Assembly: GCF_003852235.1 (NCBI RefSeq) | Contig: NZ_CP027732.1 | Span: 4,712,001 to 4,776,000, forward strand | Source: Pseudomonas sp. R4-35-07 | GTDB lineage: Bacteria > Pseudomonadota > Gammaproteobacteria > Pseudomonadales > Pseudomonadaceae | DNA length: 64,000 nucleotides | Reading direction: 5' to 3' | Part shown: piece after piece, positions 1 to 64,000 of the stretch | Position numbering within the stretch: position 1 is the first letter of the stretch | How the letters are laid out: the number at the start of each line of letters is the position of its first letter | Notes under the pieces: model-generated | Database searches by the model: none | What the model saw: the letters and a program-made list of their open reading frames with translations, nothing else | What the model was told of the DNA's origin: nothing | Translations under genes and position numbers: made by a program

Positions 1-3000
1 CCACGAGTTCTGCACTGCGCGGAATACGCGCTCCGGGTGCGGCATCATGATGGTCACGCGGCCGTCGCGGCTGGTGAGGCCGGTGATGCCGCGCGGCGAG
101 CCGTTCGGGTTGGCCGGGTAGTTCTCGGTGACCTTGCCGTGGTTGTCGACGAAACGCAGGGCCACGGTGCCGGACAGGTCGGCTTCGAGCAGGGCTTCTT
201 CGCTGGCGAACTCTGCATGGCCTTCACCGTGGGCGATGGCGATCGGCATGCGCGAACCGGCCATGCCTTGCAGGAAGATCGAGTTGGACTCCTGCACCTG
301 CACCATGGCGACACGGGCTTCGAACTGCTCGGAACGGTTACGCACAAAGTGCGGCCAGAACTCGCTGCCCGGGATCAGTTCGCTGAGGTTGGACATCATC
401 TGGCAACCGTTGCACACACCCAGGGTGAAGCTGTCGTTGCGCTCGAAGAAGCCCTGGAACGCATCGCGGGCGCGGCTGTTGAACAGGGCAGACTTGGCCC
501 AGCCCTCACCGGCACCCAACACGTCGCCGTAGGAGAAACCGCCGCAGGCAACCAGGCCTTTGAACTCATTGAGGTCAACGCGACCGGCGAGGATGTCGCT
601 CATGTGCACGTCGATCGCATTGAAGCCGGCACGGTCGAACGCCGCCGCCATTTCCACCTGGCCGTTGACGCCCTGCTCACGCAGTACGGCAACCTGTGGG
701 CGAATGCCTTTCTTGATGTAGGGCGCAGCGATGTCCTGGTTGACGTCGAAGCTGAGCATGGTGCTCAGGCCCGGGTTGTCTTCTTCCAGGATCACGTCGA
801 ATTCCTGCTCGGCGCAGTCGGCGTTGTCGCGCAGGCGCTGGATCTGGTAGCTGGTCTCGGACCACTGGCGTTGCAGCAGGCGGCGCTGGCCGGTAAAGAC
901 CGTGTCACCGTTGAACGAGATATTCACTTCTCCGTTGTTGATCGGCTGACCGATCACCGCCACGCACTCAGCCAGGCCAGCGGCGCTGAACTGTGCCAGC
1001 ACGTCTGGAGTCGCGTCCTGACGCACCTGAATCACCGCACCCAACTCTTCGTTGAACAGGATGCCGTTGATTTCGGCAGCGTCCTCGGCAACGCTGTCGA
1101 GCACGATGTTCAGGCCGCAGTGACCGGCAAAGGCCATCTCGACCACGCTGGTCAGCAAGCCGCCGTCGGAACGGTCGTGGTAAGCCAGCAGGTGGCCGTC
1201 GGCATTGAGGCCCTGGATCACGGCGAAGAAGGCTTTCAGGTCTTCAGCGTCGTCGACGTCCGGCGCGTGCTTGCCGAGCTTGCCGTGGGTCTGCGCCAGG
1301 ATCGAGGCGCCCATGCGGTTCTGGCCACGGCCCAGGTCGATCAGGATCAGGTCGGTGGTGCCCTTGTCCATGCGCAGTTGCGGGGTCAGGGTCTGGCGAA
1401 TATCGGTGACCGGTGCGAACCCGGTAACGATCAGCGACAGCGGCGAGGTGACGCTCTTGTCGGTGCCGTCTTCATTCCAGCGGGTGGCCATGGACATGGA
1501 GTCCTTGCCCACCGGAATGGTGATCCCCAACTCAGGGCACAGCTCCATGCCGACAGCCTTGACGGTGTCGTACAGGCGCGCGTCTTCGCCGGGGTGGCCG
1601 GCTGCGGACATCCAGTTGGCCGACAGCTTGATGTCGGACAGCTTGCCGATGCGCGAGGCCGCGATGTTGGTGAGGGTTTCGCCAATGGCCATGCGGCCCG
1701 ACGCCGGCGCGTCCAGCAAGGCCAGCGGCGTACGCTCGCCCATAGCCATGGCTTCACCGGTGTAGACGTCGAAGCTGGTGGCGGTGACGGCAACGTCGGC
1801 CACCGGTACCTGCCACGGGCCGACCATTTGGTCACGGGCCACCAGGCCGGTGATGGTGCGGTCGCCGATGGTGATCAGGAAGCTTTTGCTCGCCACGGCC
1901 GGGTGGTGCAGCACGCGTTCGATGCTGTCGGCCAGTTCCAGGGTGCTTGGGTCGAAATCATCGCCCAGCTCGGCTTCACGTACCGCCGAACGGTGCATGC
2001 GCGGGGCTTTGCCCAACAGCACTTCCAGCGGCATGTCCACCGGGCTGTTGCCGAAGTGGCTGTCGGTCACCGTCAGCTGCGGCTCGGCAGTGGCCTCGCC
2101 GACCACGGCAAACGGGCAGCGCTCGCGCTCGCAGATGGCCTGGAAGCGCGCAAAGTCTTCAGGGCCGACCGCCAGCACGTAACGTTCCTGGGATTCGTTG
2201 CTCCAGATTTCGTGCGGGGCCATGCCCGGCTCGTCGTTTGGAATGTTGCGCAGTTCGAAACGGCCACCGCGGTCGCCATCATTGACCAGTTCCGGGAACG
2301 CGTTGGACAAGCCACCGGCACCGACGTCGTGGATGAAGCTGATCGGGTTCTTGTCACCCAATTGCCAGCAACGGTCGATGACTTCCTGGCAGCGACGCTC
2401 CATCTCCGGGTTTTCGCGCTGTACCGAGGCGAAGTCGAGGTCGGCCGAACTGGTGCCGGTGGCCATGGAGGAAGCCGCGCCGCCGCCCAGGCCGATCAAC
2501 ATCGCCGGGCCGCCGAGGACGATCAGCTTGGAGCCGACCAGGATCTCGCCTTTCTGAACGTGTTCTTCACGGATGTTGCCCATGCCGCCGGCCAACATGA
2601 TCGGCTTGTGGTAACCGCGCACTTCATCGCCACGCGGAGTGGTGATGGATTGTTCGAAGGTACGGAAATAACCGGTCAATGCCGGGCGCCCGAATTCGTT
2701 GTTGAACGCGGCGCCGCCGAGCGGGCCTTCGATCATGATGTCCAGCGCGGTGACGATGCGCTCGGGTTTGCCGTACGGCACTTCCCACGGCTGTTCGAAG
2801 CCCGGAATCTGCAGGTTGGACACGGTGAAACCGGTGAGGCCCGCCTTGGGCTTGGCGCCACGGCCGGTCGCGCCTTCATCACGGATTTCGCCGCCGGAAC
2901 CGGTGGCTGCGCCGGGGAACGGGGCAATCGCAGTCGGGTGGTTGTGGGTCTCGACCTTCATCAGGATGTGCACCGGTTCCTGCACCGCGCCGTACTGGCG

Positions 3001-3825
3001 GGTTTCAGGGTCCGGGAAGAAGCGGCCGGCGACGGAGCCGACGATCACCGAGGCGTTGTCCTTATAAGCCGACAGAACCCCTTCGCTGTGCATCACGTAG
3101 GTGTTCTTGATCATGCCGAACAGGCTTTTTTCCTGGCTTTCGCCGTCGATGTCCCAACTGGCGTTGAAGATCTTGTGACGGCAATGCTCGGAGTTGGCCT
3201 GCGCAAACATCATCAGCTCGATGTCGTGCGGGTTGCGCTTCAAGCCGATGAAAGCGTTGACCAGGTAGTCGATCTCGTCTTCGGCCAGGGCCAGGCCCAA
3301 TTCGGTGTTGGCCTTCTCGAGGGCGGCGCGGCCACCGCCCAGTACGTCAATTGCGGTCAGCGGCTTGGGTTCGGCGTGGCTGAACAGCCCGGCAGCCTGT
3401 TCCAGCTGGCTGACGATGATCTGAGTCATGCGGTCGTGCAGGCTGCTGGCGATCAGCTCGGCCTCGGCGTCGCTGAACTGGCCGGCAACGTAGAACGCGA
3501 TACCACGCTCCAGGCGCTGGATGCTCGAAAGGCCGCAGTTACGGGCGATGTCGCTGGCCTTGCTCGACCAGGGCGAGATGGTGCCGAACCGTGGCAGAAC
3601 CAGGAACAAGCGGCCGGTCGGCTCTTGAACGGGAACGCTGGGGCCGTACTTCAGAAGGCGTGCGAGCACTTGCTGTTCGTCGGCGGTCAAGACGCCGGCT
3701 ACGTCGGCGAAGTGAGCAAATTCAGCATACAAGCCTGTAACAGCTGGAACCTTCTGGCTCAGTTGCTTGAGGAGTTTGCTGTGGCGAAAGGCAGAAAGGG
3801 CAGGAGCGCCGCGCAGGATCAACAT
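1..3825 (-). CDS. purL: Phosphoribosylformylglycinamidine synthase (partial, C-terminus cut)
   Basis: Large single-chain FGAM synthase, which converts FGAR, glutamine and ATP to FGAM in purine synthesis. The reading frame starts with [13 protein letters not shown] at 3825 and runs open to the window edge, giving 1275 codons; the family is about 1,300 residues, so only a short C-terminal piece is missing. The glutaminase domain is visible near positions 510-570, where the minus strand encodes [14 protein letters not shown] with the nucleophile Cys. The upstream neighbour mltF is divergent. The long open frame on the opposite strand is a GC-rich shadow. Confidence 0.97.
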
Positions 3826-3874
3826 CTTCGGGACAGCCTCGGGAAGGGGTGTGCTTTGAGGCCGTGCATTCTAG

Positions 3875-5572
<1,698 letters not shown>

Positions 5573-5773
5573 ACACGATTATCCAAACACCGCTCCCACA
5601 TTTTTAGTCCGCGTACACCCGTCTAGTTATTTCCACCAGTATTCGACCTGCACACCAACATTCAGTCGAAAAACTCCACGGCGCGGTAACTTTTGCTGCT
5701 CTTACCCAGGAAGGTATTGCCGGTGTAAACCAGGCCAGCGCCGGGGCCTTCGCCGTACTGCAAGGCAAACACC

Positions 5774-5941
5774 TACGCTCAGCGCACCATCGAAGCCCTG
5801 CCCCGCGGCAAGAACGACCAGGCACACCTCGACCTCGAGGGCCAAAGCCATGTGATCGTGGTGAACAACCAGACGTTTTTGCAGGATGGGCGGCAGTACG
5901 AGTACACCGAGTCGCGGCATACGCTGGATAAGTTTACTTTT
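5774..5941 (+). pseudogene. C-terminal remnant of a TreR-type GntR/UTRA regulator
   Basis: A 56-codon stretch encodes AQRTIEALPRGK, then HVIVVNNQTFLQDGRQ and YTESRHTLDKF, which I recognise as the end of the UTRA ligand-sensing domain of trehalose-operon repressors (TreR) of Pseudomonas. The HTH and most of the UTRA domain are absent and there is no start codon, so this is a remnant. The sequence just upstream (5662-5773) instead has an open minus-strand end reading LQYGEGPGAGLVYTGNTFLG and ending in AVEFFD at a stop; I do not recognise it. The adjoining fragments suggest a recombination scar. Bases 5573-5660 and 5942-6036 contain no feature I can name. Confidence 0.6.
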
Positions 5942-6036
5942 CGGATATTGCGCGGGACTGAGTATAGGTCGGGAAGATCATTGCACTGCGATGCTTTTTG
6001 CCAGCCCTGCCGTCCATGCAGCAGTCATCTTCTCTC

Positions 6037-6831
6037 CTACCGCCGCGAACTCTGGATGAGTGCTCCCTGGTAGCTTCCGTCGTACTTCTTCGCGGTTCCC
6101 CATCCCGATAAAACGCACATGTCCTCGAAACCGAGGTAGGCGCTTTCACTGATGTCGAACCGTTTCACCACAAGGAGCTTACCGTGCTCGCTGAGCTGGA
6201 ATTCAGGCACCTCCAGGCCGCAATGGAATGCAGCCCGCATGCAGAAAAATTCGTTGGCTGCCAACTGAGGAAAGTCAGACTCGTTGAACGCCTTCACCAA
6301 ATGCGTCGCGCCCCGATGGGTGAGACGTTCAATACCGGGGGCCATGTCGTCAACGTCGCGTACCAACACTTTGGGTTGAACACCCGACACCCCCGAGTAG
6401 GCTGCGTAGGTTTTCAGAAGATCATCAAACAGGTCTTTCGCCCCGTCATAAACCAATAGCTCGGACAGTTTGACCCCAGGCAGTGGCTCACCACCCGCAT
6501 CATGGGCAACACTGATGCGACCTAACTGGTGTGGGCCCACGATACCCAGCAAAGCGAAGTCGTCAAAGCCGCGCACTGACTTGCTGAAACGCCGCACAAG
6601 CTCATCCTTGAGATGCCCCTCGGGAATGTGCATCTCGAACAAAGGATGGATCCCATACTCCCAGTTGTAACTCTCCAGGCGCACCGGCATCGTCAGGGAT
6701 ACGGCATTCTCTTCGCTGACAGTGTCGTTATACGAGAAAATCGTATCGCGCCGGTTCTCTGCACCCCGCCCGAGCGTTCCAGCAGGCACACCGCCTACGC
6801 CGATATATAGCCGTTCACTTTGACTCGTCAT
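6037..6831 (-). pseudogene. hipA: Truncated HipA-type Ser/Thr kinase toxin
   Basis: A 264-aa N-terminal portion of a HipA-family kinase: the couple domain (IGVGGVPAGTLGRG, MPVRLESYNWEYGIHPLFEM), the GVSGVQPKV nucleotide-binding loop and THLVKAFNESDFPQLAANE are present. HipA proteins are usually 410-440 residues; the frame stops shortly after AKKYDGSYQG, so the catalytic-loop Asp and the Mg-binding Asp of the C-lobe are missing. The break lies near 6037-6060. The start overlaps the end of hipB by 17 bases, as in intact hipBA operons. Probably kinase-dead; whether the fragment is still made cannot be told from sequence. Confidence 0.8.
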
Positions 6832-7081
6832 GGATGTTTCCCGATTTCAGCTCATCAAGGGTCATGCGCCGACGCTTGGGGATGGCGGTCAACTCATATC
6901 CCAAGCCTTCAAGAATGGCTGCAACCTTGCGAATCCCGATTTCCGGGATGGTATTGTTCTCAATCCCCGAGATGGTGGCGCGACTCATGCCATGCCGCTG
7001 CGCAAGCTGGCTTTGTGAAAGGCCAGCCGCCTTGCGGAGGTTTTTGATCAGTATTCCTAGATCGCCCATACCAAAATGCAT
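6815..7081 (-). CDS. hipB: HipB-type XRE antitoxin/repressor
   Basis: A small DNA-binding protein of 84-88 residues with one XRE helix-turn-helix: LGILIKNLRKAAGLSQSQLA, then GMSRATISGIENNTIPEIGI, then a short C-terminal tail. In HipBA systems it neutralises the kinase and represses its own operon. ATG codons lie at 7081 (MHFGMGD) and 7069 (MGDLG); neither has a strong ribosome binding site, and the first sits inside an operator half-site, so the start is uncertain. It appears intact although its toxin partner is truncated. Two palindromic sites lie upstream. Confidence 0.85.
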   Translation of the reverse strand: MHFGMGDLGILIKNLRKAAGLSQSQLAQRHGMSRATISGIENNTIPEIGIRKVAAILEGLGYELTAIPKRRRMTLDELKSGNIHDESK

Positions 7082-7134
7082 CCAATACAATGCAAAAATA
7101 AATAATACTGCCTAAATGCACGCTATACGATGCA
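7077..7134. promoter_or_regulatory. Two TGCA-N10-TGCA operator-like palindromes upstream of hipB
   Basis: Sites at 7077-7094 and 7117-7134 share the arrangement TGCA-10 bases-TGCA, and their starts lie exactly 40 bases apart, close to four helical turns. The distal one extends to AAATGCA...TGCATTT. This matches the known logic of HipB autoregulation by cooperative binding to repeated palindromes, although the half-site differs from the E. coli TATCC-N8-GGATA operator. The assignment to HipB is inferred from position. Confidence 0.65.
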
Positions 7135-7457
7135 TTTAATCTTGAACAGTCCTTTTATACACTTATGGCTCTTAGTTGAGTGTTTACACAACAGAAAAAC
7201 AAACCTCCCGCCAAGCAGACTGTGCAAAAACGTAGCCTGTGAAGCAGCTTGTTACCGTTGAGATATGCCGCTACTTGGCAAACAAATACAACCTTCCGTA
7301 GGATGCGTTCGTGGCTATGGAACACCTTCCTTCTAACCTCCGATGACCTAGGGGTTTCGCTCTCCACACTGCGCCTGCTTCTTGCAGGCGTTTTTACATC
7401 AGCTGTAAAACCGTACTGCAACTCGTCCACGACGGCGGCCAAGGGAGAAAAACAAGC
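7135..7457. other. Gene-free stretch with an isolated terminator
   Basis: These 323 bases between the hipB operators and the TerD-like gene hold no convincing ORF. The only clear element is the terminator at 7372-7395, which points towards the downstream gene and has no obvious gene in front of it. A small RNA or an attenuated leader ending at 7395 is possible but not shown. Confidence 0.5.
7372..7395 (+). terminator. Rho-independent terminator without an upstream gene
   Basis: Perfect 7-bp stem CGCCTGC/GCAGGCG with loop TTCTT, followed by TTTTT. It lies 62 bases before the start of the 690-aa gene on the same strand, so it could act as an attenuator for that gene or end a small RNA. Confidence 0.75.
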
Positions 7458-9530
7458 ATGAATCAGGGTCTTTTCCTGCGTCGCCGTAGCAAAGTTCACG
7501 TCCCGATGGGAACTGGCGGTGCCACGCGCGCTCAGGTCGCGTCGGCTGTCCGGGAAGTCGCGGCATTCCGATGCGTACTATCAGAACCTCTGATTGAGCA
7601 AATCGGCATGTTGTCAGCGACAGAGCTCAAGCACTGGTTGCGCGAAATTGTCGGAGTCCTGCGGCGGCAAACTGGCGCTCATGTACACCACAAGCCATTT
7701 TATCCTGACTTTCCAGAGCAGGTTCTGACGGCCTCAGAGGCGGAGTTGTACCTTAACGCCGTCATCCACTACCTCACGCTTTGGCGTTTACCGCCGTCTG
7801 AACACTCTCGACCTGCGATGCTTGAGGGCAACTTCATATCCCGCGTGATCGAACCGGGAAGCATCTCTGAGTTCGAGTCACTGCTCGAACCACTCGTGTC
7901 ATCGCGCACCTCCCTCTCCGAGGAGGACGCTGCCGATGTCGCCTGGTTTATCCGAACGTACAAAAACGATGTGTTCCGCCTGCTGCCTGAAGCCATTCCG
8001 TTCCGGGAGATCCGTGCACAGGTTGGCGGCGCACTTATCCTGCAGGTAGCCGGCGATGCAAGGGTGGACGCATTCCTTGAGAAAAACGTCGAAACGGCGA
8101 CTGACGTGCTACGACTCGCGGTCGCTCTGAGTGGTGGAGACGTGTCACTGGCGACAGCTTCGACGCGTTTCACAGCGATGAAGCGCTCGATACGCCGTCT
8201 GCTTTTGCGCCTACTCGACCAAATACCCAACGCTGTAGAAGACGTGATGCGCCATGCTGAGCACTGGAAACGCCTGGCTGAAGTACTGCATCCGGGCGAC
8301 TACGCGGATAAACACCCACGAGCGCTAGCCGCCATCACGGCAGCACGCCGCAACGAAGCGCCAGCCTCATTTGGATCACGTGTCGAAACATTGCTTGCCT
8401 TGCGTCACATTTCCACGCTTACGCCCCTACTACAGAGTCGTCCTGGTGAGTTCGCACGAAGGCTGGACGCGACCCTGCGGCGCGCGACGGACCCAGAATC
8501 GGTTCTCGACGCGTTCGAGTCGGTTGCGACACAAGTGTCCTCACCTGTGCTGCTGCAGTTACTGGCCCAGGTACGTGCGCCGCGCCCCCTCCCCCTGCGA
8601 GCCTTCACGCCCAAAGGTGCATTTGCCAAAGTTTATGGCATCAAGGATCAACGCGAACCTCTCGCTCCCGCCGTATTGGATCGTGCAGCCAGAATCTGCG
8701 AGGGCGCACTCATAACGCGTTTTGCGTCGCTACCGCCACTAGGCCGCTGTTTCATCGATCCAGCATTACGCGAATACAGAGTGCCGCTGGCACAGCGTGC
8801 CTCATCGAAATCGCTACGTACGCTGGTGCGGGGCAGTCGATTGCCTATGCCTGACACACGTTTCATTCGCCTGTTCCTATGGTGGAAGAACGGTCGTGGA
8901 CGCACAGACATCGACTTGTCTGCCGCCTTTTTCGACGCCAACTTCGCGTTCAAACAAACGGTCGCGTACTACAACCTGAAGGATTTCGGCGGCTACCACA
9001 GCGGCGATATAGTCGATGCGCCCAAAGGGGCTTCGGAGTTCATCGACCTCGACCTCGATGTCCTCGTCGAAAAGGGTATTCGCTATGTAGTCACGTCTAT
9101 CAACTCATACACCGAGCAACCGTACTGCGATCTTCCAGAATGCTTCGCCGGCTGGATGGCCCGTGTCGACGTGGCATCGGGTGAAATATTCGAACCACGC
9201 TCCGTGTTCGACCGTATCGATATCGCATCCAACACAGGGATCTGTCTGCCATTCGTAATGGACTTGCAGGAACGACGCATGATTTGGGCCGATCTGGGAC
9301 TCACTGCATCTGCGCGGTGGAACAACGTCCAGAACAATCTCAGTGGGGTATCGTTGATGCTGCGAGCTTTGGTACATACACCAAGGCCGGATTTGGAGAC
9401 CCTGTTCGATTTACATGTTCGAGCACGAGGGGAACGAGTGGCTTCACCGCAGCAGGCACAGGCGGTATTTGCGCCTGATCAAGGGATAACACCGTTCGAT
9501 ACGGATTTGATTCGATCACAGTTTCTCTAA
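7458..9530 (+). CDS. Large protein with TerD-like C-terminal region, function unknown
   Basis: A 690-aa protein with a good ribosome binding site (AAGGGAG, 13 bases before ATG). Residues 1 to about 420 look mostly alpha-helical and match nothing I can name. The C-terminal part (about 450-610) has features of TerD/stress-protein folds: FIRLFLWWKNGRGRTDIDLS, AYYNLKDFGGYHSGDIVDA, FIDLDLDVLVEKGIRYVV and PECFAGWMARVD. TerD-like domains belong to Ter-type stress systems thought to bind metal. No signal peptide or membrane segment, so probably cytoplasmic. No other ter gene is adjacent. The domain call is from pattern only, and it sits in a patch of horizontally variable genes. Confidence 0.55.
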   Translation: MNQGLFLRRRSKVHVPMGTGGATRAQVASAVREVAAFRCVLSEPLIEQIGMLSATELKHWLREIVGVLRRQTGAHVHHKPFYPDFPEQVLTASEAELYLNAVIHYLTLWRLPPSEHSRPAMLEGNFISRVIEPGSISEFESLLEPLVSSRTSLSEEDAADVAWFIRTYKNDVFRLLPEAIPFREIRAQVGGALILQVAGDARVDAFLEKNVETATDVLRLAVALSGGDVSLATASTRFTAMKRSIRRLLLRLLDQIPNAVEDVMRHAEHWKRLAEVLHPGDYADKHPRALAAITAARRNEAPASFGSRVETLLALRHISTLTPLLQSRPGEFARRLDATLRRATDPESVLDAFESVATQVSSPVLLQLLAQVRAPRPLPLRAFTPKGAFAKVYGIKDQREPLAPAVLDRAARICEGALITRFASLPPLGRCFIDPALREYRVPLAQRASSKSLRTLVRGSRLPMPDTRFIRLFLWWKNGRGRTDIDLSAAFFDANFAFKQTVAYYNLKDFGGYHSGDIVDAPKGASEFIDLDLDVLVEKGIRYVVTSINSYTEQPYCDLPECFAGWMARVDVASGEIFEPRSVFDRIDIASNTGICLPFVMDLQERRMIWADLGLTASARWNNVQNNLSGVSLMLRALVHTPRPDLETLFDLHVRARGERVASPQQAQAVFAPDQGITPFDTDLIRSQFL

Positions 9531-9640
9531 TACCTACGCCAGGCTGTGCCGTGGCGCCCAGCGCACTCAGCACATCTGCCGACAGCCCACCCGGCAGTTT
9601 CAGCAATGCTTCCAGAATCTGCCAGACCCAAAAAGCCAAA

Positions 9641-9660
9641 AGCCCGCAATTACGCGGGCT
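9641..9660 (-). terminator. Terminator downstream of guaA
   Basis: Read on the minus strand: AGCCCGC, a 6-base loop, GCGGGCT, then TTTTGGCTTTTT. It follows the guaA stop by about 48 bases and would also separate guaA from the convergent 690-aa gene. Confidence 0.85.
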
Positions 9661-9707
9661 CCAGGGCATTTCTTGCTAGATCGTGCCGGACAATGCCGGA
9701 CGTCCAA

Positions 9708-11285
9708 TCATTCCCACTCAATCGTCGCCGGCGGCTTGCTCGACACGTCGTATGTCACGCGCGAGATGCCTTCGATTTCATTGATGATACGGCCGCTGAC
9801 GGTTTCCAGCAGTTCGTACGGCAGGTGTGCCCAACGGGCGGTCATGAAGTCGATGGTTTCCACCGCACGCAGGGCCACGACCCATGCGTAACGACGGCCA
9901 TCGCCTACAACGCCTACGGATTTGACCGGTTGGAACACCACGAACGCCTGGCTGACCTTGTGGTACCAGTCGGCCTTGCGCAGTTCTTCGATGAAAATGT
10001 GGTCGGCGCGACGCAGCAGGTCGGCGTATTCCTTCTTCACTTCACCCAGGATGCGCACGCCCAGGCCCGGGCCTGGGAATGGGTGGCGGTAGACCATGTC
10101 GTACGGCAGGCCGAGTTCCAGGCCCAGACGGCGGACTTCGTCCTTGAACAGTTCGCGCAGCGGTTCTACCAGCTTGAGGTTCATTTCCTCAGGCAGGCCA
10201 CCGACGTTGTGGTGGGACTTGATCACGTGGGCCTTGCCGCTCTTGGCGCCGGCCGACTCGATGACGTCGGGGTAGATGGTGCCTTGGGCGAGGTACTTGA
10301 TGTTGTCCAGGTGTTTGGCCTGGGCATCGAAGACGTCGATGAAGGTGCGGCCGATGATCTTGCGCTTCTTCTCCGGGTCGGACTCGCCGGCCAGGTTGTT
10401 GAGGAACTGCTCCTCGGCGTTGGCGCGGATCACCTTGACGCCCATGTTCTCGGCGAACATGGCCATCACTTGCTCGCCTTCGTGCAAGCGCAGCAGGCCG
10501 TTGTCGACGAACACGCAGGTCAGTTGGTCGCCGATGGCTTTGTGCAGCAGTGCAGCAACCACGGAGGAGTCAACACCGCCGGACAGGCCGAGCAGCACGT
10601 TGTCGGTACCGACCTGGGCACGCACCTGGGCGATGGCGTCTTCAGCGATTTTCGACGGCGTCCACAGGGCTTCACACTCACAGATGTCGAGGATGAAGCG
10701 CGACAGGATGCGCCCGCCTTGTTTGGTGTGGGTCACTTCAGGGTGGAACTGCACGCCGTAGTAGCGACGCTCATCGCTGAACATGCCGGCGATCGGGCAG
10801 CTCGGAGTGCTGGCCAGGATGTGGAAGTCTTCCGGCATCTTGGTGACCTTGTCACCGTGGCTCATCCACACGTCGAGGCCGAACAGGCCGTCGGCGTCGA
10901 TGTGGTCTTCGATACCGTCCAACAGGCGGCTCTTGCCGACCACGTCAACCCGCGCATAACCGAATTCACGCAGCTCGGAGCCTTCAACCTTGCCGCCCAG
11001 TTGTTCGGCCATGGTCTGCATGCCGTAGCAAATGCCGAAGACCGGTACGCCCAGGTCGAACACCGCCTGCGGGCAGCGCGGGCTGTTGGCTTCGTGCACG
11101 GACTCGGGGCCACCGGCGAGGATGACGCCTTTGGGTGCGAATTCGCGGATCGCTTCGTCATCCATGTCGAACGGGTGCAGTTCGCAGTACACGCCGATTT
11201 CACGCACGCGGCGGGCGATCAGTTGGGTGTACTGGGAACCGAAGTCGAGGATCAGGATGCGGTGGGCGTGAATGTCGAGGGCCAT
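9708..11285 (-). CDS. guaA: GMP synthase (glutamine-hydrolysing)
   Basis: 525 aa, the usual length. Converts XMP to GMP using glutamine and ATP. The N-terminal class I glutaminase (about 1-200) has the nucleophile Cys in [15 protein letters not shown] and the His/Glu pair in [10 protein letters not shown]. The ATP-pyrophosphatase domain has the PP-motif [14 protein letters not shown], and the C-terminal dimerisation domain ends in PATIEWE. It follows guaB in the same direction, 81 bases downstream, so the two steps from IMP to GMP are encoded together. Confidence 0.98.
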
Positions 11286-11319
11286 GAAGTCAGTCTCGTC
11301 TAATGAATCAGAAACAACT

Positions 11320-11341
11320 CGGGGCTGAAAGAACAGCCCCG
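11320..11341 (-). promoter_or_regulatory. Hairpin between guaB and guaA
   Basis: Minus-strand stem CGGGGCTG-TTCTTT-CAGCCCCG of 8 bp, lying 35 bases before the guaA start. The following bases (AGTTGTTTC) are only weakly T-rich, so it is at most a partial terminator that could set the guaB:guaA ratio, or an mRNA-stabilising stem. Confidence 0.5.
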
Positions 11342-11366
11342 GTTACTTAACGTTTTGCTGGAAGGC

Positions 11367-12890
<1,524 letters not shown>

Positions 12891-12957
12891 TCAGGTCTCA
12901 ACGTAAAACTCTGACATATTTGGGAATAGTGATAGATGGAGAAATCTGGCTTCGCCT

Positions 12958-13068
12958 GATCGTTCCCGCGCTCTGCGTGGGAATGCCGCCTTGGACGCTC
13001 TGCGTCCCACCGTTGAGGTGACGCGGAGCGTCACAGGATGCATTTCCACGCGGAGCGTGGGAACGATC
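12958..13068. repeat. Long palindromic intergenic repeat, 'gttcccacgctctgcgtggga' type, copy 1
   Basis: Begins gatcgttccc and ends in its complement gggaacgatc. Inside are the hairpins CCGCGCTCTGCGTGG and GACGCTCTGCGTC, followed by their mirrored forms GACGCGGAGCGTC and CCACGCGGAGCGTGG. Two further copies lie at 18878-18990 and 48438-48572 with the same ends and the same inner hairpins. REP-like, in the gap between guaB and a convergently facing region. Confidence 0.9.
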
Positions 13069-13081
13069 ATCGGGGGCAAAC

Positions 13082-13630
13082 CTACAGCTCGACCTTGACC
13101 CAAGCGATCTTCTGGTCCAGCCAATCGGCAAATTCGTCGATAAAGCTTTGCTTGAACCCCGCCTCTGCCCAATTGTTGAAGATAAAGCCCAGGTTGGAAA
13201 ACCCGCATTCCTGCAGGAACAGGAAGCCGTTGATGTCGTCTTCGTGCCCACACAGCGGGCAGGTAAAGTTGTCGGTGTGGCCGGGCATCCAGTCTTCCAG
13301 GCTGTCGAACAGGGCTTCACCTACTTCCTTGCGACACTCCGGGCAGCCGGCTTCTTCAAGAAAACCCTTGGCCGGCGTATAGATGCAGCGTTTGTAGATG
13401 ATTTCCAGACCATTGACCGGTTCGTTGAACGGCAGCGCCTGCGGGTGCAGCACCACCGCGCGGGCGCCATCGGCGAGAGCGTAGGCCATGCGATTGCCGG
13501 TACGGCCGCAGGTGGTCAGTTCTCCCTTGATGATGTTCTTGCGCACCAGCCAGCGCACGATTGCCCGCGCGCGGGGCTCGTGGACGGGCAAGGTGGAGAT
13601 TTTCGGGACAAGGATGCTTTGGGAGTTCAT
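13082..13630 (-). CDS. Conserved hypothetical protein with a zinc-ribbon-like centre
   Basis: 182 aa, soluble, no signal peptide. Two Cys pairs, CPEC (about residue 96) and CPLCGHE (about 124), look like a zinc ribbon. The flanks include RARAIVRWLVRKNIIKGELT and CGRTGNRMAYALADGA. I recall relatives throughout Pseudomonas, sometimes labelled 'sugar ABC transporter ATPase', but there is no Walker A motif here and that label is not supported. Monocistronic between two repeats. Function unknown. Confidence 0.75.
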   Translation of the reverse strand: MNSQSILVPKISTLPVHEPRARAIVRWLVRKNIIKGELTTCGRTGNRMAYALADGARAVVLHPQALPFNEPVNGLEIIYKRCIYTPAKGFLEEAGCPECRKEVGEALFDSLEDWMPGHTDNFTCPLCGHEDDINGFLFLQECGFSNLGFIFNNWAEAGFKQSFIDEFADWLDQKIAWVKVEL

Positions 13631-13658
13631 GGGAGTCCTGCGGTGTGGCTGCTGACGC

Positions 13659-13726
13659 TATCGGGGGCAAGCCCCCTCCCACATTTGAATTGGGAACACA
13701 GCTAACTGTGGGAGGGGCCCCCGATG
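13659..13726. repeat. REP pair (REPIN-like), 'gggggcaagccccctcccac' family
   Basis: TATCGGGGGCAAGCCCCC with TCCCACATTT, then 18 bases, then CTGTGGGAGGGGCCCCCGAT in inverse orientation. Other members are at 36229-36317, 38951-39040, 57792-57820 and 58079-58104. Confidence 0.85.
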
Positions 13727-13767
13727 GCGTCCTGAAGGCTGGCAGCTTAATCCCTGATCCACCCAGG

Positions 13768-14535
13768 TCAAGTACTCAAATACCGCCCAATCAACGCAAT
13801 CCCACTGGCCAGCACCAACCACGTCACCAACCGCACAAACGCCTCACGGGACATGCGCATCGTCAACCGGCGCCCGCACCACAGCCCCAGGGCCATCGCC
13901 GGCAACAGACACACCGCCAACATCAGCAAGGGCAAATCGGCATACACGCCGGCGATCAGGAACAGGCTCAGGCGCACCACCGTGCTGCAACTGATCAACG
14001 CGCTTTGCGTGGCCCGCGCCGCGTCCTTGGGCAAACGGCTGTTCAGGTAGATCGCATATAAAAAGCCGCCGCTGCCGAACAACGCCCCGAACAAGCCGCC
14101 GACCGTGCCCATGGGAATCGACCAGCCCGTCGCCAACTGCGTGGGCCGCGCCTTCACCGCCAGGCTGTAGACCGCGTACGCGCTGATAAACAGGCCCATC
14201 AACAACAGCAGCAAGTCCGAATGCAGGTTGAGCAAAAACACCACGCCCAGTGTGCAACCCATCGCCATGCACGGCAGCAATCGCACCAGTTCCGACGTGT
14301 TCACGTCTCGCCGCGATTGCAGCAGGTTGCCAAACGCCGCGACAAAATCCAGCAGCACCAGCAGTGGGATGATTTTCGACAACGGCATGAACAGAATCAG
14401 CACAGGCCCTGCCACCAGCGCCGTACCAAATCCGGCGATACCGAAAACGATATAGGCCACGACGATACCGAGGCCGATCACCAGCCACTCAACCGCGCCG
14501 AACGACCACTGGCCCATCAGCTCAACCACATTCAT
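13768..14535 (-). CDS. TauE/SafE-family membrane permease
   Basis: 255 aa, about seven or eight predicted membrane segments (e.g. WLVIGLGIVVAYIVFGIAGF, LLLLLMGLFISAYAVYSLAV, MLAVCLLPAMALGLWCG). It has the family's repeated glycine-rich entry FGIAGFGTALVAGP near the N-terminus and GTVGGLFGALFGSGGFLYAI in the second half. The family includes sulfite and organosulfonate exporters; the substrate here cannot be read. Start MNVVELMGQW follows AAGGAATTGCCC; the longer open frame is antisense to xseA and is a shadow. Divergent from xseA. Confidence 0.9.
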   Translation of the reverse strand: MNVVELMGQWSFGAVEWLVIGLGIVVAYIVFGIAGFGTALVAGPVLILFMPLSKIIPLLVLLDFVAAFGNLLQSRRDVNTSELVRLLPCMAMGCTLGVVFLLNLHSDLLLLLMGLFISAYAVYSLAVKARPTQLATGWSIPMGTVGGLFGALFGSGGFLYAIYLNSRLPKDAARATQSALISCSTVVRLSLFLIAGVYADLPLLMLAVCLLPAMALGLWCGRRLTMRMSREAFVRLVTWLVLASGIALIGRYLST

Positions 14536-14658
14536 GGGCAATTCCTTGAAAGAGAATGCCGACACTTTAGTCATCCGTGAGCATTGCGTCAGTACGAAGG
14601 GGTGCGCTGGTGGAGCAATTCTGCCAAACCTTGCGCGAATGCCTATAAACTGCGGTCC

Positions 14659-16038
14659 ATGATTAAAGATCCTTTTGCCCGACTGGGCCTGGACCGCGAA
14701 GTCCTGACTGTCAGCCAGCTCAACGGCCGCGCGCGGGTGTTGCTGGAAGACGTGTTCACCAATATCTGGGTTGAAGGCGAAATCTCCAACCTCGCCCGCC
14801 CGGCCTCCGGCCATGTGTATTTCACCCTCAAGGACAGCGGCGCCCAGGTACGTTGCGCGCTGTTTCGAAACAACGCGGCGCGGGTGCGCCAGGCGCTGAA
14901 GGATGGCCTGGCGGTGAAGGTGCGTGGCAAGGTCTCGTTGTTCGAGGGGCGTGGCGACTACCAGTTGATCCTTGACACCGTGGAGCCGGCGGGCGACGGC
15001 GCGCTGCGCCTGGCCTTCGATGCCTTGAAGGAAAAGCTCAGCGCCGAAGGCCTGTTCAGTGCCGAGCGCAAGGTGCCATTGCCGGCGCACCCTCGGCGCA
15101 TCGGCATTATCAGTTCGCCGACCGGCGCGGTGATTCGCGACATCATCAGCGTATTCCGCCGACGCGCGCCGATCATTGAACTGACGTTGATTCCGACCGC
15201 CGTACAGGGCCGCGAGGCGATCGCGCAGATTGTGCGTGCGCTGAAACTCGCCGACGCCCGCGGCTTCGACGCGCTGATCCTGGCCCGTGGCGGCGGCTCG
15301 CTGGAAGACCTCTGGTGCTTCAACGAAGAAGCCGTGGCCCGCGCGATAGACGCCTGCGTCACGCCCATCGTGAGTGCCGTCGGGCATGAAACCGATGTGT
15401 CGATCAGCGATTTCGTGGCAGACGTGCGCGCGCCTACCCCGTCTGCCGCCGCTGAACTGCTGGCCCCGGACGCCAGCCACCTGGTGCGCCAAGTGGAGAA
15501 CCTGCATCGCCGCCTGGTGATGTTGATGCGCAACCGTCTGAGCCACAGCCGCCTGCGCCTGGAAGGCATGGCCCGCCGCCTGCGTCACCCGGGCGAACGT
15601 CTGCGCCAGCAGGCCCAGCGCCTGGACGACCTGGACATGCGCCTGCGCCGCGCCTTCGAGCGCAGCCTCAATACCCGTCGCGAACGCTTGATCCGCCTGG
15701 AAACTCGCCTCGCCGGACAGCACCCTGGCCGCCAGTTGGCCCTGCTGCGCCAGCGTCTGGACAGCCTCGCCGAACGCCTGCCCCGGGCCATGCGCGAGGG
15801 CCTCAAGGCGCGGCGCCTGCAGCTGCAAAGCCAGGTGCAGACACTGCAGGTGGTCAGCCCGCTGGCGACCCTCGGCCGTGGCTACAGCATCCTGCTCGAC
15901 GAGCGCGGCCAGGCGATCCGCAACGCCGCGCAAACCCACACCGGCCAGCGCCTGACCGCGCGTCTCGGTGAGGGCCAACTGCAAGTGCGGGTGGAAGACA
16001 ACCACCTGACACCCGTCACCCTTTCGTTACTGGATTGA
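14659..16038 (+). CDS. xseA: Exodeoxyribonuclease VII large subunit
   Basis: 459 aa. Catalytic subunit of exonuclease VII, which degrades single-stranded DNA to oligonucleotides. The N-terminal OB fold (GEISNLARPASGHVYFTLKD) is followed by the nuclease core with LARGGGSLEDLWCFNEE and SAVGHETDVSISDFVADVRA, a long Arg/Leu-rich coiled coil (about 275-400), and the C-terminal GRGYSIL motif. Start MIKDPFARLG chosen over an upstream ATG at 14584 because the added 25 residues are not family-like. The small subunit xseB is not here. The next gene begins 3 bases after the stop. Confidence 0.96.
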   Translation: MIKDPFARLGLDREVLTVSQLNGRARVLLEDVFTNIWVEGEISNLARPASGHVYFTLKDSGAQVRCALFRNNAARVRQALKDGLAVKVRGKVSLFEGRGDYQLILDTVEPAGDGALRLAFDALKEKLSAEGLFSAERKVPLPAHPRRIGIISSPTGAVIRDIISVFRRRAPIIELTLIPTAVQGREAIAQIVRALKLADARGFDALILARGGGSLEDLWCFNEEAVARAIDACVTPIVSAVGHETDVSISDFVADVRAPTPSAAAELLAPDASHLVRQVENLHRRLVMLMRNRLSHSRLRLEGMARRLRHPGERLRQQAQRLDDLDMRLRRAFERSLNTRRERLIRLETRLAGQHPGRQLALLRQRLDSLAERLPRAMREGLKARRLQLQSQVQTLQVVSPLATLGRGYSILLDERGQAIRNAAQTHTGQRLTARLGEGQLQVRVEDNHLTPVTLSLLD

Positions 16039-16041
16039 CCG

Positions 16042-16863
16042 ATGCCACGTTTCCTCGGCCTGTTGATGCTCGTTTGCCTGACCTTCAATGCCCACGCCGA
16101 CAGCTACATCACGCGCCTGTTGAACAAGCCGGTGCCCGGTGGCGTAGCGGTGGTGGACCTGGGGCCTGCGGCAACCGCGCCCAAGGCCACCTACCTGAAC
16201 AGACCGGTGCTGGTGGTAAAAGAGCAAAACAATTGGCTGGCGATTGTAGGGATCCCACTGACGGTCAAGCCCGGCACCGAACGCATCGTCTACGGCGGGC
16301 AGCAACTGCCGTTCGTGGTGGGATTCAAGAAATACCCCGAGCAACGCATCACCTTGAAAAACAAAAGCCAGGTCAACCCTCAACCGGCGCAACTCAAACG
16401 AATCGAGGCCGAACTGGCCGTGCAGCTCAAGGCCTATCGCAGTTTCAGCCCGACTACGCCGAGCAACCTGCTGCTGGACAAGCCGGTCAACGGGCCGCTG
16501 TCGAGCAAGTTCGGGGTAAGACGTTTCTTTAATGGCGAGGAGCGCAATCCGCATTCGGGTCTGGATTTTGCCGTTGGCGCAGGTACGCCGATCAAGACCC
16601 CGGCGGCTGGCAAGGTGATCCTGACCGGCAACTACTTCTTCAACGGCAACACCGTGTTCGTCGACCATGGGCAGGGCTTTATCAGCATGTTCTGCCACAT
16701 GTCGAATATCGATGTGAAAGTCGGCGACCAACTGACGCGTGGCGCGGTGGTGGGAAAGGTCGGCTCGACCGGTCGGGCAACCGGGCCGCATATGCATTGG
16801 AACGTCAGCCTTAACGACGCACGAGTCGACCCGGCGATCTTCATCGGCGCTTTCCAGCCCTGA
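16042..16863 (+). CDS. Secreted M23 (LytM) peptidoglycan endopeptidase
   Basis: 273 aa with a signal peptide cleaved near NAHADS. The N-terminal region (about 20-140) is an all-beta domain seen in Pseudomonas M23 proteins; the C-terminal LytM domain (about 150-265) has the zinc ligands in NPHSGLDFAVG (HxxxD) and HMHWN (HxH), so it is likely active and cuts peptide cross-links. It starts 3 bases after xseA and is probably cotranscribed. Confidence 0.92.
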   Translation: MPRFLGLLMLVCLTFNAHADSYITRLLNKPVPGGVAVVDLGPAATAPKATYLNRPVLVVKEQNNWLAIVGIPLTVKPGTERIVYGGQQLPFVVGFKKYPEQRITLKNKSQVNPQPAQLKRIEAELAVQLKAYRSFSPTTPSNLLLDKPVNGPLSSKFGVRRFFNGEERNPHSGLDFAVGAGTPIKTPAAGKVILTGNYFFNGNTVFVDHGQGFISMFCHMSNIDVKVGDQLTRGAVVGKVGSTGRATGPHMHWNVSLNDARVDPAIFIGAFQP

Positions 16864-16870
16864 ATGGGCC

Positions 16871-16900
16871 AATTGCGCAGTCAATAAAGGCTGCGCAATT
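16871..16900. repeat. Perfect inverted repeat after the M23 gene
   Basis: AATTGCGCAG, ten-base loop, CTGCGCAATT. On the plus strand it is followed by AAAGTCAG, not a T-run, so it is not a classic terminator. It may protect the 3' end of the xseA-M23 mRNA. Confidence 0.7.
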
Positions 16901-17186
16901 AAAGTCAGTCAACGCCGAGTTTTCAGCCATAAAATCTCTATTCCTACGCGAATAGCAGAACTTATCTCAATTTTTCGCGACTGCTTGCCATCTTTCACCC
17001 CGACGGTTAGGGTTGGGCTTATGAAAACCTCTCACACCCTCATTCAGCTTCGTCAGCACCGCAGCCTGTGCCTGGTCAGCGCACGACTGCCAAGCTGAAT
17101 CGATCTGCCTCGTCTTAAGCTTTATCCCCAATAACAGTTCTACGGCAGGCCGCCTTTTCTCGGCCCCTACAACAAAGGATTTCCCG
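16901..17186 (+). other. leuA upstream region
   Basis: Together with the inverted repeat this makes a 323-base gap before leuA. It holds the short ORF at 17021-17098 and a weak hairpin near 17150-17168 (GGCCG...CGGCC) just before the leuA ribosome binding site. I see no T-run terminator and no recognisable riboswitch. Confidence 0.4.
17021..17098 (+). CDS. Candidate 25-aa leader peptide of leuA
   Basis: ATG AAA ACC TCT... encodes [20 protein letters not shown] plus ARLPS and stops 88 bases before leuA. Five of 25 residues are Leu but there is no run of Leu codons, so classical leucine attenuation is not obvious. It has no strong Shine-Dalgarno sequence. Listed because of its position and protein-like composition. 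It could equally be a non-coding leader. Confidence 0.4.
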
Positions 17187-18866
17187 ATGAGCATGCTCAA
17201 AGACCCGTCTTCGAAATACCGTGCGTTTCCGATCATCGATATCCCGGACCGCACCTGGCCGTCCAAAACCATCACCACTGCGCCGATCTGGTGCAGCTCG
17301 GACTTGCGTGATGGCAACCAGTCGCTGATCGAACCGATGGATGCCGCGAAAAAGCTGCGCTTCTGGAAGACCCTGGTCGCCGTCGGCGTGAAGGAAATCG
17401 AAGCGTCCTTCCCGGCCGCGTCGCAAACCGATTTCGATTTCGTACGCACCCTGATCGAAGACAACCACATCCCCGAGGACACCACCATCCAGGTGCTGAC
17501 CCAGGGCCGTGAAGACTTGATCGCACGAACCTTCGAATCCCTGCGCGGGGCTAAGAAAGCCATCGTGCACTTGTACAACGCCACTTCGCCGTCGTTCCGC
17601 CGCATCGTGTTCAACCAGGACAAGGACGGCGTCAAGGCCATTGCAGTCAACGCCGCCAAACTGTTCGTCAAATACGCCGCGCAGCAGCCGCAAACCCAGT
17701 GGACCTTCGAATACTCGCCGGAGACCTTCAGCGCCACTGAGCTGGAGTTTGCCAAGGAAGTCTGTGACGCGGTGATCGAGGTGTGGAACCCGACGCCCGA
17801 GCACAAGATGATCCTCAACCTGCCGGCCACTGTTGAGTGCGCTACGCCGAACATCTATGCCGACCAGATCGAGTGGTTCGGTCGCCATATCAACCGCCGT
17901 GACAGCGTGATCATCAGCCTGCACACCCACAACGACCGTGGCACCGGCGTCGCCGCCACCGAGCTGGGCCTGATGGCCGGCGCCGATCGTGTCGAAGGCT
18001 GCCTGTTCGGCAACGGCGAGCGTACCGGTAACGTCGACCTGGTCACCGTGGCGCTGAACATGTACACCCAGGGCCTCGACCCGCAGCTGGATTTCTCCGA
18101 TATCGACGGCGTGCGCAAAGTCGTCGAGGAGTGCAACCAGATCCAGGTGCACCCACGTCACCCCTACGTTGGCGACCTGGTGCACACCGCGTTCTCCGGC
18201 TCGCACCAGGATGCGATCCGCAAGGGCTTCTCCCAGCAGAAAGACGATGCGCTGTGGGAAGTGCCATACTTGCCGATCGACCCGGCAGACATCGGCCGCA
18301 GCTACGAGGCGGTGATCCGTGTGAACAGCCAGTCGGGCAAGGGCGGTATTGCCTACCTGCTGGAGCAGGAATACGACATCAGCCTGCCACGCCGCATGCA
18401 AATAGAATTCAGCCAGGTGGTGCAGGCTGAAACCGACCGCGTCGGCCTTGAAATGACCGCACCGCAGATCTACGCCTTGCTGCAACGCGAATACTTGCAG
18501 GCCAACACCCCGTACGCGCTGGTCAGCCATCGCCTGCAGGAAGAAAACGGCAACAGCTATGTCGAAGTGGAAGTCTCCGGCAAGGGCCAAGGCGAAACCA
18601 ACCTGCACTGGAAAGGCAAAGGCAACGGCGCGCTGGAAGCGCTGGTGGCGGGCTTGCCGATTGGTGTGGAGATCATGGACTACAACGAGCACGCGATTGG
18701 GGCGGGTACCAACGCCAAAGCGGCGGCGTACATCGAACTGCGCGTAAATGGCGAGCGTCCGGTGCATGGCGTGGGGATTGATGAAAACATCACCACCGCG
18801 AGCTTCAAGGCGCTGTTCAGTGCGCTGAACCGCTCGCTGAGCCAGCAGGAAGCGAAAGCGGCGTAA
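17187..18866 (+). CDS. leuA: 2-isopropylmalate synthase
   Basis: 559 aa, the long form with a C-terminal regulatory domain. Condenses acetyl-CoA with 2-oxoisovalerate in the first committed step of leucine synthesis. The TIM barrel has [16 protein letters not shown] (DRDG-like metal/substrate motif) and [11 protein letters not shown] (HxH metal ligands). The C-terminal LeuA dimer domain (about 440-555) carries the leucine feedback site in this family. Start [12 protein letters not shown] with AAAGGA 9 bases before. Confidence 0.97.
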
Positions 18867-18877
18867 GCACCAGCCCT

Positions 18878-18990
18878 GATCATTCCCACGCTCCGCGTGG
18901 GAATGCAGCCCTGGACGCTCTGCGTCTGCCCTTAAAGTCGTGACGCGGAGCGTCACAGGAGGCGTTCCCACGCAGAGCGTGGGGACGATC
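18878..18990. repeat. Long palindromic intergenic repeat, copy 2
   Basis: Starts gatcattcccacgctccgcg and ends cacgcagagcgtggggacga. Same organisation as 12958-13068, with the inner GACGCTCTGCGTC / GACGCGGAGCGTC hairpins conserved. Lies between the convergent leuA and amidase genes. Confidence 0.9.
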
Positions 18991-19010
18991 TAGCCCCCGA
19001 TGGCGGTCCG

Positions 19011-19802
19011 TCAGACAAATTGAAAGCTATCGGCATCCAGGTTCGCCGGAAAGCGCGTGCGATACGCCGCCAACTCAGCCGCATCCAGCTTCACCTGAAA
19101 CACCCCATCCGCCTCCCCCGCACTCAGCAACGTCTCGCCCTGGAAGTCCAGCACCTGGCTATCGCCGGTGTAGGCAAAACCCTTGCCGTCGGTACCCACC
19201 CGATTTACCGCAGCCACATAGCACAGGTTTTCAATAGCCCTCGCCGGCAACAGTCGATTCCAATGCTGACGCCGCGCCCCCGGCCAATTGGCGGTGTAAA
19301 GCAACAAGTCGGTGTCCTGGGCATCGCGACTCCACACCGGGAAGCGCAGGTCGTAGCAAATCAACGGCCGAATACGCCAGCCCTTCAACTCGAACTGCAC
19401 CTGACGTTCGCCGGGGGTGTAGTGATCGTGCTCGCCGGCCATGCGGAACAGGTGGCGCTTGTCGTAATGCAGCACCTCACCGTCAGGCCGCGCCCAGAGC
19501 AGGCGGTTACGGTGGCTGCCGTCCGCCGCCTGAATGATCACACTGCCCGTGATCACGGCGCTGTATTTCGCGGCCTGGGCCTGAAGCCAACGGTGCGTCG
19601 GGCCGTTTTCCGGTTCGGCCAGGGAAGCCGATTCCATGGAGAAACCGGTGGTGAACATTTCCGGCAATACAATCAGGTCGACGCCGCTGGCCTGCTCCAG
19701 CAACAGCTCGAAATGCTCAAGATTGGCCTGGCGGTCGTGCCACGCCAGGGTGGTTTGGATCAGGGCAATGTTCAGGTCTGGCAAGGCGCTCAAATCACGC
19801 AT
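19011..19802 (-). CDS. Nitrilase-family omega-amidase
   Basis: 263 aa carbon-nitrogen hydrolase, close in type to YafV/omega-amidase, which hydrolyses 2-oxoglutaramate or 2-oxosuccinamate to the dicarboxylic keto acid and ammonia. The catalytic Glu-Lys-Cys triad is visible in [22 protein letters not shown] and [11 protein letters not shown]. Start [11 protein letters not shown] overlaps the 3' end of the aminotransferase gene by 13 bases. The pairing is meaningful: the aminotransferase can use glutamine as donor and this enzyme removes the keto-acid by-product, pulling the reaction forward. Confidence 0.9.
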
Positions 19803-20938
19803 AGTTTTTCCGCCGCCTGTTGCAGCGTTTCCTCGCGTTTGGCAAAGCACAGGCGCACCAGGCGCTGGCCTTGGGGTGGGTTGCGGTAGAACACAGAGAT
19901 AGGAATCGACGCCACGCCGTGTTCGCGGGTCATCCATTCGGACATGGCGACATCATCCAGGTCCGGGCGAATCCGGGAATAATCCACCAGTTGAAAGTAA
20001 GTCCCTGCCGATGGGCTGAAGCTGAACCGCGACGGCGCCAGCAACCGGCAGAACAGGTCGCGCTTGGCTTGGTAGAACGCCGGCAGCGCAGCCACGTGCT
20101 CCGGGTGCTCGGCCATAAAGTCGGCTAGGGCGTACTGCAACGGCGTCACGCCACAGAAACTGACGTATTGATGCACCTTGCGCAGTTCGGCAGTGAGGGC
20201 CGGCGGTGCAACCACATAGCCGGTTTTCCAGCCCGTGACGTGATAGGTCTTGCCGAACGAGCTGACCACGAACGCACGCGGGTACAGCTCCTCGTGGGCG
20301 AGCACGCTGACGTGGGGCACGTCGTCGAACACCAGGTGTTCATACACTTCATCGCTGAGCAGATAGATATCGCGTCCGCGAATCAGCTCGGCCAGTTGGT
20401 CCAGTTCCTCACGGCTGACCAGCGCGCCGCTGGGATTGTGCGGGGTATTGAGCACAATCATGCGCGTGCGCGGCGACAGCGCGGCCTTGATGCGCTCCAA
20501 GTCCAGGCTGAAATCCTGCAGGCCCAGCTGCACATGCACGCAGCGCCCGCCGGCCAGCTCTACCGAGGGCGCGTAGCTGTCGTAGCAAGGGTCGAAGATG
20601 ATCACTTCGTCACCGTTGCGAATAACCGCCTGGATAGCGCAGAAAATGCCTTGGGTGGCGCCCGGCGTAATGGTTACTTCACGGTCGGCATCGACGCTGA
20701 CACCGTAGCTGCGGGCAATCTTCGCCACCACCTGCTGGCGCAGCGCGGGCAAACCGCTCATCGGTGCGTATTGGTTATGGCCGTTGGCGACGTGCCGACC
20801 CACGGCGTCGAGCAAGTCTTGAGGGCCATTGAAGTCAGGAAAACCCTGGGACAGGTTGATTGCGCCGGTTTCGGCCGCCAACTGCGACATGCTGGTGAAA
20901 ATGGTCGTGCCGACATTCGGCAGCTTGCTGGTGATCAT
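19790..20938 (-). CDS. PLP aminotransferase, methionine/glutamine transaminase type
   Basis: 382 aa fold-type I aminotransferase. PLP lysine lies in SSFGKTYHVTGWKTGY; NTPHNPSGAL and SDEVYEHLVFD are the conserved Asn and Asp/Tyr loops. It resembles YbdL/MtnE, which makes methionine from 4-methylthio-2-oxobutyrate in methionine salvage, often with glutamine as amino donor. The overlapping omega-amidase gene supports that role. Exact substrate is inferred. Confidence 0.88.
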   Translation of the reverse strand: MITSKLPNVGTTIFTSMSQLAAETGAINLSQGFPDFNGPQDLLDAVGRHVANGHNQYAPMSGLPALRQQVVAKIARSYGVSVDADREVTITPGATQGIFCAIQAVIRNGDEVIIFDPCYDSYAPSVELAGGRCVHVQLGLQDFSLDLERIKAALSPRTRMIVLNTPHNPSGALVSREELDQLAELIRGRDIYLLSDEVYEHLVFDDVPHVSVLAHEELYPRAFVVSSFGKTYHVTGWKTGYVVAPPALTAELRKVHQYVSFCGVTPLQYALADFMAEHPEHVAALPAFYQAKRDLFCRLLAPSRFSFSPSAGTYFQLVDYSRIRPDLDDVAMSEWMTREHGVASIPISVFYRNPPQGQRLVRLCFAKREETLQQAAEKLCVI

Positions 20939-20956
20939 GGGAGCGCCCCTCGGGTG

Positions 20957-21056
20957 AGCTGCAAGTTTTAAGCTTCAAGCTACAAGCTGGTCAACCGTCG
21001 CGCACAAAAAAGGGCTCGAACGGAGCCCTTTCTTGCAGCTTGTAGCTTACAACTTG
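20957..21056. repeat. Inverted 'agcttcaagctacaagct' repeat pair around the der terminator
   Basis: AGCTGCAAG...AGCTTCAAGCTACAAGCT at 20957-20987 is mirrored by TTGCAGCTTGTAGCTTACAA at 21033-21052. The two arms flank the terminator at 21011-21029. This is a known kind of REP-like sequence in Pseudomonas spacers. Confidence 0.75.
21006..21029 (-). terminator. Terminator of the ndk-to-der transcription unit
   Basis: On the minus strand, AGGGCTC-CGTTC-GAGCCCT followed by TTTTTTG, 37 bases after the der stop. It separates der from the downstream aminotransferase. Confidence 0.9.
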
Positions 21057-21065
21057 GCGCTGCCG

Positions 21066-22535
21066 CTATTTCTTATCACGGCGCTTTTTATCGGCTTTCT
21101 TGTGATGCGTCATCATCCGACGCTTCTTGTTGACCTGGCGGTCGGTAAGGCTGTTCTTGTTGCCTTCGTATGGGTTCTCGCCGCCCTTGAACTCGATACG
21201 GATCGGCGTACCGACCAGTTTCAAGACACGGCGGTAGGTGTTTTCCAGGTAACGCACATAGGACTTGGGCACCTTCTCGATCTGGTTACCGTGGATCACG
21301 ATAATCGGCGGGTTGGCACCACCCAAGTGGGCGTAACGCAGTTTGATGCGGCGGTTGTTGACCATCGGCGGCGCGTGCTCGCCCACCGCGTCTTCCAGGA
21401 TCTGGGTGAGACGGTTGGTCGGCCAGCGGGTGACCGCGGACTTGAACGAGTTCTGTACGGACGCGTAGAGGTTGCCCACGCCAGTGCCGTGCAGTGCCGA
21501 GATGAAGTGGATATCGGCGAACTCAACGAAGAACAGGCGACGCTGCAGCTCGATCTTGACGAAATCGCGCTCGCTCGGCGTCATGCCGTCCCACTTGTTG
21601 ATCGCGATCACCAGCGCACGACCGGCTTCCAGGGCGAAGCCCAGCAGGTTCAGGTCGTGGTCCACTACGCCTTCGCGGGCGTCCATCACGAAGATCACCA
21701 CGTTGGCGTCTTTGATCGCCTGCAGGGTTTTGACCACGGAGAATTTTTCAACTTCTTCGTGGATCTTGCCGCGCTTGCGCACACCGGCGGTGTCGATCAG
21801 CGTGTACTTCTCGTCGTTACGCTCGAACGGGATGTAGATGCTGTCGCGGGTGGTGCCGGGTTCGTCATAGACGATTACCCGGTCTTCACCGAGCATACGG
21901 TTGACCAGGGTAGACTTGCCGACGTTAGGGCGGCCGATGATGGCGATCTTGATACCGTCTTTTTCGCTCGGGCCAGGAATGCGCTTGGCTTCCTCGCCTT
22001 CGGCGACGATCTCCTCCTCACCCTCCTCTTCCTCATCGTCATCCTTGGGAAAGGTGCTGAGGGCAATTTCCAGCATCTGCGTGATGCCGCGACCGTGGGC
22101 ACCGGCAACCGGGATCGCATCGCCCAGGCCCATCGGGCTGAATTCGGCACGGGCCGCCTCAGGATCGATGTTATCGATCTTGTTCGCGACCAGGTAGGAA
22201 CGCTTGTTGCGCTTGCGCAGGTGCTCGCCAATCATCTGGTCGGCAGCGGTGTAGCCCGCACGGGCGTCCACCAGGAACAACACGACATCGGCTTCTTCAA
22301 TGGCCAGCAGCGACTGCTCGGCCATTTTTTCGTCCATGCCATGTTCGTCACCGGAGATACCACCGGTGTCGACAATAATGTAGGAGCGCCCTTGCCACTT
22401 TGCCTCACCGTATTGGCGATCACGGGTAAGACCGGACAAGTCGCCGACGATGGCGTCGCGAGTCCTGGTCAGGCGGTTGAACAAGGTGGACTTGCCGACG
22501 TTAGGTCGGCCCACCAGGGCAATTACGGGAACCAT
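21066..22535 (-). CDS. der: Ribosome-assembly GTPase Der (EngA)
   Basis: 489 aa with two tandem GTPase domains, each with its P-loop GRPNVGKST (residues about 9 and 204), and a C-terminal KH-like domain ending in a Lys/Arg-rich tail. Acts in 50S subunit maturation. An acidic linker ([11 protein letters not shown]) joins the G domains. Start [14 protein letters not shown] is four codons inside the longest frame and matches the family. Last gene of the block that begins at rlmN. Confidence 0.97.
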
Positions 22536-22570
22536 GCGGCTCTCCACTTCGTTATTTCAGAAAATACAAA

Positions 22571-22591
22571 AGCCGCTGCAGGGCAGCGGCT
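22571..22591 (-). terminator. Terminator-like hairpin between bamB and der
   Basis: Minus-strand stem AGCCGCTGC-CCT-GCAGCGGCT (9 bp) followed by TTTGTATTTT, 36 bases before the der start. It may reduce read-through into der. Confidence 0.7.
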
Positions 22592-22601
22592 GGTGCTCGA
22601 C

Positions 22602-22701
22602 TGTAGGAGCGAACTTGCTCGCGAAAAACGCAAAGGCTCCGCGTTTGTTCAGACAGCACGCGTCATCGTTGACGATTTTCGCGAGCAAGCTCGCTCCTAC
22701 A
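22602..22701. repeat. REP pair, 'tgtaggagcgaacttgctcgcg' family
   Basis: TGTAGGAGCGAACTTGCTCG at 22602 is mirrored by CGAGCAAGCTCGCTCCTACA ending at 22701, with about 60 bases between them. Different family from the 'gggggcttgccccc' REPs. Confidence 0.85.
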
Positions 22702-22740
22702 GGTGAAGCTGCCAGAGGGCTAAGCCCCCAAGCATAGTTC

Positions 22741-23892
22741 TTACTTGATGGTCAGGGCTTCCAGCTTGCCGCTGTTGCCATACACATAAAGCATGTTACC
22801 CACCACCAGCGGACGCGCACGCAAGCCGTCGCTGTCGATACGCTCGCGACCTACAAAGCGACCGTCCACCTGGCTCAGCAGGTGCAGGTAGCCTTCGAAG
22901 TCACCGACCGCTACGTAGCTGGAAAAGACTTCCGGGGCCGACAGTTGACGGCGAGCCAGGGAGTCGTTGCTCCACAGTGCCGTGGTGGAACGCTCGTCGA
23001 CACTTTCAACGGTGCCGGACGCCAGGCTCACATAGACGCTGCCGAACCCTTGGGCGACACCGGCGTAGCTGGAAGCATCACGCTGCCAGTTGACCCGGCC
23101 GCTCTGCAGGTCCAGTGCCGCGACACGGCCCTGATAAGTGGCAACGTAGAGGGTCTCGCCGGACAGCAACAGGCCGCCGTCGATGTCCACCACGCGATCC
23201 AGCTCGGAGCGACCTTGCGGGATAGCTACGCGGGTTTCCCAGGCAGGCACGCCGTTCTGGGTATTCAGGGCGACCACTTTACCGGTCGACAGGCCCGCAA
23301 CGGCCAGATTGTTGGTCACAATCGGACCGCTGGTACCGCGCAAGGTCAACACGGCCGGGGTGCTGTCGTACAACCAGCGCTGGTTGCCGGTAGTCGCATC
23401 CAGACCGATCACACGGTCATCCTGGGTTTGCACCACGACGACATCGCCGTTGGTGGCAGGCGGTGCGAGGACTTCACTGGTCACGCGAGCGCGCCATTTC
23501 TCTTCACCGGTGCTGGAATCCAGGGCCACGACCTCACCCTTGAGCGTGCCGAGCATGACCATGCCGTAGCCCACGCCTACGGCGCCGGAAACAGGCAACT
23601 CAAGGTCTTTCTTCCACTTCACGTCACCGGTCATGCGGTCCAGGGAGGTCACGATGCCAGTGACGTCAGCGGCCACAATGTTGTCACCGTCAATTGCCGG
23701 TACCAGCATGTTGTAGGTTTCACCCTGACCGTCACCGATGGAGCGGCTCCACTGCTTTTGCAGGACCACTTCTTCCTTGAAGCTGGTCAGCTCCGCAGGC
23801 GGCAGTTCTTTTTTACTGTTGCTGCTGCAACCCGCGGCCAGAACGGCCAGAGCCAGCAATGCTGCATGTTTCCAACGGATCACGTCACGCAT
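22741..23892 (-). CDS. bamB: Outer membrane assembly lipoprotein BamB
   Basis: 383 aa. Lipoprotein of the BAM complex that inserts beta-barrel proteins. Start MRDVIRWKHAALLALAVLAA leads to the lipobox AAGC. The rest is an eight-bladed PQQ-type propeller with repeated 'VVALDSSTGEEKWR', 'VIGLDATTGNQRW', 'VAALDLQSGRVNW' motifs. Its start overlaps the end of the preceding TPR gene by 8 bases. Confidence 0.96.
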   Translation of the reverse strand: MRDVIRWKHAALLALAVLAAGCSSNSKKELPPAELTSFKEEVVLQKQWSRSIGDGQGETYNMLVPAIDGDNIVAADVTGIVTSLDRMTGDVKWKKDLELPVSGAVGVGYGMVMLGTLKGEVVALDSSTGEEKWRARVTSEVLAPPATNGDVVVVQTQDDRVIGLDATTGNQRWLYDSTPAVLTLRGTSGPIVTNNLAVAGLSTGKVVALNTQNGVPAWETRVAIPQGRSELDRVVDIDGGLLLSGETLYVATYQGRVAALDLQSGRVNWQRDASSYAGVAQGFGSVYVSLASGTVESVDERSTTALWSNDSLARRQLSAPEVFSSYVAVGDFEGYLHLLSQVDGRFVGRERIDSDGLRARPLVVGNMLYVYGNSGKLEALTIK

Positions 23893-24526
23893 CCCCTTTG
23901 GCCAAGTCGTCCAGCTTGATTTGTAAGCCACCGACCGCCGCTTCATCAGACAGCGCCGCCTTGGCTTTTTGGTACGCAGCATTGGCTTCGTCGGTACGGC
24001 CCAATTGGACCAACAGGTCGCCCTTGAGCTCTTCGCGAGTGGCTACAAATGCCTTGTCAGCATCGCCGTCGAGCAGTTTGAGTGCTTCGTCAGCCTTGTT
24101 CTGTGCCGCCAACACCTGTGCCAGGCGCTGACGTGCGATTTCACCCAGGGTCGGGTTGGTCGGTTTGTCGGCGATGGCCTTGAGCTCAGTGGCTGCATCA
24201 TCGAGCTTGCCGGTGTCGACCGCGACTTTCGCGACGAACAGGCTGCCGTACTGCGCGTAGGCAGTACCGCCAAATTCGTTCTTCAGCTTGCCGGCCAGGT
24301 CTGCCACTTGGGCAGGGTCGGGCTTGCCGTCCGGCGTCAGGGTAGTTTCCAGCAACTGCTGATAAACGATCGAGGCGCCCTGGGACTGGTTGGCCTGATA
24401 CTTGGTCCAGGCCTGCCAGCCGAACACCACCACTAAAGCCAGCAGACCGCCAGTAACCAGGGGCTTGCCGTTACGCTGCCACCAGTCCTTGAACTCGGCC
24501 AGTTGCTCATCATCAGTACTCGACAC
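23885..24526 (-). CDS. YfgM-type TPR membrane protein
   Basis: 213 aa with one N-terminal membrane helix (PLVTGGLLALVVVFGWQAW, about residues 22-40) after a short cytoplasmic DDEQLAEFKDWWQRNG segment, and a periplasmic TPR domain. YfgM is a SecYEG-associated protein linked to periplasmic chaperones. Lies between hisS and bamB as in other gamma-proteobacteria. Confidence 0.9.
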   Translation of the reverse strand: MSSTDDEQLAEFKDWWQRNGKPLVTGGLLALVVVFGWQAWTKYQANQSQGASIVYQQLLETTLTPDGKPDPAQVADLAGKLKNEFGGTAYAQYGSLFVAKVAVDTGKLDDAATELKAIADKPTNPTLGEIARQRLAQVLAAQNKADEALKLLDGDADKAFVATREELKGDLLVQLGRTDEANAAYQKAKAALSDEAAVGGLQIKLDDLAKGDA

Positions 24527-24567
24527 CCCAATACTCCTTAATCGCTAAATTCGGCTGTTCGACAGCT

Positions 24568-25857
24568 TCAACCCTGCACGACGCAGGTGGCCAGGTGCGC
24601 AGCGAGCGCATCAAAGGCAATGTTCTGTTGTTCGCCCTGACCACGCAGGGGTTTGAAACCTATCACTTGCTGGGCCAATTCGTCATCGCCGAGGATCAGC
24701 GCATACAACGCGCCGCTCTTGTCGGCTTTCTTGAACTGGCTCTTGAAGCTACCCGCACCGGCATTGATCTGCAGACGCAGGTTCGGCAGCTGGTCGCGCA
24801 CTTTTTCGCTCAGGGCCAACGCAGCCAGTTCGGCGGCCTCGCCAAAAGCACAAAGATACACGTCCACCTGACGGGAAATCTCTTCGGGCACTTGCTCCAG
24901 GGTCTCCAGCAGCAGGATCAGCCGCTCGATGCCCATAGCGAAACCCACGCCTGCGGTCGGCTTGCCGCCCATTTGCTCGACCAGGCCGTCGTAACGACCA
25001 CCGGCACACACGGTGCCTTGGGCGCCGAGTTTGTCGGTGACCCATTCGAACACGGTCTTGCTGTAGTAATCGAGGCCGCGCACCAGCTTCGGGTTGATCA
25101 CATACGGGATACCCGCCGCATCCAGGCGAGCCTTGAGGCCCTCGAAGTGCGTGCGGGATTCTTCGTCCAGGTAATCGGCCATTTTCGGCGCATCGACCAG
25201 CACGGCCTGGGTGTCGGCGTTCTTGGTATCAAGCACGCGCAACGGGTTGGTCTTCAGGCGGCGCTGGCTGTCTTCGTCCAATTTATCCAGGTGGGCAGAC
25301 AGGTACTCCACCAGGGCGACCCGGTAGCGGCCACGGGACTCACTGGTGCCCAGGCTGTTGAGTTCGAGCTTGACCGCGTCGCGGATGCCCAACTGGCCCC
25401 ACAGGCGCCAGGTCAGCACGATCAGTTCGGCGTCAATGTCCGGACCGTCCAGGTTGAAGACTTCACAACCGATCTGGTGGAACTGGCGATAACGGCCTTT
25501 CTGCGGACGCTCGTGGCGGAACATCGGGCCGATGTACCACAGTTTCTGGGTCTGGCCGCCACCAGTGATGCCATGCTCCAGCACAGCGCGAACGCACGCG
25601 GCGGTGCCTTCCGGACGCAGGGTCAGGGAGTCGCCGTTACGGTCTTCAAAGGTGTACATCTCTTTTTCGACGATGTCGGTCACTTCACCGATGGAGCGCT
25701 TGAACAGCTCGGTGAATTCAACGATCGGCATACGAATCTGCTTGTAACCGTAGTTATCCAGCAGGCGCGCGACCGTGCTCTCGAAATAGCGCCACAGTGG
25801 CGTCTGCTCCGGCAGGATGTCGTTCATGCCACGAATGGCTTGCAGAGACTTGCTCAC
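24568..25857 (-). CDS. hisS: Histidyl-tRNA synthetase
   Basis: 429 aa class II synthetase. Motif 2 is in [16 protein letters not shown], the His-specific loop in [15 protein letters not shown], and motif 3 in [17 protein letters not shown]-terminal anticodon-binding domain starts near residue 330. Start [16 protein letters not shown] is typical. 23 bases separate it from ispG upstream. Confidence 0.98.
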
Positions 25858-25880
25858 ATCAAATCCTTAAATTCGTTCAA

Positions 25881-26990
25881 TCAGCCGCGAGCGATCAGCG
25901 CTGCATCAGCGGCGACCTTTTCGGCCGCTTTCTGGCGGATCAGCTTTTCCAGCTCATCCACCAGATTGTCATTCGTCAATTTCTGCGACGGCTTGCCGTC
26001 GATATAAATCAGGTTCGGGGTACCGCCGGTCAAGCCCACATGTGCCTCTTTGGCTTCGCCCGGTCCGTTGACCACGCAACCGATCACCGCCACATCCAGC
26101 GGCACCAGCAGGTCTTCGAGACGCAACTCCAGGTCGTTCATGGTTTTCACCACGTCGAAGTTCTGCCGCGAGCAGCTCGGACAGGCAATGAAGTTGATGC
26201 CACGGGAACGCAAACGCAGGGATTTGAGAATGTCGTAACCGACCTTCACTTCCTCTACGGGGTCTGCCGCCAGAGAGATGCGGATAGTATCGCCAATCCC
26301 TTCGGCGAGCAGCATACCGAGACCCACCGCAGATTTCACTGTGCCTGAGCGTAAACCGCCCGCTTCAGTAATGCCCAGGTGCAGCGGCTGTACGATTTCC
26401 TTGGCCAGCAGGCGGTAGGCTTCTACGGCCATGAACACGTCGGAAGCCTTTACGCTGACCTTGAAGTCCTGGAAATTCAGGCGTTCGAGGTGTTCAACGT
26501 GGCGCAGGGCCGACTCGACCAGCGCCGCAGGGGTCGGCTCGCCGTATTTCTTTTGCAGGTCTTTTTCCAGCGACCCGGCGTTAACGCCGATGCGGATGGG
26601 AATGCCGCGATCACGGGCCGCATCGACCACAGCGCGCACACGGTCTTCACGACCGATGTTGCCCGGGTTGATGCGCAGGCAGTCCACGCCCAGTTCGGCT
26701 ACGCGCAACGCAATCCTGTAGTCGAAGTGAATGTCGGCAACCAGTGGCACCTTGACCAATTGCTTGATACGGCCGAACGCTTCAGCAGCGTCCATGTCCG
26801 GTACGGAAACCCGCACGATGTCCACGCCAGCCGCTTCCAGACGATTGATCTGGGCGACGGTGGCGGCCACGTCATTGGTGTCGCTGTTGGTCATGCTCTG
26901 CACCGCGATGGGGGCATCGCCGCCCACCGGCACCGAGCCGACCCAGATCTTGCGCGATACGCGACGTTTGATTGGAGATTCGCCGTGCAT
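25881..26990 (-). CDS. ispG: 4-hydroxy-3-methylbut-2-en-1-yl diphosphate synthase
   Basis: 369 aa. Fe-S enzyme of the MEP isoprenoid pathway that converts ME-cPP to HMBPP. The N-terminal TIM barrel begins [19 protein letters not shown]; the three cluster Cys are in [12 protein letters not shown] and [11 protein letters not shown]. 2 bases separate it from rodZ. Confidence 0.97.
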
Positions 26991-26992
26991 GA

Positions 26993-27976
26993 CTATTGTC
27001 CCAACTTGAGGCGAGCTGTCTCGCCACTGGTGAACGGCGCCACGTCCACAGGCTGGCCGTTGTAGGCCACTTGCGCGCCACGGGCGAAGCCCAGACGCAG
27101 CGTCAGAGGAGGCTTGCCGCCCTGGTCAAGCGTATCTCCCTTACGCTTGAGACCGCTGAACAGCACTTTGCCGTTGCCATCGGTGACTTGCGTCCAGCAG
27201 TCGGCAACGAAGGTGATCTGTACGCGCCCGTCACCGGCGATCAATGCGGGCGTGGTGGGCGGCGAAATGGCGGGCGCAGCCGGTGCGGCCGGCGCTGGCG
27301 CCTGTGCCGGAGCGGCTGCTGCAGGGGCCTGGGTAACCGGCGCTGCTGGAGCCGGAGCGGGTACGGCCGCAGTCGCAGCAGGTGCGCTGCCGGCGTCTGG
27401 AGCCGGCTGTTCGACGGGGGCAGGCGCTTGCGGCGCAGCTTGTGATTCGGCAACCGCCTGGTCTTCCGGCTCATCCAGCGGATGAATCTGGGTGGTGCCG
27501 TCGGCGCTTTCGACTTCGACGTGTTCCAGGGCGTTGCTGGTCAGGTCTTTATTGCGCTGGGAGGCCTGGTCTTGCCACCAGACGAAACCACCGCCGATCA
27601 CCGCAACCAACAGCAACAGGCTGACGATGCGCAAAATCGTGTGGGAAACCCGAGTGGGCTCTTCGATACGCCCAAGGCCATGGACGTTACTGCCCTGGGA
27701 GTCGGTGCCGGTGTACTGGTCGAACGCCTGGACCAACGCGGTCTGGTCGATGCCCAGCAATTTGGCATAGGCGCGGATATAGCCGCGGGCAAACGTGTGC
27801 CCAGGCAGTTTGTCGAACGCGCCAGCCTCGAGGTTGGCCAGGGAGGTGCTGGTCAAATTGAGCTTGAGGGCCACTTCCGCCAGCGACCAACCATTGCTTT
27901 CGCGGGCCTGACGCAAGGTCTCGCCTGGGTTGACGCGATTAGCTGCTACAACTTCCGGGTGCGCGGCTTTCATCAT
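26993..27976 (-). CDS. rodZ: Cell-shape protein RodZ
   Basis: 327 aa. Cytoplasmic HTH (about 15-80, [20 protein letters not shown]), juxtamembrane basic stretch, one membrane helix ([20 protein letters not shown], about 114-133), a Pro/Ala-rich periplasmic linker (about 180-245), and a C-terminal DUF4115 beta domain ([19 protein letters not shown]). Anchors MreB in rod-shaped cells. Tandem ATG codons sit over the pilF stop (ATGATG), so the start may be 3 bases later. Confidence 0.95.
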
Positions 27977-28731
27977 TGCTCCGACAGGTATTGCTGATAT
28001 TCCGGCGTACCGGGATAGAGTCGTTCGAGTTGCTGGCCAAAACGTGCGGCCGTGTCGCGTTCTTCATGAACCGTCGCCAGGCGCACACCGAGCAACAGAC
28101 TACGTGCATTGTGCCCGCTGAGCCGGCTGAAACGCTCGTAATAGTCGCGTGCCGGCACATAATGCCTGTCTTCGTAAGACAACTCAGCCATTTCAAGCAA
28201 AGCGCGTGGCTGGCGAGCGTTCAGGAGCAGGGCTTTTTCCAGTTGCTGGCGCGCAAGCTCGCGCTGGCCGAGGTGTACCGACGTCACCCCAAGGTTCTCG
28301 AAGACGCGCGAACGCTCAGGATAAAGGGTATCGGTACTGGCCTGCCGGAAATAAACGGCGGCCTGCTCATAACGCTTCTGCTCGAACAGGAAGCTGCCGT
28401 AGTTGTTCAGCAACCGGGCGTCGCCAGGACGGGAAGCCAGCGCCTTGGTGAAATACTGATCTGCCAACTCGGGCTCGGCCTGCGCCTTGAACACCAGCGC
28501 CAGCGCGGCATTGGCATCAGCATCATCGGCCTCCAGCTCGAGGGCCTTTTTCAAGGGCACCTTGGCCTGCTCGTTCATGCCTTGTTGCACATAGCCCAAG
28601 CCCAGTTGCACATAGGCCGCTCGCGCCGCGTCACGACCCTTGCCGGTTTGCAAAGGGCTGTCATGGCCCGATGAAACACAACCGGTCGCAAGACCGGTAA
28701 CAAGCAACAGCAGCGCAAGGCGCAAGGGCAT
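27973..28731 (-). CDS. pilF: Type IV pilus biogenesis lipoprotein PilF/PilW
   Basis: 252 aa. Signal peptide with lipobox VTGLATGC, then about six TPR repeats (AAYVQLGLGYVQQGMNEQAK, DADANAALALVFKAQAEP and so on). The pilotin that helps the PilQ secretin assemble in the outer membrane. Located between rlmN and rodZ, the conserved place for this gene. Confidence 0.94.
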   Translation of the reverse strand: MPLRLALLLLVTGLATGCVSSGHDSPLQTGKGRDAARAAYVQLGLGYVQQGMNEQAKVPLKKALELEADDADANAALALVFKAQAEPELADQYFTKALASRPGDARLLNNYGSFLFEQKRYEQAAVYFRQASTDTLYPERSRVFENLGVTSVHLGQRELARQQLEKALLLNARQPRALLEMAELSYEDRHYVPARDYYERFSRLSGHNARSLLLGVRLATVHEERDTAARFGQQLERLYPGTPEYQQYLSEQ

Positions 28732-28743
28732 AGAGGTCCTCTC

Positions 28744-29892
28744 TCAGTTTCGATTTGCAGCGCTTTGCGGTGCATCGTCGGCGGCGCTCAACTCACGCAC
28801 GGCGATGTAACGCTCACTGCGACGGGTGCGATCCAGCACCTGCCCTACCAATTGGCCACAGGCGGCGTCGATGTCTTCACCGCGGGTGGTGCGGACGGTG
28901 ACGTTGTAGCCGGCCTGGTGCAGTTGATCCTGGAAACGGCGGATGGCGTTGTTGCTCGGCCGCTCGTAGCCAGAATGGGGAAACGGGTTGAACGGAATCA
29001 GGTTGATCTTGCACGGGGTGTTCTTGAGCAGCTCGATCATCTCAACCGCGTGCTCGACCTTGTCGTTGATGTCCTTGAGCATGGTGTACTCAATGGTCAG
29101 CACACGCTTCTCGCCCAAAGTCGCCATGTAGCGCTGGCAAGATTCGAGCAGCATCTTAAGCGGATACTTCTTGTTGATCGGCACCAATTGGTTACGCAAT
29201 GCGTCATTCGGTGCGTGCAGCGACAACGCCAGGGAAACGTCGATGTGCTTGGCCAGCTCATCGATCATCGGTACCACGCCGGAGGTCGACAGGGTCACAC
29301 GGCGCTTGGAGATGCCGTAGCCCAGGTCGTCCATCATCAGGTGCATGGCCGCAATCACGTTGTCGAAGTTCAGCAGCGGCTCACCCATGCCCATCATCAC
29401 CACGTTGGTGATGGCACGGTCGACGGTCGCCGGGACGCTGCCAAAGGATTTGTTGGCAATCCACACCTGGCCGATGACTTCGGCGGCGGTGAGGTTGCTA
29501 TTGAAGCCTTGCTTGCCGGTGGAGCAGAAACTGCAGTCCAGGGCACAGCCTGCCTGGGACGAAACGCATAAGGTGCCGCGCTTGCCCTGGGGAATGTACA
29601 CGGTCTCGACGCAGCTGCCGGACGCCACGCGCACCACCCACTTACGGGTGCCATCGGTGGAGATGTCTTCGCTGACTACTTCAGGACCACGCACCTCAGC
29701 AATAGCCTTTAGCTTATCGCGCAAGGCCTTGCTGACGTTCGTCATGGCGTCGAAATCGTCGACGCCAAAGTGGTGAATCCACTTCATTACCTGACCGGCA
29801 CGGAAACGCTTCTCCCCGATTGAGTCGAAGAATTTCTCCATTTCCGGCTGAGTCAGACCCAGCAGGTTGGTTTTAACAGTCGATGTTGTCAT
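28744..29892 (-). CDS. rlmN: Dual-specificity 23S rRNA/tRNA methyltransferase RlmN
   Basis: 382 aa radical-SAM enzyme that methylates A2503 of 23S rRNA and A37 of some tRNAs. The cluster motif is [17 protein letters not shown] (CxxxCxxC); [13 protein letters not shown] follows. The C-terminal Cys needed for catalysis is in DIDAACGQL. 29 bases separate it from ndk upstream. Confidence 0.97.
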
Positions 29893-29921
29893 GGATTCAC
29901 CCTCACTCTTTAAGCCGATGC

Positions 29922-30347
29922 TTAGCGAGCGGTTACTTCGGTAGCTGCGAAGAAGTACGAGATTTCGCGAGCAGCAGCGGCTTCGGAGTCCGAACCGTGT
30001 ACAGCGTTAGCGTCGATGGATTCAGCGAAGTCAGCACGGATGGTGCCGGCAGCAGCTTCTTTAGGGTTGGTAGCGCCCATCAGCTCACGGTTCAGAGCGA
30101 TAGCGTTTTCGCCTTCCAGAACCTGAACAACAACAGGACCGGAGATCATGAAGGCAACCAGGTCGCCGAAAAAGCCACGAGCGCTGTGCTCAGCGTAGAA
30201 GCCTTCAGCTTCAGCCTTGGACAGTTGCTTGAGTTTCGAAGCTACAACCTTCAGGCCGGCTTTTTCGAAACGAGTGGTGATCTCGCCGATGACGTTTTTT
30301 GCAACAGCGTCAGGCTTGATGATGGAGAAAGTACGTTGAACAGCCAT
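29922..30347 (-). CDS. ndk: Nucleoside diphosphate kinase
   Basis: 141 aa, standard length. Transfers phosphate from ATP to NDPs through a phospho-His intermediate; the His is in [12 protein letters not shown]. Start [20 protein letters not shown] is unmistakable. Codon use is highly biased, as expected of an abundant protein. Confidence 0.98.
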
Positions 30348-30371
30348 GGTGTAACTCCAGAAACGATAATT

Positions 30372-30406
30372 TACGAAAAATTAAACCCGCGAATTATACG
30401 CGGGTT
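30372..30406 (-). terminator. Terminator of the isc operon
   Basis: Minus-strand stem AACCCGCG-TATAATT-CGCGGGTT followed by TAATTTTT. It lies 34 bases after the iscX stop and before the ndk start. Confidence 0.88.
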
Positions 30407-30439
30407 ATTGGGTATTGCCTAACTGCGTAAAAAGGCGGC

Positions 30440-30643
30440 TCAGTCGTCTGCTTCTTCGATCCACAGACGTTGAATCGCCTCCAGAACCTTTTCGCCACCC
30501 CGGTCCGGGATGTCATCGAATTCCGGCAGCGCCATCACGAGGTTGCGCAGCTTGACGAAGTTCACTGTCAGAGGATTGACCTCAGGATGAGCTTCAGCAA
30601 GTTGTATAGCGATTTCTTGTACATCAACCCATTTCAGGCTCAT
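30440..30643 (-). CDS. iscX: Fe-S assembly protein IscX
   Basis: 67 aa acidic protein, start MSLKWVDVQEIAIQLAEAHP. Binds IscS and modulates cluster assembly, possibly as an iron sensor. Six codons upstream in frame are not family-like. Last gene of the isc operon, 14 bases after fdx. Confidence 0.95.
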   Translation of the reverse strand: MSLKWVDVQEIAIQLAEAHPEVNPLTVNFVKLRNLVMALPEFDDIPDRGGEKVLEAIQRLWIEEADD

Positions 30644-30657
30644 GACATTTCCTTGAA

Positions 30658-30999
30658 TCAATGCGGCGCTTCGGCCGCATGGTTGAGCGAATATTTCGGG
30701 ATTTCGACCGTAATGTCTTCAGTGCCGACCTTGGCCTGACAGCTTAGGCGAGAAGTCGCTTCCAGGCCCCAGGCGCGGTCAAGAAAGTCTTCTTCCAGCT
30801 CATCGGCCTCTTCCAGGCTATTGAAGCCTTCACGGATGATGCAGTGGCAGGTGGTGCAGGCACACACACCGCCGCAGGCGCTCTCGATCTCGATGTGGTT
30901 GTCGTGGGCGACTTCAAGGATGGACTTGCCGGTCTCAGCCTCCACGACCATACCGTCCGGGCAATGCTCGGCGTGTGGCAGAAAAATGATCTGCGGCAT
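30658..30999 (-). CDS. fdx: [2Fe-2S] ferredoxin, ISC type
   Basis: 113 aa adrenodoxin-type ferredoxin. Cluster ligands C42, C48, C51 and C87 are seen in ESACGGVCACTTC and RLSCQAK, matching the C-x5-C-x2-C-x35-C pattern. Supplies electrons for cluster assembly. 3 bases after hscA. Confidence 0.97.
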   Translation of the reverse strand: MPQIIFLPHAEHCPDGMVVEAETGKSILEVAHDNHIEIESACGGVCACTTCHCIIREGFNSLEEADELEEDFLDRAWGLEATSRLSCQAKVGTEDITVEIPKYSLNHAAEAPH

Positions 31000-31002
31000 C
31001 AG

Positions 31003-32865
31003 TTAATCCTCAAGTTCATTCAGGTTGCGGCCCGCCAGGGCGGCTTTTACCGACTGGTCCATACGACGGGCGGCAAAGGCATCGGTCACTTGCGACAGAC
31101 GCTTGGTCTGCTGCTCGATGGCGTAACCATCGGTGCCTTTCATGAGTTCGGCCAGCTCCTGCATCTGCAGGTCGATGACCATGCGCTCCTCGCTATCCAA
31201 CAGGCGCTCGCCGTCAGCCTCAAGGGCGCCCTGCACCGCTTCGAGCAGGCGCTGGGCGTCGACTTGCTGCTCACGCAACACACGGGCGACCTTGTCGTCG
31301 CTGGCATATTGGAACGAGTCCTTGAGCATCTTGGCGATTTCGCCGTCAGTCAGCCCGTAGGACGGCTTGACCTGGATGCTGGCTTCAACGCCTGAGGCCA
31401 ACTCGCGCGCAGCCACGCTGAGCAGGCCGTCGGCGTCCACTTGGTAAGTCACGCGAATCTTCGCCGCGCCCGCCACCATGGCCGGGATACCGCGCAATTC
31501 AAAGCGCGCCAGGGAGCGGCAGTCGCTGATCAGCTCGCGCTCGCCTTGCAGCACATGGATCATCATGGCCGTCTGGCCATCTTTGTAGGTGGTGAAGTCC
31601 TGGGCGCGGGCGACGGGAATGGTGGTGTTGCGTGGAATCACCTTTTCCATCAGGCCGCCCATGGTTTCCAGGCCCAGGGACAACGGAATCACATCAAGCA
31701 GCAGCAATTCGCCACCATCGCGCTTGTTGCCGGCCAGGGTATCGGCCTGGATCGCAGCACCAATTGCGACGACTTGGTCCGGGTCGATTTCAGTCAACGG
31801 CTGGCGGCCAAAGGCTTGGGCGACGGCTTCACGCACACGCGGAACACGGGTGGAGCCGCCCACCATGACCACGGCACCGACGTCTTCCAGTTCGATACCG
31901 GAGTCTCGCACCGCGCGGCGGCAGGCTTTCAGACTGCGGGCGACCATGGGCTCGATCAACGCATCGAAGGCTTCGCGCGTCAGTTGGGCCGACCAGGTGC
32001 CGTAGGAAACTTCAACAGTTGCAGCATCCGTCAGCGCTTCCTTGGCGGCGCAGGCGGTTTGCAGCAGGCTGCGCTGTGCACCTGGGTCCAGGTCGGCAGA
32101 CAAGCCCGCACTGCTGATAATCCAGCTCGCGATGGCGTGATCAAAGTCGTCACCGCCGAGGGCGCTGTCGCCGCCGGTGGCCAGCACTTCAAAGACGCCG
32201 CCGGTCAGGCGCAGGATTGAAATATCAAAGGTGCCGCCGCCCAGGTCGTAAATCGCGACCAGGCCTTCAGCATGCTGATCCAGGCCGTAAGCCACAGCAG
32301 CCGCAGTCGGCTCGTTGAGTAGGCGCAGCACGTTCAGACCGGCGAGTTTCGCCGCGTCCTTGGTGGCTTGGCGCTGCGCGTCATCGAAATACGCCGGAAC
32401 GGTGATCACCGCACCGACCAGTTCGCCGCCCAAGGTGGTTTCCGCACGTTGGCGCAGCACCTTGAGGATATCGGCTGACACTTCCACCGGGCTTTTCGGG
32501 CCTTGGACGGTGTCGATGAACGGCATATGGGATTCGCCGCCGACAAAGCGGTACGGCAGCTGGTCGCCCAATTGCTTGACGTCGGACAACCCACGGCCCA
32601 TCAAGCGCTTGACCGACAGCACGGTGTTCAAGGGGTCGGTAGACGCTGCCAGCTTGGCCGACTCGCCCACTTCGATGCGGTCGGCGTGATAACGCACGGC
32701 GGATGGCAGGATCACCTGGCCATCGGCATCGGGCAGTGGCTCGGACAGGCCGCTGCGCAAGGCAGCGACCAGGGAATTGGTGGTGCCCAGGTCAATCCCG
32801 ACCGCCAGGCGACGCTGGTGCGGTTGAGGGCTTTGGCCGGGTTCGGCGATTTGCAGTAGAGCCAT
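31003..32865 (-). CDS. hscA: Hsp70-type chaperone HscA
   Basis: 620 aa. Specialised Hsp70 that, with HscB, helps transfer clusters from IscU. Phosphate-binding [12 protein letters not shown] at the N-terminus, [14 protein letters not shown] in the ATPase core, and the substrate-binding domain from about residue 385. The start [20 protein letters not shown] has the extended N-terminus usual for HscA. Confidence 0.97.
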
Positions 32866-32916
32866 GGTAATCAGGTCTTATCTGTCTATCAGGCGTGCAT
32901 CACGGGCAGCACTGGG

Positions 32917-33438
32917 TTAATCGTCGAGGCGCTCTTCTAGCTGGCGCACTTCGTAGGTGAGCTTGTCGAGAAACTGCATGCGCCGCATCAGGCGCTCGGC
33001 CTGCTCGCGTTGCGCCGCATCATCCCAACAGGCTGCAAAGCTTTCGTTGAGCTCATCCTGGGCGGTTTTCAGACGCCGCTTGAAGACCACGACGCCAGCC
33101 ACATCGGCTTCGTCCTGCAACTCTTCAAGTTCTTCGCGCCACTGCATCTGTTGCATCAGGAAGTCCGGGTCATGCACGGTGACTTCCATCGGCAACTCAC
33201 CGCCCTTCATCGCAAGCAAATAACGCGCGCGCTTGGGGGGGCTTTTCAGCGTCTGATAGGCTTCGTTGAGGCTGGCCGATTGCTCCAGCGCCAGGCGTTG
33301 CTCACGCTCGGAAGCGTCAGCGAAACGGTCCGGATGCACGCCACGCGCCAATTCTCGATAGCGCGTGGCAAGCTGCTCGAGGTCCAGCCGAAAGCTCGGT
33401 TGCAACTCGAATAAAGCGAAATGACAAGGAGTACCCAC
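32917..33438 (-). CDS. hscB: J-domain co-chaperone HscB
   Basis: 173 aa, matching the family, with a GTG start ([14 protein letters not shown]) preceded by GAGG. The J domain has the HPD motif in [11 protein letters not shown]; the C-terminal three-helix bundle that binds IscU follows (about 95-173). The frame is open 13 codons further upstream without support. Confidence 0.95.
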
Positions 33439-33446
33439 AAGAAGCC

Positions 33447-33770
33447 TCAGATGTTGAAGCTTTCGCCGCAGCCACATTCACCGCGTACGTTGGGGTTGTT
33501 GAACTTGAAGCCTTCGTTCAACCCTTCCTTGACGAAATCGAGCTCGGTGCCGTCCAGGTAGGTCAGGCTCTTTGGGTCGATGATCACTTTCTCGCCGTGA
33601 CTTTCGAACACCTGATCCTCTTCAACCACCTCGTCGACAAACTCCAGCACGTAGGCAAGGCCGGAACAGCCCGTGGTGCGAACACCCAGACGAATCCCCT
33701 CACCTTTACCGCGCCCATTCAGGGAGCGGCGAATGTGCTGCGCAGCCGCTTCTGTCATGCTGATAGCCAT
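33447..33770 (-). CDS. iscA: A-type Fe-S carrier IscA
   Basis: 107 aa. The three conserved Cys are in [13 protein letters not shown] and [11 protein letters not shown]. Carries assembled clusters or iron to targets. Start [17 protein letters not shown]. Sits between iscU and hscB. Confidence 0.97.
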
Positions 33771-33798
33771 CGTTGACTCCTTACTCGTCGCCAAATAC

Positions 33799-34185
33799 TT
33801 AGATCAAGCCTTTCTTCTGCTTGTAGTCGCGAACGGCCGCCTTGATGGCGTCTTCGGCGAGTACCGAGCAGTGAATTTTCACCGGTGGCAGGGCCAGTTC
33901 TTCGGCCAGCTGGGTGTTGCTGATGGTGACAGCCTCATCCAGGGTCTTGCCTTTCATCCATTCGGTCGCCAGGGAGCTGGAGGCGATGGCCGAACCGCAG
34001 CCGTAGGTCTTGAACTTGGCGTCTTCGATAACGCCAGCGTCGTTGACCTTGATCTGCAGGCGCATCACATCGCCGCACGCCGGAGCGCCAACCATGCCAG
34101 TGCCGACATCAGGATCTTCCGCGTTCATCTTGCCGACGTTGCGCGGGTTTTCGTAGTGGTCGATGACCTTTTCGCTGTAAGCCAT
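33799..34185 (-). CDS. iscU: Fe-S cluster scaffold IscU
   Basis: 128 aa. Cluster ligands in [25 protein letters not shown] and [12 protein letters not shown], plus the HscA recognition region around ELALPPVKI. Scaffold on which IscS-derived sulfur and iron combine. Confidence 0.98.
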
Positions 34186-34284
34186 GGTACTGAATCCTCA
34201 CTCATCAGGGCCGCTCTGGAACCCTGTAGACACGCCTGCGTTTTCCGCCACGTTCCTACAGAGCTTGGGTGGCGGCTTCTATAT

Positions 34285-35499
34285 TTAGTGTGCCGCCCAC
34301 TCGATCTTGGAAATGTCGACACCGTCTTTGTACATGTCCCACAGCGGCGACAGAACGCGCAGCTTGTTGACGGCTTCGCAGACTTTCTGCGCGGCATAGT
34401 CGACTTGCTCTTCAGTGGTGAAGCGGCCGAAGGTAAAGCGGATCGAGCTGTGTGCCAGTTCGTCGTTGCGGCCCAGGGCGCGCAATACATACGAAGGCTC
34501 AAGGGACGCCGAGGTGCAGGCCGAACCGGACGATACCGCCAGATCCTTGAGCGCCATGATCAGCGACTCGCCTTCGACGTAGTTGAAGCTCAAATTCAAG
34601 TTATGCGGTACGCGGGCAGTCATGCTGCCGTTGATGTACAGCTCTTCAAGGTTCTCGACCTGCTTGTAGAAGCGATCGCTCAGGGCCTTGATGCGCACGT
34701 TTTCGGCCGCCATGTCTTCCTTGGCGACGCGGAAGGCTTCGCCCATGCCAACGATCTGGTGGGTCGCCAGGGTGCCGGAACGCATGCCGCGCTCGTGACC
34801 ACCGCCATGCATGGTCGCTTCGATACGCACCCGTGGCTTACGGCTCACGTACAGCGCGCCGATGCCTTTAGGGCCGTAGGTTTTGTGGGCCGAGAACGAC
34901 ATCAGGTCGACTTTCAGCTTGGACAGGTCGATGTCGACCTTGCCGGTGGACTGAGCGGCGTCGACGTGCAGCAGAATGCCCTTGGAGCGGGTCAGTTCGC
35001 CAATCGCTTCGATGTCGTTGATGGTGCCGATTTCGTTGTTCACGTGAATCACCGAAACCAGGATGGTGTCTTCACGCAGCGCGGCTTCGATCATGGCCGG
35101 GGTGACGATACCGTCGGTGGTCGGCTCGAGGTAGGTGACCTCAAAACCTTCACGCTCCAGTTGGCGCATGGTGTCGAGGACAGCCTTGTGCTCAATCTTG
35201 GTGGTGATCAGGTGCTTGCCCTTGGTCGCATAGAAATGCGCCGCGCCCTTGATTGCCAGGTTGTCGGACTCGGTGGCACCGGAGGTCCAGACGATTTCGC
35301 GCGGGTCTGCGCCAACCAGGTCGGCGACCTGGCGACGAGCGCTCTCGACCGCTTCCTCGGCTTTCCAGCCGAATACGTGGGAACGGGAGGCCGGGTTGCC
35401 GAAGTTTCCGTCAACCAGCAGGCATTCGCTCATTTTTTGCGCGACACGCGGATCAACCGGGGTGGTCGCTGAGTAATCAAGGTAAATCGGCAATTTCAT
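34285..35499 (-). CDS. iscS: Cysteine desulfurase IscS
   Basis: 404 aa PLP enzyme providing sulfur for clusters and tRNA thiolation. PLP Lys in [12 protein letters not shown]; the persulfide Cys in the mobile loop [17 protein letters not shown]. Start [16 protein letters not shown]. 99 bases to iscU, where GAACCCTG...-type short repeats are seen but no terminator. Confidence 0.98.
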
Positions 35500-35549
35500 G
35501 GACTTTCTCCTAAATCAGGCTGGCTGGCGTGCCGTTAGCTCTGCGGCTG

Positions 35550-36041
35550 TCACTCGACGGCGGACGCTTCGATCTTGTCCAGACGCGGCGCCTTGGTGTT
35601 GCAACGGCGCTGGTCCTGACGCTGGGCTACTTCTTGCACCTCACGGCGAGTCACAAGATCAGCCAAGCTGATACCACTCAAAAACTCATGGATCTGCAGG
35701 CTCAAGTCACACCACAAGTGGTGTGTGAGGCAAGTGTCGCCGGCGTGGCAGTCACCCAGGCCCTGGCATTTGGTGGCATCGACGGATTCGTTGACCGCGT
35801 CGATCACCTGGGCCACCTGAATGCCCTGCATGTCGCGGGACAACTGATAGCCACCACCTGGCCCCCGCACGCTGGAAACCAAGTTGCTACGGCGCAATTT
35901 GGCGAACAGCTGCTCGAGGTAGGACAGGGAAATGCCTTGGCGCTCGGAGATATCGGCCAGGGACACCGGCCCAGTTTGCGCGTGCAAAGCCAGGTCGAGC
36001 ATGGCAGTCACCGCGTATCGGCCTTTTGTAGTCAGTCTCAT
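35550..36041 (-). CDS. iscR: Fe-S sensing repressor IscR
   Basis: 163 aa Rrf2-family regulator. Winged HTH starts [20 protein letters not shown]; cluster Cys are C92, C98 and C104 ([13 protein letters not shown]), with the downstream His. Holo-IscR represses the isc operon when clusters are plentiful. The upstream extension of the frame is a repeat-containing shadow. First gene of the operon and preceded by its own target site. Confidence 0.97.
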
Positions 36042-36074
36042 GGACAAGTACCAAGGTGTTTCAGAATGGGAGCA

Positions 36075-36107
36075 AGTATGCGATTCCCGAGTATTTAAGT
36101 CAACTAT
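36075..36107 (-). promoter_or_regulatory. isc promoter with type 1 IscR site
   Basis: Minus-strand -35 TTGACT (36103-36098), 17-base spacer, -10 CATACT (36080-36075). The 25 bases at 36107-36083 read ATAGTTGACT...CTCGGGAAT, the known type 1 IscR box, and cover the -35 and spacer. Both the core elements and the match to the E. coli iscR operator support autorepression. Confidence 0.88.
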
Positions 36108-36228
36108 AAGACCTAGTACTTTAGTCAGGATTACCCGTAAAAAGGGCGCGCGAATCATAGCAGGATGGGGTGGGGAGGAACAGCGGGAACAGGGTTTGGC
36201 AGAAATTCCCAGACCAATGAGGATCAAA

Positions 36229-36317
36229 TGTGGGAGGGGGCTTGCTCCCGATAGCGGTGGATTAGCCAAAACTCTGGTGGCTGACACTCTGCTATCGGGA
36301 GCAAGCCCCCTCCCACA
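36229..36317. repeat. REP pair (REPIN-like), 'gggggcttgctcccgat' family
   Basis: TGTGGGAGGGGGCTTGCTCC and its mirror GGAGCAAGCCCCCTCCCACA flank about 50 bases. Between iscR and cysE. Confidence 0.88.
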
Positions 36318-36342
36318 GGGTTATTGCGGCGGGTCTTAGACC

Positions 36343-37125
36343 TCAGCTGGCCTTGGTAGCGGTTTCGCTCTTGATCTCGGCGAAGTCTTCTTCGCGCAGC
36401 TCAGGCAGGTCTTTTGCGCAGTAGCTGCTGCCCAATTCCTTCAGCGCGCCGCACATCCCGTCCAGCTTGCCATCCACCGCTTGCAGGTGGTCAAGCAACT
36501 GGCCGATGGCACGCGCCACCGGGTCGGGCATGTCTTCGCTCACGCCGTAGGCATCGAAGCCGATTTTTTCGGCCATGGCCTTACGCTTGGCCTCCTGCTC
36601 GTCGCCCACTTCCGGCTTGACGATGATCCGTCCAGGAATGCCCACCACCGTGGCACCGGGCGGCACTGCCTTGGTCACCACCGCATTGGAGCCCACCTTG
36701 GCACCGGCACCGACGGTGAACGGGCCGAGCACCTTGGCGCCCGCCCCCACCACCACACCGTCGCCCAGCGTGGGGTGGCGCTTGCCTTTATTCCAGGTGG
36801 TTCCGCCCAGGGTGACACCCTGATAGAGGGTCACGTCATCGCCAATTTCAGCCGTCTCGCCAATCACGATGCCCATGCCATGGTCGATAAAGAAACGACG
36901 ACCGACCTTGGCGCCCGGATGAATCTCGATCCCGGTCAACCAGCGCCCGAAGTTCGACACCAATCGCGCCAGCCATTTCCAGCCCATGCCCCACAAGGCG
37001 CCGGACAGGCGATGAATCCAGATCGCGTGCATGCCCGGGTAGCAGGTCAGCACTTCAAAGGCGTTGCGCGCCGCCGGGTCACGGTGGAAAACACTCTGGA
37101 TATCTTCTCGCAAACGCTCGAACAT
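36343..37125 (-). CDS. cysE: Serine O-acetyltransferase
   Basis: 260 aa. Makes O-acetylserine for cysteine synthesis. N-terminal helical domain ([20 protein letters not shown]) and left-handed beta-helix of hexapeptide repeats with the catalytic [19 protein letters not shown]. It has the longer C-terminal tail (about residues 190-260) seen in Pseudomonas relatives. 2 bases after trmJ and next to the isc operon, which consumes cysteine. Confidence 0.96.
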
Positions 37126-37127
37126 TT

Positions 37128-37898
37128 TTAATCCTTCCGCTTAAGGAGCTCGCCACGGGCCGCTTTCTGGGTTTCCGTGAGGATGCCACGCAATATATTC
37201 ATTTCCGCCCGGCTGACCGAGCTACGCCCGTAAAGGCGACGCAGGCGCGCCATCAAGTGCCGTGGTTTTTCAGGATCGAGGAACTCGATGGCCACCAGGG
37301 TTTGCTCCAGGTGCTCATAGAAGCGTTCCAGCTCGTCCATGGTGGCGAGCTCGCCACTTTTGGTCGATGCAACCTCGTCCTTTTCCTTCTTGCTTGGCTG
37401 ACCGGCAGCCGCCAGCCAGGCCATGCGCACCTCATAAGTCAGCACCTGCACCGCCGCGCCGAGGTTCAGCGAACTGAACTCAGGGTCTGATGGAATGTGC
37501 ACGTGGTAATGACATCGCTGCAGCTCTTCATTGGTCAGACCGGAGTCTTCACGACCAAATACCAACGCGATTTCTGCACCGCCCGCCGCCTCTTCCACCA
37601 CTTTGGTGCCGCACTCACGCGGGTCCAGCAGCGGCCAGGGAATGCGACGGTCACGGGCGCTGGTGCCGAGCACCAGGTTGCAGCCGACCAGGGCATCTTC
37701 CAGGGTGGCGACAACCTGGGCGTTTTCCAGGATGTCATTGGCACCGGATGCGCGGGCATCGGCCTCGTGGTGCGGAAACACACGTGGCTCGACCAGCACC
37801 AGGCGCGTCAGCCCCATGTTTTTCATGGCTCGCGCCACCCCGCCGATGTTGCCGGGATGACTGGTATTGACCAGGACGACACGAATGTTTTGCAGCAA
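37128..37898 (-). CDS. trmJ: tRNA (Cm32/Um32) 2'-O-methyltransferase
   Basis: 256 aa SPOUT methyltransferase. Motif 1 [19 protein letters not shown], then [16 protein letters not shown] (motif 2) and [17 protein letters not shown] (motif 3, the knot). C-terminal helical extension from about 175. Divergent from suhB, a conserved arrangement. Confidence 0.95.
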
Positions 37899-38043
37899 GG
37901 GAGGCGCTCTCGGACACGGGAAAGGGGAGCAAATCTTACAGAACCGCCCAAGGTTATGCCATGAAAGCTAACGTCGTCCTTCACCTGCAGAAAGTTTCTG
38001 CTAGAATGCCCGGCTTTCTTTAACAACCTTAGGTGACACATCC

Positions 38044-38859
38044 ATGCAGCCCATGCTGAATATCGCGCTGCGCGCCGCCCGCAGCGCCAGTGAATTGATC
38101 TTCCGCTCTATCGAGCGCCTGGATACCATCAAGGTCGACGAAAAAGACGCCAAGGATTATGTATCCGAGGTGGATCGCGCCGCCGAACAGAAAATCATCG
38201 ACGCCCTGCGCAAGGCCTACCCTACCCACGGCATCCTCGGCGAAGAAACCGGCCTGCACAAAGGCAGCGGCGAAGGCGAAGACTACCTGTGGATCATCGA
38301 CCCACTGGATGGCACCACCAACTTCCTGCGCGGCATCCCGCACTTTGCCGTGAGCATCGCGTGCAAATACCGTGGCCGCCTGGAACACGCTGTTGTGCTG
38401 GACCCGGTCCGCCAGGAAGAATTCACCGCCAGCCGTGGCCGTGGCGCCCAGTTGAATGGCCGTCGCCTGCGCGTGAGCGGGCGCACCAGCCTGGATGGCG
38501 CCTTGCTGGGTACTGGCTTCCCGTTCCGTGACGATCAAATGGACAACCTGGAAAACTACCTGGGCATGTTCCGCGCCCTGGTTGGCCAGACCGCAGGCAT
38601 CCGTCGCGCTGGCGCAGCGAGCCTGGACCTGGCTTACGTTGCCGCTGGTCGTTTTGATGCATTCTGGGAGTCTGGCCTGTCGGAGTGGGACATGGCGGCG
38701 GGCGCCCTGTTGATCCAGGAAGCGGGCGGTTTGGTGAGCGACTTCACCGGCGGTCATGACTTCCTTGAGAAAGGCCATGTGGTTGCCGGTAACACCAAAT
38801 GCTTCAAGGCAGTGCTGACGGCGATCCAGCCGCACCTGCCGGCTTCGCTGAAGCGCTAA
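38044..38859 (+). CDS. suhB: Inositol-1-monophosphatase / SuhB
   Basis: 271 aa. Metal-binding motifs GEETG, WIIDPLDGTTNFLRGIP and WDMAAGALLIQEAGG are intact. In E. coli SuhB also acts in rRNA transcription antitermination with Nus factors. Start MQPMLNIALRAARSASELI, preceded by AGGTGACACATCC. Followed by a strong terminator. Confidence 0.96.
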   Translation: MQPMLNIALRAARSASELIFRSIERLDTIKVDEKDAKDYVSEVDRAAEQKIIDALRKAYPTHGILGEETGLHKGSGEGEDYLWIIDPLDGTTNFLRGIPHFAVSIACKYRGRLEHAVVLDPVRQEEFTASRGRGAQLNGRRLRVSGRTSLDGALLGTGFPFRDDQMDNLENYLGMFRALVGQTAGIRRAGAASLDLAYVAAGRFDAFWESGLSEWDMAAGALLIQEAGGLVSDFTGGHDFLEKGHVVAGNTKCFKAVLTAIQPHLPASLKR

Positions 38860-38871
38860 GCGAGCGAGCAC

Positions 38872-38900
38872 AAAAAAGCACCCCACGGGGTGCTTTTTTT
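38872..38900 (+). terminator. suhB terminator
   Basis: AAAAAAGCACCCC-AC-GGGGTGCTTTTTTT, 12 bases after the suhB stop. The A-tract on the other side could make it work in both directions. Confidence 0.93.
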
Positions 38901-38950
38901 ATGCCTGGGATTTGAGCCAGGTCCATCTATCAGCAGCAATACAGATCAAA

Positions 38951-39040
38951 TGTGGGAGGGGGCTTGCCCCCGATTGCAGTGTGTCAGCAAATGATTAGCT
39001 GACTGACCCACCACTATCGGGGGCAAGCCCCCTCCCACAT
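38951..39040. repeat. REP pair (REPIN-like), 'gggggcttgcccccgat' family
   Basis: TGTGGGAGGGGGCTTGCCCC and GGGGCAAGCCCCCTCCCACA flank about 50 bases; between suhB and the glycine-zipper gene. Confidence 0.9.
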
Positions 39041-39081
39041 TTTTGAATTGCACAGGTTTTTGAACCTGCGCCAGACTCAGA

Positions 39082-39624
39082 TTACTGCTGATTCTGACCG
39101 AGGATCAGACGCCCTTCCTTGTCCACTGGAATCTGACCACCCGGATCACGCTCCATACGCACCGTACCTTCCTTGCCATCCAGGTTGTAACGCACGTCGT
39201 AGCCAACCACCTTGTCACTGATGTCATTCACGGTGTTACAACGCGTCTGGGTCGTCGTGTAGGTATCGCGGTTCTGCATGCCTTCCTGAACCTTGTTACC
39301 GGCATAACCACCACCGACCGCACCCGCTACGGTAGCGAGCTTCTTGCCGTTACCGCCGCCGATCTGGTTACCCAACAGGCCACCGGCAAGGGCGCCGACC
39401 ACGGTACCGGCGATTTGATGCTGATCCTGCACCGGACGCTGCCGGGTCACTGTGACGTCCTTGCAGACCTCACGCGGGGTTTTAATCTGGGTTTTTACCG
39501 GCTGCACCGCCAGCACTTGCGCATACTCAGGGCCGCTTTTTACCAGGCTGTAGGTGGCAACAGCACCCCCGGCAGTCACACCGACAGCACCCAATACCGC
39601 ACCAACCAGCAACGACTTGTTCAC
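39082..39624 (-). CDS. Glycine-zipper (2TM) envelope protein
   Basis: 180 aa. GTG start (VNKSLLVGAVLGAVGVTAGG) placed 6 bases after GGAGG, better than the upstream ATGs. An N-terminal membrane helix/signal anchor is followed by a glycine-zipper region (about 80-120: GTVVGALAGGLLGNQIGGGN, GAVGGGYAGNKVQEG) and a C-terminal beta-rich part (YDVRYNLDGKEGTVRM). Related to the SlyB/RickA-type surface antigen proteins. Precise role unknown. Confidence 0.88.
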   Translation of the reverse strand: MNKSLLVGAVLGAVGVTAGGAVATYSLVKSGPEYAQVLAVQPVKTQIKTPREVCKDVTVTRQRPVQDQHQIAGTVVGALAGGLLGNQIGGGNGKKLATVAGAVGGGYAGNKVQEGMQNRDTYTTTQTRCNTVNDISDKVVGYDVRYNLDGKEGTVRMERDPGGQIPVDKEGRLILGQNQQ

Positions 39625-39687
39625 GTTGAACCTCCTGACCATCACAAACGGATCGAAAGATCCGCGCTATACCCAGCCTTGGAGCCA

Positions 39688-39718
39688 AAAAAAAGGCGCG
39701 AGTTCAATCTCGCGCCTT
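39688..39718 (-). terminator. Terminator of the queA-to-secF unit
   Basis: Minus-strand GGCGCGAG-ATTGAA-CTCGCGCC followed by TTTTTTTT, about 30 bases after secF. It also has TTTCTTG on the plus strand. Confidence 0.92.
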
Positions 39719-39747
39719 TCTTGTAACCGCTGATCAACAAACGCCCA

Positions 39748-40662
39748 TCAAGGACGGTCGTCGACCTCCTTGCCAGTGCTGGCCGGAGGGATCAGGTCTT
39801 CGCTGTTCAGGTTCAGCCAGATCAGCACCACGTTGGCGATGTAGATCGACGAGTAGGTACCGGCCAAAACACCAATGAACAGTGCCAGGGAGAAGCCCCA
39901 CAGGTTGTCGCCACCGAAGATCATCAGTGCTGCGATCGCCAGCAAGGTGGAGATCGACGTGGCCATGGTCCGCAGCAGCGTCTGGGTGGTGGAGATGTTG
40001 ATGTTCTCGATCAACGTTGCCTTGCGCAGTACGCGAAAGTTCTCACGAACCCGGTCGAATACCACGATGGTGTCGTTGAGCGAGTAACCAATGATCGCCA
40101 GCACCGCCGCCAGCACCGTCAGGTCGAAGGTGATCTGGAAGTAGGCCAGGATACCCACGGTCACGATCACGTCGTGGATCAGCGACACAATGGCGCCGAC
40201 ACCGAACTTCCACTGAAAGCGGAACGCCAGGTAGATCATGATGCCGACCAGCGCCATCAGCATGCCGAGGCCGCCCTGGTCGCGCAGTTCTTCACCCACT
40301 TGCGGGCCGACGAACTCGACGCGCTTGACCGACGCCGGGTTGTCGCCACCGACCTTCTGCAAGGCCTCGGCTACCTGGTGACCCAGTTGCGGGTCTTCGC
40401 CAGGCATGCGCACCAGCAGGTCGGTAGTAGCGCCGAAGCTCTGCACCACCGCCTCGTGATAGCCGGCCTTGACCAGCTCGTTGCGCACCAGGGTGACGTC
40501 GGCCGGCTTCTCGTAGGTCAGCTCGATGAGCGTACCGCCGGTGAAGTCCAGACCATAGTTGAGGCCCTTATGGAACCAGCTGAACAGCGCCAGAACGGTA
40601 AGGAGCACGGTGACGCCGAACGCAATGTTGCGAACGCCCATGAAGTTGATTGTACGTAACAT
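39748..40662 (-). CDS. secF: Protein translocase subunit SecF
   Basis: 304 aa RND-type membrane protein with six helices; the long periplasmic loop P4 lies at about 45-125. Motifs LDFTGGTLIELTY, IGYSLNDTIVVFDRVREN and SIYIANVVLIWLNL. With SecD it uses the proton gradient to pull exported proteins out of the translocon. 9 bases after secD. Confidence 0.97.
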   Translation of the reverse strand: MLRTINFMGVRNIAFGVTVLLTVLALFSWFHKGLNYGLDFTGGTLIELTYEKPADVTLVRNELVKAGYHEAVVQSFGATTDLLVRMPGEDPQLGHQVAEALQKVGGDNPASVKRVEFVGPQVGEELRDQGGLGMLMALVGIMIYLAFRFQWKFGVGAIVSLIHDVIVTVGILAYFQITFDLTVLAAVLAIIGYSLNDTIVVFDRVRENFRVLRKATLIENINISTTQTLLRTMATSISTLLAIAALMIFGGDNLWGFSLALFIGVLAGTYSSIYIANVVLIWLNLNSEDLIPPASTGKEVDDRP

Positions 40663-40671
40663 GGCAGCCCC

Positions 40672-42543
40672 TTAAATCCACAACTTCTTGAAGTCACGTC
40701 CGCCAAAGATCAGGTTGACCATTGCGCGGGTCACCATGATGGCCGTGAACATCGAGGTAAAGATACCGAGGGACATGGTCACCGCAAAACCTTTGACCGG
40801 GCCGGTGCCCATGGCAAAGAGAATCCCGCCGACCAGCAAAGTGGTCAGGTTGGAGTCGAGAATCGCGGTGAATGCCCGGCCGAAGCCTTCGTTGATTGCA
40901 CGCTGTACGGTCATGCCCGCCGCGATCTCTTCACGGATCCGCGAGAAGATCAGCACGTTGGCGTCGACCGCCATCCCCATGGTCAGCACGATACCGGCGA
41001 TACCCGGCAGGGTCAGCGTAGCGCCCAGCAGCGACATCAGCGCCAGCAGCATCACCATGTTGCCCGCCAGGGCCACGGTGGCGATGATGCCGAAAAAGCG
41101 ATAGATGGCGATGATGAACAAGGACACGAACAGCATGCCCCACAGCGCCGCATCGACACCCTTGGTGATGTTATCGGCACCCAGGCTCGGGCCGATGGTG
41201 CGCTCTTCAGCGAAGTACATCGGCGCGGCCAGGCCACCGGCACGCAGCAGCAGCGCCAGTTCGGAGGACTCGCCCTGGCCGTTCAGGCCAGTGATGCGGA
41301 ATTGCGCACCCAGCGGCGACTGGATGGTCGCCAGGCTGATGATCTTCTTCTCTTCCTTGAAGGTCTGCACCGGCACGTCTTTCTCGACGCCGTTGACCAT
41401 CTGCTTGGTGTAGGTGGTGATCGGGCGCTGCTCGATGAAGATCACCGCCATGCTGCGACCGACGTTGCTGCGCGTGGCGCGGCTCATCAGTTCGCCGCCG
41501 TGACCATCCAGGCGGATGTTCACTTCAGGGGTGCCGTGCTGTGAGTCGAAACCAGCCTTGGCGTCAGTGACCTGGTCACCGGTGATGATCAAGCCACGCT
41601 CGATCAGCGCTGGAGGACGGTTGCCTTCACGGAACTCAAACTCTTCGGAAGTCGCACGGGAAGCACCCGGCTCAGCCGCGAGGCGGAACTCCAGGTTGGC
41701 AGTTTTACCCAGAATACGCTTGGCTTCTGCGGTGTCCTGCACGCCCGGCAATTCAACCACGATGCGGTTGGCGCCCTGGCGCTGCACGATCGGCTCGGCC
41801 ACACCCAGCTCGTTGACGCGGTTACGCACCGTGGTCAAGTTCTGCTTGATGGAGTATTCGCGGATTTCCGCGATCTTGGCCGGGCTCATCGCCAGACGCA
41901 GCACAGCCTGACCATTCAAGTCGGCTGGCACGATGTCGAAATCGTTGAAGTTCTTGCGGATCAGCGCACGGGCCTGTTCGCGGGATGCTTCGTCAGCAAA
42001 GCCCAACTGAATGGCGCCATTGAGCTGCGGCAGGCTGCGATAACGCAGCTTCTCTTTGCGCAGCAGGCTCTTCACGTCGCCTTCATAGACTTTCAGGCGT
42101 GCGTCGAGGGCTTTGTCCATGTCAACTTCCAGCAGGAAGTGCACACCGCCGGACAAGTCCAGACCCAGCTTCATCGGGTGCGCGCCAATGCTGCGCAACC
42201 ATTGTGGCGTGGTCTGTGCCAGGTTGAGTGCGACAACATAGTCATCACCCATGGCCTTGCGCACGACGTCCTTGGCCGGCAATTGGTCTTCTTGCTTGGT
42301 CAGGCGCAACAAGCCGCCCTTCGCACCAGCCGCCAATGTTGCCGCTTTAACCTGGATGCCCGCGTCGTTGAGCGCTTTGCTCGCGCGTTCCAGATCAGCC
42401 TGGTTGACCTGCAGCGAAGTGCTGGCGCCAGAGATCTGGATCGCCGGGTCATCAGGATAGAGATTGGGAGCGGAATAAATAAAACCGACCGCCAGCACCG
42501 CCAGGATCAGTACGTATTTCCACAGAGGGTATTTGTTCAGCAT
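40672..42543 (-). CDS. secD: Protein translocase subunit SecD
   Basis: 623 aa from MLNKYPLWKYVLILAVLAVG. First membrane helix, the large P1 domain with DLSGGVHFLLEVDMDKALDA, and five more helices with GMAVDANVLIFSRIREEI, the proton-path motif. An alternative ATG lies one codon upstream. Downstream of yajC with a GC-rich hairpin (about 42564-42585) in the 62-base gap. Confidence 0.97.
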   Translation of the reverse strand: MLNKYPLWKYVLILAVLAVGFIYSAPNLYPDDPAIQISGASTSLQVNQADLERASKALNDAGIQVKAATLAAGAKGGLLRLTKQEDQLPAKDVVRKAMGDDYVVALNLAQTTPQWLRSIGAHPMKLGLDLSGGVHFLLEVDMDKALDARLKVYEGDVKSLLRKEKLRYRSLPQLNGAIQLGFADEASREQARALIRKNFNDFDIVPADLNGQAVLRLAMSPAKIAEIREYSIKQNLTTVRNRVNELGVAEPIVQRQGANRIVVELPGVQDTAEAKRILGKTANLEFRLAAEPGASRATSEEFEFREGNRPPALIERGLIITGDQVTDAKAGFDSQHGTPEVNIRLDGHGGELMSRATRSNVGRSMAVIFIEQRPITTYTKQMVNGVEKDVPVQTFKEEKKIISLATIQSPLGAQFRITGLNGQGESSELALLLRAGGLAAPMYFAEERTIGPSLGADNITKGVDAALWGMLFVSLFIIAIYRFFGIIATVALAGNMVMLLALMSLLGATLTLPGIAGIVLTMGMAVDANVLIFSRIREEIAAGMTVQRAINEGFGRAFTAILDSNLTTLLVGGILFAMGTGPVKGFAVTMSLGIFTSMFTAIMVTRAMVNLIFGGRDFKKLWI

Positions 42544-42605
42544 CACGCCGCCCGCTTATAACGCGGGGCGCCTTGCGCGCCCCGTCGATTGGTAAAGGTT
42601 GTTAC

Positions 42606-42944
42606 TTAGATCGCTTTGAGCGTGCCTTTAGGCAGCGTGGCGGCGATGGCGCCCTTCTGGAACTTCATTTCCACGGTGTCGGATACTTCCAGTACCACGA
42701 AAGCATCGGAAACCTTGGTGATCTTGCCGGCGATACCGCCAGTGGTCACGACTTCGTCGCCTTTCTGCAGGCTGCCCAGCAGGTTTTTCTGCTCTTTGGC
42801 GCGCTTGGCCTGTGGACGCCAGATCATCAGGTAGAAGATGACCAGGAAGCCGACCAGGAAAATCCACTCGAAACCACCGCCCATCGGGCCGGCAGCGGCA
42901 GGCGCAGCGACGTCAGCCATGGCGTTAGAGATAAAAAAGCTCAT
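42606..42944 (-). CDS. yajC: Preprotein translocase subunit YajC
   Basis: 112 aa. One membrane helix (FEWIFLVGFLVIFYLMIW) and a cytoplasmic SH3-like domain with LLGSLQKGDEVVTTGGIAGK. Accessory subunit of the SecDF complex. Lies between tgt and secD as usual. Confidence 0.97.
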   Translation of the reverse strand: MSFFISNAMADVAAPAAAGPMGGGFEWIFLVGFLVIFYLMIWRPQAKRAKEQKNLLGSLQKGDEVVTTGGIAGKITKVSDAFVVLEVSDTVEMKFQKGAIAATLPKGTLKAI

Positions 42945-42987
42945 TTAGCACTCCAGTTGCAAATAGTGAATCTTAGGGTCGGGAAAC

Positions 42988-45158
<2,171 letters not shown>

Positions 45159-45224
45159 GATGGGGTTCGTCTAGCAGGGCCGGGAAGTCTAGCGGAAATA
45201 GTCACAATTGACCATGAAACGTGA

Positions 45225-45253
45225 TTGACCAACGGTAATCTCATCTCTATACT
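45225..45253 (+). promoter_or_regulatory. Promoter of tRNA-Leu
   Basis: -35 TTGACC (45225-45230), exactly 17 bases, -10 TATACT (45248-45253), 13 bases before the tRNA gene. Near-consensus sigma-70 elements at the right place. Confidence 0.85.
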
Positions 45254-45266
45254 TCGCCGCCATTGA

Positions 45267-45351
45267 GCCCTGATGGCGGAATTGGTAGACGCGGCGGATT
45301 CAAAATCCGTTTTCGAAAGGAGTGGGAGTTCGAGTCTCCCTCGGGGCACCA
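45267..45351 (+). tRNA. tRNA-Leu (anticodon CAA)
   Basis: 85 bases including an encoded CCA. Acceptor stem GCCCTGA/TCGGGGC, anticodon stem-loop GGATTCAAAATCC with CAA, long variable arm (TTTTCGAAAGGAGT) typical of class II tRNAs, and T-arm GGGAGTTCGAGTCTCCC. Reads UUG codons. It borders an accessory region, a usual place for island integration. Confidence 0.96.
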
Positions 45352-45354
45352 TCT

Positions 45355-45390
45355 TAAAAAAAGACCTTGAAATTCAAGGTCTTTTTTTTC
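45355..45390 (+). terminator. Terminator of tRNA-Leu
   Basis: AAGACCTTGA-AAT-TCAAGGTCTT with a T-run of nine, directly after the tRNA. Confidence 0.93.
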
Positions 45391-45517
45391 GTCTGTAGAA
45401 AAGTGGGTGGTCGGCTGATTCATCGCTCACCGCCCACTCCGAGCCTGAAACACAGTCCAAATGTGGGAGCTGGCTTGCCTGCGATTGCGTCAGCCCCAAC
45501 ACCCTCAAACCACCTGC

Positions 45518-45826
45518 CTACGCCCCAACCGAATCCCCCTCCTCCGTCACCCCATTCGGCAACATACCATTCGCCAAATCATCCACCACCGCCTTAGCCA
45601 TCTCACCCAAATAATGCGCGGCCCAGGCAAAACGATCCGCGCCTGTATCCATCGCCGCATCCAATGCCAGCATTTTTGAACAGTGCAGAAGCTCGGAGGC
45701 ATGCTCCAAGGCATCGCGGATGGGCACGCCGGAATTGACGCGGAATAGACGGTGGAGGTTGGGCTGTTTGCCACAGGTGGAAAAGGTGATGACGCCGAGA
45801 GTTTTGTTGAGGGGTGGGTTGATCAT
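45518..45826 (-). CDS. DUF3077-like small protein
   Basis: 102 aa, soluble. Contains FRVNSGVPIRDALEHASELL and DRFAWAAHYLGEMAKAVVDD, the pattern of DUF3077/DUF6124 proteins, which are frequent and often multicopy in Pseudomonas, with unknown function. The start codon overlaps the stop of the 24-codon ORF upstream (ATGA), suggesting translational coupling, and the mRNA would carry a long structured leader. Confidence 0.8.
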   Translation of the reverse strand: MINPPLNKTLGVITFSTCGKQPNLHRLFRVNSGVPIRDALEHASELLHCSKMLALDAAMDTGADRFAWAAHYLGEMAKAVVDDLANGMLPNGVTEEGDSVGA

Positions 45827-45897
45827 TGGGCACCTCCGATCTGAGCGAAGGTGTCGATTGCGGTACTGCGAGGGTACGACCTATCAGAAACGCTCAT
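45823..45897 (-). CDS. 24-aa upstream ORF coupled to the DUF3077-like gene
   Basis: Encodes MSVSDRSYPRSTAIDTFAQI followed by GGAQ. It has a good ribosome binding site (AGGAG, 8 bases before ATG) and its TGA overlaps the next ATG. Could be a short partner peptide or simply a translational relay to the downstream gene. Confidence 0.6.
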   Translation of the reverse strand: MSVSDRSYPRSTAIDTFAQIGGAQ

Positions 45898-46130
45898 TGC
45901 TTAAGCTCCTAGTGTAGTGAGCTGCCACGTTCGTTTCTCATGCGAATGGGTGGCAGCTATGCGCGGGTTGAGAAACCGGGACAATAGGAACCCGGCAGAC
46001 CCGAAGATCTCCCACGCATAGCCGCCATTACACAGACATGCGGGCACAAAAAAGCGCCAACAGTCTAATGGATGGTGGCGTCTATGCGCCTATTGTTTCT
46101 CGGATTCTCAAGTCCGGTCGCTGGGTTGGA
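45898..46130 (-). promoter_or_regulatory. Structured 5' leader of the DUF3077-like unit
   Basis: On the minus-strand transcript, 46026-46015 pairs with 45963-45952 in a 12-bp stem (one G-U) enclosing two small hairpins (AGATC-TTCG-GGTCT and CCGGG...CCCGG). The 3' arm of that stem overlaps 45957-45950 (GCTGCCAC), which can instead pair with 45928-45921 (GTGGCAGC) close to the AGGAG site. A stem-plus-T6 element (about 46080-46048) looks like a terminator earlier in the leader. The two alternatives exclude each other, as in riboswitches and attenuators. Ligand or trigger unknown. Confidence 0.55.
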
Positions 46131-46360
46131 AGCGACGGAGGAAAGGTAGCGCAGGAGTGGTTGGGGCTGGAAGTCGGGATCTGTGGCGAGAAATTTCGAT
46201 GGGCCAGCAAATTATGATCTGACTCCGATTACCCGACGGAAAGTGCGTTCGCCAGATCCGTGACTTCGAGGCTCCTCAAGTCAATGGGGAGTTGAAGAAC
46301 TCCCTGCTGAGCTATTCCGCCACAGTTACGTTTGGGATTTATTTCTGCTTATCGCGGATG
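46131..46360. other. Gene-free stretch with small hairpins
   Basis: No ORF with coding character. Two clear hairpins on the plus strand: TGACTT...AAGTCA (46261-46283) and GGGAGTT-GAAG-AACTCCC (46287-46304). These could be part of a longer retron RNA or the end of an older element. Otherwise nothing recognised. Confidence 0.4.
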
Positions 46361-46639
46361 AGGGCGACGCTTCTCGTTTCCGCGGCTACCTCAGGCTATG
46401 CAGTGCCCGCATGGGCACTGTTTGTTACATGCTTATCCGACTCGCTAGTGGCAAAACGCTAGTTTCCTTTGCAATGGTCTGGCGGTAGAGGTATAAACAG
46501 GTTGCTGGACGTACCGTCCAGGTGCTCTTTAAACATGGTGAATATTCTCTGGGCTTGCAGTTGGTGGTTGGGAAACTAACCGGCTTTGGTGTTCTTCAAA
46601 GCTACCTCTCCGCAACGACTCAGTCCCTTAGGTCGTCCT
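46361..46639 (+). ncRNA. Candidate retron msr-msd RNA
   Basis: This interval before the accessory gene and RT has the elements expected of a retron template: short hairpins CAGTGCCC-GCAT-GGGCACTG (46401-46420, followed by TTTGTT) and CTAGTG-GCAAAA-CGCTAG (46445-46462, followed by TTTCC), then a long-range stem between 46482-46493 and 46603-46613 (11 bp, one bulged T) enclosing a perfect 7-bp hairpin at 46505-46521. The ends AGGGCGAC (46361-46368) and GTCGTCCT (46632-46639) can pair over 8 bp with one G-U and could be the a1/a2 repeats. The boundaries and the branching G are guesses. Confidence 0.45.
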
Positions 46640-46801
46640 ATGTGTGTCCTGTGCTTGGGCCGCGCGTCATCGAGGTGTTCTGCGTTAGCGTTGGCTCTAT
46701 GCGCTGACTAATCGCTCCTCGTTAACGTAAAGCTGTCGGTTTACGCAATTGACATATGTTGACGGATGAATTCTACGGTGACGGATTTGGCGGCGGCGAC
46801 G

Positions 46802-46835
46802 GCTTATCGATATTGATAAATCAATATCAATAAGC
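46802..46835. repeat. 34-base near-perfect palindrome before the retron genes
   Basis: GCTTAT-C-GATATTGAT-AA-ATCAATATC-A-ATAAGC: 15 of 16 arm positions pair. AT-rich in contrast to its surroundings and 91 bases before the accessory ORF. Could be an operator or an RNA stem. Confidence 0.8.
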
Positions 46836-46925
46836 AGAACTGTGGTTTGTAGTGGTGTCTTGGAAGTTCCATTCGGCCCGGAATGCTTTGGCGGCGGCAA
46901 TTTCGCCGGCGAAGGAGCTACAACC

Positions 46926-47177
46926 ATGCGTAAGATGAAACCAGTCCGTTCTCGGACTATTCTGAAAAAGCACAATATCCAAGACACCCGCGTTACAGTT
47001 GATAGTGAACGTCCTCATAGCAACGAAGGAAAAGGCAGTCGGTTGAAAGGAATCCGCCAAGCGGTGGAAGGACTTCTGATTCGCCAAGCACTTTTGGAAA
47101 TTTGGGAACGTAAGCTGGAGTACTGGGATGGAGCCTGCGAAGCTGTAGGCAAAGTCCTTGAGGCTGTGTCCTCATGA
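46926..47177 (+). CDS. Small basic retron accessory protein, unassigned
   Basis: 83 aa, preceded by GAAGGAG. The N-terminal third is strongly basic and probably unstructured (MRKMKPVRSRTILKKHN); the C-terminal half is a long amphipathic helix (IRQAVEGLLIRQALLEIWER, then KLEYWDGACEAVGKVLEAV). No HTH, membrane segment, nuclease or ATPase motif. It lies between the non-coding region and the RT, the place where retrons keep their effector or accessory gene. An in-frame ATG at 46842 is less likely. I do not recognise the family. Confidence 0.7.
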   Translation: MRKMKPVRSRTILKKHNIQDTRVTVDSERPHSNEGKGSRLKGIRQAVEGLLIRQALLEIWERKLEYWDGACEAVGKVLEAVSS

Positions 47178-47204
47178 CGCAACAAATCACATCATTCGAA
47201 TTCT

Positions 47205-47240
47205 GAAAGGCCGATCTGAGTATCGGCCTTTCTTCGTTTT
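47205..47240 (+). terminator. Terminator-like hairpin between accessory gene and RT
   Basis: GAAAGGCCGAT-CTGAGT-ATCGGCCTTTC, an 11-bp perfect stem followed by TTCGTTTT. It would end most transcripts before the RT, which starts 13 bases further on. Confidence 0.8.
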
Positions 47241-47252
47241 AGGGATCGGAAT

Positions 47253-48263
47253 ATGGATGCTCCAACGTACCCTCTCAAGCCTATCCACAGCATCCAGGCG
47301 CTAGCTTTGGCGTTGGGTGAGAGCGAACGTCTGCTAGAGCGCCTTGCAGCTCGCGCTGATCGGATGTACCGCCACGTTCCTCAAGAGAAAAAAGGGAAGA
47401 AACGGGATACCTATGATGCACATGAGCCCCTAAAACGGGTACAGCGAAAGCTCGTGGATCGAATTCTCTCAAGAGCAATCTTCCCTAGGTACTTGCACGG
47501 CGGCATAAGAGATATCAAGACCCCCAGAAGTATTCTTAGTAATGCCGCACCCCATGCAGGCGCGAAATACGTCATTCTTCAGGATATTAAAAACTTTTAC
47601 CCCTCCATATCGGTGGATCAGGTCGAGGCCCTGTTTCGCGGGCTGTTTGGGTTTGGTGTACCCGTATCCGCTCTGCTGTCATCCATATGCACTCGCGAGG
47701 GAAGCACTCCTCAAGGGGCGAGCACGAGTGGCTACATCGCGAATCTGATATTTTGGGATGTTGAGCCGAAAATAGTTAGGAGCCTCCTCGACGATGGCTT
47801 CCAATACTCTCGATTCGCTGACGACATAACCATCTCATCTGGTCGGAAGCCATCGTCGGACGAGCTTTCGTTTATTGTTTCGACTGTCACAGGCATGCTG
47901 GCCTCTAAAGGGTGCCATCAGAAGCGGGCTAAGCTTCATATGCGGGTTCGAGGGCAGGGAATCAAGGAAGATGACCAAACCTTTAAACCGCTCACCGTAA
48001 CCGGATTAAGCGTCTATAACAGCGCTCCCGGGTTGACCAAGTTGGAGCGTAAGCGCATACGGTCAGCAGTCAGGGAATTGGAGATCGCGAGCGAGTCAGT
48101 ACGTGATTGGAACGTTCTTGAACCAATGTACCATCGAGCGATGGGGCGGGTAGGGCGTCTGCTCGCTTGCCGCCATCCAGATGGCGAAGCGTTGAAAGCT
48201 CGGCTTAATACATTGAAGCACTCACACCAAAAACCTTTACTGGAACGATATCAGCAAGTATGA
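47253..48263 (+). CDS. Retron-type reverse transcriptase
   Basis: 336 aa RT. Retron hallmarks: NAxxH at N97-H101 (SNAAPHAGAKYV), the metal-binding Asp111 in LQDIKNFYPSIS, PQGASTSGYIANL at 153-165, the catalytic FADD box at 188-191 (YSRFADDITISS; Phe replaces the usual Tyr), and VTG at 249-251 (LTVTGLSVYN). Retron RTs copy part of their own structured RNA into msDNA and, with an accessory protein, act in anti-phage defence. There is no fused domain and no maturase or endonuclease region, so a group II intron origin is unlikely. Confidence 0.92.
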   Translation: MDAPTYPLKPIHSIQALALALGESERLLERLAARADRMYRHVPQEKKGKKRDTYDAHEPLKRVQRKLVDRILSRAIFPRYLHGGIRDIKTPRSILSNAAPHAGAKYVILQDIKNFYPSISVDQVEALFRGLFGFGVPVSALLSSICTREGSTPQGASTSGYIANLIFWDVEPKIVRSLLDDGFQYSRFADDITISSGRKPSSDELSFIVSTVTGMLASKGCHQKRAKLHMRVRGQGIKEDDQTFKPLTVTGLSVYNSAPGLTKLERKRIRSAVRELEIASESVRDWNVLEPMYHRAMGRVGRLLACRHPDGEALKARLNTLKHSHQKPLLERYQQV

Positions 48264-48437
48264 ACGCAACCATTTTTAGGGAAGTTACACGGCGCTAGTG
48301 TGCCCATGGTTGCTGCTCCGCCTGAGCAAGCGAACGAGCTGTTACGCTGGGGCTTCAGCATTCAGAATGCTACATATTTATTGCAGGCCCCTGGGTAACA
48401 CTCCCTCCTGACTCCCACACCAAAGGCAATGACGCAT
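48264..48437 (+). other. Spacer after the RT with a short coding remnant
   Basis: Together with the repeat that follows it makes a 332-base gap. From 48305 a 30-codon frame reads MVAAPPEQANELLRWGFSIQ then NATYLLQAPG and a stop. It has no ribosome binding site and looks like a leftover C-terminus of an unidentified gene. Nothing else seen. Confidence 0.35.
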
Positions 48438-48572
48438 GATCGTTCCCACGCTCTGCGTGGGAATGCCACCCCGGACGCTCCGCGTCCTGCTTTCAGCGCA
48501 AAATCCGGCACTTGCGCAATGGTGACGCGGAGCGTCACGGGATGCATTCCCACGCGGAGCGAGGGAACGATC
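48438..48572. repeat. Long palindromic intergenic repeat, copy 3
   Basis: Starts gatcgttcccacgctctgcg and ends cacgcggagcgagggaacga. Longer than the other two copies by a 20-30 base insert between the inner hairpins. Confidence 0.9.
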
Positions 48573-48595
48573 ACACTGTCCCCTTTTCGGGCTAT

Positions 48596-49144
48596 TCAGT
48601 AGTCACATCCGCTCGATCCACCAAATCGGGTCTCCCGCAGGCAAACATGCCGCCAGCTATTGAGCAACAGTGGGGCATAGCTGCAAGACGCACCGGTTTT
48701 ATTGATCGCGACTTGCACCGACTCCATGTCACCGCGGCTGACAGGGACGGATATTTCGCAGCAGTCTTGAGTTTTTGAACAGGCCGAAATGGTCGTGTCA
48801 TTTCGCTCGCGCCCATTCACCGAGACGACCAACGCTGTGTTGTCACAGTGGCCGGTCAAACCTTCTCCCGTGACAATAAAAGAGGTGGTTGGCGGGTTAC
48901 CAGTCCCTCCCCCAAACCCTAGCGGAATAAGGAACAGAGAATGAGCGTAGCTTTCCCCGGCACTTACCGTTGAGATCGTGACGGGTGGGTTACAGGACTG
49001 ATTGACCCACGCCACGTGGGACACCGGTTTCCAATCGCGGTCATCAGTGACGTTCCAATGTTTGCCACTGCGGTAGTCATAGCAACCGTTCAGGCCTGCG
49101 ACGGCGGTGAGTACCAGAAGAATTGCCGCCCGTGTTGTTTTCAT
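48596..49144 (-). CDS. Hypothetical Cys-rich lipoprotein
   Basis: 182 aa. Signal peptide with lipobox AVAGLNGC, so the mature protein is probably lipid-anchored. The rest is polar with nine further Cys (e.g. SACSKTQDCCEISV, GASCSYAP, HVCLRETRFGGSSGC), suggesting disulfides in the periplasm or at the surface. No family recognised. It starts MKTTRAAILLVLTAV and is divergent from the small membrane protein at 49298. Confidence 0.7.
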   Translation of the reverse strand: MKTTRAAILLVLTAVAGLNGCYDYRSGKHWNVTDDRDWKPVSHVAWVNQSCNPPVTISTVSAGESYAHSLFLIPLGFGGGTGNPPTTSFIVTGEGLTGHCDNTALVVSVNGRERNDTTISACSKTQDCCEISVPVSRGDMESVQVAINKTGASCSYAPLLLNSWRHVCLRETRFGGSSGCDY

Positions 49145-49297
49145 GGTTGACCCGCTTTTCCATTAAGGTTTTGATTGCCTGCACTCAGTTAAACCGGACA
49201 TTAAAAGAGGACGGGGTTTCCAGAAAAAATGATCCGTTCCCTTTTCGGGTTTCCGATTGGGGTCCACCGGTCTTTCGACGAAGTAACATAGGAAATC

Positions 49298-49633
49298 ATG
49301 GCATTCACAGCTACCTGCGTTGTGTCCCTGTTTTTTTGGACTGTTGTTTCAGCAATCACAGGAACTAAAGAGCCTTGGGACCTGGTTAGTTATTGGACGA
49401 TCATCTATCCCGCCGCGCTTGCTCTGTCAGCGATTCTTGGAGCCGTGTTAAAAAGCGCCCAGTGGTACGCAGGCGCCGTCGTAATGCTTGCTCAAATCCC
49501 CGTGGTGCTGGTTATTTCTGGTGCTTCCCCGTTGCTGGGCGTCGGTATCCTGTATGCGGCTGTTCTCTCAATTCCGGCGATAACGTTATCTTGGCTCGCC
49601 GGCAAAGTGCGGCAGGCTTACATCACGCCATAA
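49298..49633 (+). CDS. Small membrane protein of unknown function
   Basis: 111 aa with four predicted hydrophobic helices (TCVVSLFFWTVVSAIT, YWTIIYPAALALSAILGAV, WYAGAVVMLAQIPVVLVIS, LLGVGILYAAVLSIPAITLS). ATG preceded by ATAGGAAATC. No recognised family. Confidence 0.6.
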   Translation: MAFTATCVVSLFFWTVVSAITGTKEPWDLVSYWTIIYPAALALSAILGAVLKSAQWYAGAVVMLAQIPVVLVISGASPLLGVGILYAAVLSIPAITLSWLAGKVRQAYITP

Positions 49634-49703
49634 AGCCCTGGTGGTTCTTTCTTAAAAATTAGACGGCTGGAAAATAGTCGCTGAAGCTATGAACCCAGCG
49701 CCC

Positions 49704-50075
49704 TCATTCAGGCTTGGCGTCAGGCACCCACAATGTGCACGATGTTGCGGCCTGGGCGATCAGCCAATCATGATCACGTTTGGCGAGGGGCCGTGGCATC
49801 CCGGCAGAGACCCGAAGTGCCATTCTGTGGGCACCCGTGACTTCGCTTTCACTCGGGGTCGCCTCCCCCAGTTTTGTATTGTTCTTGAGCCCGCCAATGG
49901 CACCATGCAGTGCGAGCGCCTGTTTGTAGGTGTCGGCACTCTCTTCAACGATAGATACCGCGATAAAGGCGGCATTTGAGCAGCGATCCATCTTTTCCCA
50001 CTGCTTCAGCTGCGCTTCTGTGCCGAGGGCGGCCGCTGATGACAACAAGACCATAAAGCCAATTAAACAACGCAT
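49704..50075 (-). CDS. Small secreted hypothetical protein
   Basis: 123 aa from MRCLIGFMVLLSSAAALGTE, with a good ribosome binding site (GGGAGG). Signal peptide cleaved near ALG-TE. The mature part is helical (LKQWEKMDRCSNAAFIAVSI, ESADTYKQALALHGAIGGLK) with two Cys that could form a disulfide. Unknown function. Confidence 0.65.
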   Translation of the reverse strand: MRCLIGFMVLLSSAAALGTEAQLKQWEKMDRCSNAAFIAVSIVEESADTYKQALALHGAIGGLKNNTKLGEATPSESEVTGAHRMALRVSAGMPRPLAKRDHDWLIAQAATSCTLWVPDAKPE

Positions 50076-50265
50076 TGTTTGCCTCCCTTCAAATAATTGA
50101 CCGCTGTAATACCTCATCAAAAGCTGGCGAGCAATATGGGCAACACTTACACCACGTATCCCATAAGCCTCTAACAACTGCCAAACGCTTCACAACAAGG
50201 GGTCTTTTTTTTCACGCGCAGAACAGTGATCATCGCCCTCCCCTAAAGCCCCAGGAACAGAGACC

Positions 50266-50595
50266 ATGGAATTGACGCTGGAAGCGGTTGCGCTCTTTGC
50301 ACTGAAGCTGGTGCACGAGACAGACGGCGGCAGTCCGGTTTTGCGGGATGATCCGGTGATGCAAGCGTATGACCGCGAGGTGTTTGGGTTGTTGGTGCGC
50401 CAGGGGGATGTAGAGACGATTCAGCTCAAAATCGATGAGTGCATCAGGCAGGCGCTGACTGCACTGGGTGGAACCGATACGGTAATGGGGCGCGAACTGC
50501 AACGACTGGCAACCGCCGTACACAATACGGACCAGCTCGACGCACTGGTCGCACCGCTAACCACCCTCAAGGACTACCTGAAAGACATCCAGTGA
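50266..50595 (+). CDS. Hypothetical helical protein
   Basis: 109 aa, soluble, predicted all-helical (MELTLEAVALFALKLVHETD, LKIDECIRQALTALGG). AGGAACAGAGACC precedes the ATG. Its 3' end overlaps the convergent LysE gene by 39 bases. No family recognised. Confidence 0.6.
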   Translation: MELTLEAVALFALKLVHETDGGSPVLRDDPVMQAYDREVFGLLVRQGDVETIQLKIDECIRQALTALGGTDTVMGRELQRLATAVHNTDQLDALVAPLTTLKDYLKDIQ

Positions 50596-51204
50596 ATCGG
50601 TGATCAGCATTCCGGCGAGATACACCATCAACACCGCCACGCCAGCATCCAGCCAGCGCCACACCACCGGCGTCCGAAACAACCTCGTCAAGCGCTGACA
50701 GCCAAGCGCCAACACTACAAACCACAGTAGCGACGCGGTCATCGCCCCCGTCGCAAAGAGTGCTTGCTGGCCTGCCGGTTTAGCGGCACCGATCGAGCCG
50801 ATCAGCACGACGGTATCGAGCCACGCGTAGGGGTTGGCAAAACCCAGCACCATCGCCGCACGCAACAGCCCTCGTTGCGAATGGCCGACTTGGGTATCCG
50901 GCATGGACTGGTCACGCAGGCAAGCCAGCAGGCGCTGTCCACCGAACCACAGCAAATAGGCCGCACCGGAAAGTAGCAAGAGCGCTACCAGATTGGGACG
51001 GCTGTCCAATAGCGAACCCAAACCTGTGATGCCTACGGCGATCAACAGCATATCGGAGACGACGCAGACGGCGACCACTCCCCAGATGGGACCACGGCTG
51101 ACACCTTGGCGGATGACCAAGGTGTCTTTCGGGCCTGGGGCTGCGAACAGACCGATGCCCAGGAGCAGGCCTTCGAGGTAGAGCGCGTTGAAGTAAGGAA
51201 ACAT
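50557..51204 (-). CDS. LysE/ArgO-type amino acid exporter
   Basis: 215 aa, six predicted membrane helices. Start MFPYFNALYLEGLLLGIGLF; FAAPGPKDTLVIRQGVSRG is the LysE N-terminal signature and GFANPYAWLDTVVLIGS the second-half NPxAxLD motif typical of LysE/ArgO (basic amino acid export). It is followed by no partner. About 3 kb away are two further LysE-superfamily genes beside the halogenase. Confidence 0.88.
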   Translation of the reverse strand: MFPYFNALYLEGLLLGIGLFAAPGPKDTLVIRQGVSRGPIWGVVAVCVVSDMLLIAVGITGLGSLLDSRPNLVALLLLSGAAYLLWFGGQRLLACLRDQSMPDTQVGHSQRGLLRAAMVLGFANPYAWLDTVVLIGSIGAAKPAGQQALFATGAMTASLLWFVVLALGCQRLTRLFRTPVVWRWLDAGVAVLMVYLAGMLITDSLDVFQVVLEGG

Positions 51205-51342
51205 GGAATGTTCGACTCCCGACGGGAAAAGCTCGTCAGTGGCTGTTCCGGCAGATGTAAAGGAATGCAACACACACTAGGTTCGCAAGCATGTGAGAAA
51301 CCGCGACACTGGATATAGCCAACCAAAAATAGGGACCTATCC

Positions 51343-51474
51343 ATGTCCTTCACAACGTCGCCAGCTGGGAGTAAGTGTGCCTTGCTCATTACGCGTAGTG
51401 GCGAGCAGGTTGTTCTTTTTGGTGAACAAGGTGAGCAGCCTCACCGAGGACTGGGGGATCACAACCGAATATGA
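51343..51474 (+). CDS. Possible 43-aa ORF overlapping the XRE gene start
   Basis: Encodes MSFTTSPAGSKCALLITRSG, EQVVLFGEQGEQPHRG and a short tail. AGGGA lies 8 bases before ATG, and its stop overlaps the next ATG (ATGA). The sequence is protein-like but I know no homolog; it may only relay translation. Confidence 0.35.
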   Translation: MSFTTSPAGSKCALLITRSGEQVVLFGEQGEQPHRGLGDHNRI

Positions 51475-52253
51475 GTATCAAGACACGCGACACCCTCCGA
51501 GCCCTGGTCGTACGGCGCAGCCGGGAACTGGGTAAGTCCATGACAACCCTGGCCAAGGAGGCCGGCATTTCCCGGACCTACCTATATGGGCTGGCAGGCG
51601 GCGCCTCACAAGATCCGTCGGTACGCACATTGATCAAACTGGCCAAAGTGCTGCAGGTTTCCCCGCTGCTGCTGTTCCGTTACTTCGCCGATTTGGCGGG
51701 CGCTCCGGTTGACTCCAACTCAATGGCGACCACCAACCGGGCTGTAGGCCTGCGTGATTCAAGCGACATCGCCGTCTTCAACGCAGACGTCACCACGCCC
51801 GACCAGACCGTCGTGCTGCCTGGCGAAATTTTTCAGAAAACATGGGAGATCCAGAACCTCGGCACACGCCCGTGGCTGGGTCGAAAACTGGTACGCGTTG
51901 ACGGTGAATATGTCATAGCCCGACGCACCGCCATGGGCGCGCCATTGGAAGTCGTGATGGACACGTACCTGCGCAGCCTTAACAACGAAACCCTCATCGC
52001 AGAAACACTGCCTGGGCAACCGATGCATATCACTGTGGAATTCGCCGCGTCCAAGGAAACCTGCGCAGTCACTTTCATCTGGCGGATCGAGGATGAACAC
52101 GGGCAACCGTGCTACGCGCCTGAGTTCATTTTGCATGTGATCGTAAACGTGATGGCGCGCGGAACTACGATTATCAATTTATGCGCGTCACAACAAGCAT
52201 TTGACTTTTTAAACATCTCTAAGCAAAGCAACAAAAAGTTTAAAAGACCTTAA
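51471..52253 (+). CDS. XRE regulator with NBR1-Ig-like domain
   Basis: 260 aa. N-terminal helix-turn-helix (about 8-70: TLRALVVRRSRELGKSMTTL, GISRTYLYGLAGG). C-terminal beta-sandwich (about 105-235) with FQKTWEIQNLGTRPWLGRKL and GQPMHITVEFAASKETCAV, the pattern of the NBR1 (Next-to-BRCA1) Ig-like domain found in some bacterial regulators and extracellular proteins. The extra tail is Lys/Asn-rich. Probably a sensor-repressor for nearby genes; ligand unknown. Confidence 0.8.
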   Translation: MSIKTRDTLRALVVRRSRELGKSMTTLAKEAGISRTYLYGLAGGASQDPSVRTLIKLAKVLQVSPLLLFRYFADLAGAPVDSNSMATTNRAVGLRDSSDIAVFNADVTTPDQTVVLPGEIFQKTWEIQNLGTRPWLGRKLVRVDGEYVIARRTAMGAPLEVVMDTYLRSLNNETLIAETLPGQPMHITVEFAASKETCAVTFIWRIEDEHGQPCYAPEFILHVIVNVMARGTTIINLCASQQAFDFLNISKQSNKKFKRP

Positions 52254-52308
52254 ACCCATGAAACATACTCACATCAAAAATATCTTTTTTGCACATCTGC
52301 GAAGTTAT

Positions 52309-52764
52309 TCAGAGTGCAGGCAGTTTCCGCTCAACAGTTTTTATTATTGAAGTATTGGTATCGGCTAATCGCGTCATCTGCTGGAGGGTTTGATCCAGGT
52401 GCTGTACAGAATCAACATAAAGATGACAGACAAAACTGTCATCACCCGTGATTTTGTAACAGAGGACACACTCCTCAAGGTTCTTGATCAACTCCTCAAT
52501 CTCTTGAAACTTTCCCGGCAATGGTTTTACCCGAACCAGTGCCTGTAGCGCATATCCTAAAGCCTGCGCATCCAGTTCGACACTGAACCCGGAAATGACC
52601 CCCGCGACCTCCAGACGTTTGAGACGCTCGCTGCAGCCGGGAGCAGACAGACCCACTTGACGACTGAGCGCTCGGATGGAGGTCCTAGAGTTTTCGTAGA
52701 GAGCCAAAATAAGGGCGCGATCAATGGGGTCCAATTTTTGAGCGCTTTTTGTAAGCTTTTTCAT
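52309..52764 (-). CDS. Lrp/AsnC-family regulator
   Basis: 151 aa. HTH (LDPIDRALILALYENSRTSI, VGLSAPGCSERLKRLEV) and C-terminal RAM domain (about 80-150) that binds amino acids in this family. Start MKKLTKSAQKLDPID. Divergent from the halogenase gene with a 183-base AT-rich spacer, a layout typical of a local regulator that responds to the amino acid handled by its neighbours. Confidence 0.9.
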   Translation of the reverse strand: MKKLTKSAQKLDPIDRALILALYENSRTSIRALSRQVGLSAPGCSERLKRLEVAGVISGFSVELDAQALGYALQALVRVKPLPGKFQEIEELIKNLEECVLCYKITGDDSFVCHLYVDSVQHLDQTLQQMTRLADTNTSIIKTVERKLPAL

Positions 52765-52947
52765 ACGATGGGCCTTACGAAAATTAAAGAAATCACATGA
52801 AAACCTTACATACCATGGATTCATAAAAAAATAATAGATTTTTTGTAAATTGGCTCCTATTGTTTTTTCAAACGGTCACCCGCAGTACCGCCAGGCAGCA
52901 AGGCATACATTGCCTATATTTCAGTTTAAACCTTTAGAGGAATTGAA

Positions 52948-53712
52948 ATGAATCATGCACTCGATGCTACTACTCTGCAAAAACACCACGACGACAATTT
53001 CCCTGAAGAGCGGATATTCTTACTGCGCAATGAGTTTGCCCGAAATGGATTTATAAAATTGCGGGATATCGTAGACGACACCTTGCGTCAGCGCATCACC
53101 AATGAAGTCCATGGACTTATCGACCGTCAGATTGAAAGGAGGGACTTACACCTGGCGACTACCGATAATACACCGCGATACATGAGTGTCGTTCGCAGCG
53201 AGTTTATATCGGAAAACAGCGCAATTATAAGCACTCTATCCAAAAGTGAAGTATTACTCAACACACTGTCCTTGATTGCAGATACCAATATTGTCGCTTC
53301 AGTCTCCAAGGATGAAGAATACCTGATCACCAGACAGGAGCGTAAAGGTGACACTCATGGCTGGCATTGGGGCGATTACAGTTTTGCACTGATCTGGATT
53401 ATCGAGACGCCACCCATTTCCAAAGGCGGGATGCTTCAGTGCGTTCCTCACACCACGTGGGATAAATCCAATCCCAGGATTCACGAAATCCTGTGCAATA
53501 ATCCGATTGCCACTTATGGCTTTACAACTGGCGATATTTATTTTCTGCGTACTGACACGACCCTCCATCGCACTATTCCACTCAATGAAGATGCCATTCG
53601 AATCATTCTTAACATGACATGGGCAGATGAAAAATACCTCGACAGAAACCTGCACGGTAATGATCGGTGGTGGGAGAACCAACATGCTGAGGCTGCTAAA
53701 AGCCTGACTTGA
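52948..53712 (+). CDS. Fe(II)/2-oxoglutarate radical halogenase (BesD/Hal type), free amino acid
   Basis: 254 aa. The facial triad reads H140-W-G142 (THGWHWGDYSFALIWI) with distal H207 (TTLHRTIPL) and the 2OG-binding Arg218 (AIRIILNMTW). Gly in place of the usual Asp is the halogenase signature, leaving a site for chloride; hydroxylases of this family keep HxD. R77, E123, H137, D143, N222, T224, W241 and W242 all fall where I recall the substrate contacts of the lysine halogenase BesD, so a lysine- or ornithine-like free amino acid is the likely substrate. First gene of a four-gene cluster; ATG follows AGAGGAATTGAA. Confidence 0.8.
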   Translation: MNHALDATTLQKHHDDNFPEERIFLLRNEFARNGFIKLRDIVDDTLRQRITNEVHGLIDRQIERRDLHLATTDNTPRYMSVVRSEFISENSAIISTLSKSEVLLNTLSLIADTNIVASVSKDEEYLITRQERKGDTHGWHWGDYSFALIWIIETPPISKGGMLQCVPHTTWDKSNPRIHEILCNNPIATYGFTTGDIYFLRTDTTLHRTIPLNEDAIRIILNMTWADEKYLDRNLHGNDRWWENQHAEAAKSLT

Positions 53713-53755
53713 AACATAGCCTTCTGATTATCCATAAGCCCCACAGGATTAAGAT

Positions 53756-55072
53756 ATGCACGATGCCCAATGCCTTCAGAACGCCAGCGTGTTATTAAAA
53801 CAAGCTCAGTCACACTCCGCCATGGCCGACCTGGTAAGAGCCGCCGTTACACGAAATGAGCAGTGGCGTGGGCAACAGTGCATCAACCTTGTGGCAGCTG
53901 AGTCACCGACCAGCCCGTCCGTGCGCGCACTCCTTTCCAGTGAAGTGGGAACACGCGCATCGGGCGGGCATATCGGCCGGGACAATCGTTTTTTTTCAGG
54001 GATGAAGAATATCGATGAACTGGAATCGTTGTGTGTGGAACTCCTGAAGATGACATTTGATGCCAAGTACGCCGACCATAGACTGATGGGTGGGATGGCA
54101 GCGGTACTTGCTGCTTACACTGCACTGACTCGACCCGAAGACAACGTCATGACGGTGCCAGTGATAAGGGGTGGAGATACTAGCAACAGGACAAATGGTC
54201 CTCCGGGCGTCAGAGGGCTGAAAGTCTGGGACATTCCGTTTATCCACAAAACCGGCGAGATCGACCTTAATCGGTTTAGTGAGATTGCCCATGATCTGAA
54301 ACCAGCTGTAATCGGACTAGGAATGACGCTCACGCTGTTTGCGCTTCCTATCAAGGACATAAAAGGTATCGTTTCGCCCTGGGGTGGGAAAGTGTATTTC
54401 GACGCTGCCCATCAACTCGGCCTGATCAGTTCTGGTCTATTTCAAAATCCCCTCGAAGAAGGAGCGGACTTGATGACTGGATCTTCCGGAAAAACATTCA
54501 GTGGCCCACAAGGAGGGATTATTGCCTGGAACGATCCCGAATTGACAGCGCCCATCAACACGGCGATTTTCCCTACTCTGACTGGCAGCCACCAAATCAA
54601 TCGCGTGGCCGCGCTCGCCGTGGCGGCAACCGAATTGCTGGAGTACGGGACCGTCTACATGGCGCAGGTGGTTCGCAACGCCCAAGCACTTGCAAGCTCT
54701 CTTGATAAGCTAGGGGTAACGGCGTTTTATCGGGAGCAAGGCTATACCCAAACTCATCAGATTGTTATTGATTCAAAACCTTTTGATTGCGGTCGCGATG
54801 CTGTCCAACGCCTAGAGGCAGCCAATATCATTGCCAATGAAATGCCCCTACCCTGGGATATCGACCCTTACAAAGAAACAGGTATTCGATTAGGCACCGT
54901 TGAAGTGACTCGCCTGGGAATGAAAGAGATAGAAATGGAGTGGATCGCCGAGAAGATTGCAAAGATTTTACTACACCGGGAAGACCCGATGGCGGTGGCA
55001 AATAGTGTAATCGATTTCATGAAGAATTATAGAACGGTGTACTACTGTCACGAACATGGATTACCCCACTAG
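53756..55072 (+). CDS. SHMT-like PLP enzyme (aldolase/transaldolase type)
   Basis: 438 aa fold-type I PLP enzyme related to serine hydroxymethyltransferase and L-threonine transaldolases. Seen: E49 (NLVAAESPTSPSV), D216/H219 (YFDAAHQLGL), PLP Lys246 in TGSSGKTFSGPQGG, R378 for the carboxylate (GIRLGTVEVTR). In SHMT the residue before Lys is His (THK); here it is Gly, arguing against ordinary SHMT. Its place between the halogenase and two exporters suggests C-C bond making or breaking on the halogenated amino acid, e.g. a beta-hydroxy amino acid reaction. Substrate unknown. Confidence 0.78.
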   Translation: MHDAQCLQNASVLLKQAQSHSAMADLVRAAVTRNEQWRGQQCINLVAAESPTSPSVRALLSSEVGTRASGGHIGRDNRFFSGMKNIDELESLCVELLKMTFDAKYADHRLMGGMAAVLAAYTALTRPEDNVMTVPVIRGGDTSNRTNGPPGVRGLKVWDIPFIHKTGEIDLNRFSEIAHDLKPAVIGLGMTLTLFALPIKDIKGIVSPWGGKVYFDAAHQLGLISSGLFQNPLEEGADLMTGSSGKTFSGPQGGIIAWNDPELTAPINTAIFPTLTGSHQINRVAALAVAATELLEYGTVYMAQVVRNAQALASSLDKLGVTAFYREQGYTQTHQIVIDSKPFDCGRDAVQRLEAANIIANEMPLPWDIDPYKETGIRLGTVEVTRLGMKEIEMEWIAEKIAKILLHREDPMAVANSVIDFMKNYRTVYYCHEHGLPH

Positions 55073-55103
55073 CCGCTGTTATTCGCGTACTCAGGAAACG
55101 TAA

Positions 55104-55721
55104 ATGCCCGAAACTCTATTTTCTATTTATCAGGCGACGCTGACATTCGCCATTGCCGCCATCGCGCTTCTCGCCAGTCCCGGTCCGGCCACCCTGGCCC
55201 TGGCTGCGAGTGGCGCCGCCTATGGCATGAAGCGCTCTATTCAATTTTTCGTGGGTATTACCGTGGGATTGGTCATCGCCATGGCAGTAGTCTCCACGGG
55301 GCTGTATGTCTTTGTGCACAGTTTTCCCTTATTGGGCGTTGGTCTCGCTGGAGTATCCATTCTTTACATTCTTTATCTGGCTTATACCATTGCTGCGGCC
55401 CCCCCGATTAACGATGAGCAAACAGCGGTAAGTCCAGGGCTGGGTGCGGGTTTTGTGCTGGGTGTAGCAAACATTAAAGCGTACGCTGCCTTTGCTGCGT
55501 TACTAGGCAGTTTTACGTTAGGTGTTACGCCAACATGGGAGCTGTTTACCAAGGCGTCTATCTGTCTATTGGTTTGCGTGATATTCGATTTTTTCTGGCT
55601 TTTTGCGGGGAGCAAGCTCCGTAAATTATTCATTCACCCCACTTGGAGCCGAATACTTAACGTCAGCTTCGCGGTGCTAATGGTCGCGACGGTAGCGTGG
55701 TCATTTATGCTGACGGATTAA
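55104..55721 (+). CDS. LysE-family exporter 1 of the halogenase cluster
   Basis: 205 aa, six hydrophobic helices. ALLASPGPATLALAASGAAY is the LysE/RhtB entry motif and GFVLGVANIKAYAAFAALLG the second-half motif. ATG preceded by AGGAAACGTAA, 31 bases after the SHMT-like gene, so cotranscribed. Probably exports the cluster's product or clears a toxic analogue. Confidence 0.86.
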   Translation: MPETLFSIYQATLTFAIAAIALLASPGPATLALAASGAAYGMKRSIQFFVGITVGLVIAMAVVSTGLYVFVHSFPLLGVGLAGVSILYILYLAYTIAAAPPINDEQTAVSPGLGAGFVLGVANIKAYAAFAALLGSFTLGVTPTWELFTKASICLLVCVIFDFFWLFAGSKLRKLFIHPTWSRILNVSFAVLMVATVAWSFMLTD

Positions 55722-55777
55722 CTCTATAGATAAACCAGAAAAATACAGTATGATCGTTTTCTAAGGAGGATTTCCGC

Positions 55778-56371
55778 ATGCTAGCTACCCTTTCCGCCCT
55801 TTTACTACTATTAATAATACCCGGCCCCACTAACACGCTATTGTTCCGTGCAGGGGTGCTGTATGGGTTCAGCGTGTCGCAGCGCCTTGCCTTTATCGAA
55901 TCTCTTGCTTATCTGATTCAGGTATCGCTGTGGGGATTCACATTACTCTACCTATCGGCATACTCTCCTTTGACCGTGAAAATCGTCCAATTTAGCGCAG
56001 CATGCTATCTCCTTTATATTTCTTATAAGCTGTGGCAACGCGAAAACAGCATAACCAACACAGCCAAGGATCGGTTCTCCGGGCCTTATTTTTTCCTGCT
56101 GACATTGATGAATCCTAAAGGCCTTCTGACCGTTTCATTTATTGCTCCAATTCATACCTTCACTGAGTTGGAGAGCTACGTAGAATTCATGGCGGCTCTC
56201 TTGTTGGTGACTATTTCAGTGGGATCTGCCTGGATATTTTTTGGTGCTCGATTTAAAGGCTTCCATCAAACGCGGTTTACCACTCTGAAGATCAACCGGG
56301 TCACGTCTGTCACCCTCTTTTGTTTTGCCTCAACGCTTATTGGTCGCCTGGCCGGTTCGGTTTTGAACTAA
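55778..56371 (+). CDS. LysE-family exporter 2 of the halogenase cluster
   Basis: 197 aa with the LysE superfamily fold: LLLLIIPGPTNTLLFRAGVLYG and LLTLMNPKGLLTVSFIAPIH. It has a near-perfect ribosome binding site (TAAGGAGG). More diverged from the neighbouring exporter than a simple duplication would be. Last gene of the cluster. Confidence 0.84.
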   Translation: MLATLSALLLLLIIPGPTNTLLFRAGVLYGFSVSQRLAFIESLAYLIQVSLWGFTLLYLSAYSPLTVKIVQFSAACYLLYISYKLWQRENSITNTAKDRFSGPYFFLLTLMNPKGLLTVSFIAPIHTFTELESYVEFMAALLLVTISVGSAWIFFGARFKGFHQTRFTTLKINRVTSVTLFCFASTLIGRLAGSVLN

Positions 56372-56477
56372 GATTTTTTCCGTTTCTCGTACGCTGCTTC
56401 TACCATTCAAAGCCACCTACCCCACCGTCAAAACGTATACTTGAAACTCGTCATAAAGTTACGCGGCGCCCCATAGC

Positions 56478-57113
56478 CTACCGCCGCCCTTCCACTGCCA
56501 TCCGCACCGCCAACCCCATCAACACCGACCCCATCAGCAAGCGCTGCACCACCTGCCACCCCGGCCGGGTGACGAAAAACACTGCGATAGACCCCGCCAG
56601 CGTGGCAATCACCGCATTCACGCTCACGCTGATGAGAATCTGCGTGAAACCCAGCACCAGGGATTGCATCAGCACGCTGCCGTGGCCGTTCGGGTCGATG
56701 AACTGCGGCAGCAACGACAGGTACATCACCGCCACCTTGGGGTTCAGCAGGTTGGTCACCAGGCCCATGGTGAATAGTTTGCGCGGGCTGTCCTGGGGCA
56801 GGCGCTGCACCTGGAACGGCGAGCGGGCACCCGGTTTGATCGCCTGCCAGGCCAGATAAGCCAGGTACAGCGCCCCGCCAAAGCGCAGGGCGTCGTACGC
56901 AAAGGGCACCGCCATGACCAGCGCGGTAATACCCAAGGCCGCGCACAGCATATAAACCAAAAAACCCAACGCAACGCCGCCCAGGGAAATAAAACCGGCG
57001 GTGCGCCCCTGGCAAATCGAGCGCGAAATGAGATAAATCATGTTCGGGCCGGGCGTCAGCACCATGCCGAGTGATATCAGCGCATAGGCAAGCCAGCTGG
57101 ACAGTTCAGGCAT
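56478..57113 (-). CDS. RhtB/LysE-family translocator
   Basis: 211 aa from MPELSSWLAYALISLGMVLT. MVLTPGPNMIYLISRSICQG and GLVTNLLNPKVAVMYLSLLP are the RhtB motifs. Convergent with the halogenase cluster, with GC-rich codon use unlike the cluster genes, so it is probably a resident gene rather than part of the cluster. Confidence 0.88.
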   Translation of the reverse strand: MPELSSWLAYALISLGMVLTPGPNMIYLISRSICQGRTAGFISLGGVALGFLVYMLCAALGITALVMAVPFAYDALRFGGALYLAYLAWQAIKPGARSPFQVQRLPQDSPRKLFTMGLVTNLLNPKVAVMYLSLLPQFIDPNGHGSVLMQSLVLGFTQILISVSVNAVIATLAGSIAVFFVTRPGWQVVQRLLMGSVLMGLAVRMAVEGRR

Positions 57114-57248
57114 GGTCGGGCTCCCGAAATATGTGGTCAACGTTGCAGGGTTGGACGCCATGGTAGGGCGTTCAAAATGTGCGCGTCAGATACAGATTCG
57201 TGATCAAAACGTCATACACCGACCACACCGTTCACCAGAGGCAGGCAC

Positions 57249-57620
57249 ATGATCGACTTCAATAACAAAGGCTTCTTCAAGCTCAAGCAAAACAACGAGT
57301 ACGCCGAACGCGTGGCGTCATTGCTGCTGGATGGCGAAGAGGTAGTGGACGCGTACAAGGCCATGCGCGACGGCGTGGTGTTCACCACCAAGCGCATCAT
57401 CGCGGTGAACGTGCAGGGGATTACCGGCAGCAAGAAGGACTTCACGTCGCTGCCCTATAAGAATATCGTGGCGTATTCGGTGGAAACGTCGGGGACGTTT
57501 GATCTGGATTCGGAGTTGGAGATTTACTTTTCGTCGCTGGGGAAGGTGAAGTTCGAGTTCACCGGCAAGACGTCGATTGTGGAAATTTCACGGTTGATTT
57601 CCAAACATCTGCTGGGCTAA
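57249..57620 (+). CDS. Bacterial PH-domain protein
   Basis: 123 aa. Single bacterial pleckstrin-homology fold (DGVVFTTKRIIAVNVQGIT, SLPYKNIVAYSVETSG, LEIYFSSLGKVKFEFTG), the YvbH/PF08000 type. Cytoplasmic, oligomer-forming in known structures, with no firm function. GAGGCACATG lies at the start. Confidence 0.85.
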   Translation: MIDFNNKGFFKLKQNNEYAERVASLLLDGEEVVDAYKAMRDGVVFTTKRIIAVNVQGITGSKKDFTSLPYKNIVAYSVETSGTFDLDSELEIYFSSLGKVKFEFTGKTSIVEISRLISKHLLG

Positions 57621-58363
57621 ACCACTGGCGCGATTCAACCCATGTACACCGCTCAACCTGTAAGAGCTGGCTTGCCTGCGAAGGCCATGGGTATCTACAC
57701 AACTTTGGCGTAGCTTGAACCTGTGGCGAGGGAGCTTGCTCCCGTGACGGCTCGGGAGCCAAAGACTATTCTTCTGGTGCCCGAGACCTAAGTGTGGGAG
57801 GGGGCTTGCCCCCGATGGCGATAAGTCATTAGCAGATGCATTTACTGAGACTCCCTCGTCGGGGCATAGGTATCTACCCACGATGCGAAGCGAGCCGCTC
57901 TTGATCTTAGGCGCCCCGTTAAACCACGCTGGCCGGAATTCAACAGTGTTTTTTTTTGGGGGGGCAAACCGGCAGTGATTTGGGGGAGCGCCGTCAGGGC
58001 GCAATCCTAAGCCGCCGTTACCGCAGCAACGGATATGTTTTCGCCCTGATCCAGCATTCAGGTCGGCTGTCAGGCCGCCATCGGGAGCAAGCCCCCTCCC
58101 ACATTTAGCTCGCGGGGCATCAGTTAGGTAGTCGTCGGCTGCAGAACCGTCACAGGTTCAGAGCCGTGCCAATTTGTGTAGATACCTATGCTGCGAGGCG
58201 CCAGCCCAAACGCCGCCAGACTCCCCACTTACGCCTCAGCAGTTCGCGCCAGGAATGGCTTCACTCAACTGACTTTTCCCACGTAGGCCATCGAACAAAG
58301 CCAATATCAGCGGCAGATTCTCCCCCGTAGGCTCACTTCCTCGCACAAGGAAGTGAGCCGGTC
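57621..58363. other. 743-base gene-free stretch of repeats
   Basis: REP sequences at 57721-57745 (GCGAGGGAGCTTGCTCCCGT), 57792-57820 (GGGGGCTTGCCCCCGAT) and the inverse at 58079-58104. GGTATCTACACAA (57691-57703) recurs inverted as TTGTGTAGATACC (58174-58186), and GGTATCTACCC stands at 57869-57879. No ORF has coding character. It looks like an accumulation site for short mobile repeats before the toxin gene. Confidence 0.6.
57792..58104. repeat. REP sequences in inverted orientation
   Basis: TGTGGGAGGGGGCTTGCCCC at 57793 and GGGAGCAAGCCCCCTCCCAC ending at 58102, about 260 bases apart; the same family as the pairs at 13659, 36229 and 38951. Confidence 0.75.
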
Positions 58364-59521
58364 ATGTCAGAACGTTTTTATCCACCGACTGAAGAACAGC
58401 TACGCAGGCAACGAATCCTGACCCCGCAACCGTCACGCGTGCCCTATTCGCCAGCGATTATTCCATTCGAGCCATCTCCTGCCCCGGCCCCCACGCCAGC
58501 CAAACCTCCCGGCTGCGTCTTCATCAAGCCCTGCCAATTGCCTGACGGCGTCACCCGTTACGCTGACTCCACCGGTTATGTCCCGCTGGAGTTGGTCAAG
58601 GAGTACGCGCATTTAAGCCTGTTGGGCGGGCGCGAGGTGGACGGGCGAGGCGCGGTGGCCTTGCGCAGGATCGGCGGGAGCACATTGCCCGCAGGCGTAG
58701 GGCAGTTGGCGTTGCGTTCGGCGGCTTGGGAGTCGGCGGTGACTGCCGCCGGCGCTGTCGCTGGTGGGCTGTTGACGGGGTTGGTGGCGCTTGCTTGGCC
58801 TTCTGAACTGGGTGATAGCGCGCTCTACAGCGAAGAACAGCTGCGCTCGATGGCGCGGTCGCAGATGCGTTTGCATATCGAGCAACGCGAGGACGGTACG
58901 CTCAAGGGGTATGGGTTTTACACCGGCAACCATCCGAACTGGCAGATGATCGATGTGGTGCAGTTCCAAAGCCGAGACGATCAGTTTGTGGCGGATTTGG
59001 GCGAGGGCGTTGAGCTGATCTGGACGCCTGCGGTTGATCCGGGGGACACGCTGGGTATTCCTGCATTGGAAGCTGCGCCGCAAGCGCCAGTGATCTGGAT
59101 TTACCCGCCGACGGAGAAGGCGGCGCAGATTTTGGTGAACCCAGTTTATCCGCCGGAGTATCGGGATTTTATTCTGGTGTTTCCGGCGGAGTCGGGGGTT
59201 CGGCCGTTGTATGTGGTGGTTAATGAGCCAAGGAAGGGGCTAAGAAGCCCAGATCATGATTACTTCCCTGCGCCCGAAACCGCAGACATAACAGGCTTCC
59301 CTGGTTTAATTCCCCAAAAGCCTGTGACACGAAGAAAAGGCGGAGCGGGCTTACGTGAACGATGGATAGACGCAAAAGGAAGGAAAATACTTGAATGGGA
59401 TTCCAAGAAAGGCGAGCTGGAAGTCTATCGAAACAGTGATTTAGAACACCTCGGTGCCTTTGACCCCTATACCGCCGAACGCCGAGGACCGGCTGACCCA
59501 AAACGCCGAATTTACCGATAA
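58364..59521 (+). CDS. S-type pyocin-domain protein with colicin E3-like rRNase domain
   Basis: 385 aa. N-terminal Pro-rich segment, an S-type pyocin middle region (about 50-300: CVFIKPCQLPDGVTRYADST, GLLTGLVALAWP, MIDVVQFQSRD, VIWIYPP), and a cytotoxic domain (about 315-385) that closely follows the E3 16S rRNase: EWDSKKGELEVYR, LEHLGAFDP and DPKRRIY. Mapping E3 catalytic residues: D510=D346, H513=K349 (substituted), E517=E353, R545=R381. No long coiled-coil receptor domain, so it is shorter than a complete colicin. An immunity gene follows after 15 bases. Confidence 0.88.
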   Translation: MSERFYPPTEEQLRRQRILTPQPSRVPYSPAIIPFEPSPAPAPTPAKPPGCVFIKPCQLPDGVTRYADSTGYVPLELVKEYAHLSLLGGREVDGRGAVALRRIGGSTLPAGVGQLALRSAAWESAVTAAGAVAGGLLTGLVALAWPSELGDSALYSEEQLRSMARSQMRLHIEQREDGTLKGYGFYTGNHPNWQMIDVVQFQSRDDQFVADLGEGVELIWTPAVDPGDTLGIPALEAAPQAPVIWIYPPTEKAAQILVNPVYPPEYRDFILVFPAESGVRPLYVVVNEPRKGLRSPDHDYFPAPETADITGFPGLIPQKPVTRRKGGAGLRERWIDAKGRKILEWDSKKGELEVYRNSDLEHLGAFDPYTAERRGPADPKRRIYR

Positions 59522-59536
59522 AGAGGAACATGGAAA

Positions 59537-59824
59537 ATGGTGATGAAAATCAGACTGCGGTGGTACGAAAAACACAGTAATAACTTGAAGGCGGATGAGT
59601 ATTCAGCGGATATCGAGGACTCAGACAGCATTCTCAAAGCGTTGGGTTTAGGCGAGGAAACCGCGATATATGCCGATGTATTCAATGTGCTGCCTAACTG
59701 GATAACGATTATTCAGCCATATTTCCAGCACATGATCGAACCCGACCACCTCGACTACCAGATTTCCTTCCGTTACCAAGGCGCGTGGCCACCGCCTCCA
59801 AATCAACCTAAGACGGGGTCTTGA
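59537..59824 (+). CDS. Cloacin/colicin E3-type immunity protein
   Basis: 95 aa, acidic. IRLRWYEKHSNNLKADEYSA, FNVLPNWITIIQPYFQHMIE and YQISFRYQGAW follow ImmE3/cloacin immunity proteins, which block the rRNase domain by binding it. ATGs at 59537 and 59543 are both possible starts. Its place directly after the toxin confirms the pair. Confidence 0.92.
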   Translation: MVMKIRLRWYEKHSNNLKADEYSADIEDSDSILKALGLGEETAIYADVFNVLPNWITIIQPYFQHMIEPDHLDYQISFRYQGAWPPPPNQPKTGS

Positions 59825-59828
59825 TGCA

Positions 59829-60311
59829 ATGAGACCTCCACTGCAAAAGCCTCTGCTCTATCGCTCAGTCAACACCCGAACCCATGGCGTGCGCCATGGG
59901 AGTTGCTGTGCTTACAGATATGAACGACACAGCAAAAGCGAAAAGCGAGCGCTATCAACCCGTGGCTCAATGCACAGCCATCAAAGACACGGGTTCGATT
60001 ACAGCCCCCTATTCCGGTTCCTCATGTCCAAAGTCGGCCACCCCTGGAGCAAGGTTTTCAGCGAAGCCAACACCCGCCTGGATCGTCCGGAGCCGGTGTT
60101 CTGGATGGTTGCGCTGCATGAAAGTGACAAGCAGGAATACGTGAGTACGGGCGAGAATAGCTACTACAGCGGCTTGTGGGTGGACGAGGCTGGCCTGTTG
60201 CAAAAGGTCAACCCACAGCTGACGCCCGAGCACATGAAACCCTTCTGCGACTGCTGCACCCAAACGTTCAACGGCGTGGTGTTCGCACAGGCTTCACCGC
60301 GCGAACGGTAG
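59829..60311 (+). CDS. Conserved hypothetical protein
   Basis: 160 aa if the first ATG is used; no clear ribosome binding site, so the start is uncertain (an internal ATG in RGSMHSHQRHGFDYSPLFRF lies at residue 48). The protein-like part is KVGHPWSKVFSEANTRLDRP, PVFWMVALHESDK and MKPFCDCCTQTFNGVVF, with a CDCC cluster that might bind metal. I recall similar small proteins near toxin genes but cannot name the family. It is 5 bases after the immunity gene. Confidence 0.55.
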   Translation: MRPPLQKPLLYRSVNTRTHGVRHGSCCAYRYERHSKSEKRALSTRGSMHSHQRHGFDYSPLFRFLMSKVGHPWSKVFSEANTRLDRPEPVFWMVALHESDKQEYVSTGENSYYSGLWVDEAGLLQKVNPQLTPEHMKPFCDCCTQTFNGVVFAQASPRER

Positions 60312-60358
60312 GCAGTCGGCACGACAGCTTCCAAAGGTGTTCCGCCTTGCCTCAGCGA

Positions 60359-60733
60359 TCACTTGGACTGAAACGTCTCCAAATACGCCAATATATTCTC
60401 AATCTTCTCCTGATCACTGATCCCCCAAAAAATCATCCGCGTGCCGCTCACCACTTTCTTCGGCGCTTCGATGTAGGCGGCAAGTTTGTCGCGGGTCCAG
60501 ACCACGCCTGAGTTTTTCATCGCGTCGGAATACTGGTAATCCGTAGTAGTGCCCGCTGGCCGGCCGATGATGCCGTTGAGCTGCGGTCCGAACCCGCCGC
60601 GTGCGCCTTCGCCCACACTGTGGCAGCCACCGCAAGTCTTGGTGAAGAGCTTGCCGCCCGCCTCGGCATCGCCGGCAGCAAAGGCCCCGTGTGTGTTGAA
60701 GATCAGGGCAAGGGTCAACCAGGCGTACTTCAT
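60359..60733 (-). CDS. Periplasmic class I c-type cytochrome
   Basis: 124 aa. Signal peptide cleaved near AFAAGD; heme site C34-G-G-C37-H38 (TKTCGGCHSVGEG); Met ligand probably in GTRMIFWG; C-terminal helix ends NILAYLETFQSK. This is the mitochondrial-like cytochrome c fold with GFGPQLNGIIGRPAG. Electron carrier; partner unknown. Start MKYAWLTLALIFN chosen over an ATG five codons upstream. Confidence 0.9.
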   Translation of the reverse strand: MKYAWLTLALIFNTHGAFAAGDAEAGGKLFTKTCGGCHSVGEGARGGFGPQLNGIIGRPAGTTTDYQYSDAMKNSGVVWTRDKLAAYIEAPKKVVSGTRMIFWGISDQEKIENILAYLETFQSK

Positions 60734-60957
60734 CAGAGGGCTCCGCATCGAGTGTTGCCGACAATTATGCCCGTTTAAATGGCCGTTTCCCCAGCCGCTT
60801 TACGATAACCGTGCGGGCCTGTGCTATGAACTGGCGCCCCCCAGCCACGTTCCTGCAGACCACCAAACGACCACCCATCGTTTAAAAAACATCCAATCGA
60901 ACCTATATGCCCCGCCTCCACTCCACCCTACTGAACCCTGATGGTGGAGTAAGGATC

Positions 60958-61338
60958 ATGGCTCAGCCATCGATTTTAGTATTGGAAGACGACGAGATCA
61001 TTCGGGCGTTGATGGTGGATGTGCTGGAGGACTTCGGCGCATTGGTAAAGTCGTTCCCTTCGGCGGATGAAGGGATGATTTATCTGGAGCGGGGCGATGA
61101 CCCCGTGGACCTGATTGTCAGTGATATTCAGATGCCCGGCTTGCTCAATGGTTATGACTTGAGCCGAGTGGTGGCGCATCGTTGGCCTGACGTTCAGGTG
61201 GTGCTGACGTCCGGCAACACCACGATAGCGTCGCAACTGGGTGGCTCTGTGCGGTTTTTGCCCAAACCCTGGAGTACCGACCACTTGCTTGAGTGCGTGC
61301 AAAAAGCATTGACCCAGCAAGGTTCGTCTGTGCATTAA
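60958..61338 (+). CDS. Stand-alone response-regulator receiver protein
   Basis: 126 aa, receiver domain only. Acidic pocket ILVLEDDEI, phospho-acceptor Asp56 (LIVSDIQMPG), conserved Thr/Ser (VVLTSGN) and Lys (FLPKPWS). Start MAQPSILVLEDDE follows GTAAGGATC. 193 bases before the heme oxygenase gene on the same strand, so it is a reasonable partner for the phytochrome kinase; that pairing is inferred. Confidence 0.9.
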   Translation: MAQPSILVLEDDEIIRALMVDVLEDFGALVKSFPSADEGMIYLERGDDPVDLIVSDIQMPGLLNGYDLSRVVAHRWPDVQVVLTSGNTTIASQLGGSVRFLPKPWSTDHLLECVQKALTQQGSSVH

Positions 61339-61531
61339 TAGCGCGGCGATATCATTCAACCCGAACTTCGTGCCAAGGCCTGTGGTCGTTTTACCTACAA
61401 GGAGTGACTTTTCTGATCTGATGGTCAGCCTTTTCGCTTGTTGCGTAAGCTGACGACAATGAATTGTGTAGAATCGTCGCCCATTTTCATGCGTCATTCA
61501 TGGCCGAGAGGCCCACAGTTCGAGCTCATTA

Positions 61532-62146
61532 ATGCACTCAGAAGCCCATGACGTTGGTGCGCCATCCTTGTTGGAAACGTTGCGCACAGGCACCGGGCTG
61601 TTGCATGTCGCGCTGGAAAAGCGCCTGCCGTTTTTTTCCGAGCGCCTGGATACAGACTGGTACCGGCGCTTGCTCCAGGCCTACTACGGTTTCTATCAGC
61701 CGATGGAAGCGGCGCTGTATGACGGCCGCCTGATTCCCCATGGATATGACGCCGCATTGCGTACGAAAACGCCGACGCTGTTCAGTGATCTCCGCGCCCT
61801 CGGCCTGAATGAGCACACCATCAGCACCCTGCCCCGTTGCACCCGACTCCCGCCCCTGGACACCCCCGCTGCCTGCCTTGGCGCCTTGTATGTGCTGGAA
61901 GGCGCGACCCTCGGTGGGCAAGTGTTGCGCCGCGAAATAGCCCTGCGCCTGGGGATCGATGCCGACAACGGCGGTGCGTTTCTCGATATTTATGGCGCCG
62001 AGACCGGCCGACGCTGGAAAGAGTTTCTCGACTACCTGGGTCGCCTGCCGCTGGACACAACAGCCAGGGCTCGCGCAGTAATGGCCGCCCGCTCCACATT
62101 CAGCGGCTTTGAGCAATGGCTCGACAGCCAGGAGGTACTGCTATGA
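61532..62146 (+). CDS. bphO: Biliverdin-producing heme oxygenase
   Basis: 204 aa. Proximal heme His25 in TGLLHVALEKRLPFF; distal helix GALYVLEGATLGGQVLRREI with the family's Gly-rich kink. Splits heme to biliverdin, the chromophore of the downstream phytochrome. Its stop overlaps the bphP start (ATGA), so the two are translationally coupled. Confidence 0.94.
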   Translation: MHSEAHDVGAPSLLETLRTGTGLLHVALEKRLPFFSERLDTDWYRRLLQAYYGFYQPMEAALYDGRLIPHGYDAALRTKTPTLFSDLRALGLNEHTISTLPRCTRLPPLDTPAACLGALYVLEGATLGGQVLRREIALRLGIDADNGGAFLDIYGAETGRRWKEFLDYLGRLPLDTTARARAVMAARSTFSGFEQWLDSQEVLL

Positions 62147-64000
62147 AACCTGAAGATTTTGAAGAGCTGCTTGCCAACTGCGCCGACGAGCCCATTCGCT
62201 TTCCCGGAGCGATCCAGCCTCACGGTGTGCTGCTGACATTGTCGGAACCCGGCCTGGATATCATCCAGGTCAGCACCAACGTCGCCAGCTTGTTCGGCCA
62301 TGCGCCCAAAGCGCTGCTCGGCCAGCCGCTGCACAGCTTGATCGGCGCAGAGCACGCCCAGGCGGTGCAGGTCATGGCACAAACCGACACGTTCTTCGAC
62401 ATGCCACCGTTGCACGTCACGCTCAATGGCGCAGCGTTCGAAGGCTTGCTGCACCGCCACCAGAATGTGCTGGTGCTGGAGTTCGAACCGCGGCTCAAGG
62501 ATTTCCGCCCACGCGCGCTGAACGGTCGCACCAGTAACCTGGGCAAGATGTTGCAACGCTTGCAGGCGGCGAAAACCCTGCAAGCGCTGTACGAAATCAG
62601 CGTGAATGAAATCCAGGCCATGACCGGTTATGACCGCGTGCTCATTTACCGCTTCGAAGACGAAGGCCACGGCCAGGTAATTGCCGAAGCGTCAGCGCCG
62701 TCCATGGAGCTGTTCAACGGGTTGTTTTTCCCTGCCTCCGACATCCCGGAACAGGCCCGCGAGCTGTATCGCACCAACTGGCTGCGCATCATCCCCAACG
62801 CGGCCTACGAGCCAGTGCCGTTGCTGCCCAAGCTGCGCCCAGACACCGGCGAGCCGCTGGATTTGAGCTTCGCCACCCTGCGCAGCGTGTCGCCGATTCA
62901 CTGCCAATACATGAAGAATATGGGCGTACTGTCGTCCATGAGCATCTCGTTGATGAAGGGCGACACGCTATGGGGCCTGATCAGCTGCGGCAACCGCGAG
63001 CCGCTGCTGGTGCCGAATGAGTTGCGCACCGCCTGCCAGACCATCGGCCAAGTGCTGTCGTTGCAGATCAGCGCCATGGAGACCCTGGAACTGAGCCGTC
63101 AACGCGAGGAAAAAGTTCAGGCGCTGGCACTTCTCGATCAAGCGCTGAAGGCCTCCCAGGACAGTGTGTTCGACGGCCTTGCCCAACAAAGTCAGTTGCT
63201 GATGGAGCTGACAGAGGCAGGCGGCGTGGCGATCATCGAGGGCAAGCAATTGCATTGCTACGGCCACTGCCCGGAACCGGCGCAGATCCGCGCACTGCAC
63301 AAGTGGCTGCAAGAGCGCGACGAACCGGTATTCGCCAGCCACAACCTGGCCTCGGTATACCCGCCGGCTGTCGAGTTCCAGCAGTTGGCCAGCGGCGTCC
63401 TGGCCATGCATCTGCCCAAGCCTGTGGACAACGGTGTGCTGTGGTTCCGCCCGGAGGTGAAGGAAAACATCAACTGGAGCGGTGACCCGCAAAAGCCGCT
63501 GGACCTGGAAAACTCCCACGCGGGCCTGCACCTTCGCCCACGCACCTCGTTTGAAGTGTGGAAAGTGGTCATGGCGGGCATTTCCACCAAGTGGAGCCAT
63601 GGCGACCTGTTCGCCGCCAACGACCTGCGCCGCTCGGCCCTGGAAAACGACCTGGCACGCCAAGTAAAGCGTGAGCAGCAGGCCGTGCGGGCGCGTGATG
63701 ACCTGGTGGCCGTGGTATCTCACGACCTGCGTAACCCGATGACCGTCATCTCCATGCTCTGCGGCATGATGCGAAAAGCGTTCAGCTCCGAGGGCCCACA
63801 CACCTCGCGACGCATCTCCTCGGCTATCGACACCATGCAACAGGCGGCCGGGCGCATGAACACACTGCTGGAGGATCTGCTCGACACCTCGAAAATCGAG
63901 GCCGGACGCTATGTCGTCAAACCTGTGGCGCTGGAGGTAAGCCATATGTTCGATGAGGCTTATTCGCTGCTCGCACCGTTGGCGCTGGAAAAAGGCATCG
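62143..64000 (+). CDS. bphP: Bacteriophytochrome histidine kinase (partial, C-terminus cut)
   Basis: 619 codons to the window edge. PAS domain with the biliverdin-binding Cys13 (LLANCADEPIRFPGAIQPHG); GAF with LIYRFEDEGHGQVIAEA, PASDIPEQARELY and SVSPIHCQYMKNMGV; PHY domain (about 325-500) with WSGDPQKP and LRPRTSFEVWK as the tongue; HisKA H-box VVSHDLRNPMTV. The ATP-binding lobe is outside the window. A red/far-red light sensor. Confidence 0.95.
   Translation, partial: MKPEDFEELLANCADEPIRFPGAIQPHGVLLTLSEPGLDIIQVSTNVASLFGHAPKALLGQPLHSLIGAEHAQAVQVMAQTDTFFDMPPLHVTLNGAAFEGLLHRHQNVLVLEFEPRLKDFRPRALNGRTSNLGKMLQRLQAAKTLQALYEISVNEIQAMTGYDRVLIYRFEDEGHGQVIAEASAPSMELFNGLFFPASDIPEQARELYRTNWLRIIPNAAYEPVPLLPKLRPDTGEPLDLSFATLRSVSPIHCQYMKNMGVLSSMSISLMKGDTLWGLISCGNREPLLVPNELRTACQTIGQVLSLQISAMETLELSRQREEKVQALALLDQALKASQDSVFDGLAQQSQLLMELTEAGGVAIIEGKQLHCYGHCPEPAQIRALHKWLQERDEPVFASHNLASVYPPAVEFQQLASGVLAMHLPKPVDNGVLWFRPEVKENINWSGDPQKPLDLENSHAGLHLRPRTSFEVWKVVMAGISTKWSHGDLFAANDLRRSALENDLARQVKREQQAVRARDDLVAVVSHDLRNPMTVISMLCGMMRKAFSSEGPHTSRRISSAIDTMQQAAGRMNTLLEDLLDTSKIEAGRYVVKPVALEVSHMFDEAYSLLAPLALEKGI

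What the first reader, a model, noticed from the sequence alone, without database searches (positions are those of the whole stretch)
52948..53712. HxG-type amino acid halogenase in a fluorescent-group Pseudomonas
The 2OG-enzyme motif is H140-W-G142...H207. The Asp/Glu that normally ligates iron is Gly, the diagnostic change of Fe/2OG halogenases. Eight further positions (R77, E123, H137, D143, N222, T224, W241, W242) coincide at a constant offset with the substrate contacts I recall for the lysine halogenase BesD. This predicts direct chlorination of a free amino acid without a carrier protein. Motif seen in sequence; family knowledge: BesD/Hal enzymes; substrate inferred.
Basis: partly seen in the sequence, partly recalled or inferred. 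Interest (0 to 1): 0.87.

Follow-up and report, generated by a model that had tools for sequence, protein, structure and literature searches.

The report
Lysine-chlorinating gene cassette in Pseudomonas
The gene encodes an iron enzyme that very probably chlorinates free lysine, and its neighbour, a repurposed serine-metabolism enzyme, probably removes the chlorine again to close a small ring, a two-step route to a strained amino acid that is already known from a related Pseudomonas.

Summary
The 254-aa protein at 52948-53712 has H140-W-G142 and H207 and is 54% identical (125 of 231 ungapped positions) to BesD, the L-lysine 4-chlorinase; 20 of 21 compared BesD positions agree, among them the lysine contacts named in PMC13244439. 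Downstream lies an SHMT-like PLP enzyme (53756-55072) that keeps the PLP lysine and the carboxylate arginine but has lost S35, Y55, E57, Y65, H126 and H228 of SHMT; two LysE-type exporters follow and a divergent Lrp-type regulator precedes. Halogenase, this PLP enzyme and LysE stand together in 15 of 56 related loci: Pseudomonas, Paraburkholderia, Legionella. Best explanation: a paz-type cassette, in which lysine is chlorinated at C4 and the PLP enzyme then displaces chloride to make a cyclopropane amino acid (pazamine, Sosa et al. 2024; only the title was seen, the chemistry is recalled). So: a new member of a known kind. Less expected: a divergent Legionella form, a single clade for the altered PLP enzyme, and a partner swap, since 3 of 3 tested loci without it carry a BesC-like oxidase next door.

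The parts
52309..52764 (-). Lrp/AsnC-type regulator, divergent; start MKKL at 52764 more likely than the longest ORF start at 52824
   Evidence: PF01037 and PF13404; MKKL start translated; present in 9 of 9 Pseudomonas and Paraburkholderia cassettes among the 56 named loci
52765..52947 (.). Divergent promoter region between regulator and halogenase
   Evidence: aligned with 8 other Pseudomonas loci: conserved blocks such as ACATACCA; no promoter match stands out from shuffles
52948..53712 (+). BesD-type Fe(II)/2OG halogenase, probable L-lysine 4-chlorinase (PazA-like)
53756..55072 (+). SHMT-like PLP enzyme with altered active site, probable cyclase (PazB-like)
   Evidence: PF00464; residue comparison with the genome's own GlyA; GGD clade
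55104..55721 (+). LysE-type exporter
   Evidence: PF01810 7.7e-11; a LysE gene follows the PLP enzyme in 15 of 15 cassette loci
55778..56371 (+). Second LysE-type exporter
   Evidence: PF01810 2.2e-07; found in 5 of the 8 named Pseudomonas cassettes

Best explanation
The finding is the first enzyme of a paz-type cassette. Step 1 (inferred from homology, strong): the halogenase binds free L-lysine, chloride, 2-oxoglutarate and O2 at a two-histidine iron site whose carboxylate ligand is replaced by Gly142, and puts chlorine on C4. Step 2 (inferred from active-site anatomy, neighbourhood and recalled literature): the SHMT-like enzyme binds 4-chlorolysine on PLP through K246, takes off the alpha proton and, having lost the folate and retro-aldol residues of SHMT, lets the alpha carbanion attack C4; chloride leaves and a cyclopropane amino acid, 1-amino-2-(2-aminoethyl)cyclopropane-1-carboxylate (pazamine), is formed. 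Step 3 (inferred): LysE-type exporters secrete it, and the Lrp-type protein controls the operon. Halogenation is thus cryptic: the final product carries no chlorine.
For: Halogenase: 54% identity to BesD, iron and lysine contacts kept, BesD branch of the tree; BesD chlorinates free L-lysine at C4 (PMC13244439, passage). PLP enzyme: K246, D216, H219 and R378 kept; S35, Y55, E57, Y65, H126 and H228 of GlyA replaced by A, A, G, F, D and G, while the genome has two ordinary GlyA elsewhere. Linkage: 8 of 8 intact BesD-type genes in 398 genomes of the genus have the PLP enzyme and Lrp gene beside them; halogenase, PLP enzyme and LysE adjoin in 15 of 56 named loci. Two decayed cassettes have lost the PLP enzyme together with half of the halogenase, and their genomes hold only GlyA-like relatives of it. 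Purifying selection on both genes (dN/dS about 0.06 and 0.04 against P. orientalis). Print: pazamine is cited in a review, and the title of Sosa et al. [quoted passage not shown]
Against: The original paper is not held, so the window proteins were not compared with PazA and PazB; that they are the same is inferred. The BesD equivalog cut-off is not reached. Position 120 differs from BesD. A solved hydroxylase lies inside the same BesD branch, so chemistry can change with few residues. No structure model could be made. On the halogenase tree the cassette carriers need 2 changes, not 1: Pseudomonas with Paraburkholderia, and Legionella, are separate groups.
Confidence: 0.78

Rival explanations
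1. The PLP enzyme eliminates HCl from 4-chlorolysine instead of closing a ring, giving a vinylglycine-type amino acid (3,4-dehydrolysine or an isomer) that would inhibit other PLP enzymes.
For: Loss of a gamma leaving group through PLP is common chemistry (recalled); the active-site letters fit alpha-proton removal without deciding what follows.
Against: The title of Sosa et al. 2024 speaks of strained amino acids made by a PLP enzyme through cryptic halogenation, and the neighbourhood fits it.
Confidence: 0.1
2. 4-Chlorolysine itself is the secreted product, and the PLP enzyme does something else (a serine or threonine aldol reaction, or a side reaction in glycine metabolism).
For: LysE-type exporters could carry chlorolysine; the PLP enzyme lies in the SHMT family.
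Against: Catalytic E57 and other SHMT residues are gone in the window protein; it scores below the SHMT cut-off (299 of 335 bits) and far below the fluorothreonine transaldolase cut-off (209 of 650); two true GlyA exist in the genome.
Confidence: 0.06
3. The first enzyme is a halogenase of another amino acid or carbon (ornithine, leucine, lysine C5), or a hydroxylase.
For: Close relatives include a lysine hydroxylase (9oet, 7jsd) and HalB, a lysine 5-chlorinase (PMC10187165, passage).
Against: Gly at 142, against Asp in the solved hydroxylase row; the window has the E123, T224, W241, W242 set of BesD, whereas HalB/HalD-like Pseudomonas rows differ at one or more of 224, 241 and 242; BesD branch.
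Confidence: 0.06

Closest known systems
paz pathway (PazA, PazB) for pazamine in Pseudomonas azotoformans, Sosa et al. 2024, doi 10.1002/anie.202319344 (title seen in reference lists; content recalled)
   Same: Lysine 4-halogenase followed by a PLP-dependent enzyme in a fluorescent-group Pseudomonas
   Different: Sequences could not be compared; exporters, Lrp regulator and the Legionella and Burkholderiales forms are described here from the genomes, and I do not know whether the paper covers them
BesD, L-lysine 4-chlorinase of Streptomyces cattleya (PDB 6nie)
   Same: 54% identity, iron, 2OG and lysine contacts
   Different: Other neighbourhood: no BesC-like oxidase in the cassette; below the NCBIfam BesD equivalog cut-off
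HalB and HalD (PDB 7u6i, 7u6h)
   Same: Same Pfam family, HxG motif
   Different: Weaker match (218.8 and 193.5 bits against 280.2 for BesD); HalB/HalD-like rows differ at 224, 241 or 242
Serine hydroxymethyltransferase GlyA, and the M. jannaschii SHMT (4uqv)
   Same: Fold family PF00464; PLP lysine, aspartate, histidine and carboxylate arginine kept; 4uqv is the best solved match, E 2.7e-78
   Different: S35, Y55, E57, Y65, H126, H228 replaced; 28-29% identity over the alignment type is not printed for this pair in a finished output other, which gives 28 and 29%

Membership tests
Fe(II)/2OG halogenase, BesD/HalD family (PF23169) | HxG...H iron motif without carboxylate ligand | tested here: met
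   H140, G142, H207
Fe(II)/2OG halogenase, BesD/HalD family (PF23169) | Profile match above the curated score | tested here: met
   PF23169 296.4 bits, cut-off 26
Fe(II)/2OG halogenase, BesD/HalD family (PF23169) | Halogenation of a free amino acid | not testable with these tools
   needs an assay
BesD as NCBIfam equivalog NF042920 | Score at or above the equivalog cut-off | tested here: not met
   319 of 450 bits; so related to BesD, not filed as BesD itself
bes (alkyne amino acid) pathway | BesC-like diiron oxidase next to the halogenase | tested here: not met
   none among the ten window genes scanned; found instead beside the halogenase in L033, L035 and L043 (PF14518)
paz (pazamine) pathway | Lysine halogenase gene next to a PLP-enzyme gene | tested here: met
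   window order, families, 15 of 56 named loci
paz (pazamine) pathway | Sequence identity to deposited PazA and PazB | not tested
   paper not held; sequences not at hand
paz (pazamine) pathway | Cyclopropane product from 4-chlorolysine | not testable with these tools
   needs an assay
Serine hydroxymethyltransferase | Catalytic E57 and folate-site tyrosines (roles recalled) | tested here: not met
   G70, A68, F80 in their places
Fluorothreonine transaldolase (TIGR04506) | Score at or above the equivalog cut-off | tested here: not met
   208.8 of 650 bits

The most novel reading that the evidence does not exclude
Lysine chlorination is an interchangeable first module. The altered SHMT-like enzyme arose once, spread in halogenase-cyclase-exporter cassettes to Pseudomonas, Burkholderiales, Legionella and uncultured bacteria, and alternates in evolution with a BesC-type oxidase as the second step. 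The Legionella cassettes (PLP enzyme 41-43% identical, LysR-type instead of Lrp-type regulator) would then make a strained lysine-derived amino acid, the same as pazamine or another one, in a genus for which my one search (Legionella with BesD and halogenase) found no such report.
Probability: 0.5. Interest if true: 0.55.

Novelty: new member of a known kind. Interest (0 to 1): 0.4.

Why it matters
Two genes, a halogenase and a remodelled SHMT, would turn lysine into a cyclopropane amino acid that resembles the ethylene precursor ACC (plant activity recalled from the paz work). The locus gives a sequence signature (Gly for Glu57 and Asp for His126 in an SHMT-like protein beside a BesD-type halogenase) by which proteins now named serine hydroxymethyltransferase can be recognised as probable cyclases, and it suggests that the partner gene predicts the fate of the chlorine.

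Tried and rejected
Rejected: hydroxylase (Gly142); HalB or HalD type; bes pathway (no BesC-like gene in the cassette; the heme oxygenase at 61532-62146 is PF01126, not PF14518); true SHMT. Led nowhere: ACC deaminase in the own genome, where the only match is below the cut-off (234.5 of 392 bits); promoter and terminator scan, close to the shuffled expectation (6 against 5.4 and 7 against 4.4); plasmid collection, where the 20 listed of 67 records match only the flanking LysE gene at 56478-57161. Paper searches: 10 done. 'PazB' gave no relevant paper; 'pazamine' gave one relevant paper among the 10 listed of 15, the others being about tirapazamine or similar (the relevant one checked). The library is open-licence only. 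Script failures. One search took wrong ORFs for the two GlyA; one search replaced it. Searches returned argument or record errors.

Control that weakens one side argument: equal contig lengths also occur twice between listed halogenases and H-type PLP proteins (2314 and 4418 bases), without a shared source (compared by eye).

Full report
What is there. The ORF 52948-53712 (+) encodes a 254-aa protein. Its nearest solved relatives are lysine halogenases: 9oer (E 6.5e-86) and BesD 6nie (1.3e-82); a lysine hydroxylase (7.1e-74), HalB (7.4e-64) and HalD (4e-56) follow. Pfam calls it HalD, PF23169. The motif H140-W-G142 with H207 is present, and the ligand position is Gly in 120 of the 120 listed homologues of 488 found. 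Against BesD 125 of 231 aligned positions are identical, and 20 of 21 compared positions agree; position 120 differs. The roles come from passages of PMC13244439: R77, H137, W241, D143, E123 and D239 hold lysine; N222 and R218 hold succinate; H140 and H207 hold iron.

Where it falls. A tree of 53 rows puts it in a BesD branch of 29 rows (100/99), inside a Pseudomonas-Paraburkholderia group of 10 (100/96); 18 rows like HalB or HalD form another branch (97/92) (these labels rest on similarity and recall). The solved HxD hydroxylase 9oet lies inside the BesD branch beside a Streptomyces row, away from the window protein. Long branches were flagged, and the order of groups inside the BesD branch is open.

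The neighbour. The gene at 53756-55072 belongs to the SHMT fold family (PF00464) but reaches neither the SHMT cut-off (299 of 335 bits) nor that of fluorothreonine transaldolase (209 of 650) in NCBIfam. The genome has two ordinary GlyA elsewhere, to which it is 28 and 29% identical. It keeps the PLP lysine K246, D216, H219 and the arginine R378, but S35, Y55, E57, Y65, H126 and H228 of GlyA are A48, A68, G70, F80, D141 and G245 (roles of GlyA residues are recalled). The 15 cassette proteins from other genomes in that alignment all have D at the H126 place; E57 is G in 14 and S in one (L040); H228 is G in 14 and R in one (L042). Among the 120 listed homologues of 2536 found, 40 have the D signature (one of them lacks the N-terminal sites) and 80 the H signature, with E (79) or D (1) at the E57 place. 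In a tree of 49 rows the 30 D-type proteins, Legionella included, form one side of a branch (97/94; 94% of 200 bootstrap trees) opposite the 19 H-type rows.

The cassette. Order and spacing: Lrp-type gene (divergent), halogenase, 43 bases, PLP enzyme, 31 bases, LysE, 56 bases, LysE (from the coordinates). In a sample of 398 genomes of the genus 23 hold a family member: 8 an intact BesD-type gene (the own genome included), 2 a decayed one, 13 a more distant one at 35-45% identity. All 8 intact ones have the Lrp gene and the PLP enzyme beside them. Among 56 named loci 15 have halogenase, then PLP enzyme, then a LysE gene: 8 Pseudomonas, Paraburkholderia heleia and 6 Legionella. In the two Legionella loci tested the divergent regulator is LysR-type. 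In 3 of 3 tested loci with a BesD-type gene but no such PLP enzyme (L033 and L035, cyanobacteria; L043, a gamma MAG) the next gene is a BesC-like iron oxidase, PF14518. In the protein lists pairs of halogenase and D-type PLP enzyme have the same longest-contig length and a shared source, for example 10940 bases (P0044, P0194), which suggests further carriers; two equal lengths also occur with H-type proteins, without a shared source. This was compared by eye and is only indicative.

Decay and mobility. P. reactans (L077) keeps regulator and exporters but has lost the stretch from within the halogenase to the start of the first exporter; Pseudomonas sp. MWU15-20650 (L072) keeps a halogenase remnant, the end of the first exporter and the second exporter ORF. 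Searched whole, these two genomes hold only GlyA-like relatives of the PLP enzyme (30-31% identity). Both share flanks with L025-L028, L030 and L047. The window and P. orientalis (L044) instead share the queA and tRNA-Leu side (window 44052-46197, 91%) and a piece at 49236-50337, but with the cassette in a different order relative to it. G+C is 0.45-0.51 over the cassette and 0.62 at the queA end. The spread looks horizontal (inference). Outside the genus close members are rare: in samples of 369 genomes of the class and 398 of the phylum the only close match is the own genome; the three other matches have 30-35% identity.

Mechanism. Shown: sequence, motif, conserved contacts, linkage, signature, purifying selection (dN/dS about 0.06 and 0.04 against P. 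orientalis; dS is saturated or not computable for several of the other pairs). Inferred: chlorination of free lysine at C4; an alpha carbanion on PLP; displacement of chloride inside the molecule giving a cyclopropane; export; regulation. Seen in print: BesD chlorinates free L-lysine at C4 (PMC13244439, passage); a review cites pazamine as a nonnatural amino acid (Sosa et al. 2024; passage); the title of that paper (reference lists). Recalled, not seen: PazA chlorinates lysine C4, PazB closes the cyclopropane, the host is P. azotoformans, and plants respond as if ethylene formation were inhibited.

Verdict. The locus as a whole is most likely a paz-type cassette and so a further member of a published pathway. 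On the halogenase tree the cassette carriers fall into two groups, so whether the cassette was assembled once or twice is open. The Legionella form, the single clade of the altered PLP enzyme and the partner swap with BesC-like oxidases are the parts that a specialist may find new.

Noticed in passing
L037, L039, L040, L041, L042, L055 (about 7.0-10.7 kb in each): Six Legionella species carry halogenase, D-type PLP enzyme and LysE in the same order; in the two tested (L055, L042) the divergent regulator is LysR-type.
   Followed up: partly
L033, L035, L043 (about 8.0-9.6 kb): BesD-type halogenase followed by a BesC-like iron oxidase (PF14518) in two cyanobacteria and a gamma MAG, without the altered PLP enzyme next door.
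   Followed up: partly
P0161-P0242 (most): A large family of SHMT-like proteins about 54% identical to the window enzyme, some named Chloroflexota, with Glu57 and His126 kept but Tyr55 and His228 lost; function unknown.
   Followed up: partly
L077, L072: Decayed cassettes that keep one or two LysE exporters after loss of the PLP enzyme, perhaps as self-protection without production.
   Followed up: partly
window 45267-48263: tRNA-Leu, a C4 antisense RNA (45946-46032, minus) and a retron-like reverse transcriptase (47253-48263; best PADLOC match RT_V): a likely integration hotspot.
   Followed up: no
window 50557-51273 and 56478-57161 (both minus): Two more LysE-family genes flank the cassette, making four within 7 kb.
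   Followed up: no
window 51471-52253: HTH_3 domain joined to an Ig-like N_BRCA1_IG domain (PF16158), an unusual pairing to my knowledge.
   Followed up: no
window 58364-59521: S-type pyocin with a Cytotoxic domain (PF06958, PF09000), followed by a small ORF at 59537-59824 that may be its immunity gene.
   Followed up: no
P0010, P0013, P0020, P0035: NCBI names several of these halogenases 'ArpA protein'; I do not know where that name comes from.
   Followed up: no
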